A DNA stretch of 64,000 nucleotides from the NCBI RefSeq assembly GCF_030605225.1, contig NZ_JAUWAV010000015.1, positions 1 to 64,000 of the forward strand, in the 5' to 3' direction. The stretch comes from Geoalkalibacter sp. Its GTDB lineage: Bacteria; Desulfobacterota; Desulfuromonadia; Desulfuromonadales; Geoalkalibacteraceae. The notes under the pieces are model-generated. The model was not told the DNA's origin. It did no database searches and saw nothing but the letters and a program-made list of their open reading frames with translations. Made by a program: the position numbers and the translations under genes. This document shows positions 1-64,000 of the stretch, in pieces (the first letter of the stretch is position 1; each line of letters opens with the position of its first letter).

Positions 1-1
1 T

Positions 2-1690
2 CCCATTACCCGCATCGAGGGCCATCTGCGCATCGAGGCGCAGATCGAGAACGGCCGCATCGTCAATGCCTGGAGCTCCTCCACCGCCTTTCGCGGCATC
101 GAGACCATCCTCAAGGGCCGCGACCCGCGCGACGCCCATCATTTCACCCAGCGCTTCTGCGGGGTCTGCACCACGGTGCATTCCATGGCCAGCATCCGCT
201 GCGTGGAAGATGCCCTCAAGATCCAGATTCCCGACAACGCGCGGCTGATCCGCAACCTGATCATGGCCTCGCAGAACGTGCAGGACCACATCATCCACTT
301 CTATCACCTGCACGCCCTCGACTGGGTGGACATCGTCAGCGCCCTCTCGGCCGATCCGGCGGCGACCTCCAAGCTCGCCCAGTCCATTTCCGATTATCCC
401 AAGTCGAGCACCGAGTATTTCCGCGGCATCCAGGAGCGGGTCAAGGCCTTTGTCGGCACCGGGCGCCTGGGGCCCTTCCAGAACGCCTATTGGGGGCACA
501 GCGCGTACAAGCTGCCGCCCGAGGCCAATCTCATGGCGGTGGCCCACTATCTGGAAGCCCTCGACCTTCAGCGCGAGATCATCAAGATCCACGCCATCCT
601 CGGTTCGAAGAATCCCCATCCCCAGACCTTCCTGGTGGGCGGCATGTCGATTCCCGTGGATCCCGACAGCCAGAACGCCCTCAACGCCGACCGCATCGCC
701 CAGCTGCGCCGCCTGTTCCGCCTGGCGCGCGCCTTCACCGAGCAGGTCTACATCCCCGATCTGCTCGCCGTGGCCTCCTTTTACACCGACTGGGCGGCCA
801 TCGGCGCCGGGGTGGGCAACTACCTGTGCTTCGGTGATTTCCCCACCGTCGCAGGGGGCGGGCCGGAGAGCTACTACTTTCCGCGCGGCATCATCATGAA
901 TCGCGACCTGAGCCAGGTGCTGCCCGTGGACCAGCAGAAGATCACCGAGTACGTCAGCCGCTCCTGGTACAGCTACGCGGGCGGCGACGAGCGCGGCTTG
1001 CACCCCTGGCAGGGCGAGACCACCCATCGCTACACCGGGCCCAAGCCGCCCTACGAGTGGCTCGACACCGACGCCAAGTACTCCTGGGTCAAGGCGCCGC
1101 GCTACGACGATCAGCCCATGGAGGTGGGCCCCCTGGCGCGGGTGCTGGTCGCCTACGCTTCGGGCCATCAGGATGTGCAGGCCGCCGCGCACTTCGTGCT
1201 GAACAAGCTCGGCGTGGGTCCCGAGGTGCTGTTCTCGACCCTGGGGCGCACCGCCGCGCGCGGCATCGAGACCCTGCTGCTCGCGCAGCAGGCCGAGGGC
1301 TGGCTCGATCAGCTGGCCGACAACATGGGGCGGGGCATCTACGAGGTGCACAACGGCGACAAATGGCATCCCTCAACCTGGCCGGCCGAAGCCCTGGGTT
1401 TTGGCTACCACGAGGCGCCGCGCGGCGCCCTGGGCCACTGGATCCGCATCGAGAAGGGGTCCATCGCCAACTACCAGGCGGTGGTGCCCTCGACCTGGAA
1501 CGCCGGGCCGCGCTGCGCCAACAACCTCATGGGCCCCTACGAGGCGGCGCTGATCGGCACGCCCATCGCCGACGAGGCCAAACCCCTGGAGATTCTGCGC
1601 ACCATCCACTCCTTTGATCCCTGCCTGGCCTGCGCGGTGCACGTGCTCGACGGCAAGGGCAACGAAATCGTGCGGGTCAAGGTGCTCTAG
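2..1690 (+). CDS. hyaB: NiFe hydrogenase large subunit, 5' end cut by window
   Basis: Catalytic subunit of a membrane-associated uptake NiFe hydrogenase, which splits H2 and feeds electrons to the small subunit and cytochrome b. The reading frame is already open at base 2 (PITRIEGH, a conserved N-terminal motif), so only a short N-terminus is missing; 562 residues are visible. Both nickel-binding motifs are present: RFCGVCTTVH near fragment residue 51 and DPCLACAVH near the C-terminus. The latter ends in Cys, not selenocysteine, so this is NiFe rather than NiFeSe. Fifteen residues follow the final His of the motif; in this family that tail is cut off by the maturation protease, encoded two genes downstream. 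The small subunit gene should lie just left of the window. Confidence 0.96.
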   Translation, partial: PITRIEGHLRIEAQIENGRIVNAWSSSTAFRGIETILKGRDPRDAHHFTQRFCGVCTTVHSMASIRCVEDALKIQIPDNARLIRNLIMASQNVQDHIIHFYHLHALDWVDIVSALSADPAATSKLAQSISDYPKSSTEYFRGIQERVKAFVGTGRLGPFQNAYWGHSAYKLPPEANLMAVAHYLEALDLQREIIKIHAILGSKNPHPQTFLVGGMSIPVDPDSQNALNADRIAQLRRLFRLARAFTEQVYIPDLLAVASFYTDWAAIGAGVGNYLCFGDFPTVAGGGPESYYFPRGIIMNRDLSQVLPVDQQKITEYVSRSWYSYAGGDERGLHPWQGETTHRYTGPKPPYEWLDTDAKYSWVKAPRYDDQPMEVGPLARVLVAYASGHQDVQAAAHFVLNKLGVGPEVLFSTLGRTAARGIETLLLAQQAEGWLDQLADNMGRGIYEVHNGDKWHPSTWPAEALGFGYHEAPRGALGHWIRIEKGSIANYQAVVPSTWNAGPRCANNLMGPYEAALIGTPIADEAKPLEILRTIHSFDPCLACAVHVLDGKGNEIVRVKVL

Positions 1691-1723
1691 GAGCGTCGAC
1701 ATTTCCGGTCTCGCGGAGGTTTT

Positions 1724-2374
1724 ATGCTCGAAATACGCTATGTGTGGGAATTTCCGGTGCGCCTGTGCCACTGGCTCAACGTGGTGAGCATCGTCGCGCT
1801 GTCCTTTACCGGCTTCTACATCGGCCATCCCTTCTTCAGCGCCGGCGCGGGCGCCTGGATCATGGGCTGGATGCGTTTTCTGCACTTCAGCTTCGCCTAT
1901 CTGTTCCTGATGAGCTTCATCATCCGCTGCATCTGGTTCGTGATCGGCAATCCCTACGGCTCCTGGCGCATGTTTCAGCCCTGGACGACCCAAAAAGGGC
2001 GGGCCAACGCCCTCAAGTTCTTTCGCTACTACACCTTCACCGGCAAGCAGATTCCCTACGAGGTCGGGCACAACGCCCTGGCCTGCACCGCCTACGCGGT
2101 GATCTTCGCCCTCTATCTGTTCCAGATCCTGAGCGGCTTCGCCCTCTACGGCATGTACGAGCCGGGCAGCTTCTGGAATGTGGCCCTGGGCTGGCTGCTG
2201 GTGTCCTTCGACGCCCAGTGGCTGCGTCTCGGCCATCATCTGGTGATGTGGCTGATCATCGGCTTTGTCATCAACCACGTCTACAGCGCCTGGCTGATGG
2301 ACGTCAAAGAGCTGAACGGCACGGTGAGCAGCATGTTCAGCGGCTACAAGTACATCAATCCCAAGGACCTGTGA
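1724..2374 (+). CDS. hyaC: Ni/Fe-hydrogenase b-type cytochrome subunit
   Basis: A 216-residue integral membrane diheme cytochrome b that anchors the hydrogenase and passes electrons to the quinone pool. It has about four hydrophobic segments. Candidate haem-ligand histidines sit in CHWLN near the N-terminus, in LHFSF, and in the HH and NHV positions of the last helix. The start has a clear CGGAGG ribosome site. It lies 33 bases after the large subunit, and its stop overlaps the start of the protease gene (TGATG), so the genes are co-transcribed and probably translationally coupled. Confidence 0.95.
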   Translation: MLEIRYVWEFPVRLCHWLNVVSIVALSFTGFYIGHPFFSAGAGAWIMGWMRFLHFSFAYLFLMSFIIRCIWFVIGNPYGSWRMFQPWTTQKGRANALKFFRYYTFTGKQIPYEVGHNALACTAYAVIFALYLFQILSGFALYGMYEPGSFWNVALGWLLVSFDAQWLRLGHHLVMWLIIGFVINHVYSAWLMDVKELNGTVSSMFSGYKYINPKDL

Positions 2375-2853
2375 TGGGCATTCTGGTGCTGGGCCTGGGC
2401 AACCTGCTCATGAGCGACGACGCCCTCGGCGGGCGGGTCATCGAGCACTTGCAGCAGGCCTATGTGTTTGACGAGGGTGTGGCGCTGCTCGACGGCGGCA
2501 CCCTGGGCCTGGATCTGCTGCCGCGCCTGGAGGGGATCGCGCGGCTGCTGCTGGTCGACGCGGTGGACATGCGGGCCAAGCCCGGCACCATCTTTCGCCT
2601 GGAGGGCGAGGAGGTGCCGCGCGCCTTCGCCAGCAAGCTCTCGGTGCACCAGATGGGGCTCAAGGATCTGCTGGCGGTGGCCGAGCTGCACGGCTACCTG
2701 CCCGGCGAGATCCTGCTCTGGGGCGTGCAGCCGCAGAGCATCGAGATGTGTCTGGAGATGACCAGGCCGGTGCGCGAGGCCCTGCCTCAGGTGGTGACGG
2801 GGATTCTCGAGGATCTGCGGCGCTGGGGGGTGGAATGGCGCAAGGCGGCCTGA
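2374..2853 (+). CDS. hyaD: Hydrogenase maturation protease
   Basis: A 159-residue endopeptidase of the HyaD/HybD family that removes the C-terminal extension of the large subunit after nickel insertion. It begins with the family motif GLGNxLxxDDALG. The conserved acidic residues and the HQMG motif that coordinate nickel in this family are present. The start overlaps the cytochrome b stop by one base and the stop overlaps the start of the next gene in the same way (TGATG at both junctions). Its presence matches the 15-residue cleavable tail of the large subunit. Confidence 0.94.
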   Translation: MGILVLGLGNLLMSDDALGGRVIEHLQQAYVFDEGVALLDGGTLGLDLLPRLEGIARLLLVDAVDMRAKPGTIFRLEGEEVPRAFASKLSVHQMGLKDLLAVAELHGYLPGEILLWGVQPQSIEMCLEMTRPVREALPQVVTGILEDLRRWGVEWRKAA

Positions 2854-3329
2854 TGGCGAAAATTCGCGGTTCCGCCCAACGTAGGGGCGACCCGGCGGGT
2901 CGCCCTGGGCGAGGCAGCGCCTCGCCCCTACGGGTTTGTGTGGTGCTATTGCCGATCTTGCTCCTCGCCGCCTGCAGCGAGCGCCCGCCCGCCCATCCCG
3001 AGCGCAAGCCGCCGCGCGGTTTTCTCGAGGAGCCCGCCAACCGCGCCGCCGGCGCCGAGCTGTTCCGGCAGAAATGCGCTTCCTGCCATGGCGCACCCGC
3101 CGAAGGGCGCAGCGGCCGCGCCGATTTTTTCCAGCCGCCGGCCATGGATTTTACCGCCGCGAAATACCGCACCCTGGATCCCGCTTATCTCTACTGGCGC
3201 ATCGAAACGGGCAAGAACATCGATTTCTATCGGGCGCGCGGCTCGGTGATGCCCGCCTGGGGTCCGCACCTGAGCGAGGAGCAGATCTGGCAGCTGGTGG
3301 CCTACCTGCGCAGCCGCGCCGGCGGCTGA
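2853..3329 (+). CDS. c-type cytochrome lipoprotein of the hydrogenase operon
   Basis: A 158-residue monohaem cytochrome c. A CASCH haem site is followed by a distal methionine in SVMPAWG and a helix ending in LVAYLRS, typical of small cytochrome c domains. A lipobox LAAC suggests an exported lipoprotein. The ATG at 2853 overlaps the protease stop and is the likely native start. The first 27 residues include a stretch encoded by an in-frame palindromic repeat (2881-2931), giving an unusually long arginine-rich n-region. An alternative GTG start at 2940 would skip it but would leave no positive charge before the signal core. It probably carries electrons to or from the hydrogenase; partner unknown. 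Confidence 0.85.
   Translation: MAKIRGSAQRRGDPAGRPGRGSASPLRVCVVLLPILLLAACSERPPAHPERKPPRGFLEEPANRAAGAELFRQKCASCHGAPAEGRSGRADFFQPPAMDFTAAKYRTLDPAYLYWRIETGKNIDFYRARGSVMPAWGPHLSEEQIWQLVAYLRSRAGG
2881..2931. repeat. GTAGGGGCG-type palindromic repeat inside the cytochrome c leader
   Basis: A 51-base element starting GTAGGGGCG and ending CGCCCCTAC, with two nested inverted repeats (ACCCGGCGGGT and GGCGAGGC..GCCTCGCC). It is exactly 17 codons long, so it keeps the reading frame of the overlapping cytochrome gene. Same family as the copies at 21469, 30061, 32122, 40735 and 55953. Confidence 0.85.
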
Positions 3330-3348
3330 GGGTTTTTGTGACGGACAA

Positions 3349-3390
3349 AACAAAGCGGGGCGGCCCCTGGGAGAGCCGCCCCGCTTTGTT
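3349..3390. terminator. Bidirectional terminator between cytochrome c and pckG
   Basis: A perfect 16-bp stem (3349-3364 with 3375-3390) around a 10-base loop, GC-rich in the middle with AACAAA and TTTGTT at its ends. It lies between convergent genes and could stop transcription from both sides. Confidence 0.85.
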
Positions 3391-3410
3391 TGTTCCGGTC
3401 TGGTGGCTGG

Positions 3411-5264
3411 TTATTCGTTCCAGCCCTCGGGATGCACGTCGCCGATCTGCTCCCAGTGCTCCGGCGAGCGCCACAGGCTTGAAGTGATCAGCTCCTTGAT
3501 GTGCAAAAACTCCTTGGGCATGCGGTCGAAGAGCTTCATGAACAGCTCCTCGTGGGCCACCAGTTCCTCTTTCCACTGATCGCGGTCCACGGCCATCATC
3601 TCGTGGAACTTCTCGCGGCTGATGTCGAGGCCCTCCCAGTCGATGTCCTGATAGCGCGGCATCCAACCGAGGGGGCTTTCCACTGCGCCGGTGCGGCCGG
3701 TGACGCGCTCGACGATCCACTTGAGCACGCGCATGTTCTCGCCGTAGCCCGGCCAGACGAACTTGCCGTTGGCATCCTTTTGGAACCAGTTGACGCTGAA
3801 GATGCGCGGCGGCCGGGCGATGGCGCGGCCGAACTGCAGCCAGTGGCTGAAGTAGTCGGCCATGTGGTAGCCGCAGAAGGGCAGCATGGCGAAGGGGTCG
3901 CGGCGCACGTTGCCGGTGGCGCCGACGGCCGCGGCGGTGGTTTCCGAGCCCATGGTGGCGGCCAGATAGACGCCGTAGCTCCAGTTGAAGGACTGGTAGA
4001 CCAGCGGGATGGTGTTCTTGCGCCGGCCGCCGAAGATGAAGGCGGAAATGGGCACGCCCTTGGGATTTTCCCAGTCGGGGTCGATGGAGGGGCACTGGGA
4101 GGCCGGCGAGGTGAAACGCGCGTTGGGGTGCGCGGCGGGCCGGCCGCAGCCGGGCGTCCACTCCTTGCCCTGCCAGTCGATGAGTTTCGCCGGCGGTTCG
4201 TCGGTCATGCCCTCCCACCAGACATCGCCGTCCTCGGTGAGGGCGACGTTGGTGAAGATGGTGTTGGCGGCGCAGGAGGCCATGGCGTTGGGATTGGTCT
4301 GGACGTTGGTGCCCGGCGCCACGCCGAAGTAGCCGTACTCGGGGTTGATGGCGTAGATCTTGCCGTCGGCGGCGGGCTTGATCCAGGCGATGTCGTCGCC
4401 GATGGTGGTCACCTTCCAGCCCTTGTCGGCAAAGCCCTTGGGCGGAATGAGCATGGCGAAGTTGGTCTTGCCGCAGGCGCTCGGGAAGGCGGCGCCGACG
4501 TAGGTTTTCTCGCCGTCGGGCGACTCGACGCCGAGGATCAGCATGTGCTCGGCCAGCCAGCCCTCGTCCTTGCCGATCTTGGAGGCGATGCGCAGGGCCA
4601 GGCACTTCTTGCCGAGCAGGGCGTTGCCGCCGTAGCCCGAGCCGAAGGACCAGATGGAGCGCTCCTCGGGGAAGTGCACGATGTATTTTTCCGGGTTGCA
4701 CGGCCAGGGGCTGTCCTTCTGCCCGGGCTCAAGGGGCGCGCCCACCGAGTGCATGCAGGGGATGAAGTCGCCGTTGCCCAGCACGTCGAGCACCGCCTTG
4801 CCCATGCGCGCCATGATGCGCATGTTGATGGCCACGTAGGGCGAATCGGAGATTTCCACGCCGATCTTGGCGATGGGCGAACCCAGGGGTCCCATGCTGA
4901 AGGGGATGACGTACATGGTGCGCCCCCTCATGCAGCCCTTGAACAGCCCCTGGAGCTTCTCCTTCATCTCCTTGGGGTTCATCCAGTTGTTGGTCGGGCC
5001 GGCGTCGTTCTTGGAGATGCTGCAGATGAAGGTGCGGTCCTCGACGCGCGCCACGTCGATGGGATCCGACCAGGCGAGATAGCTGTTGGGGCGCTTTTCC
5101 GGATTGAGCTTGCGAAAGGTGCCGGCCTGGACCAGCAGTTCGCAGAGATTGTCGTATTCTTCCTGCGAGCCGTCGCACCAGTAAATTTTTTCGGGCTCGC
5201 ACAGGGCGGTCATTTCCTCCACCCATTTCAGCAGTTTGTCGTTTCTGGGAACCTCGTAGCTCAT
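3411..5264 (-). CDS. pckG: Phosphoenolpyruvate carboxykinase (GTP)
   Basis: A 617-residue GTP-dependent PEPCK that interconverts oxaloacetate and PEP using GTP. The family P-loop with its reactive cysteine (FPSACGKTN) is near residue 264. Other family features visible are HSVGAPL, the GNALLGKK segment and the C-terminal nucleotide-binding region with SPLGWMP. The length is normal. The start at 5264 is chosen because GGAGGAGG lies 8 bases upstream; an earlier in-frame ATG would itself contain that site. It is divergent from an ATP-dependent PEPCK (pckA), so this genome has both non-homologous-substrate forms side by side. Confidence 0.96.
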
Positions 5265-5648
5265 GCCGTTGGCCTCCTCCATGGTTAGGGTCGCTTTCGC
5301 CGGGGGTGCATCGTGCAAGGGTTGAAATAGTCCGCGTCCAGGCGCGTCGCGCGGCAGGACGCCGATCATGGTGTCGAACGGGGTGAAGCCATCGGTTCAA
5401 TTAAAAATTTAACTATACAATAAAAAATCTTCGTTTTAAAGCGCAAAGGGCGGATGCGCCGCAGTTTTCATCTATCCCTGATTTCCTTATTTTTCCTGTA
5501 TTTGTCTGCGTAACTCCGTGTCGGGTTCAAGCCCGCCGGGGGGGCATTCGGACGGATGATTTTTTCTTTTTTATTTTGAATAAATTTGCTAAAGGAAGGC
5601 TTGCCGCCGGGCGGCGGGGCGTGAATCTCTCTCAGGCAAGGGTGACTT
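5265..5648. other. Divergent intergenic region between pckG and pckA
   Basis: A 384-base gene-free stretch holding the promoters of both carboxykinase genes. It is AT-rich around 5398-5435 (TTAAAAATTTAA palindrome, TATACAATAAAA) and again at 5560-5592 (T-rich, then AATAAATTTGC). This contrasts strongly with the GC-rich surroundings and probably marks promoter or regulator binding. No convincing paired -35/-10 boxes or known riboswitch were recognised. Confidence 0.5.
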
Positions 5649-7223
<1,575 letters not shown>

Positions 7224-7250
7224 ACTGCGCGTGGAGCGTTGATAAAGCAC

Positions 7251-7290
7251 CCGGGGGACGGCTTGTCAGTGGGCCGTCCCCCGGCGTTTT
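7251..7290 (+). terminator. Rho-independent terminator after pckA
   Basis: A perfect 12-bp stem CCGGGGGACGGC (7251-7262) with its complement (7273-7284), a 10-base loop, then CGTTTT. It lies 28 bases after the pckA stop codon. Confidence 0.88.
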
Positions 7291-7321
7291 GGGGCCGCGA
7301 TCGGCTGGTGGCCCTGAATGA

Positions 7322-7351
7322 TTTACAAAGTGTACGCCATTAGGGTATAGT
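7322..7351 (+). promoter_or_regulatory. Sigma70-type promoter of the toxin-antitoxin pair
   Basis: TTTACA (7322-7327), an 18-base spacer and TATAGT (7346-7351). The -10 box ends only 4 bases before the toxin ATG at 7356, so the transcript should begin at or just inside the coding region. There is no ribosome site before the ATG. Confidence 0.5.
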
Positions 7352-7355
7352 TTTT

Positions 7356-7673
7356 ATGGTGTTTGTCGAATCCAGCATCTTTCGCAGGTATGCGGCGGAT
7401 TACCTCGCCGAGGATGAATTGCGCGGACTTCAGTTGTTTCTTGCAGAACATCCCGGCGCCGGAACCCTTGTCAAAGGAAGCGGCGGTCTGCGAAAGCTCC
7501 GTTGGAGCGCCGCCGGCAAAGGGAAAAGGGGAGGGCTGAGACTCATTTATTACTGGCAGGTGCAAGAGGATCAGATTTACCTGCTGACCCTCTACGCGAA
7601 AAATGAGGTTTCAGATTTGCGCCCGGCGGAAATCGCGGCGCTCAGAAAAATGGTGGAGGCTTGGAGCCGATGA
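7356..7673 (+). CDS. RelE/HigB-family toxin of a type II toxin-antitoxin pair
   Basis: A 105-residue basic protein of the RelE/HigB superfamily, whose members act as ribosome-dependent mRNA endonucleases. The core pattern is visible: LRKLRW, then a basic GKGKRGGLRLIYYW, then IYLLTLYAKNE. The partner gene follows with a 4-base overlap (ATGA), toxin first, as in higBA-type loci. No Shine-Dalgarno sequence precedes the ATG, and the promoter sits almost on top of it. A GTG one codon later could be the true leaderless start. No mobile element is adjacent. Confidence 0.9.
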   Translation: MVFVESSIFRRYAADYLAEDELRGLQLFLAEHPGAGTLVKGSGGLRKLRWSAAGKGKRGGLRLIYYWQVQEDQIYLLTLYAKNEVSDLRPAEIAALRKMVEAWSR

Positions 7674-7990
7674 AAAAACGCAATCTTTTTGAAGAGCTTT
7701 CCGCGGCCATCGCAGAGGTTGAGCAGCACAAGGCCGGCAAGATTACCCTGAGGCACTATGAAGTCAAGGAACCCGCGCTGCCGGCGGTAACGCCCGCCCT
7801 GATTCGCGAAACCCGCGAGAGTCTCAACCTCTCACGCGCCGTCTTTGCCCGCGAACTGCATATTTCGCCGCGCACCCTGGAAAAATGGGAGCAAGGCCGC
7901 GCCAAGCCAAACGATCAGGCCGCGGCGCTTATCCTGTTGGTGAAAAAATATCCCGACACCCTGCAAAGGCTGAAAAGCCTGGCCGCCTGA
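7670..7990 (+). CDS. HigA-type antitoxin with XRE-like helix-turn-helix
   Basis: A 106-residue antitoxin. The N-terminal half (FEELSAAIAEVEQHKAGKITL) probably wraps the toxin. The C-terminal half is a helix-turn-helix of the HigA/MqsA type (RETRESLNLSRAVFARELH, then SPRTLEKWEQGRAKP), used to repress the operon promoter. The ATG at 7670 overlaps the toxin stop. A TTG at 7661 is in frame, but GGAGG at 7655 fits the ATG better. Confidence 0.9.
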   Translation: MKKRNLFEELSAAIAEVEQHKAGKITLRHYEVKEPALPAVTPALIRETRESLNLSRAVFARELHISPRTLEKWEQGRAKPNDQAAALILLVKKYPDTLQRLKSLAA

Positions 7991-8018
7991 GTCTCCTCGT
8001 CATTATTCCTGAATCTTC

Positions 8019-9356
8019 CTAATTTTGTTGGTCTTTCCCCACCCCGGGCAAAAGCGTCAAGCCCTTTACCCGTTCGAGAAAGCCGTTGCGCCGCACATCC
8101 CGGCGCTCCTCGCCGGGGTGCAGGCTGGTGACCGCGAGCCGGCCCACCAGGGCACGTCCCTCGCGACCGCGCCAGTCATGAGTGCGCGCTGCCCAGAGAT
8201 TGTGCAGAAGCAGGGGTTCGCCGCTATGCGGATCGGGGCCGAGATAGAGGGCGGTGTGCCCCTGAAGCCAGACCAGGGTGTAGAAGGGGAGTCCCTCGCG
8301 CAGCAGGCGTTCGCGTTTTTCGGCGGGGGAAAGGCCGTCCAGGTCGATGAAGGTGCCGGCCTTGGCCTGGGCGCTGGAATTGCGCGGTAGCCAGACGCCG
8401 AAGGGGGTGAACAGATCATGGAGGAACGCCGAGCAGTCGCGATTTTCGTAAAGCCCGCCCCAGCCGTAAAGCTGGCCCGCCATGGCGTCGGCGACTTTAG
8501 CGATGGTCTCCGGGAGCAGGGGCAGGGGCTTGGCGGCGGCCTCCTGGGCGGAAACCAGGGCGGTGCGAATCCGCGCCCGGCCGTCGGCGTCGCGCACCGG
8601 CACCAGCAGGCGCAATCCCTCCGGCCCTTGGTCGGCTAGGGGAAAGAGCGCGCCGATGTGGCTTTGCACGAGAAAGCCCCCTTGAGCGTCGTGGAGGCTC
8701 AGATCGTCGCGCAGCAGCGCCGCGAAGCGGCCGGTTTGATAGTCCCGGCGGAAATCCTCGTCGGCCCAGGCCAGATCCAGGGCCGGCAGCCAGCCCGAGG
8801 CCAATCCCGCTTCCGCGAAAAACCAGGCGCCGTCGGCCGAGACATGGGTGACGAAGAGGGGCGTGCCCGCCCAAAGGGCGGAATTCTGGAAGTAATCGAA
8901 GGGATAGCCTTCGCCGGGCCGGCGCGGGTCGAGGAAGAACGGACGCTGGGTGGGAAAGACCCGCAGGCTGGTGTTGCGCACGCTGATGGCCGGGCGCGCG
9001 AGGCTGGGATAGGCCTCGCGGTTGAGGCTCGCGACCAGGTGCGCCCAGCGCTGGGTGTCCAGGGGCTGAAGATTTTCCGCGTAGCCCTGCCGGCCGCCGT
9101 AGGAGGCCAGGCCCCAGAAGGCCTGGGCCGCGGCCAGGCTGGCGCGCTCTTGTCGCCAGGGCGCGAAGAAGCGGCGGTTGAAGTCCTCGTCGAGTCCCTG
9201 TTGGACGGCGGCGGATACAAGACGGGGCGGGGATCCGGCAGGGTCCAGATAAGCCGCGGCCACCTGGGAATAGCGTTCGAGGTCCGCGATTCTATCGGGC
9301 CTTGGGGCGCAGGCGGCCGCCAGCAGGATGGTCAGGGCAAGAAACAGGCAACGCAC
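8019..9356 (-). CDS. SH3/NlpC-P60 cell-wall hydrolase lipoprotein
   Basis: A 445-residue exported lipoprotein: the signal MRCLFLALTILLAAAC starts at a GTG. An N-terminal clip segment is followed by SH3-like regions (about residues 120-280). A C-terminal NlpC/P60 peptidase domain has the nucleophile in DCSAF near Cys308 and the catalytic His in GHTALYLG. This layout matches the group with an NlpC/P60-stabilising N-terminal region plus SH3b1, related to gamma-D-glutamyl-diamino acid peptidases. It likely trims peptidoglycan stem peptides in the periplasm. The frame stays open upstream, but the signal peptide fixes the start. Confidence 0.9.
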   Translation of the reverse strand: MRCLFLALTILLAAACAPRPDRIADLERYSQVAAAYLDPAGSPPRLVSAAVQQGLDEDFNRRFFAPWRQERASLAAAQAFWGLASYGGRQGYAENLQPLDTQRWAHLVASLNREAYPSLARPAISVRNTSLRVFPTQRPFFLDPRRPGEGYPFDYFQNSALWAGTPLFVTHVSADGAWFFAEAGLASGWLPALDLAWADEDFRRDYQTGRFAALLRDDLSLHDAQGGFLVQSHIGALFPLADQGPEGLRLLVPVRDADGRARIRTALVSAQEAAAKPLPLLPETIAKVADAMAGQLYGWGGLYENRDCSAFLHDLFTPFGVWLPRNSSAQAKAGTFIDLDGLSPAEKRERLLREGLPFYTLVWLQGHTALYLGPDPHSGEPLLLHNLWAARTHDWRGREGRALVGRLAVTSLHPGEERRDVRRNGFLERVKGLTLLPGVGKDQQN

Positions 9357-9589
9357 GGCAAAGGCTCCCGTCGAGGTCCAGGTGAAACTGTCGTCCCAGC
9401 TTAGCAGAACCCAGGCCGAGGCGCGAACAATTCCAGCGGAATGCCCACGGCGCTTTGGGCCGGGGCGCGGTCCAGGGCGTCGCCGCTCTTGACGGGCGTC
9501 GGAAGAAAAGGGACGATGAACTCGCCCAGCTCTGTCTGGGGTGTGGAGCCAAGCCGCCGAGATATCCGCCACCAAGGACATGCCGACCC

Positions 9590-10162
9590 ATGAACGAAGA
9601 TGCCGTCAAATGGAATGAGCGCTGGCAGGAGCGCGCCCAGGACCCCTGGCAGCCCGATCCCTGGCTGCTGCGCATCCGGCCGCTGCTGCCCGTCGGGCCG
9701 CTGCTGGACTTGGCCTGCGGGCGCGGGCGCAACGCCCTTTATCTGGCCGAGCAGGGCTTTGCCGTGACCGCCCTGGATCTGGCCGAGGAGGGGCTCAGGC
9801 AATTGCGCGCCGAGGCACGGCGGCGCGGCTTGGACCTCGACGTGCGCCGCTGCGATCTGGAGACCCTGCCCGAGCTGGGACGCGAGCGCTATGCGGTGGT
9901 GCTCGACTTTTTTTATCTGCAGCGCTCCCTGCTGCCGGCGCTGCGCGACGCGGTGGCTCCCGGCGGAGTGGCGGTGCTGCGCACCTTCAGCCGCGCCGGC
10001 GATTTCCCCGGCGAGGCGCCCAATGCCGATTTCGTGCTTGAGGTGGGTGAGCTGCCGCGCCTCTTTGTCGGTTGGCAGGTGCTGCTCCACGAGGAAGGCC
10101 TCGAACCTTCCAGCAAGGGCGGCAGCCTAGCGGGCATCGTCGCGCGCAAGCCCTTGGCCTGA
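9590..10162 (+). CDS. SAM-dependent methyltransferase (TehB-like)
   Basis: A 190-residue class I methyltransferase. The SAM-binding motif I, LLDLACGRGRNALYLAEQG, is near residue 40, with motif II VTALDLAE after it and the acidic VVLDFFYLQRS motif near residue 105. It resembles TehB/UbiE-type small methyltransferases; the substrate cannot be told from sequence. The start at 9590 begins MNEDAVKWNERW, typical of the family (W..RW before motif I). It lies 7 bases upstream of the NRDE gene and is probably co-transcribed with it. Confidence 0.88.
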   Translation: MNEDAVKWNERWQERAQDPWQPDPWLLRIRPLLPVGPLLDLACGRGRNALYLAEQGFAVTALDLAEEGLRQLRAEARRRGLDLDVRRCDLETLPELGRERYAVVLDFFYLQRSLLPALRDAVAPGGVAVLRTFSRAGDFPGEAPNADFVLEVGELPRLFVGWQVLLHEEGLEPSSKGGSLAGIVARKPLA

Positions 10163-10169
10163 GCGGATT

Positions 10170-10943
10170 ATGTGTCTCATCGTCCTGGCCCTTCACGCCC
10201 ACTCCGATCTGCCCCTGATCCTTGCCGCCAACCGCGATGAATTCCATCGCCGTCCCACCGCCGCCGCGGACTTCTGGGACGAGGCGCCAGAACTGCTGGC
10301 GGGACGCGATCTGCAAGGGGGCGGCACCTGGCTGGGGGTGACGCGCGCCGGGCGCTGGGCGGCGGTGACCAACGTGCGCAACCCTCGTGACATGCAGCCT
10401 GGCCGCCGTTCGCGGGGCTGGCTGGTGCGCGATTTTCTCCTGGGCGAGAGCGATCCGCGGGATTTTCTCTCCGGGTTGGCGGTCGAGGCGGAGGAATTTC
10501 CCGGCTTCAATCTGCTGCTGGGGGAGGGTGCCGCCGCCTGGTATTTCTCCAACCGCGACCCGCAGGGGACCAGGCGCCTTGCGCCGGGCGTGTACGGGCT
10601 GAGCAACGCCCTGCTCGACACCCCCTGGCCCAAGCTGCGCGGGGCGCGCACGGAATTGGCCGCATTGCTCGCCGCGCCGGGTCGCCCTCCCGCTGCGGCG
10701 GAGCTCTTTGCCCTGCTCGGCGACGAAAGCCGTCCCCCCGACGCGGAGCTGCCCGAGACCGGCGTCGGCCTGGAGTGGGAGCGCACCCTCGCGGCGCGCT
10801 TCATCCGCGGCGCCGAATACGGCACGCGCTGCTCGACCCTGCTGCGTCTCGACGCCGCGGGCGGCGTCGATTTTCGTGAGCGCAGCTTTTTCGGCGCCGG
10901 CGCCGCCTGGCATGAGCGCGGTTTCTTCTGGAGCAGGGACTGA
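10170..10943 (+). CDS. NRDE-family protein (TANGO2 homologue)
   Basis: A 257-residue member of the NRDE/TANGO2 family, named for the conserved AANRDEF motif, seen here near residue 22. It begins MCLIVLA, where the Cys after Met is characteristic. The biochemical role in bacteria is poorly defined; the animal homologue has been linked to haem trafficking and lipid metabolism. It contains GGTWLGV and TNVRNP motifs usual for the family. It follows the methyltransferase by 7 bases. Confidence 0.93.
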   Translation: MCLIVLALHAHSDLPLILAANRDEFHRRPTAAADFWDEAPELLAGRDLQGGGTWLGVTRAGRWAAVTNVRNPRDMQPGRRSRGWLVRDFLLGESDPRDFLSGLAVEAEEFPGFNLLLGEGAAAWYFSNRDPQGTRRLAPGVYGLSNALLDTPWPKLRGARTELAALLAAPGRPPAAAELFALLGDESRPPDAELPETGVGLEWERTLAARFIRGAEYGTRCSTLLRLDAAGGVDFRERSFFGAGAAWHERGFFWSRD

Positions 10944-11007
10944 GGCACCGGCGGGTCTCTGGACAGCGGCGCGACTCTCGGGTATGGTGCGAGAGATTTC
11001 GCCCGGC

Positions 11008-11035
11008 TTGACAGCCGCCGCGCAAGGATTAACTT
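11008..11035 (+). promoter_or_regulatory. Candidate promoter for lon
   Basis: A consensus TTGACA (11008-11013) lies 16 bases before TAACTT (11030-11035). The -35 box is perfect and the -10 box is weak. It is about 52 bases upstream of the lon start. No CIRCE or sigma32 element was seen. Confidence 0.4.
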
Positions 11036-11086
11036 GAAGGCACCAAATCGCTCGTTCCGCGGCCCTCGGCCGCCTGGAGGATTTTC

Positions 11087-13435
11087 TTGGAAAACGCGTC
11101 CGCCAACCACGATCTGATCATCCCCGCAAGCCTGCCGCTGCTGCCGGTGCGCGACGTGGTGGTCTTTCCCTACATGATCCTGCCCCTGTTCGTCGGCCGG
11201 GAAAAATCCGTCGCCGCCGTGGAGGCGGCCCTCGCCGGCGATCGCCTGATCATGCTCGCCGCGCAGAAGGAATTCGGCGAGGAAGAGCCCGGCACCGAGG
11301 ACATCTACGCGGTGGGCACCGTCGCCATGATCATGCGCATGCTCAAGATGCCCGACGGTCGCGTCAAGATTCTCGTGCAGGGGTTGGCCAAGGCGCGTCT
11401 CACCGCCTTTCTCGCCGAGGATCCCTATTTTCGCGTGAGCGTCGAGCGTATCGAGGAGCCGCCCCTGGCGCCGGCCCTCGAGGTCGAGGCGCTGATGCGC
11501 ACGGTGCGCAACCAGCTCAGCCAGGCGGTGAGCCTGGGCAAGGGCATCTCTCCCGAAGTGCTGGTGGTGGTGGAGAACATGGAGGACGCCGGCAGCCTCG
11601 CCGACGTCATCGCCAGCAATATCGGCCTGAAAGTCGCCGAGGCCCAGGAGGTCATCGAGATCAGCGATCCCCTGGCGCGGCTGCGCCGCGTCAAGGACAT
11701 GCTCGCCCGCGAGCTGGAACTGCTCGCCATGCAGGCCGACATCCAGACCCAGGCCAAGGAGGAGATGGGCAAGAGCCAGCGCGAATATTTCCTGCGCGAG
11801 CAGCTGCGCGCCATCCAGAGCGAGCTGGGCGACGCCGACCCGCGCGCCCAGGACGTCGCCGAGCTACGCGAGAAGCTGGAAAAAGCCGGCCTGCCCAAGG
11901 AGGCGCGCGAGGAGGCCGACAAGCAGCTGCGCCGTCTGGAAACCATGCACGCCGAGTCGGCCGAATACTCCATGCAGCGCACCTACCTCGACTGGCTGGT
12001 GGAGCTGCCGTGGAAAAAGACCACCCGCGACAATCTCAACCTGGCCAAGGCCCATCAGGTACTCGAGGAGGATCATTACAACCTGGAGAAGATCAAGGAG
12101 CGCATCCTTGAATTTCTCGCCGTGCGCAAGCTCAAAAAGGACATGAAGGGGCCGATTCTGTGCTTCGTTGGCCCGCCCGGGGTGGGCAAGACCAGTCTCG
12201 GCAAGTCCATCGCGCGCGCTCTGGGGCGCAAGTTCGTGCGCATCTCCCTGGGCGGGATGCGCGACGAGGCGGAAATCCGCGGCCATCGCCGCACCTACGT
12301 GGGCGCTTTGCCCGGGCGCATCATCCAGGGACTCAAGCAGGCCGGCACCAACAATCCGGTGTTCATGCTCGATGAGATCGACAAACTCGGCATGGATTTT
12401 CGCGGCGATCCCTCTTCGGCGCTCCTCGAGGTGCTCGACCCCGAGCAGAACCACGCGTTTTCCGATCACTACATCAACCTGGCCTTCGATCTGTCCAACG
12501 TGATGTTCATCGCCACGGCCAACATCATGGACCCGGTGCCCTCGGCCCTCAAGGATCGCATGGAGGTGATTCGCCTTTCAGGCTACACCGCCGAGGAAAA
12601 GCTGCACATCGCCGAGCGCTATCTGATTCCGCGCCAGCGTGAAGCCAACGGCCTCAAGGAGAAGCAGATCCGCTTCACGCGCCCGGCGCTACTGCGCCTG
12701 ATCACCGAGTACACCGCCGAGGCGGGGCTGCGCAACCTGGAGCGCGAGATCGGCAGCATCTGCCGCAAGGCGGCGCGGCGCTTCGCCGAGGGGCGGCAGA
12801 AAAGCGCGGTGACGGTGACGGAAGCCGCCGTCGAGCGCTATCTGGGGCCGCCGCGTTTTCTCCCCGAGGAGGATCGCGCCGAGCACGAGGTGGGGGTGGC
12901 CACCGGATTGGCCTGGACGGAAGTGGGCGGCGACGTGCTCTACATCGAGGTCAACACCATGAAGGGCAAGGGCGGCCTGACCCTGACCGGACAGCTCGGC
13001 GAGGTGATGAAGGAAAGCGCCCACGCGGCCCTCTCCTTCGCGCGCTCGCGGGCCGAGGAGCTGGGCATCGACCCGGCCTTCTTCGAGAGCCACGACATTC
13101 ACGTGCATGTGCCGGCCGGCGCCATTCCCAAGGATGGTCCCTCGGCCGGGGTGACCATCGCCGTCGCCCTGATCTCGGCCCTCACCAAGCGGCCGGTGAG
13201 CAAGGACGTGGCCATGACCGGCGAGCTGACCCTGCGCGGCAAGGTGCTGCCCATCGGCGGGCTCAAGGAGAAGGTGCTGGCGGCGGTGCGCCACCACATC
13301 GGCACGGTGCTGCTGCCCCAGCGCAATGTGAAGGATCTCGAGGACATTCCGGCGCATCTGCGCAAGAAGGTTCGGCTGGTGGCGGTGCGCACCATGGACG
13401 ACGTGCTCAAGGCGACCCTGGTCGAGACACCATGA
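11087..13435 (+). CDS. lon: ATP-dependent protease Lon
   Basis: A 782-residue LonA protease that degrades misfolded and regulatory proteins in the cytoplasm. In order: an N-terminal LON substrate-binding domain (residues 10-205), a coiled-coil linker, an AAA+ ATPase with Walker A GPPGVGKTSLG near residue 362 and Walker B VFMLDEIDK, and a C-terminal Ser-Lys protease domain. The catalytic dyad is Ser686 in PKDGPSAG and Lys729 in GGLKEK. The start is TTG at 11087 with GGAGG upstream (CTGGAGGATTTTC). The 3' end overlaps thiL by 4 bases. Confidence 0.98.
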   Translation: MENASANHDLIIPASLPLLPVRDVVVFPYMILPLFVGREKSVAAVEAALAGDRLIMLAAQKEFGEEEPGTEDIYAVGTVAMIMRMLKMPDGRVKILVQGLAKARLTAFLAEDPYFRVSVERIEEPPLAPALEVEALMRTVRNQLSQAVSLGKGISPEVLVVVENMEDAGSLADVIASNIGLKVAEAQEVIEISDPLARLRRVKDMLARELELLAMQADIQTQAKEEMGKSQREYFLREQLRAIQSELGDADPRAQDVAELREKLEKAGLPKEAREEADKQLRRLETMHAESAEYSMQRTYLDWLVELPWKKTTRDNLNLAKAHQVLEEDHYNLEKIKERILEFLAVRKLKKDMKGPILCFVGPPGVGKTSLGKSIARALGRKFVRISLGGMRDEAEIRGHRRTYVGALPGRIIQGLKQAGTNNPVFMLDEIDKLGMDFRGDPSSALLEVLDPEQNHAFSDHYINLAFDLSNVMFIATANIMDPVPSALKDRMEVIRLSGYTAEEKLHIAERYLIPRQREANGLKEKQIRFTRPALLRLITEYTAEAGLRNLEREIGSICRKAARRFAEGRQKSAVTVTEAAVERYLGPPRFLPEEDRAEHEVGVATGLAWTEVGGDVLYIEVNTMKGKGGLTLTGQLGEVMKESAHAALSFARSRAEELGIDPAFFESHDIHVHVPAGAIPKDGPSAGVTIAVALISALTKRPVSKDVAMTGELTLRGKVLPIGGLKEKVLAAVRHHIGTVLLPQRNVKDLEDIPAHLRKKVRLVAVRTMDDVLKATLVETP

Positions 13436-14418
13436 AGCTCTCGGAGATCGGCGAGTTCGGCTTCATCGACCGCCTGCGGCGGCGCGCCCCGGGCGGCGCG
13501 GAGCTGGTGCTGGGCATCGGCGATGACTGCGCCGCGAGCCGGTTGGCGCCAGGCGAGCTGTTGCTCACCAGCACCGATCTGCTCATCGAGGAGGTGCATT
13601 TCCGGCGTGACTGGAGCGATCTGAAAACCCTGGGGCGCAAATGCGTGAGTGTCAACGTCAGTGATGTCGCCGCCATGGGCGGAGAGCCCTCAAGTCTGTA
13701 TCTGGGCCTAGGCATCCCGGCAGGCTTCGGGGTGGAAGATCTCGACGCCTTCGCCGACGGGGTGCTCGCAGCCTGCGCCGAGTACGGCGCGGTGCTGGCC
13801 GGCGGCGATACCTGCGGCTCGCCGGGTCCCTTGTTCATCAGCGTCACCGTGCAGGGCCGCGTGCCCGAGGATCAACTGCTGACGCGCGCCGGCGCCCGTC
13901 CCGGTGATCTGCTCTGGGTTTCGGGCCGCCTCGGCGAGAGCGCCCTGGCCCTGCGCGAGCTGCTCGCCGGGGGCCGCCCCGGCCCAAGCGCGGCGAACGC
14001 TCACCATGATCCCCGCGCCCGCGTTGCCCTGGGCCGCGCCCTGGCGGCGCAGGGTCTGGCGACGGCCCTGATCGACATCTCCGACGGGCTTCTGGCGGAT
14101 CTGGGTCATATTCTTGACAGTTCCGCCGTCGGCGCCCTGGTGGAAAGCGCCGCCCTGCCCCTGGGCCCGGACCTGCGCGCATCCTTGGCGGCCGATCCCT
14201 CCCTGATCGATTTGGCCCTGAGCGGCGGCGAGGATTACGAACTGCTCTTCACCTCGCCCCCCGCCCTGGCCCCGGCCGTCGCCGCCCTGGGCACCGAGCT
14301 GGTGCCGGTGACGCAAATCGGCCGCATCCTGCCGCAAGGCGACGGGTTGCGGCTTCTCGATGCCCAGGGCCGGCCCCGAAAACCTTCGCGCTCCGGCTTC
14401 AATCACTTCGGTTCCTAG
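13432..14418 (+). CDS. thiL: Thiamine-monophosphate kinase
   Basis: A 328-residue ThiL that phosphorylates thiamine monophosphate to the active diphosphate cofactor. Family motifs are GIGDDCA near residue 28, TSTDLLIEEVHF, a DVAAMGG segment and GGDTCGS. An N-terminal AIRS-like ATP-binding domain is followed by the C-terminal domain with DISDGLLADL and GGEDYELLF. The ATG overlaps the end of lon (ATGA), suggesting coupled translation. No other thiamine gene is nearby. Confidence 0.97.
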   Translation: MKLSEIGEFGFIDRLRRRAPGGAELVLGIGDDCAASRLAPGELLLTSTDLLIEEVHFRRDWSDLKTLGRKCVSVNVSDVAAMGGEPSSLYLGLGIPAGFGVEDLDAFADGVLAACAEYGAVLAGGDTCGSPGPLFISVTVQGRVPEDQLLTRAGARPGDLLWVSGRLGESALALRELLAGGRPGPSAANAHHDPRARVALGRALAAQGLATALIDISDGLLADLGHILDSSAVGALVESAALPLGPDLRASLAADPSLIDLALSGGEDYELLFTSPPALAPAVAALGTELVPVTQIGRILPQGDGLRLLDAQGRPRKPSRSGFNHFGS

Positions 14419-14465
14419 AGATTTTCCCGCGGTCCTTGCCCCTCGCTCCGCGCTCCCCCCCTGTT

Positions 14466-14482
14466 TCGGCGTAAAAATTGCT
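14466..14482 (+). promoter_or_regulatory. Candidate sigma54 (-24/-12) promoter for the chemotaxis operon
   Basis: GG at 14468-14469 and GC at 14480-14481, separated by exactly 10 bases, in the context CGGCGTAAAAATTGCT. This matches the invariant GG-N10-GC and the TTGCW of the -12 box, but the -24 box deviates from TGGCAC. It lies about 43 bases before cheR. Confidence 0.4.
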
Positions 14483-14524
14483 AGAAGATGGGTTGCTTAA
14501 CATGAATCCATTTTCAGCGAGCCC

Positions 14525-15430
14525 ATGAATCTGCTTTTTTCCGATCCTCTGCCTTCACGTTCCGCCGCCCATTTCCTCGGCGAGGACGTGGACGAGGCAA
14601 CCTTCGCCGAGGTGCGTCAGATCTTGCTGCTGCGTCGCGGTTTTGATCTGGGCATGTACAAGGACGGCTGCATCCGCCGCCGCATCGCCGCGCGGGTGCG
14701 CGCCAAGGGCTTTCCCGAGCCGCGACCCTATCTGGAGCTGCTGGTGCGCTGCGATGTCGAAATGGATGCGCTGATGGCGGCGTTGAGCATCCAGGTGTCC
14801 CAGTTCTTTCGCAACCCGAGCACCTTCGAGCTGCTCCACCGCCAGGTGCTGCCCGAGCTGTTCCGGCGTCTGCGGCTTGAGGGCCGTCGGGAACTGCGCG
14901 CCTGGAGCCTGGGCTGCGCCGGGGGCGAGGAACCCTATTCCCTGGCGATGCTGCTTGATCAGTTGGTGCCGCCGCGCATGAAGTACGGCATCCGCGCCGC
15001 CGACATCTCCCCGGCGGTGCTGGCGCGGGCGCGCGAGGGTCTCTATGAACCGGCGCGCCTGAACGGCCTGCCGCCGGGGTGGCGCGAGCGCTATTTCAGC
15101 GCCGAGGGCGGGCGCTGGCGGCTTCATGAAAAGCTGCGTCGCCAGGTGTGCTTCGTGGAGCACAATGTCCTTGCCGATCAGGGTTTCGGCGAGGCCGATC
15201 TGATTCTGTGCCGCAACGTGCTGATCTATTTTTCCCGCGCCGAACAGGAGCGGGTGCTGCGGAGGCTGGCCGCCTGCCTGCCGCCGGGCGGCGTTCTGGT
15301 GCTGGGCCGCGCGGAAACCCTCATCGGCGAAAGCCGCGAGCTTTTTTCCATCCTTAACCCGGCCGAGCGCGTATTTCTGCGGATCGGTCCGGGTGCGGGG
15401 GACTTCGTTTTTGGGCAAGGAGCCGCCTGA
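14525..15430 (+). CDS. cheR: Chemoreceptor glutamate methyltransferase CheR
   Basis: A 301-residue CheR that methylates glutamates of chemoreceptors using SAM. The N-terminal helical domain (residues 15-80) precedes the Rossmann domain, with SAM motif [15 protein letters not shown] near residue 122 and CRNVLIYF near residue 230. It is first in the chemotaxis operon and its stop overlaps the receptor start (TGATG). No strong Shine-Dalgarno precedes its ATG. No TPR extension is present. Confidence 0.96.
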
Positions 15431-16710
15431 TGCGTATCGCCATCGTCAACAAATTCATCCTCGGCTTCATCATCGTGGTGGGCAGTATCGTCGCCCTGGA
15501 TTATCTGGTGCCGCTGCTGGGCGTGGCCGAGGAATGGCAGCAACTGGTGTCCACCGCCGGGGCGCTGACCATCGGGTTGCTGCTCGGCTGGATTTTTTCC
15601 CGCGCCTTCACCGGAAACCTGCGGGTCATCAATGCCGCCGCCGAGCGTCTCAGCCAGGGCGATCTGAGCCGGCCGGTGCGCCTGAATCGCAATCTGCTGC
15701 CGGATGAAACCCAAGACTTCGCCGCCTGTCTCAACCAGGTGAGCGCCAGTCTGCGCGAACTGGTCGGGCGCATTCGCGCCTCGGCCCTGCAGGTGGCCGA
15801 TGCCGCCCAGGGCCTTTCGGCCTCCTCCCAGGAGATGAGCGCCACCGCCCATCAGGTGGCCGGCACCACCGAGCAGATCAGCCGCGGCGCCGAAACCCAG
15901 GCCGAGATGGTCGAGCAGGCGACCCAGGTGATTCGCGAGATGGCGGCCTCCATCGAGGAAGTCGCCCTCTCGGCGCAGAAGGTGGCGGCGGCCGCCAACG
16001 ATACCTCGTTGACCGCCCAGCACGGCGGCGAAATGAGCCGCAGCGCCCTGGGTCACATGCAGCAGGTCCTCGGCGAGGTGGCGCACAACGGCGATCAGAT
16101 CCTCGGCTTCAGCGCCCTGGTGCAGAAAATCGGCAACATCACCGAGGTGATCACCGGCATCGCCGAAAAAACCAATCTGCTCGCCCTCAACGCCACCATC
16201 GAGGCGGCGCGCGCCGGCGAGTACGGTCGCGGCTTCGCCGTGGTCGCCGAGGAGGTGAGCAAGCTCGCCGATTCCACCGCGGCCTCGGCCAAGGAGATCA
16301 GCGGCCTGATCGCCACCATCCGCGAGGAGAGTCTGCGCGTGCAGGAGTCCATGCGCCAGACCATCGCGCGCATCGATGCCGGACAGAAAGCCATCGGCAC
16401 CACCTCGAGCGCCTTTGGCGAAATCATCGACACCGCCATCACCAGCCAGGGCAAGGCCAACGGCATCGCCGAGCTGGCGGGACGCCAGACCGAGGGCGCG
16501 CGCCACATGGTGCGCATCATCGAGGAGATCGCCAAGGTCGCCGAGGACAATGCCGCCTCCACCGAGCAGGTCTCCGCCGCCACCGAGGAGCAGTCGGCCT
16601 CCATGGAGGAGATGGCCCACGCCGCGCAGGATCTCTCGGCGCTGTCCGAGGAGCTGATCGCCCTGGTCAGCCGTTTTCGCCTCGGCGACGAAGCGTCTTC
16701 GGCGGGCTGA
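15430..16710 (+). CDS. Methyl-accepting chemotaxis protein with minimal sensor region
   Basis: A 426-residue chemoreceptor. Two hydrophobic segments (residues about 7-32 and 42-58) are separated by only some 10 residues, so there is almost no periplasmic domain. A HAMP linker follows (residues 58-110), then a long coiled-coil signalling domain with the conserved hairpin tip [19 protein letters not shown] near residue 240. With no ligand domain outside, it may sense membrane or cytoplasmic signals or pair with another partner. It sits inside the che operon and probably feeds the linked CheA/CheW. Confidence 0.95.
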
Positions 16711-16716
16711 GGCGCC

Positions 16717-17136
16717 ATGGAGCAGGTGCTGCTGTTCGACCTGGGCGGCGAAGCCTATGGGCTGGAAATCAGCTTGGTGCGCGAGGTGCTGGCCGCGCCG
16801 CGCCTTTATCCCATTCCCCGCGCTCCGGCCGCGCTGCTTGGCGCCCTCAACGTCCACGGCCGCATCGTGCCCTTGCTCGATCTGGGCGCCTGGCTGGGCT
16901 TTGCGCCGGCGCCGCTCGATGCCCGGGTCATCGTCCTGAGCGTCGCGGCCGGACGTCTGGCCCTGGCCGTGCATCAGGTGCGCCGCATCGCGCAGCCCGC
17001 GGGCGAGCCCCTGCCCCCCGCCGAGGGCGCCGAGCAGGGCTGCATCCGGGCGGTGATTCATCACGGCGAGCGGATGGTCAGCCTGCTCGATGTCGCCCGG
17101 CTGATGGAAAGTCTGGACAATCTTGCGGCCCTGTGA
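16717..17136 (+). CDS. cheW: Chemotaxis coupling protein CheW
   Basis: A 139-residue CheW, the scaffold joining chemoreceptors to the CheA kinase. It is a single CheW domain with typical features: LFDLGGEAYGLEISLVREV at the N-terminus, the RAPAALLGALNVHGRIVPLLDL core and a C-terminal MVSLLDVARL. It lies 6 bases after the receptor gene and is followed by the response regulator. Confidence 0.96.
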   Translation: MEQVLLFDLGGEAYGLEISLVREVLAAPRLYPIPRAPAALLGALNVHGRIVPLLDLGAWLGFAPAPLDARVIVLSVAAGRLALAVHQVRRIAQPAGEPLPPAEGAEQGCIRAVIHHGERMVSLLDVARLMESLDNLAAL

Positions 17137-17162
17137 GACCGCGCGTTTCCTCGGAGGTTGAC

Positions 17163-17531
17163 GTGTCCCTGAAGGTTCTCATCGTGGATGATGCCCTGTT
17201 CATGCGCAATCTGCTGCGGGGCATTTTTGAAGGCGCCGGGCATCGGGTGGTGGGCGAGGCGGGCGACGGCGGCGAAGCCGTGGAAAAATACCGCGCCCTG
17301 GGCCCCGATCTGGTCATGATGGACATCGTCATGCCGCACAAGACCGGCATCGAAGCCCTGCGCGAGATCATCGCCGCCGATCCCGGGGCGCGGGTGGTGA
17401 TGTGCAGCGCCCTGGGGCAGGATGCCCTGGTGGTGGAGGCGGTGCGGAGCGGCGCGCGGGATTTCATCGTCAAGCCCTTCCGCGACGCCCAGGTGCTCGA
17501 GGTGGCGCAGCGGGTCGCGCGCGAAGGCTGA
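17163..17531 (+). CDS. cheY: CheY-type single-domain response regulator
   Basis: A 122-residue receiver domain with no output domain. Acidic pocket residues Asp9 and Asp10, phospho-acceptor Asp54 in VMMDIVMP, a Ser in VMCSALGQ and Lys in IVKPF are all present. GTG start at 17163 with GGAGG 6 bases upstream. It probably carries the CheA signal to the flagellar motor or another output and could be a target of the linked CheC phosphatase. Confidence 0.94.
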   Translation: MSLKVLIVDDALFMRNLLRGIFEGAGHRVVGEAGDGGEAVEKYRALGPDLVMMDIVMPHKTGIEALREIIAADPGARVVMCSALGQDALVVEAVRSGARDFIVKPFRDAQVLEVAQRVAREG

Positions 17532-17584
17532 TCGGCTGTTTGCTTTCTGTTTCGATTTCCCCCTGCCGAGGCCGGTCTGACGCC

Positions 17585-19459
17585 ATGGACATGTCACGCT
17601 ACCGATCGCTGTTTTTCGCCGAGGCCCGCGAGCATCTCGATACCATGGGGCGGCTGCTGGTGGCGTTGGAAAAAAACGGCGCCGATCGCGAAGGTATCGA
17701 CGCCCTGTTCCGCGAGGCCCATTCGGTCAAGGGAATGGCGGCGGCCATGGGCTTTGAGCGCACCGCCGAACTCAGTCACGCGCTGGAGGATCTGCTCGAC
17801 GGGCTGCGCCGCGCCGGGCGGGCGGCGCCGGCGCAGATCGATCGGCTGCTGGCCGGGGTGGATCTGCTGAGCGGGCTGGTGGAGGATCTGGGGGAAGGCC
17901 GCGCGGAGCGCGACATCACGGCCTTTGTCAACGGGGCGCGCGCCCTGGCGCCCGAGCCGCAGACGTCCGGTTCAGGCCCTGATTCAGACGCCGCCGGGGC
18001 ACCCGCGCCGACCCAGCGCGAATGGCACATCGCCCTGGAACTGGCCCCCGGCACGCCGGCGCCGGCGGCGCGGCTGCTGCTCATCCACCACCGCATCGGC
18101 GCCTGGGGGCGGATTCTCTCCAGCAGCCCCGACGCCGCCGCCCTGGCTGCCGGCGAGGGGCGCCACGGCTTGCAGTTGCGCCTGCAGAGTGAGCGCGACG
18201 CCGAGGAATTGCAGACCCTGCTGCGCGCTTTCAGCGAAATTTCGCGCCTGCGGGTGGAGCCGCCGCGCGAGGAGCGCGAGCGTCTCCCCTCCCGGCGCGA
18301 GGAACAAGCGCGCACGGTGCGGGTGCGCACGGAAGTGCTCGACGAATTCATCCATCTGGCCGGGGAAATGATCACCAATCGCCACCGCTTGCAGATGGCC
18401 GAAAAAGGCCGTGACTGGCAGGAACTGCGCGGCGGCATCGACAGCATGGCGCGGCTGGTGACCGATCTGCGCCATCACACCCTCCGGGTGCGCATGACCC
18501 CCCTGGGCGGCATCACCGGCCATCTGCCGCGCCTGGTACGCGATCTGGCGCGCAAGAACGGCAAAGAGGTCGCTTTTGCCGTCGAGGGCGAGGAACTCGA
18601 ACTCGACCGCGCCATTCTCGAGGAGTTGGCCGACCCGCTGGTGCATCTGGTGCGCAACGCCGTCGATCACGGCATCGACAAACGCGGCCGGGTGCAGGTG
18701 CGCGCCGGGAGGGACAAGGATCTGGCGCTCATCGAGGTCAGCGACGACGGGCGCGGCATCGATCCCGAGGCGCTGCGCCGCAAGGCGGTGGCCGACGGGC
18801 TGCTGAGTCCCGCCCAGGCCCGCGCCCTGCGCGATCGCGATGCCCTGCAGCTCATCTGCCGGCCGGGCTTTTCCACAGCCGCCGCGGTGACCAGCACCTC
18901 GGGGCGCGGCGTGGGCATGGACGTGGTGAAGAATGCCGTCGAAAACCTCGGCGGCAGCCTGGAGATCCGCTCCGCGCCGGGTGCCGGCACGTGCATGCGG
19001 CTGCGTCTGCCCCTGTCGGTGGCGATCATTCAGGTGCTGATGGTGGAATGCGACGGCTGTCGCCTCGGCATTCCCTTCACCCGCGTGCTGCGTCTGCTCA
19101 GCCTGGGCCGCGAAGAGATCCAGAGCAGCGGGCGCAAGCTGGTCACGCGCCTGGGCGACGAGGTGCTGCCCCTGCTGTCTTTGCGCAAGATTCTGCGCCG
19201 CCCCGCCGTTCATTTACCGGGAGCGATCCCCGTGGTGGTGACGGAAGCCCAGGGCCGCCGTTTCGGACTGGTTGTCGATGCGCTAGTCGGGCAGCGCGAA
19301 ATTTTCGTCAAACCCCTCGATTATCCCCTCAACCGGCTGAGCGGCATCAGCGGCGGAAGCATTCTCGGCGACGGCCAGATCCTGTTTCTCATCGATCCGC
19401 ACCAACTGCTGCACGAGCGCAGCCTGCCGGTCCCGGAGCCGGCCGGAGCAGACCCATGA
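17585..19459 (+). CDS. cheA: Chemotaxis histidine kinase CheA
   Basis: A 624-residue hybrid-free CheA. Domains in order: HPt (residues 1-110, phospho-site His46 in EAHSVKGMA), a regulator-binding P2-like domain (about 150-235), P3 dimerisation helices (about 255-320), an HATPase domain with N-box HLVRNAVDHGID and G-boxes DDGRGIDPE and GRGVGMDVV, and a C-terminal CheW-like domain. It autophosphorylates in response to receptor state. Start at 17585; the longer open frame upstream overlaps cheY and is not used. It overlaps cheC by 4 bases. Confidence 0.96.
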   Translation: MDMSRYRSLFFAEAREHLDTMGRLLVALEKNGADREGIDALFREAHSVKGMAAAMGFERTAELSHALEDLLDGLRRAGRAAPAQIDRLLAGVDLLSGLVEDLGEGRAERDITAFVNGARALAPEPQTSGSGPDSDAAGAPAPTQREWHIALELAPGTPAPAARLLLIHHRIGAWGRILSSSPDAAALAAGEGRHGLQLRLQSERDAEELQTLLRAFSEISRLRVEPPREERERLPSRREEQARTVRVRTEVLDEFIHLAGEMITNRHRLQMAEKGRDWQELRGGIDSMARLVTDLRHHTLRVRMTPLGGITGHLPRLVRDLARKNGKEVAFAVEGEELELDRAILEELADPLVHLVRNAVDHGIDKRGRVQVRAGRDKDLALIEVSDDGRGIDPEALRRKAVADGLLSPAQARALRDRDALQLICRPGFSTAAAVTSTSGRGVGMDVVKNAVENLGGSLEIRSAPGAGTCMRLRLPLSVAIIQVLMVECDGCRLGIPFTRVLRLLSLGREEIQSSGRKLVTRLGDEVLPLLSLRKILRRPAVHLPGAIPVVVTEAQGRRFGLVVDALVGQREIFVKPLDYPLNRLSGISGGSILGDGQILFLIDPHQLLHERSLPVPEPAGADP

Positions 19460-20076
19460 CCTTTGACCAGTTGTCCCCGGCGCAGCGCGATGCCTTGAAG
19501 GAAATCAGCAACATCGGCATGGGCCATGCCGCCACCGCCCTCTCGCGGCTGCTGCGCGAGACGATCATGCTCAAGGTGCCGCGGGTCAGCGTCACCGATC
19601 TGGCCCAGGTGCCCGAGGTGCTGGGCGGCGCCGAGCAGCCGGTGGTGGGGGTCGGTCTCGGGGTGCGCGGCGCGGTGCGCGGCAGCATCCTGCTGGTTTT
19701 CCCTTGCGCCAGCGCCCGGCGCCTGCTGGAGAATCTCCTCGGTCCCCAGGCGTCGGAGGACGAATTCGGTGAGCTGGCGGTGTCCACCCTCAAGGAAGTC
19801 GGCAACATCCTCGCCTCGGCCTACCTCTCGGCCCTGGGCGGCCTGCTGGGCGTGAGCCTGCTGCCCACGGTGCCGGCCCTGGCCTGCGACATGGCCGGTG
19901 CGGTCATCGATCCCATCCTCATCGATCTGGGGCGCGCTGGGGATGTGGCGTTGATGCTCGAAACCGAGTTCCACAGCCTGCAGGACGAGGGCCGGGTGGT
20001 GCAGGGCCATTTCTTTCTGCTGCCCGATCCCGATTCGCTTCAGGCCCTGCTCGCCGTGCTGGGAGGTCAGGCGTGA
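19456..20076 (+). CDS. cheC: CheY-P phosphatase CheC
   Basis: A 206-residue CheC-family protein, which dephosphorylates CheY-P and binds CheD. Two copies of the active-site signature (E..N) are seen: ALKEISNIGMGHAATAL near residue 13 and STLKEVGNILASAY near residue 110, as in the two-site CheC class rather than CheX. ATG overlaps the cheA stop and the end overlaps cheD, so cheA-cheC-cheD are translationally coupled. Confidence 0.94.
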   Translation: MTFDQLSPAQRDALKEISNIGMGHAATALSRLLRETIMLKVPRVSVTDLAQVPEVLGGAEQPVVGVGLGVRGAVRGSILLVFPCASARRLLENLLGPQASEDEFGELAVSTLKEVGNILASAYLSALGGLLGVSLLPTVPALACDMAGAVIDPILIDLGRAGDVALMLETEFHSLQDEGRVVQGHFFLLPDPDSLQALLAVLGGQA

Positions 20077-20564
20077 GCGAGCGGCGGCGGGTGGGCATCG
20101 CCGAGATCAAATTCGGCCGGGCGCCGGAGGTGCTGGTGACCCATGGGCTGGGCTCCTGCCTGAGCATCACCCTCTATGACCCCCAGACCCGCACCGGCGC
20201 CATGGCGCACACCCTGCTGCCGGTGCCTCGCCCGGGGCAGGCCGGCGCGCGGCCCGGCAAATTCGTGGCCAGCGCCATCACGGCGATGCTGGCCGAACTG
20301 CCCGCCCTGGGCGCCGCGCCCGAGCGCCTGCAGGCCAAGCTGGTGGGCGGCGCCAACATGTTTGAAAGTCTCGCCCTGGCCACAGGCGAGCTGATCGGCG
20401 AGCGCAACGCCCAGGCCGCCCGCGAGATCCTGGCGCGACACGGCGTGCCCCTGGCGGCCGAGGACACGGGCGGCAATTTCGGCCGCACCGCCGAGCTGGT
20501 GCTGGAGACCGGCGAAGTGCGGGTCCGATCCCTGCGCGGACCGCAAAAAAGCCGCATTCTTTGA
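20073..20564 (+). CDS. cheD: Chemoreceptor glutamine deamidase CheD
   Basis: A 163-residue CheD that converts receptor glutamines to glutamates and may hydrolyse methyl esters. The catalytic residues are visible: Cys29 in LGSCL and His46 in AHTLLP. The FVASAI and KLVGGANMF motifs are typical. GTG start within the cheC 3' end. In CheC/CheD systems CheD activity is regulated by CheC binding; with no cheB in this operon, CheD is the only receptor-modifying hydrolase here. Confidence 0.95.
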   Translation: MSERRRVGIAEIKFGRAPEVLVTHGLGSCLSITLYDPQTRTGAMAHTLLPVPRPGQAGARPGKFVASAITAMLAELPALGAAPERLQAKLVGGANMFESLALATGELIGERNAQAAREILARHGVPLAAEDTGGNFGRTAELVLETGEVRVRSLRGPQKSRIL

Positions 20565-20678
20565 CCTCCCGGCGGGCTCCTGCCGCCCGCGCGCCCCGCC
20601 GTTCGTAAAAAATCCTCGTCTTTGCACCGCATTCCGTTTTAAAATCGAGAGCATTTTTCAACCAAGGAGAGATTGCTT

Positions 20679-21458
20679 ATGCGCAAGCTGGTCTTTTTTG
20701 TACTGCTGGCCCTGCTCTGGCCGCTCACGGCCACGGCCAATCCGCGCCAGGTCGAAGTGGGGCTGCCCGACGTGATTCGCGCCCTCGAAGCGCCCTTTCA
20801 AGGGCAAGGCGGCGGCATCGTCGATTTCGAGGCCGAGTTTTTCCAGGAATCGCGCATCGCCTCCCTGGATCGCGTGCAGCGTGGTCGCGGCCAGGTGTGG
20901 TTCAAGTTCGACCGCGCGCCGGGTCCGCGTTCCGAACCGGCCCGATTCCGCTGGGAATACCGCCAGCCGAGCGAGCAGGAGATCGTCTCCGACGGCAAGA
21001 CCCTGTGGGTCTATCTGCCGGAGAACAGTCAGGTGATCGAGTCGGATATCGAGACGGCCCTGCGCGACCAGCCCGACAATCCGGTGACCTTCCTCACCGG
21101 CCTGGGCAACCTCTCGCGCGACTTCAGCATCCGCTGGGCGGTGCCCAACCGCGATGCCGCCGGCAACTACGTCCTCGAGCTTGAACCGCGGCGCGTCTCG
21201 CAGCTCATCGCGCGCCTGGTGATCGTGGTGGACAAGAACGCCGTGGTCCAGTTCGACCAGAATCTGCGCCCGAGCCTGCGCGAGGCGGGCGCGCCGGTGT
21301 TTCCCATTCTGTCCTCGACGGTGACCGATCCCAACGGCAACTCGACCATCATCGAGTTCAGCGGCATCCGCGTCAACCGCGGCCTCACCGACAGCCTCTT
21401 TCAGTTCATCCGCCCGGCGGGGGTCGAGGTGGTGCGCCCCGGCCAGGCGGGGTTTTAA
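20679..21458 (+). CDS. LolA-like outer-membrane lipoprotein carrier protein
   Basis: A 259-residue periplasmic protein with a cleavable signal ([20 protein letters not shown]). The mature part has the LolA beta-half-barrel pattern: [11 protein letters not shown], then [39 protein letters not shown], and a C-terminal [18 protein letters not shown]. It should ferry lipoproteins from the inner to the outer membrane. AAGGAG lies 9 bases before the ATG. Somewhat longer than E. coli LolA. Confidence 0.88.
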
Positions 21459-21468
21459 GGTTTTTCTT

Positions 21469-21518
21469 GTAGGGGCGAGGCGGTGCCTCGCCCCGGGCGC
21501 GCATGGGCGCGCCCCCAC
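21469..21518. repeat. GTAGGGGCG-type palindromic repeat between lolA-like gene and yajQ
   Basis: Begins GTAGGGGCG and contains two inverted repeats: GGGGCGAGGC..GCCTCGCCCC and GGGCGCGC..GCGCGCCC, ending CCCCCAC. Lies 10 bases after the lolA-like stop and just before the yajQ ribosome site. Confidence 0.8.
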
Positions 21519-21540
21519 GGATCACGGAGGATCAGGTTCC

Positions 21541-22026
21541 ATGCCCAGTTTCGACATCGTTTCCAAGGTCGACATGCAGGAAGTCGACAACGCCGTCAAC
21601 CAGACCATCAAGGAAGTCGAGCAGCGCTTCGACTTCAAGGGAACCCACAACGAGATCAGCCTGGAAAAGGACGCCATCCTGATCCTGGCCGCCGACGACT
21701 ACAAGCTGCAGGCCATCGTCGACATCCTCAAGGGCAAGCTGGTGCGCCGCGGGCTCTCGCCCAAATGCCTGGATTTCGGCAAGAAGGAGCCGGCCTCGCA
21801 CATGGCCGTACGCCAGCGCATCGCCATCGTGCAGGGCATCTCCAAGGAAAAAGGCAAGGACATCGTCAAGCTGATCAAGGACACCAAGCTCAAGGTGCAG
21901 GCGCAGATCATGGACGATCAGGTGCGCGTCACCGGCAAGAAGATCGACGATCTGCAGGAGGTCATCCAGGCGCTCAAGGCCGCCGATCTCGGCATCGAAC
22001 TGCAGTACGTCAACATGCGCTCCTGA
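21541..22026 (+). CDS. yajQ: YajQ-family cyclic-di-GMP/nucleotide-binding protein
   Basis: A 161-residue YajQ/UPF0234 protein. Starts [21 protein letters not shown] and has the FDFKGT motif and the C-terminal [15 protein letters not shown] segment. Homologues bind cyclic-di-GMP or nucleic acid and act as signalling adaptors; the role here is not shown by sequence. GGAGG lies upstream of the ATG. Confidence 0.94.
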
Positions 22027-22065
22027 GCGACGCGCGAAACAACCCTCAACGAGGCGGATCCCGTT

Positions 22066-23406
22066 TTGAACAAGCACAAAGTCAGTCTGGTCAGCCTCGG
22101 CTGCCCGAAAAACCTGGTGGACGCCGAGGTCATGCTCGGTCATCTGCCGCCCGAGCGCTACGAGATCGTCACCGACGAGGCGAGCGCCGACATCATCATC
22201 GTCAACACCTGCTCCTTCATCCAGGATGCCCAGGAAGAGTCCGTCGACACCATTCTCGAGGTGGCCGACCACAAGAAAAGCGGGCGCTGCCGGTTGCTGG
22301 TGGTGACGGGCTGCCTGCCGCAGCGCTACCGCGACGAGCTGAGCAGCGAGCTGCCCGAGGTCGATCTGTTCCTCGGCACCGGAGATGCGGCGCGGCTGCC
22401 GGGCCTGCTCGACGAAAAGCTCGGCGGCGGCCAGGTGCGCGAGGCCATCGGCCAGCCCGATTTTCTCTACGACCACACCACGCCGCGCGTGCAGTCTTCG
22501 CCTTTCTACAGCACCTACATCAAGATCGCCGACGGCTGCGCCAACCACTGCTCCTACTGCATCATCCCCAAGCTGCGCGGCACCCTGCGCTCGCGCGCCC
22601 TGGACTCGGTGGTCGCCGAGGCCGAGCGCATGGTGGCCCAGGGCGTGGCCGAGATCAACCTCATCGCCCAGGACATCACCGCCTACGGCGCGGATCGCGA
22701 CGACGGCGCCAATCTGCCCGAGCTGCTGCGCCGCCTGGTGAAGATCGACGGTCTGCGCTGGCTGCGCTTGCTCTATGCCTATCCCGACGGGGTGAGTGAG
22801 GAACTCATCGACCTGATTGCCGCCGAGGACAAGATCTGCAACTACCTCGACATCCCCCTGCAACACATCGATGATCAGCTGCTCGGCGCCATGAACCGCC
22901 GTGTCGGCGAGGTCGAGGTGCGCGACCTCATCACCCGGCTGCGGGCGCGCATTCCCGAACTCACCCTGCGCACCTCCTTCATCGTCGGTTTTCCCGGCGA
23001 GACCCCCGAGCAGTTCGACAAGCTGCTGCGTTTTGTCGAGGAGGGGCATTTCGACCGCCTCGGCGTGTTCCGCTATTCCCGCGAGGAGGGCACGGCGGCC
23101 GCCACCCTGCCCGAGCAGATCAGCGAGCGGGTCAAGAGCGAGCGCTACAAGCGGCTGATGAAGGCCCAGGCGCGCATCTCCTTCCGCAAGAACCGCGCCC
23201 TGGTGGGGCGCATCGAGCCGGTGCTGGTCGAGGGCTTGAGCGAGGAGAGCGAACTGCTGCTGCGCGGCCGCTCGGTGCGTCAGGCGCCCGATGTGGACGG
23301 CCAGGTCTACATCACCGCCGGCCAGGCCGAGATCGGCCGGATCGTGCGCCTGCGCATCACCGATTCGTCGGAATACGACCTCATCGGCGAAATCGTCGAG
23401 GAGTGA
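22066..23406 (+). CDS. rimO: Ribosomal protein S12 methylthiotransferase RimO
   Basis: A 446-residue radical SAM enzyme that adds a methylthio group to the conserved aspartate of ribosomal protein S12. Domains: UPF0004 with its three cluster cysteines (SLGCPKN, NTCSFI and VTGCLPQ), a radical SAM core with CxxxCxxC (CANHCSYC) near residue 160, and a C-terminal TRAM domain. SLGCPKN distinguishes RimO from MiaB. Start is TTG at 22066. Confidence 0.97.
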
Positions 23407-23410
23407 TTCC

Positions 23411-24397
23411 TTGCCCCTCCATCGCCCTCTCATCATCGTGCTGCTGGTGCTGCTGGCGGCGCTGGTTCTGTTCAGGGGCGGCGGACGGGAGGCGGAGCTG
23501 CGCGAGAGCCGCATCCTGCTCGGCACCCTGGTGGAAATCCATGTTCTCCGAGGCGATCGGGCGGCGCGCGACGCGGTGACGGCCGCCTTCGCCGAGATGG
23601 CGCGCATCGAGGCGCTGATGAGCCCGCGGATCGCGAGCAGCGATGTGGCGCGTCTCTCCGCCGCCGCGGATCCCCTGGAGGTGGCGCCCGAGACCGCCGA
23701 GGTCATCGCCCTGGGTCTGGATGTCGCGGCGCGCAGCGGGGGCGCCTTCGATCTGACCCTGGGGCGGCTCAAGGCCCTCTGGGACATCGAGGGCGAGGTT
23801 CCGCGGGTGCCCGGGCGCGCGGAAATCGCCGCCGTCCTGGAGGGAATCGGACCTACGGCTCTGCGCCTCGACGGCCTGCGGGTGAGCAAGGCGCGGCCCG
23901 ATCTGGCGGTGGATCTGGGCGGCATCGCCAAGGGTTATGCCATCGACCGGGCCATCGCCGTGCTGGCGCAGGCCGGCATCGAACAGGCCTCGGTCAACGC
24001 GGGAGGCGATCTGCGCCTGCTCGGCAGCCGCGGCGCGCGGCCCTGGCGCATCGGCATCCGTCACCCGCGCAGCGCCGAGGAGCTTCTCGCCACCCTGGAG
24101 CTGAGCGATCGAGCGGTGGTCACCTCGGGGGATTACGAGCGATTTTTCGAGGTGGAGGGCCGCCGCTACCATCACATCTTCGACCCGCGCGGCGGCTTTC
24201 CCGCCGCGGCCTGCCAAAGCGTGACCCTGGTCGCCGACAACGCCATGCTCGCCGATGCCCTGGCCACCGCCGTGTTCGTGCTGGGCCCCGAGGAGGGGCT
24301 GGCGCTGCTCGCCGAATTTGCCGGCGTCGAGGCGCTGATCGTCGCGGCCGACGGGGCGATCCACGCGACGCCGGGCATGGCGGAGCTCAAGCGGTGA
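23411..24397 (+). CDS. apbE: FAD:protein FMN transferase (ApbE family)
   Basis: A 328-residue ApbE that covalently attaches FMN to threonine of partner flavoproteins, such as Rnf or Nqr subunits. An N-terminal hydrophobic anchor (IIVLLVLLAALVLF) directs it to the periplasmic side. Motifs seen are LGTLVEI, AVDLGGIAKGYAIDRA, VNAGGDLRLLG and HIFDPRGG (usually H-DP-TG). Start TTG at 23411 with GAGGAG overlapping the rimO end. It forms a tight set with the next two genes, suggesting a shared flavin or redox-membrane role. Confidence 0.92.
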   Translation: MPLHRPLIIVLLVLLAALVLFRGGGREAELRESRILLGTLVEIHVLRGDRAARDAVTAAFAEMARIEALMSPRIASSDVARLSAAADPLEVAPETAEVIALGLDVAARSGGAFDLTLGRLKALWDIEGEVPRVPGRAEIAAVLEGIGPTALRLDGLRVSKARPDLAVDLGGIAKGYAIDRAIAVLAQAGIEQASVNAGGDLRLLGSRGARPWRIGIRHPRSAEELLATLELSDRAVVTSGDYERFFEVEGRRYHHIFDPRGGFPAAACQSVTLVADNAMLADALATAVFVLGPEEGLALLAEFAGVEALIVAADGAIHATPGMAELKR

Positions 24398-24786
24398 TCG
24401 CGGCCTTGTGGCGGCGCATGACGGTCCTTGATCGCGTCATCGTCGCGCTTCTGCTGCTGGGGGTGGCGGCCTCCTTCGCGTTGCTCGACGGCCGGCCGGC
24501 CGGCGCGCGGGTGCTGGTGGAGCGCGACGGGCGGCTGCTGTTCAGCGCGCCCCTCAACGAATCGCGCCGCGTCAGTCTGCCGGGGCCCCTGGGCGACACC
24601 CTGCTGGAGATCGCCGAGGGTCGGGCGCGAATCCTCTCCTCGCCCTGCCCGCACAAGACCTGCATGGGCATGGGGGGCGTGTTCCGGCGCGGAGAACTCA
24701 TCGCCTGCCTGCCCAACCGGCTGGTGATCAGCATCCAGGGCGGCGACGACCAGGAATCCCCAGCCTATGACCTCCTCAGCCATTGA
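24394..24786 (+). CDS. NusG domain II-containing protein
   Basis: A 130-residue protein with one N-terminal transmembrane segment (DRVIVALLLLGVAASFALL) and an extracytoplasmic NusG-II (DUF1312) domain. The pattern RVLVERDGRLLFSAPL and a cysteine pair in SSPCPHKTCMGMG are typical. GTG start overlaps the apbE stop; its end overlaps the next gene by 20 bases. In other bacteria this domain often accompanies ApbE and a Gx-type membrane protein; the function is unknown. Confidence 0.88.
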   Translation: MIAALWRRMTVLDRVIVALLLLGVAASFALLDGRPAGARVLVERDGRLLFSAPLNESRRVSLPGPLGDTLLEIAEGRARILSSPCPHKTCMGMGGVFRRGELIACLPNRLVISIQGGDDQESPAYDLLSH

Positions 24787-25336
24787 TCCCGTCGAACTGG
24801 CGCGCTGCCGGCGCCGTGTGTTCCTCGCCCTGTTCACCGCCCTGGCGGTGGCCCTGCACACCCTGGAATTCCTTCTGCCCGCCCCGGCGCCCTGGTTTCG
24901 CCTGGGCTTTGCCAACATTCTCACCCTCTGCGCCCTATTTCTCTTCGACGGCCGTGCCGCCTGGACCCTGAGTCTGGCGCGGGTGCTGGTCGGTTCGCTG
25001 ATTCTCGGCAACCTTTTTGCCCCTGGCTTTTTTCTCTCCCTGGCCGGGGCGGTGGCGGCGACGGCGCTGATGACGGGCGCGCGCGCCCTGTTCGGTGCAC
25101 GGCTGGGGCCCGTGGGGGCCTCGGCCCTGGGGGCGGTGGGCCATGCCCTGGGTCAGTTGCTGGTGGCCTGGCTGCTGCTGGTGCGTCATGACGGGCTCTG
25201 GCTGCTGCTGCCGTTTTTTCTGCTGCTGTCCCTGGGTACCGGCCTGCTCAACGGCTGGGTCGCGGCGCTGCTGATCGAGGCGGTGCGGGATCATCGCGCC
25301 TTTGCCAAGCCCCTGTCCGCGGGCCGGCTGCCATGA
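24767..25336 (+). CDS. Gx transporter family membrane protein
   Basis: A 189-residue protein with about five to six transmembrane helices and the pattern of the Gx transporter family (annotated in some genomes as heptaprenyl diphosphate synthase component I): a charged N-terminus, LFTALAVALHTLE, RLGFANILTL and a C-terminal GLLNGWVAALL. Such proteins resemble substrate-capture (S) components of ECF importers. The substrate is unknown. It overlaps both neighbours, so it belongs to one translational unit with apbE and the NusG-II gene and possibly the ABC exporter that follows. Confidence 0.82.
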   Translation: MTSSAIDPVELARCRRRVFLALFTALAVALHTLEFLLPAPAPWFRLGFANILTLCALFLFDGRAAWTLSLARVLVGSLILGNLFAPGFFLSLAGAVAATALMTGARALFGARLGPVGASALGAVGHALGQLLVAWLLLVRHDGLWLLLPFFLLLSLGTGLLNGWVAALLIEAVRDHRAFAKPLSAGRLP

Positions 25337-27081
25337 GGGTGCTGGCCGCCCTGCGCCCCTACCTCCTCCCTCAGCGTGCCGCCCTGGCCTGGGGCAGTCT
25401 GTGGCTGGCGGCGACCTCGCTGCTCGCCATGCTCATTCCCTGGATGCTCAAGCTCGGCGTGGAGGCGGTGGAAGCCGGGCGCGGGCCGGATCTGGCGTGG
25501 GCGGCGGCGGTGCTCGCCCTGGCCGCCCTGGCGCGCGGCGCCACGCGCATCGCCTCGCGACTCTATTACCTGCATGGCGCGCGGCACCTGGAAGTCGCCC
25601 TGCGTCGCGATCTGCTGGCGCGGCTGCTCGCCCAGGACGGTTTTTTCTTCGATCGCCATCGCACCGGCGATCTGCTCGCGCGTTTCACCGGCGATCTGGC
25701 CAACGTGCGCATGTTCGTCGGCTTTGGCCTGCTGACCCTGGTCAACGCGGCCATTGTTTACCTGCTGAGCCTGGCGCTCATGCTCTCCCTGTCGCCGACT
25801 TTGACCCTGGTGGCGGTGCTGCCTTATCCCTTTTTGCTGTTGGCCGTCAAGCGGCTCAGCCGCCGTCTGTTGCACCACTCGACCCTGGTGCAGGAGGGCC
25901 TGGGTCGGCTGAGCGAGGCGGTGGAGGAGGGGGTGAGCGGGCAGGCGGTGATTCGCGCCTATGGGCTGGGCGTGGGGCGCAACGCCCGCTTCGCCGCCAT
26001 CAACGATGAGTATCTGCGGCGCAACCTGGTGCTGGCGCGGCTGCGCGCCCTGGTGCTGCCGGTGATGACCCTGGTGGGGCCGCTGGGCACCCTGCTGGTG
26101 CTCTATTTCGGCGGACGGCAGGTGGCGGCGGGCACTCTCTCCCTAGGGGAGTTCGTCGCCTTCAACGCCTATCTGGTGCAACTCGCCTGGCCGACCCTGC
26201 TGCTCGGCTGGGTGCTGACCCTGGTGCAGCGCGCCGCGGCGAGCATGGAGCGGCTGCAATTGCTGCTCGACCTGCCGCAGGTGCCGCGCCTGCCGGCCGC
26301 TTCGCAGGTTTCCGCAGCGCCGCCGCGTATCTCTTTGCGCGCATTGAGCTTTGCCTACGACGGCAAACCGGCATTGCGCGATCTCTCCCTGGAGGTTCCC
26401 GCTGGAACGCTCGTCGGGCTTGCCGGACCGGCCGCGAGCGGCAAGACGACCCTGCTGCGCCTGCTCGCGGCGCTCTATCCGCCGCCGGCGGGAACCCTGT
26501 TCGTTGACGGGCGGGATCTAGCCGGTCTTGATCCGCGCATTCATCGCCTGCGGGTGGCGGCGGTGCCGCAGGAGGGACGGCTTTTTTCCGGGAGTCTGCG
26601 CGACAATCTGCTCTATGCCGCCCCCGGAGCCTCCGCCGAGGAGCTTGGGCGCTTGGCGGAAAAGGTGCAGCTCGGCGCGGAGGCGGCTCTCTTTCCCCAG
26701 GGCTTCGACACTCGGGTGGGCGAGGGCGGCATGAGTCTCTCCGGCGGTCAGCGCCAGCGTGTCGCCATCGGCCGCGCCCTGGCTCGCGACGCGGGTTTGT
26801 GGCTGCTCGATGATCCCTTCAGCCATCTCGATGCCCTGACCGCCCGGGCCCTCTGGGATGAACTGCGCCCGCTGCTGCGCGGCCGCACGGTGTTTCTCGT
26901 GTCGGGGCGGGTGTCCCTGCTCGGCGCCGCCGACCTCATCGTGGTCCTCGACGAGGGGCGCATCGTCGCGCAGGGCAGCCAGGCGGCGCTGCTCGCGCGG
27001 GGCGGTCTGTACGCGCGCCTTTATCATCGCGAGCAACTGCGCGATGAACTCGAGCAGGGCTCGCCCCTCACGGATGACTGA
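25333..27081 (+). CDS. ABC exporter subunit A (heterodimer, degenerate Walker B)
   Basis: A 582-residue fused permease-ATPase: six transmembrane helices (residues 1-300) and an ATP-binding domain (about 330-560). Walker A is GPAASGKTT, the signature is canonical LSGGQ, but Walker B reads LLDDPFS, with Asp in place of the catalytic Glu. That combination matches the degenerate-site half of heterodimeric exporters such as BmrC/MdlA. Start overlaps the upstream gene by 4 bases. The partner gene follows after 9 bases. Likely drug or lipid export. Confidence 0.93.
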   Translation: MRVLAALRPYLLPQRAALAWGSLWLAATSLLAMLIPWMLKLGVEAVEAGRGPDLAWAAAVLALAALARGATRIASRLYYLHGARHLEVALRRDLLARLLAQDGFFFDRHRTGDLLARFTGDLANVRMFVGFGLLTLVNAAIVYLLSLALMLSLSPTLTLVAVLPYPFLLLAVKRLSRRLLHHSTLVQEGLGRLSEAVEEGVSGQAVIRAYGLGVGRNARFAAINDEYLRRNLVLARLRALVLPVMTLVGPLGTLLVLYFGGRQVAAGTLSLGEFVAFNAYLVQLAWPTLLLGWVLTLVQRAAASMERLQLLLDLPQVPRLPAASQVSAAPPRISLRALSFAYDGKPALRDLSLEVPAGTLVGLAGPAASGKTTLLRLLAALYPPPAGTLFVDGRDLAGLDPRIHRLRVAAVPQEGRLFSGSLRDNLLYAAPGASAEELGRLAEKVQLGAEAALFPQGFDTRVGEGGMSLSGGQRQRVAIGRALARDAGLWLLDDPFSHLDALTARALWDELRPLLRGRTVFLVSGRVSLLGAADLIVVLDEGRIVAQGSQAALLARGGLYARLYHREQLRDELEQGSPLTDD

Positions 27082-27090
27082 CGGATCGCC

Positions 27091-28860
27091 ATGGCGCACG
27101 GACATCAACACGACAGCGACGAAATCACCGGCCGTCATCTCGACTGGGCGCTGCTGCGCCGCTTCGTCGGTTATCTGCGCGCCTATCGCGGCGCGGCCCT
27201 CGCCGCCCTGGTGCTGCTGCCCCTGGTGACCGCGACCAAGCTGGCGCAGCCTTATCTGCTGATGCTGGCCATCGATGATTTCATCCTTGCCGGCGATATC
27301 GCCGGGTTGTGGCTCATCGCCCTGCTCTTTCTCCTGGCCCTGGCGGGGGAGAGCCTTTTCACCTACGCCCAGGCCTACGCCGTGCAGTGGGTCGGGCAGC
27401 ACATCATGGCCGATCTGCGCCGTGAGGGGTTCGCGCGCCTGCTGCGCCTGCCGGTGAGCTTTTTCGACCGTCAGCCCTCGGGGCGCCTGGTGACGCGCCT
27501 GACCTCCGATGTGGAGAACGTCGGCGAACTGTTCGGCGCCGGGGTGGTCTCGGCCCTGGGTGATCTGCTCACCCTTGCGGCGATTGTCGCCGTCATGCTG
27601 TGGATCAATCCCGGGCTGTCCCTAGTGGCCTTCTCGGTGATGCCCCTGCTGCTGCTTCTCGGGCTGCTGTTTCGCCACTACATCCGCCGCGCCAATCGCC
27701 AGGTGCGCGCGCGGCTCGCCGGGCTCAACGCCTTTGTCGCCGAGCGCATCGCCGGTGTCGACGAAGTGCGCCTGTTCGTGCAGGAAGAGCGCACCCTCGA
27801 GGAGTTCGACGGCCTGCAGGACGAGTACCAGCGCGCTTCCCTGCGCGTCATCAACTGGGACGCCTGTCTCTACGCCGGGGTCGAGGCCCTGGGCGCGGTG
27901 GCCATCGCCGCCATTCTCTGGCGCGGCGGCGGCGAGGTGCTCGCCGGCGTCACCAGCTTCGGCGTGCTGGTCGCCTTCATCGAATATGTGCAGAAATTCT
28001 TCGCGCCCCTGCGCGATCTCTCCGCCAAGTATTCGGTGATCCAGGCCAGCATCGCGTCCCTGGAGCGCATCTTCGATCTCCTCGACCGCGCCCCCGAACC
28101 GAGCGGCGCGCAGATCACGGCGCCAGGCTCGGGCGTCATTTGTTTCGAGAGGGTGAGTTTTTCCTACGAGGAGCAGGCGCCGGTGCTGCACGACATCGAC
28201 CTGACCCTGACCCCCGGCGAGACGGTGGCGCTGGTCGGCGACACAGGCAGCGGCAAGACCACCCTGGGGCGTTTGCTGTTGCGCTTCTACGAGCCGACGG
28301 CGGGGCGCATTCTGCTCGACGGCGCCGCTCTGAACGGGATTGAGCCGACGCAGGTGCGCCGCCGCATCGGCTGGGTGTCCCAGGAACCCTTTCTCTTCGA
28401 CGGCAGCGTGCACGACAACCTCGACGGCGCGCGGTTGCGCGCGCCCGCCGAACTGGCTGAAATCCTGCGGCGCACCAGCGCCGACCGGGTGGTGGAGCGG
28501 CTCGGCGGGTTGGAGGCTCACATCAGCGAGCGCGGCCGCAACCTCTCGGCCGGCGAGCGCCAGCTGCTGTGCCTGGCGCGTGCCCTGGTGCCCGATCCCC
28601 AGTGGCTGATCCTCGACGAAGCCACCAGCCGCCTCGACGCCGAAACCGAAGAGCTGGTACGCTCCGGCATGGAGGCCGCGCGCCGCGGTCGCGGCGCCCT
28701 GCTCATCGCCCATCGCCTGCGCTCCATCGTGCACGCCGAGCGCATTGTGGTACTGCGTCGCGGTCGCATCGTCGAAGAGGGCAGTCATTCCGAGCTGCTG
28801 GCGAAAGACGGCTTGTACGCGCGGCTGTGGCGTTTGCAGGCGCTGGAGAATGGTGTTTAA
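27091..28860 (+). CDS. ABC exporter subunit B (heterodimer partner)
   Basis: A 589-residue permease-ATPase of the MdlB/BmrD kind. A His-rich N-terminal tail (MAHGHQHDSDE) precedes six transmembrane helices; the ATPase has Walker A GDTGSGKTT and a complete Walker B with catalytic Glu (LILDEATS). Its signature is altered to LSAGE. Pairing this subunit's Walker A/B with the LSGGQ of subunit A gives one competent site, and the reverse pairing gives one degenerate site. The open frame ends where the repeats of the next element begin. Confidence 0.94.
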   Translation: MAHGHQHDSDEITGRHLDWALLRRFVGYLRAYRGAALAALVLLPLVTATKLAQPYLLMLAIDDFILAGDIAGLWLIALLFLLALAGESLFTYAQAYAVQWVGQHIMADLRREGFARLLRLPVSFFDRQPSGRLVTRLTSDVENVGELFGAGVVSALGDLLTLAAIVAVMLWINPGLSLVAFSVMPLLLLLGLLFRHYIRRANRQVRARLAGLNAFVAERIAGVDEVRLFVQEERTLEEFDGLQDEYQRASLRVINWDACLYAGVEALGAVAIAAILWRGGGEVLAGVTSFGVLVAFIEYVQKFFAPLRDLSAKYSVIQASIASLERIFDLLDRAPEPSGAQITAPGSGVICFERVSFSYEEQAPVLHDIDLTLTPGETVALVGDTGSGKTTLGRLLLRFYEPTAGRILLDGAALNGIEPTQVRRRIGWVSQEPFLFDGSVHDNLDGARLRAPAELAEILRRTSADRVVERLGGLEAHISERGRNLSAGERQLLCLARALVPDPQWLILDEATSRLDAETEELVRSGMEAARRGRGALLIAHRLRSIVHAERIVVLRRGRIVEEGSHSELLAKDGLYARLWRLQALENGV

Positions 28861-28941
28861 AGACAAGGGACCAAAGGAACCGCAGGGACATCAGGGACAA
28901 AAAAGCCCTTGCGGTCCCTGGAGTCCCTTGGGTCCCTTTAA
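28861..28941. repeat. Left hairpin-forming AAGGGAC repeat flank of the four-helix-bundle gene
   Basis: Short degenerate units of the type AAGGGAC or CAGGGAC on one arm and their complements (GTCCCTG, GTCCCTT) on the other, so the 80-base region can fold into a long imperfect hairpin. It starts immediately after the ABC exporter stop codon and ends about 18 bases before the next ATG. Confidence 0.8.
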
Positions 28942-28958
28942 CAGAAAGCCTTTACGCA

Positions 28959-29609
28959 ATGACCAAAAACTTCATTCCGCCCCACGGCGGCTATAAAAAC
29001 CTGCTCTCATACCAGAAATCCGAGATCGTCTATGACGCTACCGTCTCCTTCTGCAATCGTTTCATCGACCGGCGCAGTCGCACCCATGACCAGATGGTGC
29101 AGGCGGCGCGCTCGGGCAAGCAGAACATCGTCGAGGGCAGCCTGGCATCGGGCACCTCCAAGGAAATGGAGATCAAACTCACCAACGTGGCGCGCGCCAG
29201 CCTTGAAGAGCTGCTCACGGATTACCGGGATTTTCTGCGCACCCGCGGGCTGAGTGAATGGTCTGCCGAGCATCCATACGCTCAGCGTTTGCGCGAGCTC
29301 AATCGCACGCCGGACGCAGATTTTGCGACCTTTCGCAAAGGGATCGAGCATGAGAATCCGGTGATTTGCGCCAACGTGATCATTGGTTTGATCCGCGTGA
29401 CCAGCTATCTGCTGGATCGCCAGCTGAAACAATTGGAACAGGCGTTTCTCGAGGAGGGCGGTCTGCGTGAGCGCATGACCCAAGCACGGCTCGCGCGGCG
29501 TTCTGAAAAGCAAGGGACCCAAGGGACTTCAGGGACTCCAAGGACTGCAATTGTCTTTGTGGTCCCTGGTGTCCCTGAGGTCCCTTGCCTGAAAGGAAAA
29601 CCACCATGA
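28959..29609 (+). CDS. Four-helix-bundle suffix domain protein (S23/IVS-related)
   Basis: A 216-residue protein of the four-helix-bundle family related to proteins encoded in 23S rRNA intervening sequences. The signature block QMVQAARSGKQNIVEGS, followed by SGTSKEMEIKLTNVARASLEELL, fits the suffix-domain subfamily. Molecular function is unknown; the related Avd proteins of diversity-generating retroelements share the fold and bind nucleic acid. The last 30 or so residues (QGTQGTSGTP, VVPGVPEVPC) are encoded by the right repeat flank and are probably acquired. Start at 28959 follows the left repeat; the stop overlaps the next gene (ATGA). Confidence 0.88.
   Translation: MTKNFIPPHGGYKNLLSYQKSEIVYDATVSFCNRFIDRRSRTHDQMVQAARSGKQNIVEGSLASGTSKEMEIKLTNVARASLEELLTDYRDFLRTRGLSEWSAEHPYAQRLRELNRTPDADFATFRKGIEHENPVICANVIIGLIRVTSYLLDRQLKQLEQAFLEEGGLRERMTQARLARRSEKQGTQGTSGTPRTAIVFVVPGVPEVPCLKGKPP
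29511..29589. repeat. Right hairpin-forming AAGGGAC repeat flank, overlapping the gene's 3' end
   Basis: Units such as CAAGGGACCC, AAGGGACTTC and AGGGACTCC, then the complementary arm GGTCCCTGG, TGTCCCTGAGG and TCCCTTGCC. The sequence composition and unit match the left flank at 28861. It lies inside the coding frame of the four-helix-bundle gene. Confidence 0.8.
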
Positions 29610-30064
29610 AACCATGCATCATCGCTCTGCTGCTCGTATTACTTGCCGCCTGCGCCGCGCCTCGGCCCGAGGCGCCGCCGGTCTTTCAACCAACCGTCGC
29701 CACGCCCGAGGCGCTCCAGTCGGCTTTGGCGGCCCTGCCCGGCGCGGAGGCTCTGGACGGCGAGATCGGCATTCGCTATCCCGGCGAGGTGCTTTTCGCC
29801 GCCGGAGCGGTGCTGCCCCTGCCCGGCGGGTTGAAGCTGCTTGATCCCCTGGCCGAGGTGCTGCTGGCCCATCCGGGCAATGCTTGGACGCTGCGGGTGC
29901 GCGCCGCCACGGAACATGGCCGGGATTACGATCTGGAACTCGCCGAGGGACGCGCGGCTCTGTTGCAGCGCTTTCTGACGCGGCGCGGGGTGGCGGCCGA
30001 GCGCTTGGAATGGCAGGTCGAGGCGGAGGCGGGCGCCCCTCTGGAGGTGCGGCCGCGCCCGTAG
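29606..30064 (+). CDS. Small lipoprotein with OmpA-like C-terminal domain
   Basis: A 152-residue lipoprotein with signal MKPCIIALLLVLLAAC. The mature region resembles a degenerate OmpA/Pal peptidoglycan-binding domain: VLFAAGAVLPLPGGLKLLDPLAEVL, then RVRAATEHGRDY and LAEGRAALLQRFLTRRGVAAERL. The spacing fits, but several usual peptidoglycan contacts are not obvious. AAGGAAAA precedes the ATG. Its TAG stop is the TAG of a GTAGGGGCG repeat. Proposed role: outer-membrane to wall contact. Confidence 0.7.
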   Translation: MKPCIIALLLVLLAACAAPRPEAPPVFQPTVATPEALQSALAALPGAEALDGEIGIRYPGEVLFAAGAVLPLPGGLKLLDPLAEVLLAHPGNAWTLRVRAATEHGRDYDLELAEGRAALLQRFLTRRGVAAERLEWQVEAEAGAPLEVRPRP

Positions 30065-30121
30065 GGGCGCACCGATGTGCGCCCTGGTGTGGTTCCAGAA
30101 CAATTCATGAATCGCCCCTAC
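30061..30121. repeat. GTAGGGGCG-type repeat spanning both stop codons of a convergent pair
   Basis: A 61-base unit with GTAGGGGCG at the left and CGCCCCTAC at the right. The inner part has GGGCGCACC..GTGCGCCC and ATTCATGAAT inverted repeats. The left TAG (30062-30064) is the stop of the lipoprotein gene and the right end (30118-30120, reverse strand) is the TAG stop of hslO. Confidence 0.85.
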
Positions 30122-30984
30122 CGCGGAATGGCGCGGATTTCCTCGGAGGTGAGGGCGTAGACCTCTTTGCAGAATTCGCAGGTGACGCGCACCTCCTCCT
30201 GCTGCTGGGCCAGGGACGCCAGTTCCTCGGCGCCGAGGCCGGCGAGCATGCGCAGAATCTGGCGGCGGTTGCAGGTGCAGCGAAAGGCGAGGTCGATGCT
30301 CTCCTTGACGTCGAAGGGAATGCCCTCCAGCAACCGCTCGAGGATGGCGGCCGGCCCCTGGCCCGCGCGCAGCAGCGTGGTGACCGGCGGCAGGCTGCGC
30401 AGGCGCTCCTCGAGCAGGGCGATGCGCGTTTCGTCGCCTGGCGGCATGGCCTGGAGGATGAAACCGCCGGCGGCGCCGACGCGGCCGTCGGTTTCGATGT
30501 AGACGCCCAGGGACACCGCCGAGGGCACCTGTTCCGAGGTGGTCAGGTAGTAGGCGAGGTCCTCGCCGATTTCGCTGCTCACCAGCTGCACCGTGCCGCG
30601 ATAGGGCTCGCGCAGGCCCAGATCCTTGGTGACGTGGAGAAAGCCGGCTCGGCCCACGGCGCCCACCACGTCGAGGCGACCATCTTTGAGGGGCACGGCC
30701 GGATGGGGATTCTTGATGGTGGCGCGCACTCGCCCCGCCGCGTCGGTTTCCGCGCTCATGCGCAGGATGGGGCCGTTGCCCTCGACGGTGAGATTGAGGC
30801 GCTGCTCGCCCTTGAGCAGGCCGCCCATGAGGGCCGCGCCGGTGGCCAGACGGCCCAGGGCCAGGGTCGCGGTGGGATCGGTATCCTGGCGGCGGCGGCA
30901 TTCTTCGACCAGTCCGGTGGTGACGGCCGCCAGGCCGCGCAGGGAGCCGTCGCGGGTGAGAATGCGGATGAGCTGGTCCTTCAT
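30118..30984 (-). CDS. hslO: Redox-regulated chaperone Hsp33
   Basis: A 288-residue Hsp33, a holdase activated when its zinc-bound cysteines are oxidised. The C-terminal redox switch is complete: Cys236-x-Cys238 (RCTCNR), 30 residues, then Cys269-x-x-Cys272 (CEFC). The N-terminal chaperone domain has GRLATGAALMGGLLK and the GTVQLVSSEIGEDLAYY segment. GAGGAG lies before the ATG. Suits an anaerobe meeting oxidative stress. The gene ends in the TAG of a palindromic repeat. Confidence 0.95.
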   Translation of the reverse strand: MKDQLIRILTRDGSLRGLAAVTTGLVEECRRRQDTDPTATLALGRLATGAALMGGLLKGEQRLNLTVEGNGPILRMSAETDAAGRVRATIKNPHPAVPLKDGRLDVVGAVGRAGFLHVTKDLGLREPYRGTVQLVSSEIGEDLAYYLTTSEQVPSAVSLGVYIETDGRVGAAGGFILQAMPPGDETRIALLEERLRSLPPVTTLLRAGQGPAAILERLLEGIPFDVKESIDLAFRCTCNRRQILRMLAGLGAEELASLAQQQEEVRVTCEFCKEVYALTSEEIRAIPR

Positions 30985-31010
30985 GATGACTCCTCGCACT
31001 GAGCTAAACC

Positions 31011-31038
31011 TTGGATTGCTCCGGCCGGTGTTTATGCT
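31011..31038 (+). promoter_or_regulatory. Candidate promoter for the nucleotidyltransferase gene
   Basis: TTGGAT (31011-31016), 16-base spacer, TATGCT (31033-31038). Moderate match to sigma70 consensus in the divergent region between hslO and the sugar nucleotidyltransferase gene. Confidence 0.3.
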
Positions 31039-31126
31039 ATTCTGGCCGGGTCGCCCGGTCGGGCGCGACGGAAGATTAGCCAATTTTCTTGAGTGATGGC
31101 AAGCAGCAAAGGAGGAAGGTTTCCCC

Positions 31127-32125
31127 ATGAAGATCATTCTGCCCACGGCGGGCAAAGGCACGCGCCTGCGCCCACATACCCACACCAAAGCCAAATCCCT
31201 GGTGCATGTCGCCGGGAAAACCGTGCTGCAGCACATCGTCGAGCGCCTCGCGCCGCTGGATGCCGAGGAATACATCTTCATCAACGATGAGGAAAACGGC
31301 CCGCAGGTCATGGCCTTCATGAAGCAGAAATTTCCCAACCTCAACTGCTGGGCGACCCTGCAGAAAGAGCGTCTCGGTCCCGCTCACGCCGTGTCCCTCG
31401 CCGCCCCGCGCATCGCCCCCGGCGACGACGTGCTGGTGGTGTTCAACGACACCATCTTCGTCACCGACTTGGCCCGTATCGGACAGTTGTGCGCCGATTG
31501 CGACGGGCTGATCTATTCCAAGGAGGTGGAGGATTACCAGCGCTTCGGCGTCAACGTCCTCGATGAGGCGGGCTATATCGTCGATATGGTGGAAAAGCCC
31601 GACCAGCCCATCTCGCGCCTGGCCCAGGTGGGCCTCTACTATCTCAAGGACGGCCGCGGCTTCATGGATCACCTGGAGCGCAGCATCCGCGCCGGCGAAA
31701 CGGTCAAGGGCGAATACTACCTGCCGGCGGTGTTCATGAACATGATCCGCGCCGGTCTTCGGTTCCGCGCGCCCGAGATCGACGCCTGGCTCGACTGCGG
31801 CAAGCCCGAGACCCTGCTCGAAACCAACCGCTACCTGCTCCAGGGTCGCCATCACACCCACGGCGAGGTGCGCAACGCCGTGCTCATCGAGCCGGTGCAT
31901 ATCGAGCGCGGCGCCTCGGTGCGCGATTCCATCGTCGGCCCCAACGTCAGCCTGGCCGCCGGCAGCCAGATCAGCGGCAGCATCGTGCGCGACAGCATCA
32001 TCAACGCCAACAGCGAGGTGCGCAGCATGATTCTCGACGGCTCCATCATCGGCGAATCGGTGCGCCTGGTCGGCGCCGCGCGCCACATGAACATCGGCGA
32101 CCATTCCCTGGTGGAAATGGAGTAG
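31127..32125 (+). CDS. Sugar-1-phosphate nucleotidyltransferase (NDP-sugar pyrophosphorylase)
   Basis: A 332-residue enzyme. The nucleotidyltransferase domain begins MKIILPTAGKGTRLRPHT with the GxGTRLRPxT nucleotide loop and the catalytic-type Lys in VEKPD near residue 155. From about residue 245 there are hexapeptide-like repeats (VHIERGASVRDSIVGPNVSLAAGSQISGSIV) forming a left-handed beta-helix. Closest to glucose-1-phosphate thymidylyl/uridylyl transferases; the exact sugar is unclear. AAGGAGGAAGG precedes the ATG. Its stop TAG belongs to a repeat. Confidence 0.9.
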   Translation: MKIILPTAGKGTRLRPHTHTKAKSLVHVAGKTVLQHIVERLAPLDAEEYIFINDEENGPQVMAFMKQKFPNLNCWATLQKERLGPAHAVSLAAPRIAPGDDVLVVFNDTIFVTDLARIGQLCADCDGLIYSKEVEDYQRFGVNVLDEAGYIVDMVEKPDQPISRLAQVGLYYLKDGRGFMDHLERSIRAGETVKGEYYLPAVFMNMIRAGLRFRAPEIDAWLDCGKPETLLETNRYLLQGRHHTHGEVRNAVLIEPVHIERGASVRDSIVGPNVSLAAGSQISGSIVRDSIINANSEVRSMILDGSIIGESVRLVGAARHMNIGDHSLVEME

Positions 32126-32262
32126 GGGCGACCCATGCGTCGCCCTGGGGTGCTGCGTCCGCCCCGGGCGCACATCGGTGCGCCCCTGCGACGATCCGGG
32201 TGAAATCCCCGGGAGGGGCGACCCGGTGGGTCGCCCTGGGCGAGGCGGCGCCTCGCCCCTAC
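32122..32262. repeat. Composite GTAGGGGCG-type repeat between convergent genes
   Basis: A 141-base composite of at least four palindromic modules (GGGGCGACC..GTCGCCC, GGGCGCACA..GTGCGCCCC, GGGGCGACC..GTCGCCC, GGGCGAGGC..GCCTCGCCC). Its left GTAG gives the nucleotidyltransferase stop (32123-32125) and its right CTAC gives the reverse-strand M20 stop (32259-32261). Confidence 0.88.
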
Positions 32263-33395
32263 AGGGAATCCGCCCGTAGGCACAGAGCCGCGTAAATTTT
32301 CGCCGCCGCCAGCACCTGGGCGAAGGGCGTTTGCTCGTCGTGGGTGTGGGCGACCTCGAGGGCGCCGGGACCCAGGATCAGGGGTTTGACGCCGGCTTCG
32401 TAGAAGAGGTTGCCGTCCGAATGGGAGCGAAAGGCGTCGCAGGCGAAGTCGAGGCCGAGGCGCGGATAGCTGTCCTCCAGGGCGCGGGCCAGGTCATGCT
32501 CGGTGCCCAGATCGTAGCCGCGCGCGGCAAAATTAAACTGCACTTCGAGGTCGAGATCGGGAATGAGCTGGGCGGCCGCCCGCGTCTGGGCGCGGATGGC
32601 CGCCTCCAGTTCGGCGGGCGCGTACCGGGGCGGCAGGTGCAGGTCGATCCAGGCTTCGCAGCGGTCGGGCACCACGAAGCCCGCCTGGGAGGAGGTCAGT
32701 TCGCGGATGGAGTAGGCGATCCGCGAGCCGGCGCGGTCGAACAGCGGGTCGCGGCCCAGGTGCAGCAGCACGCGCAGCATGGACTCCACCGCGTTGTGGC
32801 CCAACTCCGGCAGCGACGAGTGGATGCGCCGGCCGCGCGTCGTGAAGCCCGCTTCCAGATAGCCGTAATGGGCGAAGCAGGGTGAGAGGCCGGTGGGTTC
32901 GCCGATCACCACCCAGGGGGGACGAAAGCTTTGCAGAAACGCGGCGCTGCCGTCGCCGTTTTCCTCCTCGCCCACCACCAGCAGCAGACCCGCGGGTGGA
33001 CGCTGCTCGGGCGGCAGCACCTCGGCGAGGGCGAGAAAGGCCTCGACCATGGCGGCGCAGCCGCCTTTCATGTCGGCGCTGCCCAGGCCGTGGATCAGGC
33101 CGTTTTCCTCGCGCGCCCCGTAATTCTCCAGATCCCAGGCGGCGATGGTGTCGACGTGGCCGACCAGATAGAGGCGCGGCTCCCGCCGGCCCAGGGGCAC
33201 GATCAGGTTGTAGCGCTCCTCCTCCACCTCCTGGCGGCGCGGGGCGAAGCCGGCGCCGTGCAGCCGCTCTTCGAGAAAGAGCTGAATGTCCTCCTCCTTG
33301 CCCGCCGGCGAGTAGATGTCCACCAAGTCCATGAGCAGGGCGCGCAGGCGTGAGGGATCAACGGCCCGCCAGATCTTTTCCAGGAGCTGCGACAT
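32259..33395 (-). CDS. M20-family metallopeptidase/deacylase (ArgE/DapE-like)
   Basis: A 378-residue zinc amidohydrolase. Metal and catalytic motifs appear in order: LVGHVDT, GSADMKGG, GEEENGDG with the catalytic Glu, GEPTGL, and HTHDEQTP near the C-terminus. The central dimerisation lid domain is present. Members remove acyl or succinyl groups from amino acids; substrate not determinable. The 5' GNAT acetyltransferase gene overlaps it by 38 bases, so an acylation/deacylation pair is possible. Confidence 0.9.
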   Translation of the reverse strand: MSQLLEKIWRAVDPSRLRALLMDLVDIYSPAGKEEDIQLFLEERLHGAGFAPRRQEVEEERYNLIVPLGRREPRLYLVGHVDTIAAWDLENYGAREENGLIHGLGSADMKGGCAAMVEAFLALAEVLPPEQRPPAGLLLVVGEEENGDGSAAFLQSFRPPWVVIGEPTGLSPCFAHYGYLEAGFTTRGRRIHSSLPELGHNAVESMLRVLLHLGRDPLFDRAGSRIAYSIRELTSSQAGFVVPDRCEAWIDLHLPPRYAPAELEAAIRAQTRAAAQLIPDLDLEVQFNFAARGYDLGTEHDLARALEDSYPRLGLDFACDAFRSHSDGNLFYEAGVKPLILGPGALEVAHTHDEQTPFAQVLAAAKIYAALCLRADSL

Positions 33396-33900
33396 CGCGT
33401 TTCCTCCCCTTTCGTTTGCGCCCCAGGTTGAGGGTCATGTAGACGTGCTCCTGCACGTTGCCGAAGCCCTGCTTGGTGAAGAAGCGGATCGCCGCCTCGT
33501 TTTCCGCGTCGGTGTCGATGATGATCATGCGTACCCCCTGCTCGCGCATGCGCCGCTTGATTTCGCGAAACAGGCGCGCGCCGACGCGCAGCTTCTGCAT
33601 GAAGGGGCGCACCCCGAGCCAGACCAGGTAGCCGTATTTCCACGCCGAATGGTGCTTTTCCACGGTGGTGCCGAGGGCGAAGCCGACGATCTGCCCTTCG
33701 TGCTCGGCGACCAGGCACAGTTCGCTGTCGCTGTTGAACAGGGTGGTGATCTCGTATTCGTCCCAGGTGCGGTAGAGACTCGGCGAGTACTCGGCGGTAA
33801 AGACCTCCTCGCCCAGATGAAAGACGGTGGAGAGATCGTCGATGGTCATGTCGCGGATGCGCAAGCGTTTCTGGCGCGGGAGAAGTTGCTCGTCTTGCAT
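33358..33900 (-). CDS. GNAT-family N-acetyltransferase
   Basis: A 180-residue RimI-like acetyltransferase. It begins with RIRDMTIDDLSTVFHLGEEVF; the acetyl-CoA loop is QKLRVGARLF (Q/R-x-x-G-x-A type) and the C-terminal NEAAIRFFTKQGF is typical. The ATG at 33900 is preferred because AAAGGA lies 8-10 bases upstream; an ATG at 33918 lacks a ribosome site. The basic C-terminal tail runs into the M20 gene start. Confidence 0.88.
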   Translation of the reverse strand: MQDEQLLPRQKRLRIRDMTIDDLSTVFHLGEEVFTAEYSPSLYRTWDEYEITTLFNSDSELCLVAEHEGQIVGFALGTTVEKHHSAWKYGYLVWLGVRPFMQKLRVGARLFREIKRRMREQGVRMIIIDTDAENEAAIRFFTKQGFGNVQEHVYMTLNLGRKRKGRKRDVAAPGKDLAGR

Positions 33901-34039
33901 GAAGGCGATCCTTTCCATGGGGCTTTTTCGGTAAACTTTAGCAGATAATCCAACAGGGGGCGGCGCTTGTGCCGCGCGGGCAAGAACGCTATGATGCCCA
34001 TTTCCCGATAAAGACGCGCATCGCGAGGATTTTTTGGAG

Positions 34040-35638
34040 ATGATCGCCGACCTTCAGCCCTATCTGCCCTATCTGTTGCCGCCGCTGCTGGGCGCCTTCA
34101 TCGGCTATGTCACCAACTACATCGCCATCCGCATGCTCTTTCGTCCCCTGCGCCCCTGGCGCATTCTGGGCGTGCGCGTGCCCATGACGCCGGGGATCAT
34201 TCCCGCCAAGCGCCATGAACTGGCGGCGCGCATGGGCGAGATGGTCGGCAGTCACCTGCTGACCGGCGAGGATGTGGGCCGCGCCCTGGAAAAGGACGTG
34301 TTCCGCCGCGAGATCAAGGACGCCGTGGGCGACAAGCTCGACCGCTTTCTGGAGCGCGAGCTGGGCCCCCTTGAACAGCTGGTGCCCGGAGATTTTCGTC
34401 CGCGCTTTCGCGAACTGGTGGAATTGCTGCGCTGGAAGCTGCTCAAGGCGGTGTTCGCCTATCTCGACGGCGAGGCCTTCGCCGGGCGGCTGCGCGAGCT
34501 GCTGCGCCGCAAGGGCGACGCCTGGCTGGCCCGCGACCTGGAGAGCTTTCTCACGCCCGAGCGCTATGTGCGTCTGCGCTCCCATCTCGACGAGCGCATC
34601 AGCGCATTTCTGCAGTCTCCCGCCATGGCGCGCGCGGTGGAGCAGTTCATCGACGCCAAGATCGAGGAATGGATCAGCTCCCAGGCCACCCTGCGCGAGC
34701 TGCTGCCCGCCGATCTCATCGAGGTGATCGTCGCGCAACTGGACAAGGAAGTGCCGCCGCTGCTGGAAAAATTCGGCGGCCTGTTCTACGATCCCGATTT
34801 CCGCACGCGCCTGGTGATCAAGGGGCGTCAGGCCATCGAAGCGTTTCTCGATTCCTTGGGCGGACTCTCGGGCCTGCTCGGCGGCTTCATCAACCTGGAA
34901 AAGCTCTACGGCCGCATTCCCGAGTTTCTCGACAAAGCCGGCGACGAGATCGCCCGCTGGCTCAAGGAGGACAAGACCCAGGAGCAGGTCGCGCAACTGC
35001 TGCGCGGGCGCATCGAGGCGCTGCTCGATCGGCCCTTGGCCAGTTATCTGGAAAAGGTGCCCTACGAGAAGGTGGCGGGGGCGCGGCGCTTCGTGCGCGC
35101 CAAGGCGGTGGAGTACGTGCGCAGCCGACGTGCGAGCGAAGCCGCCCTGGGGTTGGCCGAGCGCGGCATCGAACGGCTCAAGGATCGCTCCTTTGCCTCG
35201 CTGCTCGACAAGGTGCTGCCCGCGGGCGGCCTGGAGCAGGGCCGCGAGGCCCTGCACGAGAGGATTCTCGCCGCCCTGCGCTCCGCCGAGGCGCGCGAGA
35301 TCCTGGCCCAGGTGCTGGAGGAGAAAACCGAGGACTGGCTGTTTCGCAAGCCCCTCGGGCGACTCTCGGCGCGGGTGCCCGCCGATGTGCGCGAGGAATT
35401 GAGCGAGGGGCTGTGCCGTCAGTTGGGCGAGCTGCTGAAAAAAGAGGTGCCGCCCCTGGTGGAGACCCTCAACGTGCAGCGCATGGTCGAGGAAAAGGTC
35501 AATTCCCTGGAACTGCTCAAGGTCGAAGGTCTGCTCATGGGCATCATGAAGGAGCAGTTCAAGTACATCAACCTGTTCGGCGCGCTGCTCGGCTTTCTCA
35601 TCGGCCTGATCAATCTGCTGGTTCTCGGTCTGCGCTGA
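34040..35638 (+). CDS. DUF445 family membrane-associated protein
   Basis: A 532-residue DUF445 protein. Hydrophobic N-terminal segment LLPPLLGAFIGYVTNYIAIRMLFRP with PMTPGIIPAKR after it, a long helical middle rich in charged residues, and a C-terminal hydrophobic helix (LFGALLGFLIGLINLLVL). This YheB-like topology suggests both ends in the membrane. Function unknown. A TTG at 34034 is an alternative start with slightly better spacing to GAGG. It converges with the U32 gene, 18 bases away. Confidence 0.88.
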   Translation: MIADLQPYLPYLLPPLLGAFIGYVTNYIAIRMLFRPLRPWRILGVRVPMTPGIIPAKRHELAARMGEMVGSHLLTGEDVGRALEKDVFRREIKDAVGDKLDRFLERELGPLEQLVPGDFRPRFRELVELLRWKLLKAVFAYLDGEAFAGRLRELLRRKGDAWLARDLESFLTPERYVRLRSHLDERISAFLQSPAMARAVEQFIDAKIEEWISSQATLRELLPADLIEVIVAQLDKEVPPLLEKFGGLFYDPDFRTRLVIKGRQAIEAFLDSLGGLSGLLGGFINLEKLYGRIPEFLDKAGDEIARWLKEDKTQEQVAQLLRGRIEALLDRPLASYLEKVPYEKVAGARRFVRAKAVEYVRSRRASEAALGLAERGIERLKDRSFASLLDKVLPAGGLEQGREALHERILAALRSAEAREILAQVLEEKTEDWLFRKPLGRLSARVPADVREELSEGLCRQLGELLKKEVPPLVETLNVQRMVEEKVNSLELLKVEGLLMGIMKEQFKYINLFGALLGFLIGLINLLVLGLR

Positions 35639-35656
35639 TCCGGGCGTCCGCCTGCC

Positions 35657-38032
35657 TTATTCCATCCCCAGATCGAAATTGAACGGGCTGGTTCCCGTCA
35701 ACGGCCGATCGCTTTTCGCGGCGGCGAGCACCTGTTTGCCGCGCGGCGAAAAGGCGCCGCAGTGGCCCAGCTCCACCACGAAGCGCTCCGCCCCCATCCT
35801 GAGCAGTTCCTGCAAGCGCCCCAGCAGGGAAAAATCCTGCTCGGCGGCGAGCACCGTTAGACCCGTGCGCTCATCGAGGCGGTATTTTTCACCGCGATCC
35901 GAGACCAGGTCGCGATCGCTCCGTACCCCCTTGAGGCGGATGCGCGAGGTGATGAGCGGCACCTGGGCATGGACGGTGAGGTTGAGGGGCACGCCGGGAT
36001 CGCGGCGCAGCAGTTCGGCGAGGTTGTCGCGGTCGTCCTCGATGTAGAGCCCCAACTCGCCCAGCCCCAGCTCGCGCCATGCCAGCATCGCCTGGGTATT
36101 GAGGCAAAACAGGCGATAGCCGCCGAGGAGCCTGAGTTCGTCAAGTCCGGCGAAGAGCTCGAAGTGACCGAGATTGTTGAGACGAAAGGCGCGAAAGCCG
36201 ATCTCGTAAAGAGCCCGGATCGCTTCCTGGAGGCTGCGCCAGTCGTCCTCGAAGAGGATGAAGGGCAGATCCCAGACGATGCGCCCGCGCTGCGCGGCGA
36301 GCTTGCGGGCGCCCGTCGCGAGGCCGCGCGCCAGGCGCGGCGTGAGCGCAATCAGCACGCGCTCCACATCGGGATCGCCGAGCAGGTGCGCCTCGCGGGG
36401 ATCGCCGATGAGCACGCTCAGCCGCGGCTTGCCCGCGGGTGCCGGGGTGCCGGGCGAGAGCAGCTCGGCGAGGGCCTCTTGCTGATGGGCGCGACGGGTG
36501 GCGAGGCGCTCTTGGGCGATGAGCCGGGCGAATTCCTGATAGAAGCCGCGGCGGATTTCCTTGAGCTGCTTGGGCGGAATCACCACCGGCGGCAGCGCCT
36601 CGGCGCTCAGCGCGCCGAGCTCCAGGGCCGCCTCGCCGCCGCGACCGAACGCCTCGCGCAGGATGGCCGGCGAGAGGGGATGGTTCTCGGCGGGGTAGGT
36701 GTCCACGGCATAGTCGCGCTCCAGCCGCAGATCCTGCCAGGCGCCGCGCAGGCGCAGGCGTCCCGCCGTGAGGCCGACTTCCAGGTCGATGCGTTCGGCG
36801 CGCGGCGCGGCGGCCTCCAGGCGGCGGCGGCAGGCCGCATCGCTCAGGGTGAAGGCCTGTTCCGAGGAGACCTTGAACACCGCATCACCTTTGCGAAAGC
36901 GCCCGGCAAAGGGCGTCGGGATGCTCACCGGCGTCTCGGGCGGGGCGAGCTTGGCCGGTCGGCCGCTCACCAGCAGGGTCTTGACGGTGAAGGCGGTGCC
37001 CGCCTGATCCGATTGGGGCTGCACCCGCAAACGGTCGCCGACATGCAGGCGGTCGCGGGTCTTGAAAAGGATGTCGGCGCCGCGCACGGCCTGGATTTCG
37101 CCGAGGAAGCGGCCGGTGGAGCCTTTCACCGAGGGCACCGCGATGTCCGTGGGGTTTGGGCCGGTCAGAAAGCCGCGCGTCGGCAGACGGCCGAAGGAGA
37201 GCTTGAGCTTGTCCTTGGCGGCGCGCACCGCCTCCTTGCGCCCCGAGGCGGGGGCATCGAGGGCCAGACGGTAGGCCGCGACCACCGAGGCCACGTATTC
37301 GGCGCTCTTCATGCGCCCTTCGATCTTGAGGCTGCACACCCCGGCCGCGGCCAGCTCGGGCAGCAGATCGATGGCCGAGAGGTCGTTGGGCGAGAGGTAA
37401 TAGCCGTCCTGGCTGTGGTAACGGTAGCGGCGCCGGCAGGGTTGGGCGCAGCGGCCGCGATTGCCGCTCTTGCCGCCCAGCCAGGAGGAAAAATAGCATT
37501 GCCCGGAAAAGCTGAAGCAGAGCGCGCCGTGGACGAAGTGCTCCAGTTCGAGGCGGGTCTGTGCACGGATGGCGGCGATTTCGGCGAGGGACAGCTCGCG
37601 CGCCAGCACGGCGCGGGTGAAGCCCATGCCCTCGAGCTGGCGCACTCCGGCGGCGTTGTGCACCGTCATCTGCGTCGAGGCATGCAGATCAAGGCCCGGA
37701 AAATGTCGGCGCGCCAGACGCCAGACCGCCAGATCCTGCAGGATCACCCCATCCACGCGCAACGATTCCAGGGCCGCCAGGGTCTCCACCAGCTGCGGCA
37801 GTTCGCGCTCCTTCACCAGGGTGTTGAGGGTGACGTAGACCTTGCGTCCGCGTCCCCGGGCATGGTTGAGCATGCCCTCCAAATCGGCGAGGGAGAAGTT
37901 CTTCGCCTTGGCCCGCGCCGAAAATTCGCGCAGGCCGCAATAGACCGCGTCGGCGCCGTTTTCCATGGCGGCGAAAAAGGCTTCGAGGCTGCCGGCCGGG
38001 GCAAGCAGTTCCGGGGTGGCGGAGGTCGTCAT
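35657..38032 (-). CDS. U32 family peptidase / RlhA-like protein
   Basis: A 791-residue member of the U32 family. N-terminal TIM-barrel with ELLAPAGSLEAFFAAMENGADAVY and the U32 signature EHFVHGALCFSFSGQCYFSS near residue 165. Conserved cysteines follow in GRCAQPCRRRY. A DUF3656-type domain and a long C-terminal extension, with a second barrel-like ILRE and LGGYRLFCLNTQ, make it resemble RlhA, which hydroxylates a 23S rRNA cytidine. Whether it is a protease or an RNA-modifying enzyme cannot be settled by sequence alone. Confidence 0.88.
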   Translation of the reverse strand: MTTSATPELLAPAGSLEAFFAAMENGADAVYCGLREFSARAKAKNFSLADLEGMLNHARGRGRKVYVTLNTLVKERELPQLVETLAALESLRVDGVILQDLAVWRLARRHFPGLDLHASTQMTVHNAAGVRQLEGMGFTRAVLARELSLAEIAAIRAQTRLELEHFVHGALCFSFSGQCYFSSWLGGKSGNRGRCAQPCRRRYRYHSQDGYYLSPNDLSAIDLLPELAAAGVCSLKIEGRMKSAEYVASVVAAYRLALDAPASGRKEAVRAAKDKLKLSFGRLPTRGFLTGPNPTDIAVPSVKGSTGRFLGEIQAVRGADILFKTRDRLHVGDRLRVQPQSDQAGTAFTVKTLLVSGRPAKLAPPETPVSIPTPFAGRFRKGDAVFKVSSEQAFTLSDAACRRRLEAAAPRAERIDLEVGLTAGRLRLRGAWQDLRLERDYAVDTYPAENHPLSPAILREAFGRGGEAALELGALSAEALPPVVIPPKQLKEIRRGFYQEFARLIAQERLATRRAHQQEALAELLSPGTPAPAGKPRLSVLIGDPREAHLLGDPDVERVLIALTPRLARGLATGARKLAAQRGRIVWDLPFILFEDDWRSLQEAIRALYEIGFRAFRLNNLGHFELFAGLDELRLLGGYRLFCLNTQAMLAWRELGLGELGLYIEDDRDNLAELLRRDPGVPLNLTVHAQVPLITSRIRLKGVRSDRDLVSDRGEKYRLDERTGLTVLAAEQDFSLLGRLQELLRMGAERFVVELGHCGAFSPRGKQVLAAAKSDRPLTGTSPFNFDLGME

Positions 38033-38047
38033 AGGCTCTCTGCAACG

Positions 38048-38088
38048 AAAAAGCCGGACGGGCGCGCACCGCCCCTCCGGCCGTTTTT
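38048..38088 (-). terminator. Terminator of the DsbC-like gene
   Basis: Stem built from AAAAAGCCGG and CCGGC..TTTTT with an inner GGGC/GCCC helix. Read leftward it ends in a U-tract (TTTTTCG). It lies between the DsbC-like stop (38107) and the U32 start. Confidence 0.7.
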
Positions 38089-38106
38089 CAAAGAAAAATC
38101 AACAGC

Positions 38107-38844
38107 TTACTGTTTCTGGCCGGGCGCGCCCAAAAGTTGCTCCATGGCCTGCAAGTCGGCGCCGGAGAGATAGGTGCCGTTGATCCAGAATTTGGGCGTG
38201 CCGCGCACGCCCAGCTTGTTGACCACCTCAAGGTGCGCCTCCAACTGCTTGTTGTCCTCGAAGTCGGGCAGCGGTCGGCCGTCGTAGCGGCCGTGCATGA
38301 CGTCCTCGTAGGCGTCGCCGGGATTGTCCGAGGAGAGAATATAGCGCGCCTTGCCCTCGGCTTCGGGATGAATGCGGGTCAGGGGATAGAAGAAGATGTA
38401 GCGCGTCACGTCGTCGCGCTGGCCGAGAAACTCGCTGCCCTTGCGGCAGAAGGGGCAGTCGGGATCGGTCACTTCGATGACGATGTTCTTGCCGTTGCCG
38501 ATTTTCAGCGCCTTGTCGAGGGGCAGATCCTTGATGCGATCCGACATGATCTGCGCCTGGCGCGCGCGGGTCAGGCTCTGGCCCTGGGCGTCCCAGATCT
38601 CGCCGTAGATCAGGTGCTGGGTGCGCGGCACGAAATAGATGATGCGGTCGCCGCTCAACACCTCGAACATGCCCTCGATGGGCGTGGGGTGAATGGAATC
38701 GAATTCGAGCTTGGGAAAGGTCATTTTCAGCGCCGAAGCGGCGGCGGCGACTCCCTCCTCGCCCCGCTTGGACGCCGACGCCGGACCCGGCATCAGCGTT
38801 GCGGCCAGCAGCAGAATGAACAGCGCAATCAGGCTTTTTTTCAT
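38107..38844 (-). CDS. DsbC/DsbG-like thiol:disulfide interchange protein
   Basis: A 245-residue periplasmic protein with signal MKKSLIALFILLLAATLMPGPASA. A cystatin-like dimerisation region (residues 40-100) precedes a thioredoxin-fold domain with the active site Cys130-Pro-Phe-Cys133 (DPDCPFCRKG) and the cis-proline loop GVRGTPKFWI. Expected to rearrange wrong disulfides or reduce cytochrome c cysteines, useful in a multihaem cytochrome producer. GAGGAGAG precedes the ATG. Confidence 0.93.
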   Translation of the reverse strand: MKKSLIALFILLLAATLMPGPASASKRGEEGVAAAASALKMTFPKLEFDSIHPTPIEGMFEVLSGDRIIYFVPRTQHLIYGEIWDAQGQSLTRARQAQIMSDRIKDLPLDKALKIGNGKNIVIEVTDPDCPFCRKGSEFLGQRDDVTRYIFFYPLTRIHPEAEGKARYILSSDNPGDAYEDVMHGRYDGRPLPDFEDNKQLEAHLEVVNKLGVRGTPKFWINGTYLSGADLQAMEQLLGAPGQKQ

Positions 38845-39032
38845 GGAAGGCTCTCCTCGAGCGAACGGTCTGGGGTGGCCTTGGCCACCGGTTTCAGGAC
38901 GCACAAGTGGCCATCATACCAGCTTTTCCATGTTTCGCCAAGGATCTGGATCCCTGCGCGGGCATCAAGGCTTTGCGCGGTCTGTTTCGCCGTCCCACAA
39001 TCTCTCGCCGCACGAAGAAGGGGAGATAAATT

Positions 39033-39728
39033 TTACAGCAAACCCCGATCGGCAAAGGACACATAGCGCCCGCTGCCGACCACGATGTGGTCGAGGACGC
39101 GCACGCCGACCAGTTCGCCGACGTCCTTGAGGCGGCGGGTGATCTCGATGTCTTCGCGGCTGGGGGTGGGGTCACCCGAGGGGTGGTTGTGGACGAAGAG
39201 CACCGCCGAGGCCGATTCGCGGATGACCGGCGCGAACACCTCGCGCGGATGGACGATGCTGGCGGTGAGGCTGCCCTCGGAGATGGGGACCTCGCGGATC
39301 ACGCGGTTCTTGCTGTCAAGCAGCAGGGTGTAGAAGACCTCGCGCTTGTGGTCGCGCAGGCGCTCGTGGAAGGAACGAAACACCTCCTCGGAGCTGGTGA
39401 AGCGATCGCCGGGGCGCAGCCGGTCATCGGCGAAGCGCCGCGCGATCTGGAACACCGCCTGCAATTCGGCCGCCTTGGCCGGGCCGATGCCCTTGATGTC
39501 GCGAAGCTCGGCGATGCTCGCCGCGGCCAGTCGACGCAGGCCGCCGAAGCGCGCGAGCAGCAGGCGGGCATGATCCAGGGCGCTGGTGCGCGTGGCGGCA
39601 TCGCCGGTGCGCAGCACCAGGGCGAGCAGTTCCGCGTCGCTCAGCGCCTCGGGGCCGCGATCGAGCAGTTTTTCCCGCGGCCGCTCGGCCTGCGGCCAGT
39701 CCTTGATGCGCCGGCTGGTGTCGGACAT
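39033..39728 (-). CDS. radC: RadC family JAB-domain protein
   Basis: A 231-residue RadC. N-terminal helix-hairpin-helix (DIKGIGPAKAAEL near residue 80) and a C-terminal MPN/JAB metalloprotease-like domain with FVHNHPSGDPTPSREDIEITRRL. The start at 39728 (MSDTSRRIKDW) has GAGGGGGGAG upstream; a longer frame to 39770 is not used. Function still debated; not strictly DNA repair. Confidence 0.95.
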   Translation of the reverse strand: MSDTSRRIKDWPQAERPREKLLDRGPEALSDAELLALVLRTGDAATRTSALDHARLLLARFGGLRRLAAASIAELRDIKGIGPAKAAELQAVFQIARRFADDRLRPGDRFTSSEEVFRSFHERLRDHKREVFYTLLLDSKNRVIREVPISEGSLTASIVHPREVFAPVIRESASAVLFVHNHPSGDPTPSREDIEITRRLKDVGELVGVRVLDHIVVGSGRYVSFADRGLL

Positions 39729-39770
39729 CTCTCCCCCCCTCGATGATGTGAATGCATGGAATAAAAGCAA

Positions 39771-39794
39771 AGACCGGCGGGTGAGCGCCGGTCT
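39771..39794 (-). terminator. Terminator of the ferritin-family gene
   Basis: Perfect 9-bp stem AGACCGGCG/CGCCGGTCT with a 6-base loop; read leftward it is followed by TTGCTTTTATT. It lies between the ferritin-family stop (39828) and radC start. Confidence 0.75.
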
Positions 39795-39827
39795 GTTGTC
39801 TGAGCCTGGATGAAGCGGATCGCGATT

Positions 39828-40325
39828 TTACTCGCGCACGAAGGTGTCGATGTCGGTTTCGTGCACCATGCCCATGAGGTGGGCGTATTCCGACTCGATC
39901 ACGGCAAAGTGGTCGCGGGTTTCCTTGGCCATGCGCTCGAACACGGCGCGTACCGCCGGATCGACGATGTTCGCGGCGGTCTGCTCGAGATTCCTGGCGA
40001 GATCTTCCTCTTCCTTGAGGGCGATTTCCATGGCGCGGCGCTCATGCACGTTTTCGTCGAGGGCCTTCTGCAGGGTGTGGAGCATGGCCGATTCCATGCG
40101 GGGGGGAGTCTGGATGAACTGCTCGAAGGTGCCGAGATCGCCGCCGGTGTAGATCTTGAAGAAGTGGCTGCAATGCTCGCGCTCTTCCTGGGCCAGTTGC
40201 TGAAACACCTTGCGGCCCCGCTCGTGCTTGGTGATCGAGGCGGCGCGGTTGTAGAAATCCATGACGTCTTTTTCGGTCTGCACGGCGAGTTTGACGGCTT
40301 CCTGCAAATTAAATTCCTGCGGCAT
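39828..40325 (-). CDS. Ferritin/rubrerythrin-family diiron protein
   Basis: A 165-residue four-helix protein with two EExxH-like sets: EKDVMDFY and EEREHCSHF in the first half, then HERRAMEIALKEEEDLA and ETRDHFAVIESEY. These are typical ferritin-like diiron ligands. There is no rubredoxin domain. Likely iron storage or peroxide reduction. GGAGGAGGG precedes the ATG; its own terminator follows. It diverges from the dodecin gene. Confidence 0.88.
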   Translation of the reverse strand: MPQEFNLQEAVKLAVQTEKDVMDFYNRAASITKHERGRKVFQQLAQEEREHCSHFFKIYTGGDLGTFEQFIQTPPRMESAMLHTLQKALDENVHERRAMEIALKEEEDLARNLEQTAANIVDPAVRAVFERMAKETRDHFAVIESEYAHLMGMVHETDIDTFVRE

Positions 40326-40519
40326 CTTTGGTGCCCTCCTCCAAGGGAAATTTTACGGTGTCCATGAGGTCGGCACCGTATACAGGTGAAAAAGGTAAAC
40401 GATCGTGGTCGCACTGTCAATCGCGGCGCGGCGATTCTCCGGCGTTCCTTCTTTACAGCGCGCCGGGGCTTGCTAATCTATCGGGATACACCAACCCTTG
40501 GTCTACGGGAGGCCGCGCC

Positions 40520-40738
40520 ATGACCTACGGAGAAGGACGGATCTACAAGAAAATCGAAGTGATCGGCATTTCCCCCAAGAGCATCGAGGAGGCGATACAG
40601 GCCGCGGTGAGCCGCGCCAGCCAATCCCTGGAGCGTATTTCCTGGTTCGAGGTGCAGGAGGTGCGCGGCCATGTGGGGCCCGAAGGCAAGGTCACCGAGT
40701 ATCAGGTCGTCCTCAAGGTCTCCTTCGAACTCAAGTAG
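40520..40738 (+). CDS. Dodecin, flavin-binding protein
   Basis: A 72-residue dodecin: IYKKIEVIGISPKSIEEAIQAAVSRASQ, then RISWFEVQEVRGHV with the flavin-stacking Trp, and a final beta strand EYQVVLKVSFEL. The dodecamer stores flavin or flavin breakdown products. GGGAGG lies 8 bases before the ATG. The stop TAG belongs to a GTAGGGGCG repeat. Confidence 0.93.
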   Translation: MTYGEGRIYKKIEVIGISPKSIEEAIQAAVSRASQSLERISWFEVQEVRGHVGPEGKVTEYQVVLKVSFELK

Positions 40739-40783
40739 GGGCGCACCGCCGTGCGCCCTGCATTTCCGCCGTCTCGCCCCTAG
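40735..40783. repeat. GTAGGGGCG-type repeat spanning dodecin and tcdA stop codons
   Basis: A 49-base unit, left end GTAGGGGCG, right end CGCCCCTAG, with inner GGGCGCACC..GTGCGCCC. The dodecin stop is 40736-40738 and the reverse-strand tcdA stop is 40780-40782; both are the TAG of the repeat ends. Confidence 0.85.
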
Positions 40784-41565
40784 GGCTTGCCTTCGCCGAG
40801 CAGCGCGCGGATTACCTCGCCGGCCATGGTCAGGCCGAAGATCGGCGGAATGTAGGAGGAACTGCCGAGAATCACGCGGCGGTCGGTGCAACTCCAGCGC
40901 TGGTCGGCGCGATTGGGGCAGATGCAGTCCTCGGCGCACACGGCCGTTTCCGCGCTCAGGGGTCGGTATTCCTCGGTGGAATAGACGACTCGCACGCCGC
41001 GACTGATGCCGCGCTTGCGCAGGTTCTTGCGCAGGATGCGCGCCAGGCGGCACTTCTGCGTGTGAAACAGATCGCCCACCTTGATATGGGTCGGGTCGAG
41101 CTTGTTGGCCGCGCCCATGGAGGCGATGATGGGCAGGCCGCGCTCATGGCAGCTCTGAATCAGGTGCAGCTTGGCGGTGATGTGGTCGATGCAGTCGAGC
41201 ACGTAATCGTAGCCGCGCCCCAGCAGATCGTCGCTGCCCGCGGCATCGTAGAAAGCCTGGAGGGGCTCGACGGCGACGCGCGGATTGATGGCGCGGCAGC
41301 GCTCTGCCATGACCTGCACCTTGGGGCGGCCGATGGTCCCGTCAAGGGCATGGATCTGGCGATTGACGTTGGTCAGGCAGATCTCGTCGAAGTCGACGAG
41401 GGTCAGCCGCCCGATGCCGGCGCGCGCTAGGGCCTCGGCGGCATAACCGCCCACCCCCCCGATGCCGAAGACGGCCACCGAGGCGGCGGCCAGGCGCGCC
41501 AGCCCCTCTTTGCCGACGAGCAGTTCCATGCGTGAAAAACGGTGCGAATCGAGTTTGTTGTCCAT
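40780..41565 (-). CDS. tcdA: tRNA threonylcarbamoyladenosine dehydratase
   Basis: A 261-residue E1-like enzyme (TcdA/CsdL) that cyclises t6A37 in tRNA to ct6A. Nucleotide-binding GIGGVGGYAAEAL is near residue 34, with DFDEICLTNVNRQ and DCIDHITAK. A cysteine-rich loop with CAEDCICPN is present. It lies 2 bases from tatD and is co-transcribed downstream of it. Confidence 0.93.
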   Translation of the reverse strand: MDNKLDSHRFSRMELLVGKEGLARLAAASVAVFGIGGVGGYAAEALARAGIGRLTLVDFDEICLTNVNRQIHALDGTIGRPKVQVMAERCRAINPRVAVEPLQAFYDAAGSDDLLGRGYDYVLDCIDHITAKLHLIQSCHERGLPIIASMGAANKLDPTHIKVGDLFHTQKCRLARILRKNLRKRGISRGVRVVYSTEEYRPLSAETAVCAEDCICPNRADQRWSCTDRRVILGSSSYIPPIFGLTMAGEVIRALLGEGKP

Positions 41566-41567
41566 GG

Positions 41568-42410
41568 TTAAAGGCTGTCCTTGGTTATTTGTCCTTTGTC
41601 ATTTGTTTCGGGTCTCGCCGCTCGCGTTCCCGCTAATTTCAGCACCCGGCAGGCATTTTCCGTGGTGATGCGGGCGGTTTCTTCCAGGCTCCAGTTGCGG
41701 ATGCGGGCGACTTCGGCGGCGATCAGGGCGAGCCAAGCCGGGCGGTTGTCCTGGCCCCGGTGAGGGTGGGATGCCAGATCCGGGGCATCGGTTTCGAGCA
41801 CGATCCATTCGGCGGGCAGGGCCTTGAGCACTTCGGGGGCGCGGCGCGCGTTGGGATAGGTGAGGGTGCCGCCGAAGCCGATGGCGAAGCCCAGGTCGAT
41901 GGCCTGGCGCGCCGTTTCGAGGCTGCCGGAAAAGGCATGCAGAATCCCGCCCCGCTCCCCGGCTCGTTCCTCGCGCAGGATCTCCAGCAGCCGCCCATGC
42001 GCCCCGCGGCAGTGAATCAGCACCGGCAGACCGGCCTCGCGCGCCAGGCGCAATTGGCCGCGCAGAGCGTTCTCCTGAATGGACGGGGGCGGCTCGTCGA
42101 GCAAGGTGTCGAGGCCGATTTCGCCCAGCGCCACGACCTTGGGATGTTCGAGCAGAGCGGCGAGATCCTTCGCCGTCGTTTCATTCCAGCGGTCGGCGGC
42201 CAGGGGATGGATGCCGGGCGCGGCCCAGGCCTCGGGGGCCCTGTCCACGGTTTCCAGCAGCCGCGGCCAGTCCGCGGGGGCCACGCCGGGCACGACGAAG
42301 CCGCCGACCTTGGCCGCGCACGCCAAGGCGAGTTCTTCGTCGAGGCGCTCCACCAAGGGCGAGCAATCAAGATGCACATGGGTATCGAAGAGTTGCGCCG
42401 CGCCGTTCAT
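41568..42410 (-). CDS. tatD: TatD-family metal-dependent hydrolase/deoxyribonuclease
   Basis: A 280-residue TIM-barrel amidohydrolase. Metal ligands are in DTHVHLD, GEIGLD, IHCRGA, HAFSGS and ETDAPDL. Expected 3'-5' DNase or other phosphoesterase activity. The last 11 residues (NDKGQITKDSL) are encoded by a short-period AT-rich repeat and look like an acquired tail beyond the normal family end. It precedes tcdA by 2 bases. Confidence 0.92.
   Translation of the reverse strand: MNGAAQLFDTHVHLDCSPLVERLDEELALACAAKVGGFVVPGVAPADWPRLLETVDRAPEAWAAPGIHPLAADRWNETTAKDLAALLEHPKVVALGEIGLDTLLDEPPPSIQENALRGQLRLAREAGLPVLIHCRGAHGRLLEILREERAGERGGILHAFSGSLETARQAIDLGFAIGFGGTLTYPNARRAPEVLKALPAEWIVLETDAPDLASHPHRGQDNRPAWLALIAAEVARIRNWSLEETARITTENACRVLKLAGTRAARPETNDKGQITKDSL
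41569..41610. repeat. Short-period TTTGTCC-type repeat in the tatD 3' end
   Basis: Units CTTGGTTATT, TTGTCCTTTG, TCATTTG: low-complexity, AT-rich compared with both flanking genes. It supplies the tatD stop codon and final residues. Confidence 0.5.
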
Positions 42411-42546
42411 GAGGCTTATCCTAGCACGTTCGTCGGGATTGCGAAACGCAGTGAAAACACACTTGCTTCTTGCGCTGCACGGCGGGATATGCTAGAAAAA
42501 ATCTGATAATTAAATCAGACTAACAACTTTCCGTTCAGGTTTGCCG

Positions 42547-44232
42547 ATGATGACCACTTCGTCCGTGCAGGATCTAAGTTATATCCGCAAGGTTTTTCTT
42601 TTCACGCACCTGACCGGTCTGGGCGCCGGCGTCATTTTCCCCTTCCTGGTGCGCCCGCTGCTGGGCCCGGAGGTTTTTTCCGCGGCCTTCTGGCTGATCT
42701 GCCTGGCCATGGGCTACGCCGTCGGCGCGATGAGTTTCTTCTACGTGCGCGCGACCCTCAAAAAACAGCTGCGCCTGCAATTGCAGCTTCTTCAGGGGCT
42801 CTCGGGCAAGATGGAGGTTTCCGAGGAGAGCGTCGAGGGCTTGATGCGCGCCATGGAATCGGCCGTCGGCCGGGTTCAGCAATTGGTGGGCGGCACCTAC
42901 GACGCCATCCATGAGCTGCTGCCGCGCTTGCGCTCCTTCGCCGAGTCGGGTCGCTACCTTGCCGATCGCGCCCGCGAAGGGCTGGCCGCGGCGCTCAACA
43001 CGAGCAAGGATGTGGCCGCCATGGAGGAAAAGCAGCGCGAGGTGATGGAGCAACTCGAAAACCTCACCCACCGCTCCCAGGAGGAAGCCTCTATTTCCCG
43101 GGAGTTGTCGGCGTCCCTTGAAGAGATGGCCGGCGCCATGAGCCGCACCCGCGCCAAGTTCCAGGAAACCTCGCGCATCGCCGAGCAGATGACCGCCAGC
43201 GTCGACAAGGTGCGCCGCCAGGCCGATGAAGTCATCCGGGCGGTGGAAGGCACCACCCGCGATCTCGACACCATCGGCGATTCCCTGGAGAAGATCCGCT
43301 GGGGCGCCTCTTCCAGCGCCGAGGCCTCGGAGCGGGTCAAGCGCGATGCCGCCAGCGGGCTGGAGGTGGTGAAGAACTCCATCGAGGAGATGGAGCGCAT
43401 CGAGGAGGAAAGCCGGCGCGCCACCGAGGCGATGAAGCGGCTGTCCGCCCAGACCGGCGAGGTGGCCAAGATCATCGAGGTCATCAAGGAACTGGTCAGC
43501 GACACCGAACTGCTGGCCTTCAACGCCGCCATCATCGCCGCCAAGGCCGGCGAGGAAGGCAAGGGCTTTTCCGTGGTGGCCGAGGAGATCCGCGATCTCG
43601 CCGATCGCACGACGACCAGCGCCCAGGACATCCATCTCATCGTCAAGAAAATCTCGGGCGACACCCGCGAGGTGACCGGCGCCGTCGAGGCCACGGCCAA
43701 GCGCATCGCCACGGGCAAAAAACTCTCGCTCTCCACCGGCGAGGCGCTGCGCAAGATCGTCGAAAGCGCCGTGGAAGCCGCCAATGCCTCCGAGCAGATC
43801 GCGCGCCTCACCGGCGAGCAGAATGCCCGCGCCCAGTCCCTGCTTGAGCAGGCCGGCGGCAGCCTGAGCGCGGTCAAGTCCATCACCCGCGCCATGCAGG
43901 AGCAGCAGCACGACCTGACCCGCATCCAGCAGGGCGTGGCGGAGATGCGCGGCGGCTCCGACCAGATGGTGCGCGGCATGGAAGAGCAGGTGCGCGCCAA
44001 CCATGAATTCGACCGCAGCCTCAACGAGCGCGAGGGGCAGATGCGCGCGGTGGCCGAAGCGACGCGCTTTCAGATGGAAGCCTCGCAGCGCGTGTCCAGC
44101 CATTTCGCCAAATCCGAAAAGCGCCTGCGCAGCAACGCTGAAAAGGCCGAGGACATCATCCGCGGCATCGGCGACATGGAGCGGCTCACCGACGAGTTGC
44201 GGCGACTGGCCGAACAGTTCAGGCGCGCCTGA
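42547..44232 (+). CDS. Methyl-accepting chemotaxis protein, stand-alone
   Basis: A 561-residue chemoreceptor with two transmembrane helices (residues about 15-38 and 46-68) separated by a very short loop, then a long coiled-coil and the signalling tip region VSDTELLAFNAAIIAAKAGEEGKGF near residue 320. The tip differs from the usual E-T-N-L-L-A-L-N sequence (here DTELLAFNAAI). No HAMP signature is clear. It is a single transcription unit divergent from tatD. The stop codon abuts that of the opposite gene. Confidence 0.92.
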   Translation: MMTTSSVQDLSYIRKVFLFTHLTGLGAGVIFPFLVRPLLGPEVFSAAFWLICLAMGYAVGAMSFFYVRATLKKQLRLQLQLLQGLSGKMEVSEESVEGLMRAMESAVGRVQQLVGGTYDAIHELLPRLRSFAESGRYLADRAREGLAAALNTSKDVAAMEEKQREVMEQLENLTHRSQEEASISRELSASLEEMAGAMSRTRAKFQETSRIAEQMTASVDKVRRQADEVIRAVEGTTRDLDTIGDSLEKIRWGASSSAEASERVKRDAASGLEVVKNSIEEMERIEEESRRATEAMKRLSAQTGEVAKIIEVIKELVSDTELLAFNAAIIAAKAGEEGKGFSVVAEEIRDLADRTTTSAQDIHLIVKKISGDTREVTGAVEATAKRIATGKKLSLSTGEALRKIVESAVEAANASEQIARLTGEQNARAQSLLEQAGGSLSAVKSITRAMQEQQHDLTRIQQGVAEMRGGSDQMVRGMEEQVRANHEFDRSLNEREGQMRAVAEATRFQMEASQRVSSHFAKSEKRLRSNAEKAEDIIRGIGDMERLTDELRRLAEQFRRA

Positions 44233-44421
44233 TCAGTCGCGCACGCCGAGCCGACGCAGCAGGGTCATCATCGGGCACCAGTCGGTCAAGGCGCTCTGGG
44301 CCAGATTGAGGCCGACAAAGGCGGTCAACCACAGCCAATGGATGGAGTGGGATACCGCCAGCAGGACGCTGAGCAGGACAAAAACACCGGCGATCAGGCG
44401 CAACCAGCGATTGACGGTCAT
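44233..44421 (-). CDS. DUF2892 small inner-membrane protein
   Basis: A 62-residue protein with two hydrophobic helices, pattern VNRWLRLIAGVFVLLSVLL and AFVGLNLAQSALTDWCPMMTLLRRLG. The conserved CP after the second helix fits the DUF2892 (YgaP C-terminal-like) family, often next to rhodanese or sulfur genes; here alone. GGGAGG precedes the ATG. Function unknown. Confidence 0.85.
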   Translation of the reverse strand: MTVNRWLRLIAGVFVLLSVLLAVSHSIHWLWLTAFVGLNLAQSALTDWCPMMTLLRRLGVRD

Positions 44422-44513
44422 GGACACCTCCCGCGAAACATTCCCCACACACTATAGCGCCCCTCTGTCCAACGGCAACGCCCGGCCCCCCGGGAATCGC
44501 CGTCAGAATTGCC

Positions 44514-44541
44514 TTGACCCCACCTGCGTTCGGCATTATGT
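44514..44541 (+). promoter_or_regulatory. Sigma70-type promoter of the TRAP operon
   Basis: TTGACC (44514-44519), 16-base spacer, TTATGT (44536-44541), about 70 bases before the first binding-protein ATG. Confidence 0.5.
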
Positions 44542-44610
44542 TTTCCCCTTGAAATTGCGGTGATTCCGGCTTTTTCTCCCCTCGTCCGCCCGCCGGCAAA
44601 GGAGCTGATC

Positions 44611-45654
44611 ATGCTGAAAAACGCGGTGCTCATCGGTCTGTCCCTGCTCGTCTCCCTCGCGACGCTTGTTCCCTTGGCCTCGGCCCAGGACGATCCCCTG
44701 GCCGCCTGGCGTCCCGCCTTCGACCCGAGCGGCGCCCAGTACACCTACATTCTCTCCAATATCGATCACCCGGCCATCGCCGGCATCGGCGTCGGCTATC
44801 GCATCCGCGACAAGGTGTGGGAGCGCTCCGAGGGGCGCCTCTACGTCGATTTCCGCCCCTTGGCGCAATTGGGCGGCGAGCGCGACGTGCTGCAGAAGCT
44901 GCGGCTCGGCGCGATTCACGGCATGATGTGCTCCTCGGTGGCCGCGGCCAACCTCTCACCGCGTCTGGGCATCGTCAATCTGCCCTTCGTCATCGAGACT
45001 TTTGAAAAACTCGAAAAGTTCCGCAACACGCCGGAACTGTTCGACGAGTTCGCCGCCGCCGCCCATGCCCAGGGCGTGACCGTGGTCGATTTCACCAGCT
45101 ACGGCCCCTACGGCTGGGCCACCACCACGCCGGTGGCGAGCCTCGCCGATGCCGGCAAGGTCAACTTCCGCATCGCCGAGGCGCCCGTCAACACCGATCT
45201 GTATCGCGCCTGGGGCTTCAAGTTCACGGTCATGCCCTGGCCCGACGTGCACCAGGCCCTGCAGACCGGCGTCATCAACGGCCTCGATCACACTCTCATC
45301 GTGTGCAGCATCACCCGCAAGTTCGACGTGGCGCGTTATTTCACGCCCCTCAATTATGCCCAGGGCCTCTATATCCACATGATCAATCGCCGCTGGCTCG
45401 AGCAACTGCCCGAGGATCTGCGAAAGATCCTGGTGGAGACCATTCAGGAGGAGAGCGCCGAGGCGCGACGTCTCGGCCGTATCCAGATCGAGGAAGAGAC
45501 CGCCCGCGCCCGCGAGGCCGGGGTGACCTTCGTGGAATTTCCCGCCGCCGAGCGTGAGCGGCTCAAGGAGATGGCCGCGCCGGTCTATGAAAAATGGTCC
45601 GAGCGCATCGGCAGCGATTATTTCGAAAAGGTCCGCGCTCGGTTGGGGGATTGA
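44611..45654 (+). CDS. dctP: TRAP transporter substrate-binding protein 1 (DctP family)
   Basis: A 347-residue periplasmic solute-binding protein with signal MLKNAVLIGLSLLVSLATLVPLASA. The DctP fold shows in LAQLGGERDVLQKLRLGAIHGM, KVNFRIAEAPVNTDLYRAWGF and the C-terminal helical EESAEARRLGRIQIEEE. Substrate is likely a carboxylate but the specificity-determining Arg was not located. AAGGAG precedes the ATG. A near-identical paralogue follows 93 bases later. Confidence 0.93.
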   Translation: MLKNAVLIGLSLLVSLATLVPLASAQDDPLAAWRPAFDPSGAQYTYILSNIDHPAIAGIGVGYRIRDKVWERSEGRLYVDFRPLAQLGGERDVLQKLRLGAIHGMMCSSVAAANLSPRLGIVNLPFVIETFEKLEKFRNTPELFDEFAAAAHAQGVTVVDFTSYGPYGWATTTPVASLADAGKVNFRIAEAPVNTDLYRAWGFKFTVMPWPDVHQALQTGVINGLDHTLIVCSITRKFDVARYFTPLNYAQGLYIHMINRRWLEQLPEDLRKILVETIQEESAEARRLGRIQIEEETARAREAGVTFVEFPAAERERLKEMAAPVYEKWSERIGSDYFEKVRARLGD

Positions 45655-45747
45655 GGGGCGAGAAAACCCTTTTTTTAAAACGCGGTTTGTTTTATTCTGG
45701 AGCGCACGTCTGGCAGCAAACATGTGACCCCGGAAAGGAGTTCGACA

Positions 45748-46785
45748 GTGAAGAAGCTTTCAGCAGCGGTTTTGGCGGTGGTGATGCTGGCCCTGGCGCC
45801 GGCGCTCGCCCAGGCGCAGGACGATCCCCTGGCGGCCTGGCGACCGGCCTTTGATCCCTCGGGGGCCAAATACACCTACATCCTCTCCAATGTGTCGCAT
45901 CCGGGCATCGAGGGCATCGGCGTCGGCTACCGCATCCGCGACAAGGTGTGGGAGCGCTCCAACGGCCAGCTCTACGTCGATTTCCGCCCCCTGGCGCAGC
46001 TCGGCGGCGAGCGCGACGTGCTGCAGAAGCTGCGGCTGGGCGCGGTGCAGGGCATGCTCTGCTCCTCGGTGGCGGCCGCGAACCTCGCCGACCAGCTGGG
46101 CGTGGTCAATCTGCCCTACGTGGTCGATACCTTCGACAAGCTCGACAAATTCCGCGCCACGCCCGCGCTCTGGGAGCCCTTTCGCGACAGCGCCCTGCGC
46201 CAGGGCGTGATGGTCACCGACATCACCGGCTACGGCCCCTACGGCTGGGCCACCACCACGCCGGTCAAGACCCTGGCCGATGCCGGCAAGGTCAACTTCC
46301 GCATCGCCGAGGCGCCGGTCAACACCGATATCTATCGCGCCTGGGGCTTCAAGTTCACCGTCATGCCTTGGCCCGACGTGCCCCAGGCCCTGCAGACCGG
46401 GGTGATCAACGGCCTCGACCACACCCCCATCGTCTGCAACCTGACCAAGAAGTTCGACATCGCCAAGCATTTCACCCAGGTCAACTACGCCCAGGGGCTC
46501 TTCGTGCATCTGATGAACAAGCGCTGGTTCGACGGGCTGCCGCCCGAGCTGCAGAAGGTGCTGATCGAAACCATCGAGGAGGAAAGCGCCGCCTCGCGCG
46601 TCGCCACCCGCCGTCAGCAGGAGGAGCAGATCGAGGCCGCCAAGGCCAACGGCGTCACCTTCTATCCCCTTGCCGACGAGGACCGCGAACAGTTGATCAA
46701 GCAGGCCGAGCCGGTGCTGGCCAAATGGGGCGAGCGCATCGGCGCCGACTATCTGCAAACCGTTCGCGATACCCTGGGCGACTAA
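45748..46785 (+). CDS. dctP: TRAP transporter substrate-binding protein 2 (DctP paralogue)
   Basis: A 345-residue binding protein closely resembling the gene before it (shared QDDPLAAWRPAFDPSGA, GYRIRDKVWERS, GYGPYGWATTTPV). GTG start at 45748 with AAAGGAG upstream and a signal peptide ending AQA. The two differ most in the second half and C-terminus (YPLADEDREQL against VEFPAAERERL), suggesting tuned ligand range after tandem duplication. An intra-operon terminator follows. Confidence 0.93.
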   Translation: MKKLSAAVLAVVMLALAPALAQAQDDPLAAWRPAFDPSGAKYTYILSNVSHPGIEGIGVGYRIRDKVWERSNGQLYVDFRPLAQLGGERDVLQKLRLGAVQGMLCSSVAAANLADQLGVVNLPYVVDTFDKLDKFRATPALWEPFRDSALRQGVMVTDITGYGPYGWATTTPVKTLADAGKVNFRIAEAPVNTDIYRAWGFKFTVMPWPDVPQALQTGVINGLDHTPIVCNLTKKFDIAKHFTQVNYAQGLFVHLMNKRWFDGLPPELQKVLIETIEEESAASRVATRRQQEEQIEAAKANGVTFYPLADEDREQLIKQAEPVLAKWGERIGADYLQTVRDTLGD

Positions 46786-46811
46786 GCCCTTTCGATCTTT
46801 ACCCCTCAATG

Positions 46812-46849
46812 AAAAAAGGCCGGCCGCCTGCGGGCGCCGGCCCTTTTTT
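46812..46849 (+). terminator. Terminator-like hairpin inside the TRAP operon
   Basis: AAAAAAGG..CCGG..CGCC stem with complementary GGCG..CCGG..CCTTTTTT, ending in a U-tract. It sits between the second binding protein and dctQ, 9 bases before the dctQ ATG. Confidence 0.85.
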
Positions 46850-46858
46850 GCCAAGGCC

Positions 46859-47356
46859 ATGTGGAAAAAAACCGCCCGAGTCATCGATAGGACCCTCGCC
46901 TTCGTCGAGGAGTGGAGCCTGTTTCTCGCCGTGATGCTGGCCTTGGTCGCCGCCCTGGCCAACGTCTTTCTGCGCAAGTTCACCCACGTCAATCTGTTCT
47001 GGTCCGACGAGGTGGTGCGCAAGGTGATCTTCTTCACCACCTACGTCGGGGCCAGCGCCGCGGTGCGCAGCCGCTCCCTGATCCGCATCGACGCCCTGCC
47101 GCAGCTCTTTCCCCTGTTCAAGCGCGGCGTGACCCTGCTCAGCCATCTGGCGGCGCTGTTCTTCGCCGGGCTCATGGTGTGGCTCGGCTGGCGGATGACG
47201 GCCATGGTCCATGCCGATGAATTCGCCCTGACCTCCACCCTGCGCATTCCCGAGTGGAAATTCTACGCGGTGCTGCCGGTGATCGGCGTGCTCATGTTCA
47301 TCCGCACCCTGATCGTCATGGTGGAAGACTGGCAGGGGGGCCCCTCGGGGGATTAG
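46859..47356 (+). CDS. dctQ: TRAP transporter small permease (DctQ family)
   Basis: A 165-residue membrane protein with four transmembrane helices. The conserved WSDEVVRKVIFFTTYVGASAAVRSR segment is characteristic of DctQ, which pairs with the large DctM permease. It follows a strong terminator, so its expression relies on read-through or its own promoter. DctM follows 6 bases later. Confidence 0.93.
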   Translation: MWKKTARVIDRTLAFVEEWSLFLAVMLALVAALANVFLRKFTHVNLFWSDEVVRKVIFFTTYVGASAAVRSRSLIRIDALPQLFPLFKRGVTLLSHLAALFFAGLMVWLGWRMTAMVHADEFALTSTLRIPEWKFYAVLPVIGVLMFIRTLIVMVEDWQGGPSGD

Positions 47357-47362
47357 GCCGTC

Positions 47363-48658
47363 ATGGAAGCCAGTTATTTCATCATTCTCGCCCTGTTGCT
47401 CGGCTGTCTCGCCGCCACGGTGCCGGTGTTCATGGCGCTGTTCTTCACCGGCCTGTTCGGCTTGACCTTCATCGCCGGCATCGATCCCCTGGTGGCGGTG
47501 GAAGTGCTCTACCGCAGCATGGATAAGTTCGCGCTGATCGTCGTGCTGTTTTTCGTGCTGTGCGGCAACATCATGACCACCGGCACCATCGTGCAGAAGC
47601 TGGTCAAGACCGCCAACGTGCTGGTCGGCTTCCTGCCCGGCGGCCTGGCCATGGCGGGGATTCTCGCCTGCGGCTTTTTCGGCGCCATTTCCGGCTCGAC
47701 CGTGGCCACCGTGGTCGCCATCGGCGGCTTTATGATCCCGGCCCTGGTGCAGCACGGCTACCAGGAGCGCTTCAGTGTCGGCGTCATGACCACCGCGCCG
47801 ATTCTCGGCGTGATCATCCCGCCCTCCATCGCCATGATCCTCTATGCCATGGTCACCAACGATTCCCTCGAAGCCCTGTTTCTCACGGGCTTCATTCCGG
47901 GATTCATGATCATGGGCGCCATGTCGCTCTATGCCTGGCTGGTCTGTCGCCGCCAGGGCGTGCCGACGCAGCCCAAGCCGACCCTGCGCGAGGTCGCGGC
48001 GGTGCTGCGCGAGAGCATCTGGGCGCTGCTGCTGCCGGTGCTGATCTTCGGCGGTATCTATTCGGGCTTTTTCACCGCCAACGAAGCGGCGGTGGTGGCC
48101 TGCTTCTACGCCTTCTTCGTCGAGCTGGTGATTCACCGCGACATGAAATTTCGCGACGTGAAGAAGGTGGTGGTGTCCTCGGCGGTGACCTCGGCCACCC
48201 TGCTGGTGATCGTCGCCGGCGCGTCGGTGTTCGGCGAGTATCTGACCTTCGAGCAGATTCCCACCAAGATCGCCGACGCCGTGGTGTCCAACATCTCCTC
48301 CCAGTGGGTGTTTCTGCTGGCGGTGAATCTGCTGCTGCTGGTCATCGGCATGTTCATGGACATCATCTCCGCCACCCTCATCCTCACCCCCATCTTTCTG
48401 CCCCTGCTCAAGCAGTTCGGCGTCGACACCCTGCATTTCGGCCTGCTCATGACCATCAACCTCGGCATCGGTTACTGCACGCCGCCCCTCGGGGTGAGCC
48501 TCTACATTTCCGGCGCCATGGTCGACAAGGGCGTGCTCTACGTGTCGCGCGCGGTGCTGCCCTTCGTGCTCATTCAGCTGGCGATCTTGCTGCTGCTCAC
48601 CTTCTGGCCCGACGCGGTGCTGCTGCTGCCGCGCTGGTTCTACGGCTACGGCGGCTGA
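47363..48658 (+). CDS. dctM: TRAP transporter large permease (DctM family)
   Basis: A 431-residue DctM-family sodium- or proton-driven permease with about 12 transmembrane helices. Typical: FFVLCGNIMTTGTI near residue 70, CGFFGAISGSTVATVVAIG near residue 105, and GVIIPPSIAMILYAMVTND near residue 150. Works with DctQ and the two binding proteins to import an organic acid across the inner membrane. Confidence 0.95.
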   Translation: MEASYFIILALLLGCLAATVPVFMALFFTGLFGLTFIAGIDPLVAVEVLYRSMDKFALIVVLFFVLCGNIMTTGTIVQKLVKTANVLVGFLPGGLAMAGILACGFFGAISGSTVATVVAIGGFMIPALVQHGYQERFSVGVMTTAPILGVIIPPSIAMILYAMVTNDSLEALFLTGFIPGFMIMGAMSLYAWLVCRRQGVPTQPKPTLREVAAVLRESIWALLLPVLIFGGIYSGFFTANEAAVVACFYAFFVELVIHRDMKFRDVKKVVVSSAVTSATLLVIVAGASVFGEYLTFEQIPTKIADAVVSNISSQWVFLLAVNLLLLVIGMFMDIISATLILTPIFLPLLKQFGVDTLHFGLLMTINLGIGYCTPPLGVSLYISGAMVDKGVLYVSRAVLPFVLIQLAILLLLTFWPDAVLLLPRWFYGYGG

Positions 48659-48675
48659 GTTTTAGGAGAAACGGG

Positions 48676-49101
48676 ATGGAACTTAAAATTCTGCTGCCCC
48701 TCGACGATTCGGACACCTCGAAGCGCACCCTGGCCTACGTTCTCGCCAACCGCGAGCGCTTCACCCCGCCCCTGACGCTGCTGCACGTGGTGAGCATCGA
48801 CAAGCTCGCCTACCGCATGATCCCCGATTTTCAGATGGACATGGTGCGTGAGCGCGCCCGCGCCACCGGCGAGCAATTCCTGCAAAAAACCAAGGAGCGT
48901 CTCGCCGCAGCCGGCCTCGACGTGGTGCCGCGCCTTGAAGTGGGCAACCCCCGCGAGCTGATTCCGCGCATCGCCAACAGCGAAGGCTTCCAACTGCTGG
49001 TCATCGGCCGCGGCCACATGGGCGAGATTCGCGACGTGCTGTTCGGCTCCGTGGCCAATCACGTCGTCCATCAGGTGCGCTGTCCGGTGCTTTTGATTTG
49101 A
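48676..49101 (+). CDS. Universal stress protein (UspA family)
   Basis: A 141-residue UspA domain. The ATP-binding signature G-x2-G-x9-GS is present in GRGHMGEIRDVLFGS near residue 117, so it is of the nucleotide-binding type. UspA genes commonly follow TRAP transporter operons. TAGGAG precedes the ATG and it lies 17 bases after dctM. Confidence 0.92.
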   Translation: MELKILLPLDDSDTSKRTLAYVLANRERFTPPLTLLHVVSIDKLAYRMIPDFQMDMVRERARATGEQFLQKTKERLAAAGLDVVPRLEVGNPRELIPRIANSEGFQLLVIGRGHMGEIRDVLFGSVANHVVHQVRCPVLLI

Positions 49102-49141
49102 GTTTTGCTTTATACTTGGCTGACAAGACAAGGAGGACGAC

Positions 49142-49231
49142 ATGAGTGACCTCTGGATTCTGCTCGGCGTGGTTGCCGTCTGGTTCGTGCTCAACCGCTG
49201 GATTCTGCCGCGTCTCGGCGTGACCACCTGA
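49142..49231 (+). CDS. 29-codon single-helix membrane protein, possible UGA read-through
   Basis: A tiny gene with an excellent AAGGAGG 5 bases before the ATG. The product is 29 residues, MSDLWILLGVVAVWFVLNRW then ILPRLGVTT, one hydrophobic helix followed by a short polar end. It is terminated here by TGA (49229-49231), but the frame continues without a stop to 49291: LSSDCSPGGRAKKKKIEED. With UGA as selenocysteine the product would be 49 residues with a U-x4-C motif and a basic tail. I believe proteins with a Cys at the corresponding place exist in relatives, but that is unverified recall. Confidence 0.7.
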   Translation: MSDLWILLGVVAVWFVLNRWILPRLGVTT

Positions 49232-49291
49232 CTGTCCTCCGACTGCTCTCCCGGGGGGAGGGCCAAGAAAAAGAAAATTGAAGAAGACTGA
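49229..49291 (+). other. In-frame TGA with SECIS-like hairpin and 19-codon extension
   Basis: Thirteen bases after the TGA, GCUCUCCC (49245-49252) pairs with GGGAGGGC (49256-49263, one G-U) around a GGG loop. The loop is 21 bases from the TGA, inside the window expected for bacterial SECIS. No U-tract follows, so it is not a normal terminator. The frame ends at TGA 49289-49291. Confidence 0.45.
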
Positions 49292-49297
49292 AATCAA

Positions 49298-49330
49298 GAG
49301 GGGCGGCCGCAAGGCGCCCCTCCTTGCTTT
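49298..49330 (+). terminator. Terminator between the small membrane protein and cls
   Basis: Stem GAGGGGCG (49298-49305) with CGCCCCTC (49315-49322), loop 9 bases, then CTTGCTTT. It may serve the rightward TRAP-UspA unit and partly the leftward cls. Confidence 0.7.
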
Positions 49331-50759
49331 AGAGATACGGCGAAAACAGCTTGAAAAAGCAGGTGTAGAGCCGCCGCGGCAGACTGCGACCGTCGATTTC
49401 GGCGAGGCTCAGGTGGTGGGAGCGGGGGATGATCTCGTCGCAGTGGGCGAGAAGTTCGGCGACAAGCGGGCGGCTGTAGACTTCGAGGCAGAATTCGAAG
49501 TTGAGGCGGATGCTGCGCGGATCGACGTTGGCCGAGCCGATCAGGGCGAATTCGTCGTCGACCAGCAGCAGCTTGCTGTGCACGAAGGGCGGCGGCATGA
49601 GGTAGATGTTGATGCCGTAGCGCACCAGTTCCCAGAAATAGGCTTCCGAGGCCCAGGCGACAAAGGGCAGGTTGTTCTTGCTGGGCAACAGGATGTCCAC
49701 TTTGACCCCGCGCAGGCCGGCGGCGTTGATGGCCGAAATGAGGGCGCGGTTGGGGATGAAGTAGGGCGTCATGATGCAGATGCGCTTGCGCGCGCTGTTG
49801 AGGGCGCCGACGATGATCCAGTGGAGGTTCTCGTAGTCCTCGTTGGGACCGGAGCTGATGCCGCGGCAGAAGGCGTTGCCGTCCTCCAGGGGCTGGGGCA
49901 GCCGATTCATCATCAGCCGCTCCTTGGTGCAAAAGCCCCAGTCCTCCATGAAGGCTTCCTGCAGATGGGCGACGACGGGGCCTTGCACCTGGAAGTGGAT
50001 GTCGATGACGCGCTGGGGATTGTCGGTCCGGGCGGCGAGGTGACGGTCGCCGATGTTCATGCCGCCGGTAAACCCGAGCAGATCATCGACGATGAGCAGC
50101 TTGCGGTGATTGCGCAGATTGAAGTAAATGCCGTGCCGCGGCAGGGAGGGCGGCAGAAATTGCGCCACGCGCACCTTGGAACCGCGCAGCAGGCGTCGGG
50201 CGGTGGGAAAGGAATAATGCTCGCCCAGGGCGTCGACGAGAACGCGCACCTCGACACCCCGCTCGGCGGCTTCCATGAGGGCGGCGATGAAATCGCGCCC
50301 GCGTTGGTTGGTTTCAAAGATATAGGTGGACAGATGCACGGTTTCGCGGGCTTCGCGGATGGCGGCGAGCATGCGGGGATAGGCCTGCTCGCCGTTGTGC
50401 AGGATGTCGATGCGGTTGCCGGGGATCAGGGGGCGGCGCGTGACATGATCGGAGAGACTCAGCAGCGCGGAGAAATTTTCCTGACGAAAGGGCAGGCTGG
50501 CCGAGAAATCCGCCGACCAGGAACAGACCTCGGGATCGACCCAGGGCAGGCCCTCGCCGCGGCTTTGCCAGTCGCGGGCGCGGATGCGGATGCGGTTGAC
50601 GCCGAACACCCAGTAGATGAGCGGGCCGAAGCCGGGAACGGCGAGACAGGCGACGATCCAGCCCAGGGCGGCGCGCGGATCGAGCTTGTTGAGCAGGGCG
50701 TGACCGGCGCTGAAGACTCCGACGGCAGTCAGAGCGAGCCAGAAAAGAGTGGTCAGCAC
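49329..50759 (-). CDS. cls: Cardiolipin synthase (PLD family)
   Basis: A 476-residue membrane phospholipid enzyme joining two phosphatidylglycerols. Two N-terminal transmembrane helices (LTTLFWLALTAVGVFSAGH and WIVACLAVPGFGPLIYWVFG) precede two HKD catalytic motifs: HRKLLIVDD near residue 225 and HSKLLLVDD near residue 405, the latter followed by GSANVDPRS. GTG start at 50759 with AGGGGG 6 bases upstream; the longer frame to 50786 is an alternative. Confidence 0.92.
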   Translation of the reverse strand: MLTTLFWLALTAVGVFSAGHALLNKLDPRAALGWIVACLAVPGFGPLIYWVFGVNRIRIRARDWQSRGEGLPWVDPEVCSWSADFSASLPFRQENFSALLSLSDHVTRRPLIPGNRIDILHNGEQAYPRMLAAIREARETVHLSTYIFETNQRGRDFIAALMEAAERGVEVRVLVDALGEHYSFPTARRLLRGSKVRVAQFLPPSLPRHGIYFNLRNHRKLLIVDDLLGFTGGMNIGDRHLAARTDNPQRVIDIHFQVQGPVVAHLQEAFMEDWGFCTKERLMMNRLPQPLEDGNAFCRGISSGPNEDYENLHWIIVGALNSARKRICIMTPYFIPNRALISAINAAGLRGVKVDILLPSKNNLPFVAWASEAYFWELVRYGINIYLMPPPFVHSKLLLVDDEFALIGSANVDPRSIRLNFEFCLEVYSRPLVAELLAHCDEIIPRSHHLSLAEIDGRSLPRRLYTCFFKLFSPYL

Positions 50760-50781
50760 TTGGCCCCCTGTGGCACGAAAG

Positions 50782-50812
50782 GGCACCGGGCCTCAAGGAG
50801 CGGCCCGGTGCC
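50782..50812. terminator. Hairpin between zinc-ribbon gene and cls
   Basis: Perfect 11-bp stem GGCACCGGGCC (50782-50792) with its complement (50802-50812), loop 9 bases, no U-tract on the cls side. It may stop transcription from the zinc-ribbon gene. Confidence 0.5.
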
Positions 50813-50898
50813 GGCGAATGAATCTCCGAAGGGTTAGAGCGGTAAAATAAAGTTTTTCAATAATACCAAAGGTTTTACCGGCGTCTACAGCTTTTTTT

Positions 50899-51231
50899 TC
50901 AGCGGCGCAGGCTGGTCGCGCAGCGCGGGCAGGTGAGCATGCTGGTCGAGGGAACCCGGTGTCCGCAGGAGGGGCACTGGAAGAAATACTTGCAGTATTT
51001 GCACTGGATTTCGGCAAGGCCTTGACGCTTCCTGCATTTGGGGCAGATGCGATACATCTTGCGCTTGTCGATATAGTCGAGAAACACCAGGCCGCAGCGT
51101 GGACAGGTGTCGATTTCGCGACTGCTGATCTTGGTTTCGCAGTTGGGATTGGGGCAGACGAAAACGGCTTTGCAGCCGCTGCACCAGTATTTGCCTTTTT
51201 TGAGCTCTTTGCAGACGGGACACTTATCCAT
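50899..51231 (-). CDS. Multi-zinc-ribbon protein
   Basis: A 110-residue protein made almost wholly of cysteine pairs: CPVC, CSGC, CPNPNC, CPRC, CPKC, CKYC, CPSC and CPRC, enough for about four zinc ribbons. No enzymatic domain is seen. Very basic between the ribbons. Such proteins may bind nucleic acids or serve as scaffold; function unknown. It ends with LRR and is followed by a hairpin. Confidence 0.8.
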   Translation of the reverse strand: MDKCPVCKELKKGKYWCSGCKAVFVCPNPNCETKISSREIDTCPRCGLVFLDYIDKRKMYRICPKCRKRQGLAEIQCKYCKYFFQCPSCGHRVPSTSMLTCPRCATSLRR

Positions 51232-51297
51232 GATGAACCACCTTTTCGAGGAAAGATCTTGTCTCAGGCATGTCGCCCCGCCGGGAACCCGGACCCT

Positions 51298-51330
51298 AAA
51301 AAAAAAACCGGGTCCCTCCGGGACCCGGTT
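51298..51330 (-). terminator. Terminator of rubrerythrin
   Basis: Stem AACCGGGTCC (51306-51315) with GGACCCGGTT (51321-51330), 5-base loop; read leftward it ends in a run of eight or more T (reverse of A-tract 51298-51307). Confidence 0.88.
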
Positions 51331-51352
51331 CAGGGTGCGCTGCGGTTGGGAA

Positions 51353-51862
51353 TCAGTCGATTTTCTGGAAGGCGTTCTTACCGGCGCCGCACACCTCGCA
51401 GGGTCCGGTCGGTTCTCCTTCGAGGGTGTGTCCGCAAACCTGGCACACGTAGTAGTCGACTTGGGCGTTCTTGCCCAGGCTCTCGAGGGCCTTCTGGTAG
51501 AGGCCGGCGTGGACCTTCTCGACGACGTTGGCGAACTTGAAGCTGCGCAGGGCCTCGGTGAAGCCCTCCTGCTCGGCCTCGACGATCATCCGCGGGTACA
51601 TGTCCATGAACTCGTGGGTCTCGCCGCCGATGGCCTCGCGCAGGTTGTCGGCGGTGGCGCCGATGCCCTTGAGGGCGCGCAGATGGGCATGGGCGTGGAC
51701 GGTTTCGGCGGCCGCAGCGGCGCGAAACAGCTTGGCCACCTGCGGGAATCCGTCGAGATCGGCCTTCTTGGCGAAGGCCAGGTATTTGCGGTTGGCCTGG
51801 GATTCTCCGGCAAAGGCTTCCTTGAGATTTTTTTCGGTTTTGCTTCCGGCGAGCTCAGCCAT
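51353..51862 (-). CDS. Rubrerythrin
   Basis: A 169-residue rubrerythrin, a peroxidase of anaerobes. N-terminal ferritin-like diiron domain with ESQANRKY, ETVHAHAH, EFMDMYPRMIVEAEQE and EKVHAGLY carrying the metal ligands. C-terminal rubredoxin-like domain with two CxxC pairs (CQVCG and CEVCG). Has its own terminator. Likely detoxifies hydrogen peroxide using NAD(P)H-linked rubredoxin reductase elsewhere. Confidence 0.95.
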   Translation of the reverse strand: MAELAGSKTEKNLKEAFAGESQANRKYLAFAKKADLDGFPQVAKLFRAAAAAETVHAHAHLRALKGIGATADNLREAIGGETHEFMDMYPRMIVEAEQEGFTEALRSFKFANVVEKVHAGLYQKALESLGKNAQVDYYVCQVCGHTLEGEPTGPCEVCGAGKNAFQKID

Positions 51863-52008
51863 GAACAGGTATCCTTCCCCTTGAATTTGATTTCGTCATC
51901 GGGCAAGCCGTGGGTCTAACGATAACTTGCCCATTTTAACCATCGGGGCGCCCTTGTCAATCGGGATCGGCCCGTTGTCGCGCGCGCCGGCTTTTCGCGC
52001 CCCGGGGA

Positions 52009-52440
52009 TCAGTCGCGAGAAACGTTTCCGATGAGGTTGTCGAGCAGTTCGAGATGGCGTTCCTCGATGGCGAGGATGTGGCGCAGAATCTGGGCGAGGG
52101 AATCAAGACCGAGGGCCTCGGCCTGCACGATGCGACTCTGGTAGCGCACAATGGCGTCCTGTTCGCCCTTGCGATCCTGGGCGAGCAGCGCCAAAGGCTT
52201 TTCGCTGGTGCGGGCGCGCGGCGAATGAACATCGGGCCGTCCGCCGAGCAGGCGAATCTGTTCGGCCAGGATCAGGGCGTGCGCCAGCTCATCGCCGGCC
52301 AGATTTTGCAGGTGCTCGCCCAGGGTAACGGCCCGTGGATTGAGCATGCCGAAGTGCTGGGTATATTGGATGACCGCCATGTATTCCAGGCGCAAATCAC
52401 GGTTGAGCAACGCGATGAATTCGTTGAAACCAGGCGTCAC
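52009..52440 (-). CDS. Ferritin-like / bacterioferritin-related protein
   Basis: About 143 residues, four-helix ferritin-like: FIALLNRDLRLEYMAVIQYTQHF, then DELAHALILAEQI, EQDAIVRYQSRIV and IEERHLELLDNLI, with conserved Glu/His metal ligands. GTG start at 52440 is preferred since AGGAG is 6 bases upstream; an ATG at 52446 would be too close to that site and a TTG at 52482 is also open. Probable iron storage or DNA protection in stress. Confidence 0.8.
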   Translation of the reverse strand: MTPGFNEFIALLNRDLRLEYMAVIQYTQHFGMLNPRAVTLGEHLQNLAGDELAHALILAEQIRLLGGRPDVHSPRARTSEKPLALLAQDRKGEQDAIVRYQSRIVQAEALGLDSLAQILRHILAIEERHLELLDNLIGNVSRD

Positions 52441-52621
52441 CTGCATCTCCTGGAGGATGGATAAGGGGCACAGCGATCGCAAGTATAGCGCGCTGCGTAC
52501 AAAAAAACAGCAGGCCGGGGCGCTTTCCGTGGTGATCCGGGCTTGCCAGGGGCCGCGTCAGCCCTTAAAATCAATTTCATTGTCAACGCCTAAGTGAATT
52601 CAGCGGGATGGGAGAGGCGGC

Positions 52622-53074
52622 ATGAGCGAATATCGGCTGGAAAAGATCGAACGGGAGGTCGTCCTGTTTCTGGTGGACGGGCTGGTGCTGGAGGGCGTGG
52701 TGTTCGTCAGCGCCTTCGCCTATGGCCATAGCGGCGCTCAAACCCTGCTGGAGTTGCTGCGGGAAATGGAGCGTTTTCTGCCCTTTCGCGACCGCGCGGG
52801 CACCTTTCGCCTGATCAACCGCGAGGCCATCAGCCATGTGCGCCATGTGCCCGAGGATTATGTGGAGCCCGCGCCACTCGGGGCTCGGGCGAAGGCTCGC
52901 CTGTTCTTTTTCGGCGGCGAAACCCTGGAGGGTTCGGTTATCCTTGAAATGCCCGAAGACAAGTGCCGCATCAAGGATTTTCTCAACGTCGCTCCGGCGT
53001 TTTTTCCCCTGGATGCCGGCAGCGCTCACTACGTCGTCAATTCCCGCCAGATCCATCAGGTGGTTCCCCTCTGA
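52622..53074 (+). CDS. Hypothetical protein with an internal tandem duplication
   Basis: A 150-residue protein of unknown function. Two similar halves of about 60-65 residues: VVLFLVDGLVLEGVVFVSAF..ERFLPFRDRAGTFRLINREAISHV and ARLFFFGGETLEGSVILEM..PAFFPLDAGSAHYVVNSRQIHQV. Each is a beta-rich small module with a DG/GE turn and a FFPL/FLPF motif. No signal peptide, no transmembrane helix. Followed by a terminator. Confidence 0.75.
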   Translation: MSEYRLEKIEREVVLFLVDGLVLEGVVFVSAFAYGHSGAQTLLELLREMERFLPFRDRAGTFRLINREAISHVRHVPEDYVEPAPLGARAKARLFFFGGETLEGSVILEMPEDKCRIKDFLNVAPAFFPLDAGSAHYVVNSRQIHQVVPL

Positions 53075-53080
53075 CGAAAA

Positions 53081-53106
53081 AAGGCAGGCCGTTGCGGGCC
53101 TGCCTT
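53081..53106. terminator. Terminator between the duplicated-domain gene and PEGA lipoprotein
   Basis: Stem AAGGCAGGCC (53081-53090) with GGCCTGCCTT (53097-53106), 6-base loop, flanked by an A-run on the left. It separates two convergent genes. Confidence 0.8.
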
Positions 53107-53132
53107 AAACCAAGTTGCGCTGCGAAGTCTGT

Positions 53133-53537
53133 CTAGAAGTGCGACAGATCGGCCGTTTCGCTTCCGGCGGTAAGGGTCGCGCCGTCTTCCTTCATGACGA
53201 TTTCGTAGGAATCCTTGAATTTCTTGGTGAACAGCGTGCCCAGCCACAGCGGGCTCCACACCACGCCCGCCGCCAGCCATTTCTTGCGCTCGCGTGAATC
53301 CACCTCGTCGGTCTTCAGCTGATAATGGATCTCCTCGTAGCCGGCTTTCTCCAGCGTCACATCCAGGCGCTGTCCGGCGCTGAGGCTGTAGTCGAGGGTG
53401 CAGGGCGTCACCCCGATTTGCCGTCCGTCGACAAAGACGGTGGCGCCCGCCGGTTCGGAGATGAACAGCGCCTGTTGCTTGGCGCAGGCCGAGGTGAACA
53501 GGGCCAGAAGCAAAATCGCCGTCACTTTCTTGAACAT
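53133..53537 (-). CDS. PEGA-domain lipoprotein
   Basis: A 134-residue exported lipoprotein: MFKKVTAILLLALFTSAC signal. A PEGA domain follows (LFISEPAGATVFVDGRQIGVTPCTLDYSLSAG..VTLEKAGYEE), a surface beta-sandwich often found in S-layer or receptor-linked proteins. A hydrophobic patch VVWSPLWLGTLF comes near the C-terminus. Function unknown; likely outer-membrane or envelope. Confidence 0.85.
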   Translation of the reverse strand: MFKKVTAILLLALFTSACAKQQALFISEPAGATVFVDGRQIGVTPCTLDYSLSAGQRLDVTLEKAGYEEIHYQLKTDEVDSRERKKWLAAGVVWSPLWLGTLFTKKFKDSYEIVMKEDGATLTAGSETADLSHF

Positions 53538-53856
53538 GCCGAACCTCGAATGCTGAGGGTGAACAGGGCGGAAGTCTCGGAGGCGCCCGGCCGCGGCCGG
53601 TTGGGACTCACATAAAAAGCATAAACCATGCCTTTTTTCGTGTAGTCCGCCCGCCAGGTTGGCGCAACGGGCGTGCCGCCTGTGGGATGACGAGAGATTT
53701 CCGAGGGTTGGCGGTGAAAAGAAAAGTTGCGCGGAAACGGCGGCTTGGCCGCCGATGGGGGCGCGGGTGACAAAAACCGGACAGCAGGCCCCGTCGGGCT
53801 GGTGAATTCGCCACACCGCCGGACAACCTTTGTAGTGTCCGTGCCACAGTGGGCGG
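53538..53856. other. Intergenic stretch without a recognised gene
   Basis: A 319-base interval between the PEGA lipoprotein start and the uvrA end. Open frames cross it but show no recognisable product and no ribosome site at their starts. It contains no clear terminator for uvrA. The PEGA gene promoter should lie near 53545-53620. Confidence 0.4.
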
Positions 53857-56708
<2,852 letters not shown>

Positions 56709-56712
<4 letters not shown>

Positions 56713-58112
56713 GGGGCAGAGGCGATGAGCGTTTTGCCGCAGGCGATCAGCTCCTCGGCCAGGGCGGCCTCGGGCGCCTCGGCGTAAAGGCGAAGCAGGG
56801 GCTCGGTGCCCGAGACGCGCAGCAGCAGCCAGGCATCGCCGTCGAGCAGCCACTTGACGCCGTCGACACGGTTGACGGCGAGAACGCGCAGGCCCCCCAG
56901 GCGGTGCGGAGCAAGGGCGGCGATGCGGCGCTGCATGTCGGCGCAGTGCATGACGGGCAGACTCAGGCAGCTCTGGCGGTAGTGCAGGGGGCCGAAGCGC
57001 GATTGCAGATCCTCGCGCAGGGCGCTCAGGGTACACCCGGCCGCGCCCAGGGCTTCGAGCAGCAGCAGCGCGGCGAGCTGGGCGTCGCGGTCGGGCAGAT
57101 GGCGGGGGATGCCCGGTGCGCCGCTTTCCTCGCCGGCCATGAGCACGTCGTCATCGAGAATCGCCTGACAGGCATGCTTGAACCCGATGGCGGTCTCGCT
57201 CAGGGGCAGCCCGTGGGCGCGGCAGATGCGATCGATCAGGTGAGTGGTGGAGACGGATTTGATCACGCGCCCGCGTCCCCCGCGCGCCTCGACCAGATGG
57301 CGCAGCAGCAGGGGAAAGAGCATCTGCGGACCGCAGTAACCGCCGGTTTCGTCGATAGCGGCGAGCCGATCGCCGTCACCGTCGACGGCCAGGCCGAGGG
57401 TCGCTTCACCGCGCTGCACGAGGCCGCGGAGCAAGCCGAGATGCTCGACGCTGGGGTTGGGGGCGTGGCCGTCGAAGGCGGGGTTCTCGTCGCCGCGCAG
57501 TTCCAGGGCCTGATAACCCAGCTCGTTGAGCAGCGGCGCGAGAATGCCGGCGGCGGCGCCGTGCATGACGTCGAGGGTCAGGCGCTGGCGCGCGCGCCGC
57601 AGATTCAGCGGGTCAAGGCACTGCTCGAGGTGGCGACGATAGCCGCTCAGGCCGTCGAAGAGGCGGATGCGGCCGCATGGCCGCGCGGCAAGCGTCTCGA
57701 CGGGCTTCTGGAGCAGGCGTTCGATGCGTGCCGTCACCGCCGGGCGGGCGCTGCCGCCGAACTGCTCCTTGAGCTTGAGGCCGCTGTATTGGGGCGGGTT
57801 GTGCGAGGCGGTGACGATGATGCCGGCGGCGGCGTTTTGGTCGCGCACCGCCCAGGATACCGCAGGGCTGGGCAGGAAGCGATCCGCCAGGCAGACCTCA
57901 TAGCCGCGCGCGGCGGCGGTTTGCGCCACTTCGCGGGCGAAGGCCTCGGACTGGAAGCGCCGATCATAGCCGACCACCAGGGCACGCCCACTCAGGTGTT
58001 CCTCGTCGAGATAGCTCAGGATCGCCCGGGTGACCTCGGAAACCCGGGCGAAGGTGAAATCGCGCGCGATGACGCCGCGCCAGCCGTCGGTGCCGAAATG
58101 CGGACCGCTCAT
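56709..58112 (-). CDS. Phosphohexomutase (phosphoglucomutase/phosphomannomutase family)
   Basis: A 467-residue alpha-D-phosphohexomutase. In order: substrate and phosphoserine motif [11 protein letters not shown], metal-binding DGDGDR near residue 240, sugar-binding GEESGAPG and phosphate-binding [11 protein letters not shown]. Catalyses 1- to 6-phosphate transfer on glucose or mannose. Start at 58112 ([13 protein letters not shown]) is favoured by GGAG 8 bases upstream and the ATGA overlap with pdxA. Confidence 0.92.
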
Positions 58113-59113
58113 GGCCGGCACTCCGCCATCTTTTCCGCCAGGCGCACGGCGGCGACCAGGCTGGCGTAGCCGGCGCGGCCGCTTCCGGCGAGGTCGTAGG
58201 CGGTGCCGTGATCGACGGAGGTGCGCACGATGGGCAGGCCCAGGGTGAGGTTGACGGCATCCTCGAAGTGCAAGAGCTTCAAGGGAATCAGGCCCTGGTC
58301 GTGGTACATGCAGATCACCGCGTCATGGCTGCCCTGCACGGCGAAGTAAAAGAGCGTGTCGGCGCTGTGCGGCCCGTCGGCGGAGATGCCCTCGGCTTGG
58401 GCGGCGGCGATGGCCGGGGCGATAAGGCGTTGCTCTTCATCGCCGAACAGACCCTGTTCACCGGCATGGGGATTGAGGGCGAGCACCGCGAGGCGCGGGC
58501 GAGGCAGGCCGAAATAGCGTTGCAGGTCGCCATGGGTGATGCGCAGGGTGCGCAGAATGGCTTCGCTGGTGAGCACGCAAGGCACCTCGCGCAGGGCCAG
58601 GTGGGTGGTGACCAGCGCCACCCGCAGGCGCGCGCCGGCCAGCATCATGACCACCTGATCAACCCCGCAGCGCGCCGCGAGCAGTTCGGTATGGCCGGGG
58701 AAATCACATCCGGCGGCGTGAATCGCCGCCTTGTTGATGGGCGCGGTGATCATTCCGGCGGCCTCTCCGGTCAGGCAGCGGGCGCACGCCCACTCGATGT
58801 AGTCGAGCATGGCGCGACCGCAGGCGGCATCCGGCGCGCCGTGGCGTAGGCGCGCGGCATCGAGCCGGGAGAGAGCCGCAACGCCCAGCTCACGCCCGCC
58901 CAGGCGCAAACGGTGGCTCGCCAGACCGTCTCCGGCCGTGACCTCGCAGGAGCGGCCGAACACCCGGGCGGCGCGTTGCAGCACCCCGAGGTCGCCGCAG
59001 ACCACCAGGGGACGAGTCAAGTCCGCGAAGGCCCCGTCGAGCAAAGCCTTGATGATGATTTCCGGGCCGACTCCGGTGGGATCGCCCTGGGTGATGAGCA
59101 GGGGTCGCGTCAT
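58109..59113 (-). CDS. pdxA: 4-hydroxythreonine-4-phosphate dehydrogenase
   Basis: A 334-residue PdxA of pyridoxal phosphate synthesis, oxidising 4-phosphohydroxy-threonine before condensation by PdxJ. Features: GDPTGVGPEII at the N-terminus, FPGHTELLA near residue 140, and MYHDQGLIPLKLL near residue 270 (metal-binding His). Start at 59113, GGAG 5 bases upstream; a longer frame upstream is not used. Confidence 0.95.
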   Translation of the reverse strand: MTRPLLITQGDPTGVGPEIIIKALLDGAFADLTRPLVVCGDLGVLQRAARVFGRSCEVTAGDGLASHRLRLGGRELGVAALSRLDAARLRHGAPDAACGRAMLDYIEWACARCLTGEAAGMITAPINKAAIHAAGCDFPGHTELLAARCGVDQVVMMLAGARLRVALVTTHLALREVPCVLTSEAILRTLRITHGDLQRYFGLPRPRLAVLALNPHAGEQGLFGDEEQRLIAPAIAAAQAEGISADGPHSADTLFYFAVQGSHDAVICMYHDQGLIPLKLLHFEDAVNLTLGLPIVRTSVDHGTAYDLAGSGRAGYASLVAAVRLAEKMAECRP

Positions 59114-59144
59114 GGCGCTCCGCCGGGACCTAAGGGGCAGGTGC

Positions 59145-60107
59145 TCAGATGCGGATGTCGATGAAGGCATCCTTTTTCAGCCCGGCGCTCCACTCGCGAA
59201 AGCGCGTCTCGCGCTGTTGCTCGAGCAACTGCTGGCGGATGTCCTCCTTGACCGTGTCGAACTGGCGGATGGGGCCGGGATTGCGCGACTCGAGCTTGAG
59301 GATGTAGAAGCCTTCCGGGTTTTCGATGAGATCGGTGATCTGGCCGTCTTCCAGGCCGGCGATGGCGCGGGCGAAGGAACTGCTCAGTTCCTCCTCGGTG
59401 AAGGTGCCGAGATTGCCGCCCTGCACGCCGGGGTCGGTGGCGTAGATGAACAGGGTCGAGTAGAAGTCGTCGCCCTGGCGCAGCAGGGCCAGGGCCTCGC
59501 GCGCCCGCTCGCGCAGGGCTTGCACCTGGGTGTTGGTCAGCTTCGCATCGGAGGGGATGGCAAACACCATATAGGAAAGGGTGACCGTCGGATCGCCGCG
59601 ATATTCGTCGATGTGGTCGCGGAAATAGTCGCGCACGTCCTGGGTGCTGACCTCGACCTTGCTCTGCACCTCGTGGCCGATGAGCTTGAAGCGCAGGATC
59701 TGCCGGCGCAGGCGTTCGCGGTAATCCTCAAAGCTCAGGCCCTGGGCGCTCACCGCCTGTTGCAGCTGCTCGCGACTGATCTGGTTCTGGCGCAGCACGT
59801 CGGCGATGGCCTCGTCGAGCTCGGCGTCGCTCACCGCCAGGCCGAGATTGCGCACGCGCTGCATGACCAGGGCCTCCTCGATGAGGCGATCGAGCACCTC
59901 GCGGCGCAGCTTGGTGTACTCGGCGGCCGGCAGATTGCGGCCGCGCGCCTCGGTGGCCAGCAGGGTTGCGAGTTCCTTTTCGAGCTGATAGGTGGTGATG
60001 ATGTCTTCGTTGACCACCGCGGCGATCTTGCTGAGCACCTGGGCCGCGCCGGCCGGCGCGGCGCCCAGCAGCAGGATGATGAGCAGCAGGCGCAGAATCG
60101 TTTTCAT
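59145..60107 (-). CDS. SurA-like periplasmic peptidyl-prolyl isomerase
   Basis: A 320-residue exported chaperone. Signal MKTILRLLLIILLLGAAPAGA is followed by a SurA N-terminal domain (VVNEDIITTYQLEKEL, then LIEEALVMQRVRNLGL) and one parvulin domain (about residues 160-265) with GGNLGTFTEEEL. It should aid outer-membrane protein folding. Two ATGs (60116 and 60107) are in frame; neither has a strong ribosome site. Confidence 0.88.
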   Translation of the reverse strand: MKTILRLLLIILLLGAAPAGAAQVLSKIAAVVNEDIITTYQLEKELATLLATEARGRNLPAAEYTKLRREVLDRLIEEALVMQRVRNLGLAVSDAELDEAIADVLRQNQISREQLQQAVSAQGLSFEDYRERLRRQILRFKLIGHEVQSKVEVSTQDVRDYFRDHIDEYRGDPTVTLSYMVFAIPSDAKLTNTQVQALRERAREALALLRQGDDFYSTLFIYATDPGVQGGNLGTFTEEELSSSFARAIAGLEDGQITDLIENPEGFYILKLESRNPGPIRQFDTVKEDIRQQLLEQQRETRFREWSAGLKKDAFIDIRI

Positions 60108-60190
60108 AGGGATCATCCGTTGCGAATTAGGGAAAAACGTTGGAATTCACTCCGTCGGGAAGGGCGGCGCGGGCCGCGTTCCCCGCTTTT

Positions 60191-61120
60191 CTAGAGCAGT
60201 TGCCAGTTGACGTCGATGCGCGCCTTGGCCCCCAGCTCCATGAGCCAGTCCTGGTAGGCCCGCTCCTCCTCGGCGCGGCGCAGCAGCGCCTCGATTTCGG
60301 CGGCGGCTTCGGCCTGGGAGAGGCTGCGGGCTTCGCGCCGGTCCTCGACCAGAAAGATATGGAACCCGTAATCGCTCTTCACCAGATCGCTGAGCTCGCC
60401 GACGGGCAGGTTGAACACGACGGCGTCGAACTCGGGCGGCATTTCCCCTCGGGGAAAGTAGCCCAGGTCGCCGCCGTTCTCGGCGTCCGGCGAAAGGGAG
60501 AACAACTCGGCCATCTCGGCAAAGGACGCCCCCTTGCGCAATTGGGCGAGAACCTCGCGGCCCTGGTCCTCGCTGTCGAGGACGATCTGGCGCGCGCGCA
60601 CCTGGGCGGGACGGTCGAACTCGTCGCGATGGGCCTGGTAGTAGGCGCTGATCTGCTCCTCGGAAATCTCGATGGAGGCATAGACCGCCTGGTTCAGGAC
60701 TTTTTCCATGAGCAGGCGCTCCGCGAGCTCGGCGCGCCACTGGGCAAGGCTGATGCCCTGGGCCTGGAGAAGTTTGTCGAATTCATCGTCGGGGTAATCG
60801 CGGCGGTACTCGGCAAGGGCCGCTTCGACTTCCTCGGGGCTGACGGTCAGTTCCAGGCGGCGCGCCTCGGCCAGGGTCAGCTCGCGGTCGATGACCTGGC
60901 GCAGAAAGGCGCGTTTGAGCTCGTCTTTTTCGTCCTGACCGAGGGTGTTGTCGAGGGGCAGGGTTTGCTCGAAGCGGCGGTTGAACTCATCGAGGGTGAT
61001 GCTGAGCCCGTTGATCTGGAGCAGTACCGGCGCCGATGCGGCATCGGGTGAGCGTTCGCGGCAACCCGCAGCGCCCGCCAGTAGGGTCAGCGCGGCAAGC
61101 AGGGCAAGAAGCCGGGACAT
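60191..61120 (-). CDS. Peptidyl-prolyl isomerase lipoprotein (PpiC/PrsA type)
   Basis: A 309-residue lipoprotein with lipobox-type signal MSRLLALLAALTLLAGAAGC. SurA_N-like region (INGLSITLDEFNRRFEQTLP, LKRAFLRQVIDRELT) and a parvulin domain (about 175-270) with GGDLGYFPRGEMPPEFD and GFHIFLVEDRR. Likely assists folding of exported proteins. A second ATG at 61144 is possible. Mfd precedes it. Confidence 0.88.
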   Translation of the reverse strand: MSRLLALLAALTLLAGAAGCRERSPDAASAPVLLQINGLSITLDEFNRRFEQTLPLDNTLGQDEKDELKRAFLRQVIDRELTLAEARRLELTVSPEEVEAALAEYRRDYPDDEFDKLLQAQGISLAQWRAELAERLLMEKVLNQAVYASIEISEEQISAYYQAHRDEFDRPAQVRARQIVLDSEDQGREVLAQLRKGASFAEMAELFSLSPDAENGGDLGYFPRGEMPPEFDAVVFNLPVGELSDLVKSDYGFHIFLVEDRREARSLSQAEAAAEIEALLRRAEEERAYQDWLMELGAKARIDVNWQLL

Positions 61121-61164
61121 CTGGGAAAGGGGCCCCTTGTTCATCGACATGAAAAAGCACGCTA

Positions 61165-63999
61165 TCATAGCTGACAAAACCCTTGCAATTCTTTTTTGGC
61201 GACGTCCAGGACCTCTTCCCGCGCCATGCGGCCGAGGTCGATGCTCAGGCGATAATCGGGGGTGAACCGGTAGTTGCCGCCGGGTTTCTGCAGACAGGCG
61301 AGGATCTTTTCCGGGGGCACCGGCGTGGTGGCCTGAAAGCCGAGCAGCAGGTGGCGCCCGGTGTATTCGGCCGACTCGACGCGCAGCCGCTTCATCAGCA
61401 CGCGCAGCTTCATCACCTCGAGCAGCAGCTGCGCGGGGGCGGGCAGTTCGCCGTAGCGGTCGCGCAGCTCGTCGGCCACGGCGTAGAGGGTTTCGTCGTC
61501 CTCGGCGGCGGCGAGTTTTTTGTAGAACACCAGGCGCTGGTTGGGATCGGGCATGTACTTTTCCGGGAGAAAGGCACTTAAGCCCAGTCGGATGTCGGGA
61601 TCGATCTTTTCCTCGCGCGCCTGTCCCTGCAATTCGGCGATGGTTTCCTCGAGCAGCTCGGTGTACATCTCAAAGCCGATGGCGGCGATCTGTCCCGACT
61701 GGTTGGCGCCGAGCAGGTCGCCGGCGCCGCGCAGCTCCAGGTCGTGGCTGGCGATGCGGAAACCGGCGCCCAGATCGGAGAGTTCCTGCAGGATGCGCAG
61801 GCGCTCGCGCGCCTCGCGGGTCAGGGTGGCCTCGCCGGGAATCAGCAGATAGGCGTAGGCGCGGTGTCGCGAGCGTCCCACGCGGCCGCGCAGCTGGTAG
61901 AGCTGGGCCAGCCCGAAGCAGTCGGCGCGATTGATGAGGATGGTGTTGGCGCGCGGTATGTCGAGACCGTTTTCGATAATGGTGCTGCATACCAGCACGT
62001 TGCTCTTGCCTTCGATGAAGCCGATCATCACCTCTTCGAGCTGCTTTTCGCTCATCTGGCCGTGGCCGACGGCGACCTTGGCCTCAGGCACCAGGGTCTG
62101 CACGAATTCAGCCATGGCGTCGATGTTCTGCACGCGGTTGTGCACGAAGAACACCTGGCCGCCGCGGCGCAGCTCGCGCAGGATGGCGTCGCGGATCACA
62201 TCGTCGTCGAAGCGCGTGACATAGGTGCGCACCGCCAGGCGATCCACCGGCGGGGTGTCGATCACCGAGAGATCGCGCAGCCCGGCAAGGCTCATGTGCA
62301 AGGTGCGCGGGATGGGGGTGGCGGTGAGGGTCAGCACGTCGACCGCGGCGCGCAGCTTCTTGAGCTTTTCCTTGTGGCTGACGCCGAAGCGCTGCTCCTC
62401 GTCGATGATCAGCAGACCCAGATCCTTGAATTTAACGTCGCGCTGGATGAGGCGGTGGGTGCCGATGAGGATGTCGACCTTGCCCGCGGCCGCGCGCTCG
62501 AGCACCTCGCGCACCTCGGCGGGGCTGCGAAAGCGCGACACCATCTCCACCGTCATGGGGTAATCGGCGAGCCGTTCGCGAAAGGTCTGCCAGTGCTGGC
62601 GGGCAAGCACCGTGGTGGGTACCAGCAGCGCCACCTGCTTGCCGTCCTCCACGGCCTTGAAGGCGGCGCGGATCGCCACCTCGGTCTTGCCGTAGCCGAC
62701 ATCGCCGCAGACGATGCGATCCATGGGCCGCTCCTTCGCCATATCGGCGAGCACTTCGTCGATGGCCTGCTGCTGGTCGGGGGTTTCCTCGTAGGGAAAG
62801 GCCGCCTCGAATTCGCGGTAGAGGCGGTCGGGGGGCGAGAACGCAAAGGCGTCGGCCATCTCGCGCCGCGCGTAGATCCGCAGCAGCTCGCGCGCCAATT
62901 CCTCGGCGGCGGCGCGCGCCCGCAGGCGCGCCTTCTCCCAGCCCTGGCCGCCCATCTTGTCGAGGCGCGGCGCATGACCTTCGGCGGCCACATATTTTTG
63001 CACCTTCTCGATGCGGTCGACGGGCAGGTAGAGCTTGTCGCCGCCTGAGTATTCGAGATGCAGGAAATCGCCCTCGATCTGGTTGAGCTCCAGATGGCGC
63101 AGGCCGCGGTAGATGCCGATGCCGTGGTCGGCGTGCACGATGAAGTCACCCTCGCGCAGCTCGGCGAGGGTCGAGAGCATGGCGCGGGCGCGTGCTTCGC
63201 TACGGCCCCGGCGGCGCACGCGCGGGCCGAACACCTCTTCCTCGGTGACCACGGCGAGGCGTTCCTCGGGCAGGCGCAGGCCGGCGGAGAGTTCTCCGAG
63301 CAGGATCCGTGCTTCACCGGCCCGCGCGGCGGCAAAACCCGCGCCAGGGTCGAAGGGCAGGGTGAGGCCGTGGTCGGCGAGCAGGTCGCGCAGGCGCTCG
63401 GCCTGGCCGCGCTGGTGGCAGACCAGCAGCACCTTCCACCCCAGCCGATCCCATTCGGTCAGTCGCGCGACCAGGGGCTGGAGGCCGGCGCCGTCCTGGC
63501 GCAGGGCGGCGCGCAAATCGCCGTTGCCGAAGGACTGGAAGCAGCAGCGCGGGCGATCCTCCTCCAGACGATAAAGCTGCAGGCTGCAAAAATCCAGGCG
63601 CGGCCGGCCGCGCAGCTGGTTTTCCAGATCGGCGGCGCTGAGGTAGAGGGCCTCGCGGGGGGGATAGGGTTCGGCCTTGGCGGCGGCGCGCGACGCGCCG
63701 GTGAGCGTTTCGGCGGCGAACAGGTCGGCCTCCTGCTCCACCGCGGCCGGATCGATGAGCACCCAGCGACCCTCGCCGGCATAGTCGAAGAAGGTTTCCA
63801 GCCCCGGATAGTTGAAGGGCAGCAGAAAGTGGCTGCCCGGCGGCAGCAGGCCCTCGCGCAGGGTCTCCAGCATCTGCTCGCGGCGCGGGCGGGGGATGTC
63901 GAGGGCGTCGCAGCGTTCCTTGAAGTTGCGCGCGAAGGTGTCCCAGTGGCGGCCGGCGAGCACCAACTCGCGCGCGGGCAGCACGCTGAGCTCGGCGAT
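61165..63999 (-). CDS. mfd: Transcription-repair coupling factor Mfd, 5' end cut by window
   Basis: The frame is open to the right edge, so the N-terminal end (about 200 residues of the usual 1,100-1,170) is missing. Visible: the CarD-like RNA-polymerase interacting domain (DFIVHADHGIGIYRGL and DKLYLPVDRIEKV), SF2 helicase motifs GDVGYGKTEVAIRAAF and DEEQRFGV, and the C-terminal TRCF domain. It removes stalled RNA polymerase and recruits UvrA, whose gene lies at the end of the same leftward gene string. Confidence 0.95.
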   Translation of the reverse strand: MAELSVLPARELVLAGRHWDTFARNFKERCDALDIPRPRREQMLETLREGLLPPGSHFLLPFNYPGLETFFDYAGEGRWVLIDPAAVEQEADLFAAETLTGASRAAAKAEPYPPREALYLSAADLENQLRGRPRLDFCSLQLYRLEEDRPRCCFQSFGNGDLRAALRQDGAGLQPLVARLTEWDRLGWKVLLVCHQRGQAERLRDLLADHGLTLPFDPGAGFAAARAGEARILLGELSAGLRLPEERLAVVTEEEVFGPRVRRRGRSEARARAMLSTLAELREGDFIVHADHGIGIYRGLRHLELNQIEGDFLHLEYSGGDKLYLPVDRIEKVQKYVAAEGHAPRLDKMGGQGWEKARLRARAAAEELARELLRIYARREMADAFAFSPPDRLYREFEAAFPYEETPDQQQAIDEVLADMAKERPMDRIVCGDVGYGKTEVAIRAAFKAVEDGKQVALLVPTTVLARQHWQTFRERLADYPMTVEMVSRFRSPAEVREVLERAAAGKVDILIGTHRLIQRDVKFKDLGLLIIDEEQRFGVSHKEKLKKLRAAVDVLTLTATPIPRTLHMSLAGLRDLSVIDTPPVDRLAVRTYVTRFDDDVIRDAILRELRRGGQVFFVHNRVQNIDAMAEFVQTLVPEAKVAVGHGQMSEKQLEEVMIGFIEGKSNVLVCSTIIENGLDIPRANTILINRADCFGLAQLYQLRGRVGRSRHRAYAYLLIPGEATLTREARERLRILQELSDLGAGFRIASHDLELRGAGDLLGANQSGQIAAIGFEMYTELLEETIAELQGQAREEKIDPDIRLGLSAFLPEKYMPDPNQRLVFYKKLAAAEDDETLYAVADELRDRYGELPAPAQLLLEVMKLRVLMKRLRVESAEYTGRHLLLGFQATTPVPPEKILACLQKPGGNYRFTPDYRLSIDLGRMAREEVLDVAKKELQGFCQL

Positions 64000-64000
64000 G

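Follow-up and report, generated by a model that had tools for sequence, protein, structure and literature searches.

A central question raised by this locus is whether the TGA codon that closes a very short open reading frame acts as a stop or encodes selenocysteine (Sec). In the window, that is the whole 64,000-nucleotide stretch of Geoalkalibacter sp. DNA that was analysed, a 29-codon frame on the forward strand runs from an ATG at 49142 to a TGA at 49229-49231. The ribosome-binding site AAGGAGG (49130-49136, forward strand) is located five bases 5' of the ATG, in agreement with the good ribosome site claimed in the preliminary description. Past the TGA the frame remains open for another 19 codons (LSSDCSPGGRAKKKKIEED) and ends at a second TGA (49289-49291), so that read-through would yield a forward-strand gene of 49 codons plus stop (49142-49291) with Sec at codon 30. 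The open frame and the UxxxxC pair formed with a cysteine at codon 35 (49244-49246), both pointed out earlier, are confirmed in the sequence. Taken alone, the read-through frame could be a product of chance; the single sequence is only suggestive, and it is comparison with relatives that establishes the assignment.

Relatives were searched by tblastn using the 49-residue protein with Cys at residue 30 as query. Homologues were found in all six genomes of the family and in 203 of the 244 genomes of the class, representing 73 of 79 genera, and every homologue among the class matches listed crosses exactly one TGA. More distant members were sought with a family profile built from 31 members (alignment A1), which identified homologues in 168/395 genomes (111/245 genera) of the phylum, all with the TGA among the matches listed. 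The same type of search recovered the family in 22 of 246 Planctomycetota genomes (about 18 TGA and 4 Cys forms) and in 21 of 237 genomes from the phylum to which the delta MAG G630 belongs (our guess is Myxococcota), where both Sec and Cys forms occur. A tblastn search of plasmid sequences with two Cys forms gave no match.

The family consensus reads M-x-D-x-L-x-L-L-G-I-V-A-V-W-F-V-L-N-R-W-I-L-P-R-L-G-V-Q-T-U-(M/L)-S-D-S-C and is followed by a Lys/Glu tail. W14, L22, P23, G26, T29 and C35, together with the Sec/Cys column 30, do not vary in A1; A2, a wider alignment, keeps M1, P23, G26, T29, column 30 and C35 invariant. Most of the 185 distinct members (154) have Cys35, and 20 have no Cys within eight residues of the position. 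UxxxxC is thus not universal, as position 35 lacks a Cys in L105 (TUMSSPQ), L119 (TUMSGPQ) and L146 (TUMRPVKR).

The conventional explanation is that the TGA is a normal stop, that the product is a 29-residue membrane peptide and that the conserved hairpin 3' of the TGA is a terminator or a regulatory element. The 29-residue frame is complete, a GC-rich hairpin follows it and a normal stop calls for no further assumption, yet this explanation is contradicted by what lies beyond the TGA: relatives keep the frame, the residue pattern and Cys35, and third-position variation is coding-like. Conserved termination, which the preliminary description had named as grounds for giving up read-through, was looked for as well. 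The codon at position 30 in LPxxGVxT-U-x(4)-C is TGA in 169, TGC in 9 and TGT in 7 of the 185 distinct members, with no TAA, TAG or other sense codon, in a tally that splits frames at TAA and TAG; genome searches, which read through all stops, list no significant match with TAA or TAG in place of the TGA. The proposed search for homologues with either Cys or U at residue 30 therefore returns 169 TGA and 16 Cys members and nothing else.

The Cys forms, in which a sense codon carries the frame across this position, were sought with a degenerate DNA pattern whose TGA version recovers 104 known loci. In a genome collection of 84,980 species the Cys pattern has 11 matches, of which nine score 42-56 bits against the family profile, and the clear Cys homologues come from deltaproteobacterial, Planctomycetes, Chloroflexi and Cyanobacteriota MAGs. 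Among clear matches on contigs that reach far enough, the Cys forms have a start codon 17 codons ahead of position 18, like the Sec forms. Of the 11 genomes with a Cys-pattern match, six have no SelA match and two have weak partial matches only. One weak 'Cys form', L049 (G230), was rejected as a chance match (18 bits, no helix). A second Cys is missing from three Cys forms (L258, L262 and L264). Two of them, L258 and L262, have a frame that continues into an apparent DUF302-type domain, possibly as a fusion. ORFs similar to this extension are found 3' of the Sec forms L256, L260 and L261, and two of these ORFs have no NCBIfam match.

The hairpin downstream of the TGA, GCUCUCCC-GGG-GGGAGGGC, occupies 49245-49263 of the forward strand and consists of eight base pairs and a GGG loop. 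It begins 13 nt past the TGA with its three-nucleotide loop 21 nt away and carries no U-tract, exactly as first described. Folded alone it reaches -12.7 kcal/mol; when just the 48-nt context is folded, a competing structure comes out slightly ahead. It agrees with the published criteria for bacterial SECIS elements (bSECIS), namely a loop of 3-9 nt with G in the first two positions, located 16-37 nt from the UGA, and a folding energy of at most -7.5 kcal/mol (PMC13188914). For the window gene (L002), 1% of synonymous recodings of the post-TGA region give an equally good hairpin under the bSECIS model. A search of the window against Rfam gave no match; to our knowledge Rfam holds no general bacterial SECIS model, so this result says little. 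A second strong hairpin (49295-49326, forward strand; -21.6 kcal/mol, z -3.1) with a weak U-tract lies 3' of the true stop and is a candidate terminator; it had no match in the consensus scan.

Support for the first hairpin comes from the family as a whole. Compared with synonymous recodings, the post-TGA region of 122 Sec members folds more stably (mean z -1.05, Wilcoxon p 1e-17). A covariation test on the 46 members that have their stem centre 28 nt along found 96.6% of cells paired, compared to 67% in shuffles, and 112 double (compensatory) changes, a number that never exceeded 51 in 1000 shuffles. The stem is lost when the register is slid by 1-3 nt, a comparison that favours the observed register because the grouping was picked by best stem; the shuffle control is less biased. 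The bSECIS criteria are passed by 62.5% of 168 Sec forms versus 8.4% of synonymous shuffles (p 4e-28), and the commonest loops, GGA, GGUC, CGUGC and GGC, have a G near the loop start, as expected. In the Cys forms, 3 of 16 pass, with no excess over shuffles (p 0.65). Two of these three are L158 and L161, TGT forms in SelA-bearing genomes that keep SECIS-like hairpins (loops GGTT and GGTC) and are likely to be recent Sec-to-Cys conversions. The lack of a U-tract and the absence of the hairpin from most Cys forms speak against the normal-stop explanation.

Selenocysteine insertion additionally requires the dedicated machinery, and the check for selenocysteine genes suggested in the preliminary description finds selA, selB, selD and tRNA-Sec in the source genome (G000). 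More specifically, selA, selB and selD follow each other at C21:34652-38703, selD carrying an in-frame TGA of its own, and the tRNA-Sec with anticodon TCA is at C44:13804-13895. Across the 244 class genomes, 195 have both the gene and SelB over the cut-off, 8 the gene only, 21 SelB only and 20 neither (Fisher p 4e-12, phylogeny ignored). That the gene tracks SelB is a further point against a normal stop, an explanation that we consider extremely improbable.

Read-through of the UGA could alternatively insert Trp or employ a near-cognate tRNA, giving rise to short and long forms. The few gene-bearing genomes seemingly without SelA and SelB would fit such a mechanism: SelA is found in three of the eight gene-only genomes and in none of the other five. 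Two of these five, G067 (TGA gene L036) and G090 (TGA gene L040), are 99% complete; a putative assembly gap over the selAB locus or a decaying Sec trait could explain the absence. The eight gene-only genomes also count against the Sec assignment. Against another amino acid, Cys is the sole replacement seen (16 of 16), and the SECIS criteria, the covariation, the Sec machinery and the co-occurrence all favour Sec, leaving this alternative very improbable too.

Taken together, homologues, Sec/Cys exchange, SECIS and Sec machinery support the 49-residue selenoprotein proposed earlier, and the evidence supports a find larger than first thought. On these sequence-based grounds we are highly confident that the gene encodes a genuine selenoprotein of a new family. 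Ribosomes would start at 49142; at the UGA at 49229, SelB with Sec-tRNA(Sec), placed by the hairpin at 49245-49263, would insert selenocysteine, and translation would end at 49289. The product would be a 49-residue single-pass inner-membrane protein. AlphaFold2 predicts a single membrane helix for codons 2-21 (49145-49204, forward strand) and a low-confidence tail, and the positive R19 and R24 at the C-terminal end of the helix suggest an N-out, C-in topology. Sec30 and Cys35 would hence be on the cytoplasmic side just past the helix, where they probably form a reversible selenenylsulfide.

Gene neighbourhoods were inspected for indications of function. In the window, a universal stress protein gene, usp (48676-49101, forward strand; Pfam Usp, E 5.6e-26), precedes the selenoprotein gene by a 40 bp gap and is itself preceded by the TRAP transporter genes dctP-dctQ-dctM (Pfam DctP 2.1e-46, DctQ 4.7e-25, DctM 5.7e-111). 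Two tandem paralogous genes for DctP-type binding proteins lie at 44560-46785, 5' of dctQ-dctM. The selenoprotein gene is convergent with a cardiolipin-synthase-like (PLD) gene, and a rubrerythrin gene (51353-51862) and a ferritin-like gene (52009-52482), both on the reverse strand, are found nearby. Rubrerythrin-like genes also occur near the family gene at L176, L208, L212 and L232. The Sec forms have no common neighbourhood across the loci compared, and their gene contexts are very mixed.

Among 87 same-strand adjacent genes, thioredoxin types are the commonest Pfam families, by raw counts with no background rate. A thioredoxin gene is directly 5' of the Sec forms L173 and L181, close 5' of L256 by sequence inspection, and ahead of the Cys form in the delta MAGs L163 and L165. 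Four Cys forms (L156 and L163-L165) have a DsbD_TM-thioredoxin fusion within a few bases 3'. The Gimesia Cys forms are flanked by a human-type sulfide:quinone oxidoreductase (SQR; E 7e-130 to SQOR structures) and by an MBL-rhodanese protein that is similar to persulfide dioxygenases. At L228, L229, L231, L159 and L160, the small Cys protein is encoded between the MBL-rhodanese protein and the human-type SQR, in that order. A Sulf_transp gene is 1 bp 5' of L240.

From these neighbours, present at a minority of loci, and the one-helix model, we infer a thioredoxin-linked, probably sulfur-related redox role, in which the protein would serve as a membrane-anchored, cytoplasm-facing UxxxxC relay connected to thioredoxin and sulfide/persulfide metabolism. 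Electrons would most likely be relayed between thioredoxin and a membrane-bound redox partner; that this partner is a thiol, persulfide or sulfide system is a working hypothesis that we hold to be plausible but short of probable. Alternatively, the protein may be a membrane-tethered reductase for peroxide or oxygen stress instead of a sulfide/persulfide relay. The rubrerythrin gene near the window gene fits this function, as does L232, with rubrerythrin directly 5' and a hybrid-cluster (Prismane) protein 3', whereas the most specific operons hold thioredoxin/DsbD, SQR and persulfide-type genes and, as modelled, a peptide of about 50 residues would lack a peroxidase fold of its own. We regard a stress reductase as rather unlikely.

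Neither Pfam nor NCBIfam 20.0 has a significant model for any of the 31 members; weak helix matches to Pfam Arabinose_trans and NCBIfam PRK13454, far below cut-off, were rejected. Searches of open-licence papers for the family motif strings returned noise only. None of the 119 prokaryotic selenoprotein families catalogued in May 2026 resembles this one (PMC13188914). The family is accordingly absent from the catalogue and the named libraries, the scope of our search together with open-licence papers, and may be annotated elsewhere.

Several known families nevertheless share features with it. The catalogued KCU-star/DUF466, MerT-like, YeeE/YedE and SELENOW-like families likewise combine an in-frame UGA with a bacterial SECIS, some catalogued families are small or membrane proteins, and Cys homologues exist; no catalogued family has a single N-terminal helix with LPxxGVxTU(M/L)SxxC behind it, as found here (PMC13188914). 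In TsoA (LULAxC, NF045695), likewise, L/M comes after U and a Cys is close by, but its spacing is UxxxC as opposed to UxxxxC, and NF045695 matches none of the 31 members. A DsbD-type partner is common to TsoB (a rhodanese/DsbD fusion, NF045694) and the present family, and the DsbD-like protein encoded next to the Cys form L165 scores 81 bits to TsoB, far under the cut-off of 805. Thioredoxin-fold selenoproteins have a Trx fold with UxxC or CxxU; one helix, a low-confidence tail and UxxxxC place the present family outside them. The eukaryotic SELENOK and SELENOS are also small and span the membrane once, and their Sec is located in a disordered tail in the cytosol. Their resemblance would be an analogy of working mode with no homology claimed; they are larger, have Sec near the C-terminus and have the SECIS in the 3' UTR.

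A Geobacter candidate from 2007, which comes from the same bacterial group and was also found through conserved TGA read-through, is a multiheme cytochrome, unlike the protein described here, and was the sole new candidate reported in that screen (PMC1914089). Running deep-Sep on Desulfuromonas soudanensis WTL (3,958,620 nt) gave 13 known and no new selenoproteins; genome G031 carries the family gene at 395548. One older selenoprotein screen applied a length limit of 80 residues even when reduced. The present family suggests that small selenoproteins in general are hidden by length cut-offs.

The selenoprotein family described here is new to the published catalogue; it occurs in 83% of the genomes sampled from one class and spans three or more phyla. 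Sec/Cys exchange and the gain and loss of SECIS can be traced inside one tiny family. For anaerobic bacteria, it provides an uncharacterised membrane selenol as a candidate for sulfide and thiol redox. A broader reading, which we consider possible but somewhat doubtful, is that of an ancient cross-phylum mini-selenoprotein whose selenol, tethered to the inner membrane, links thioredoxin in the cytosol to sulfide/persulfide redox at the membrane (SQR, DsbD-like proteins). If true, few selenoproteins of its class would be as widespread, and it would have been overlooked because it is under 60 residues.
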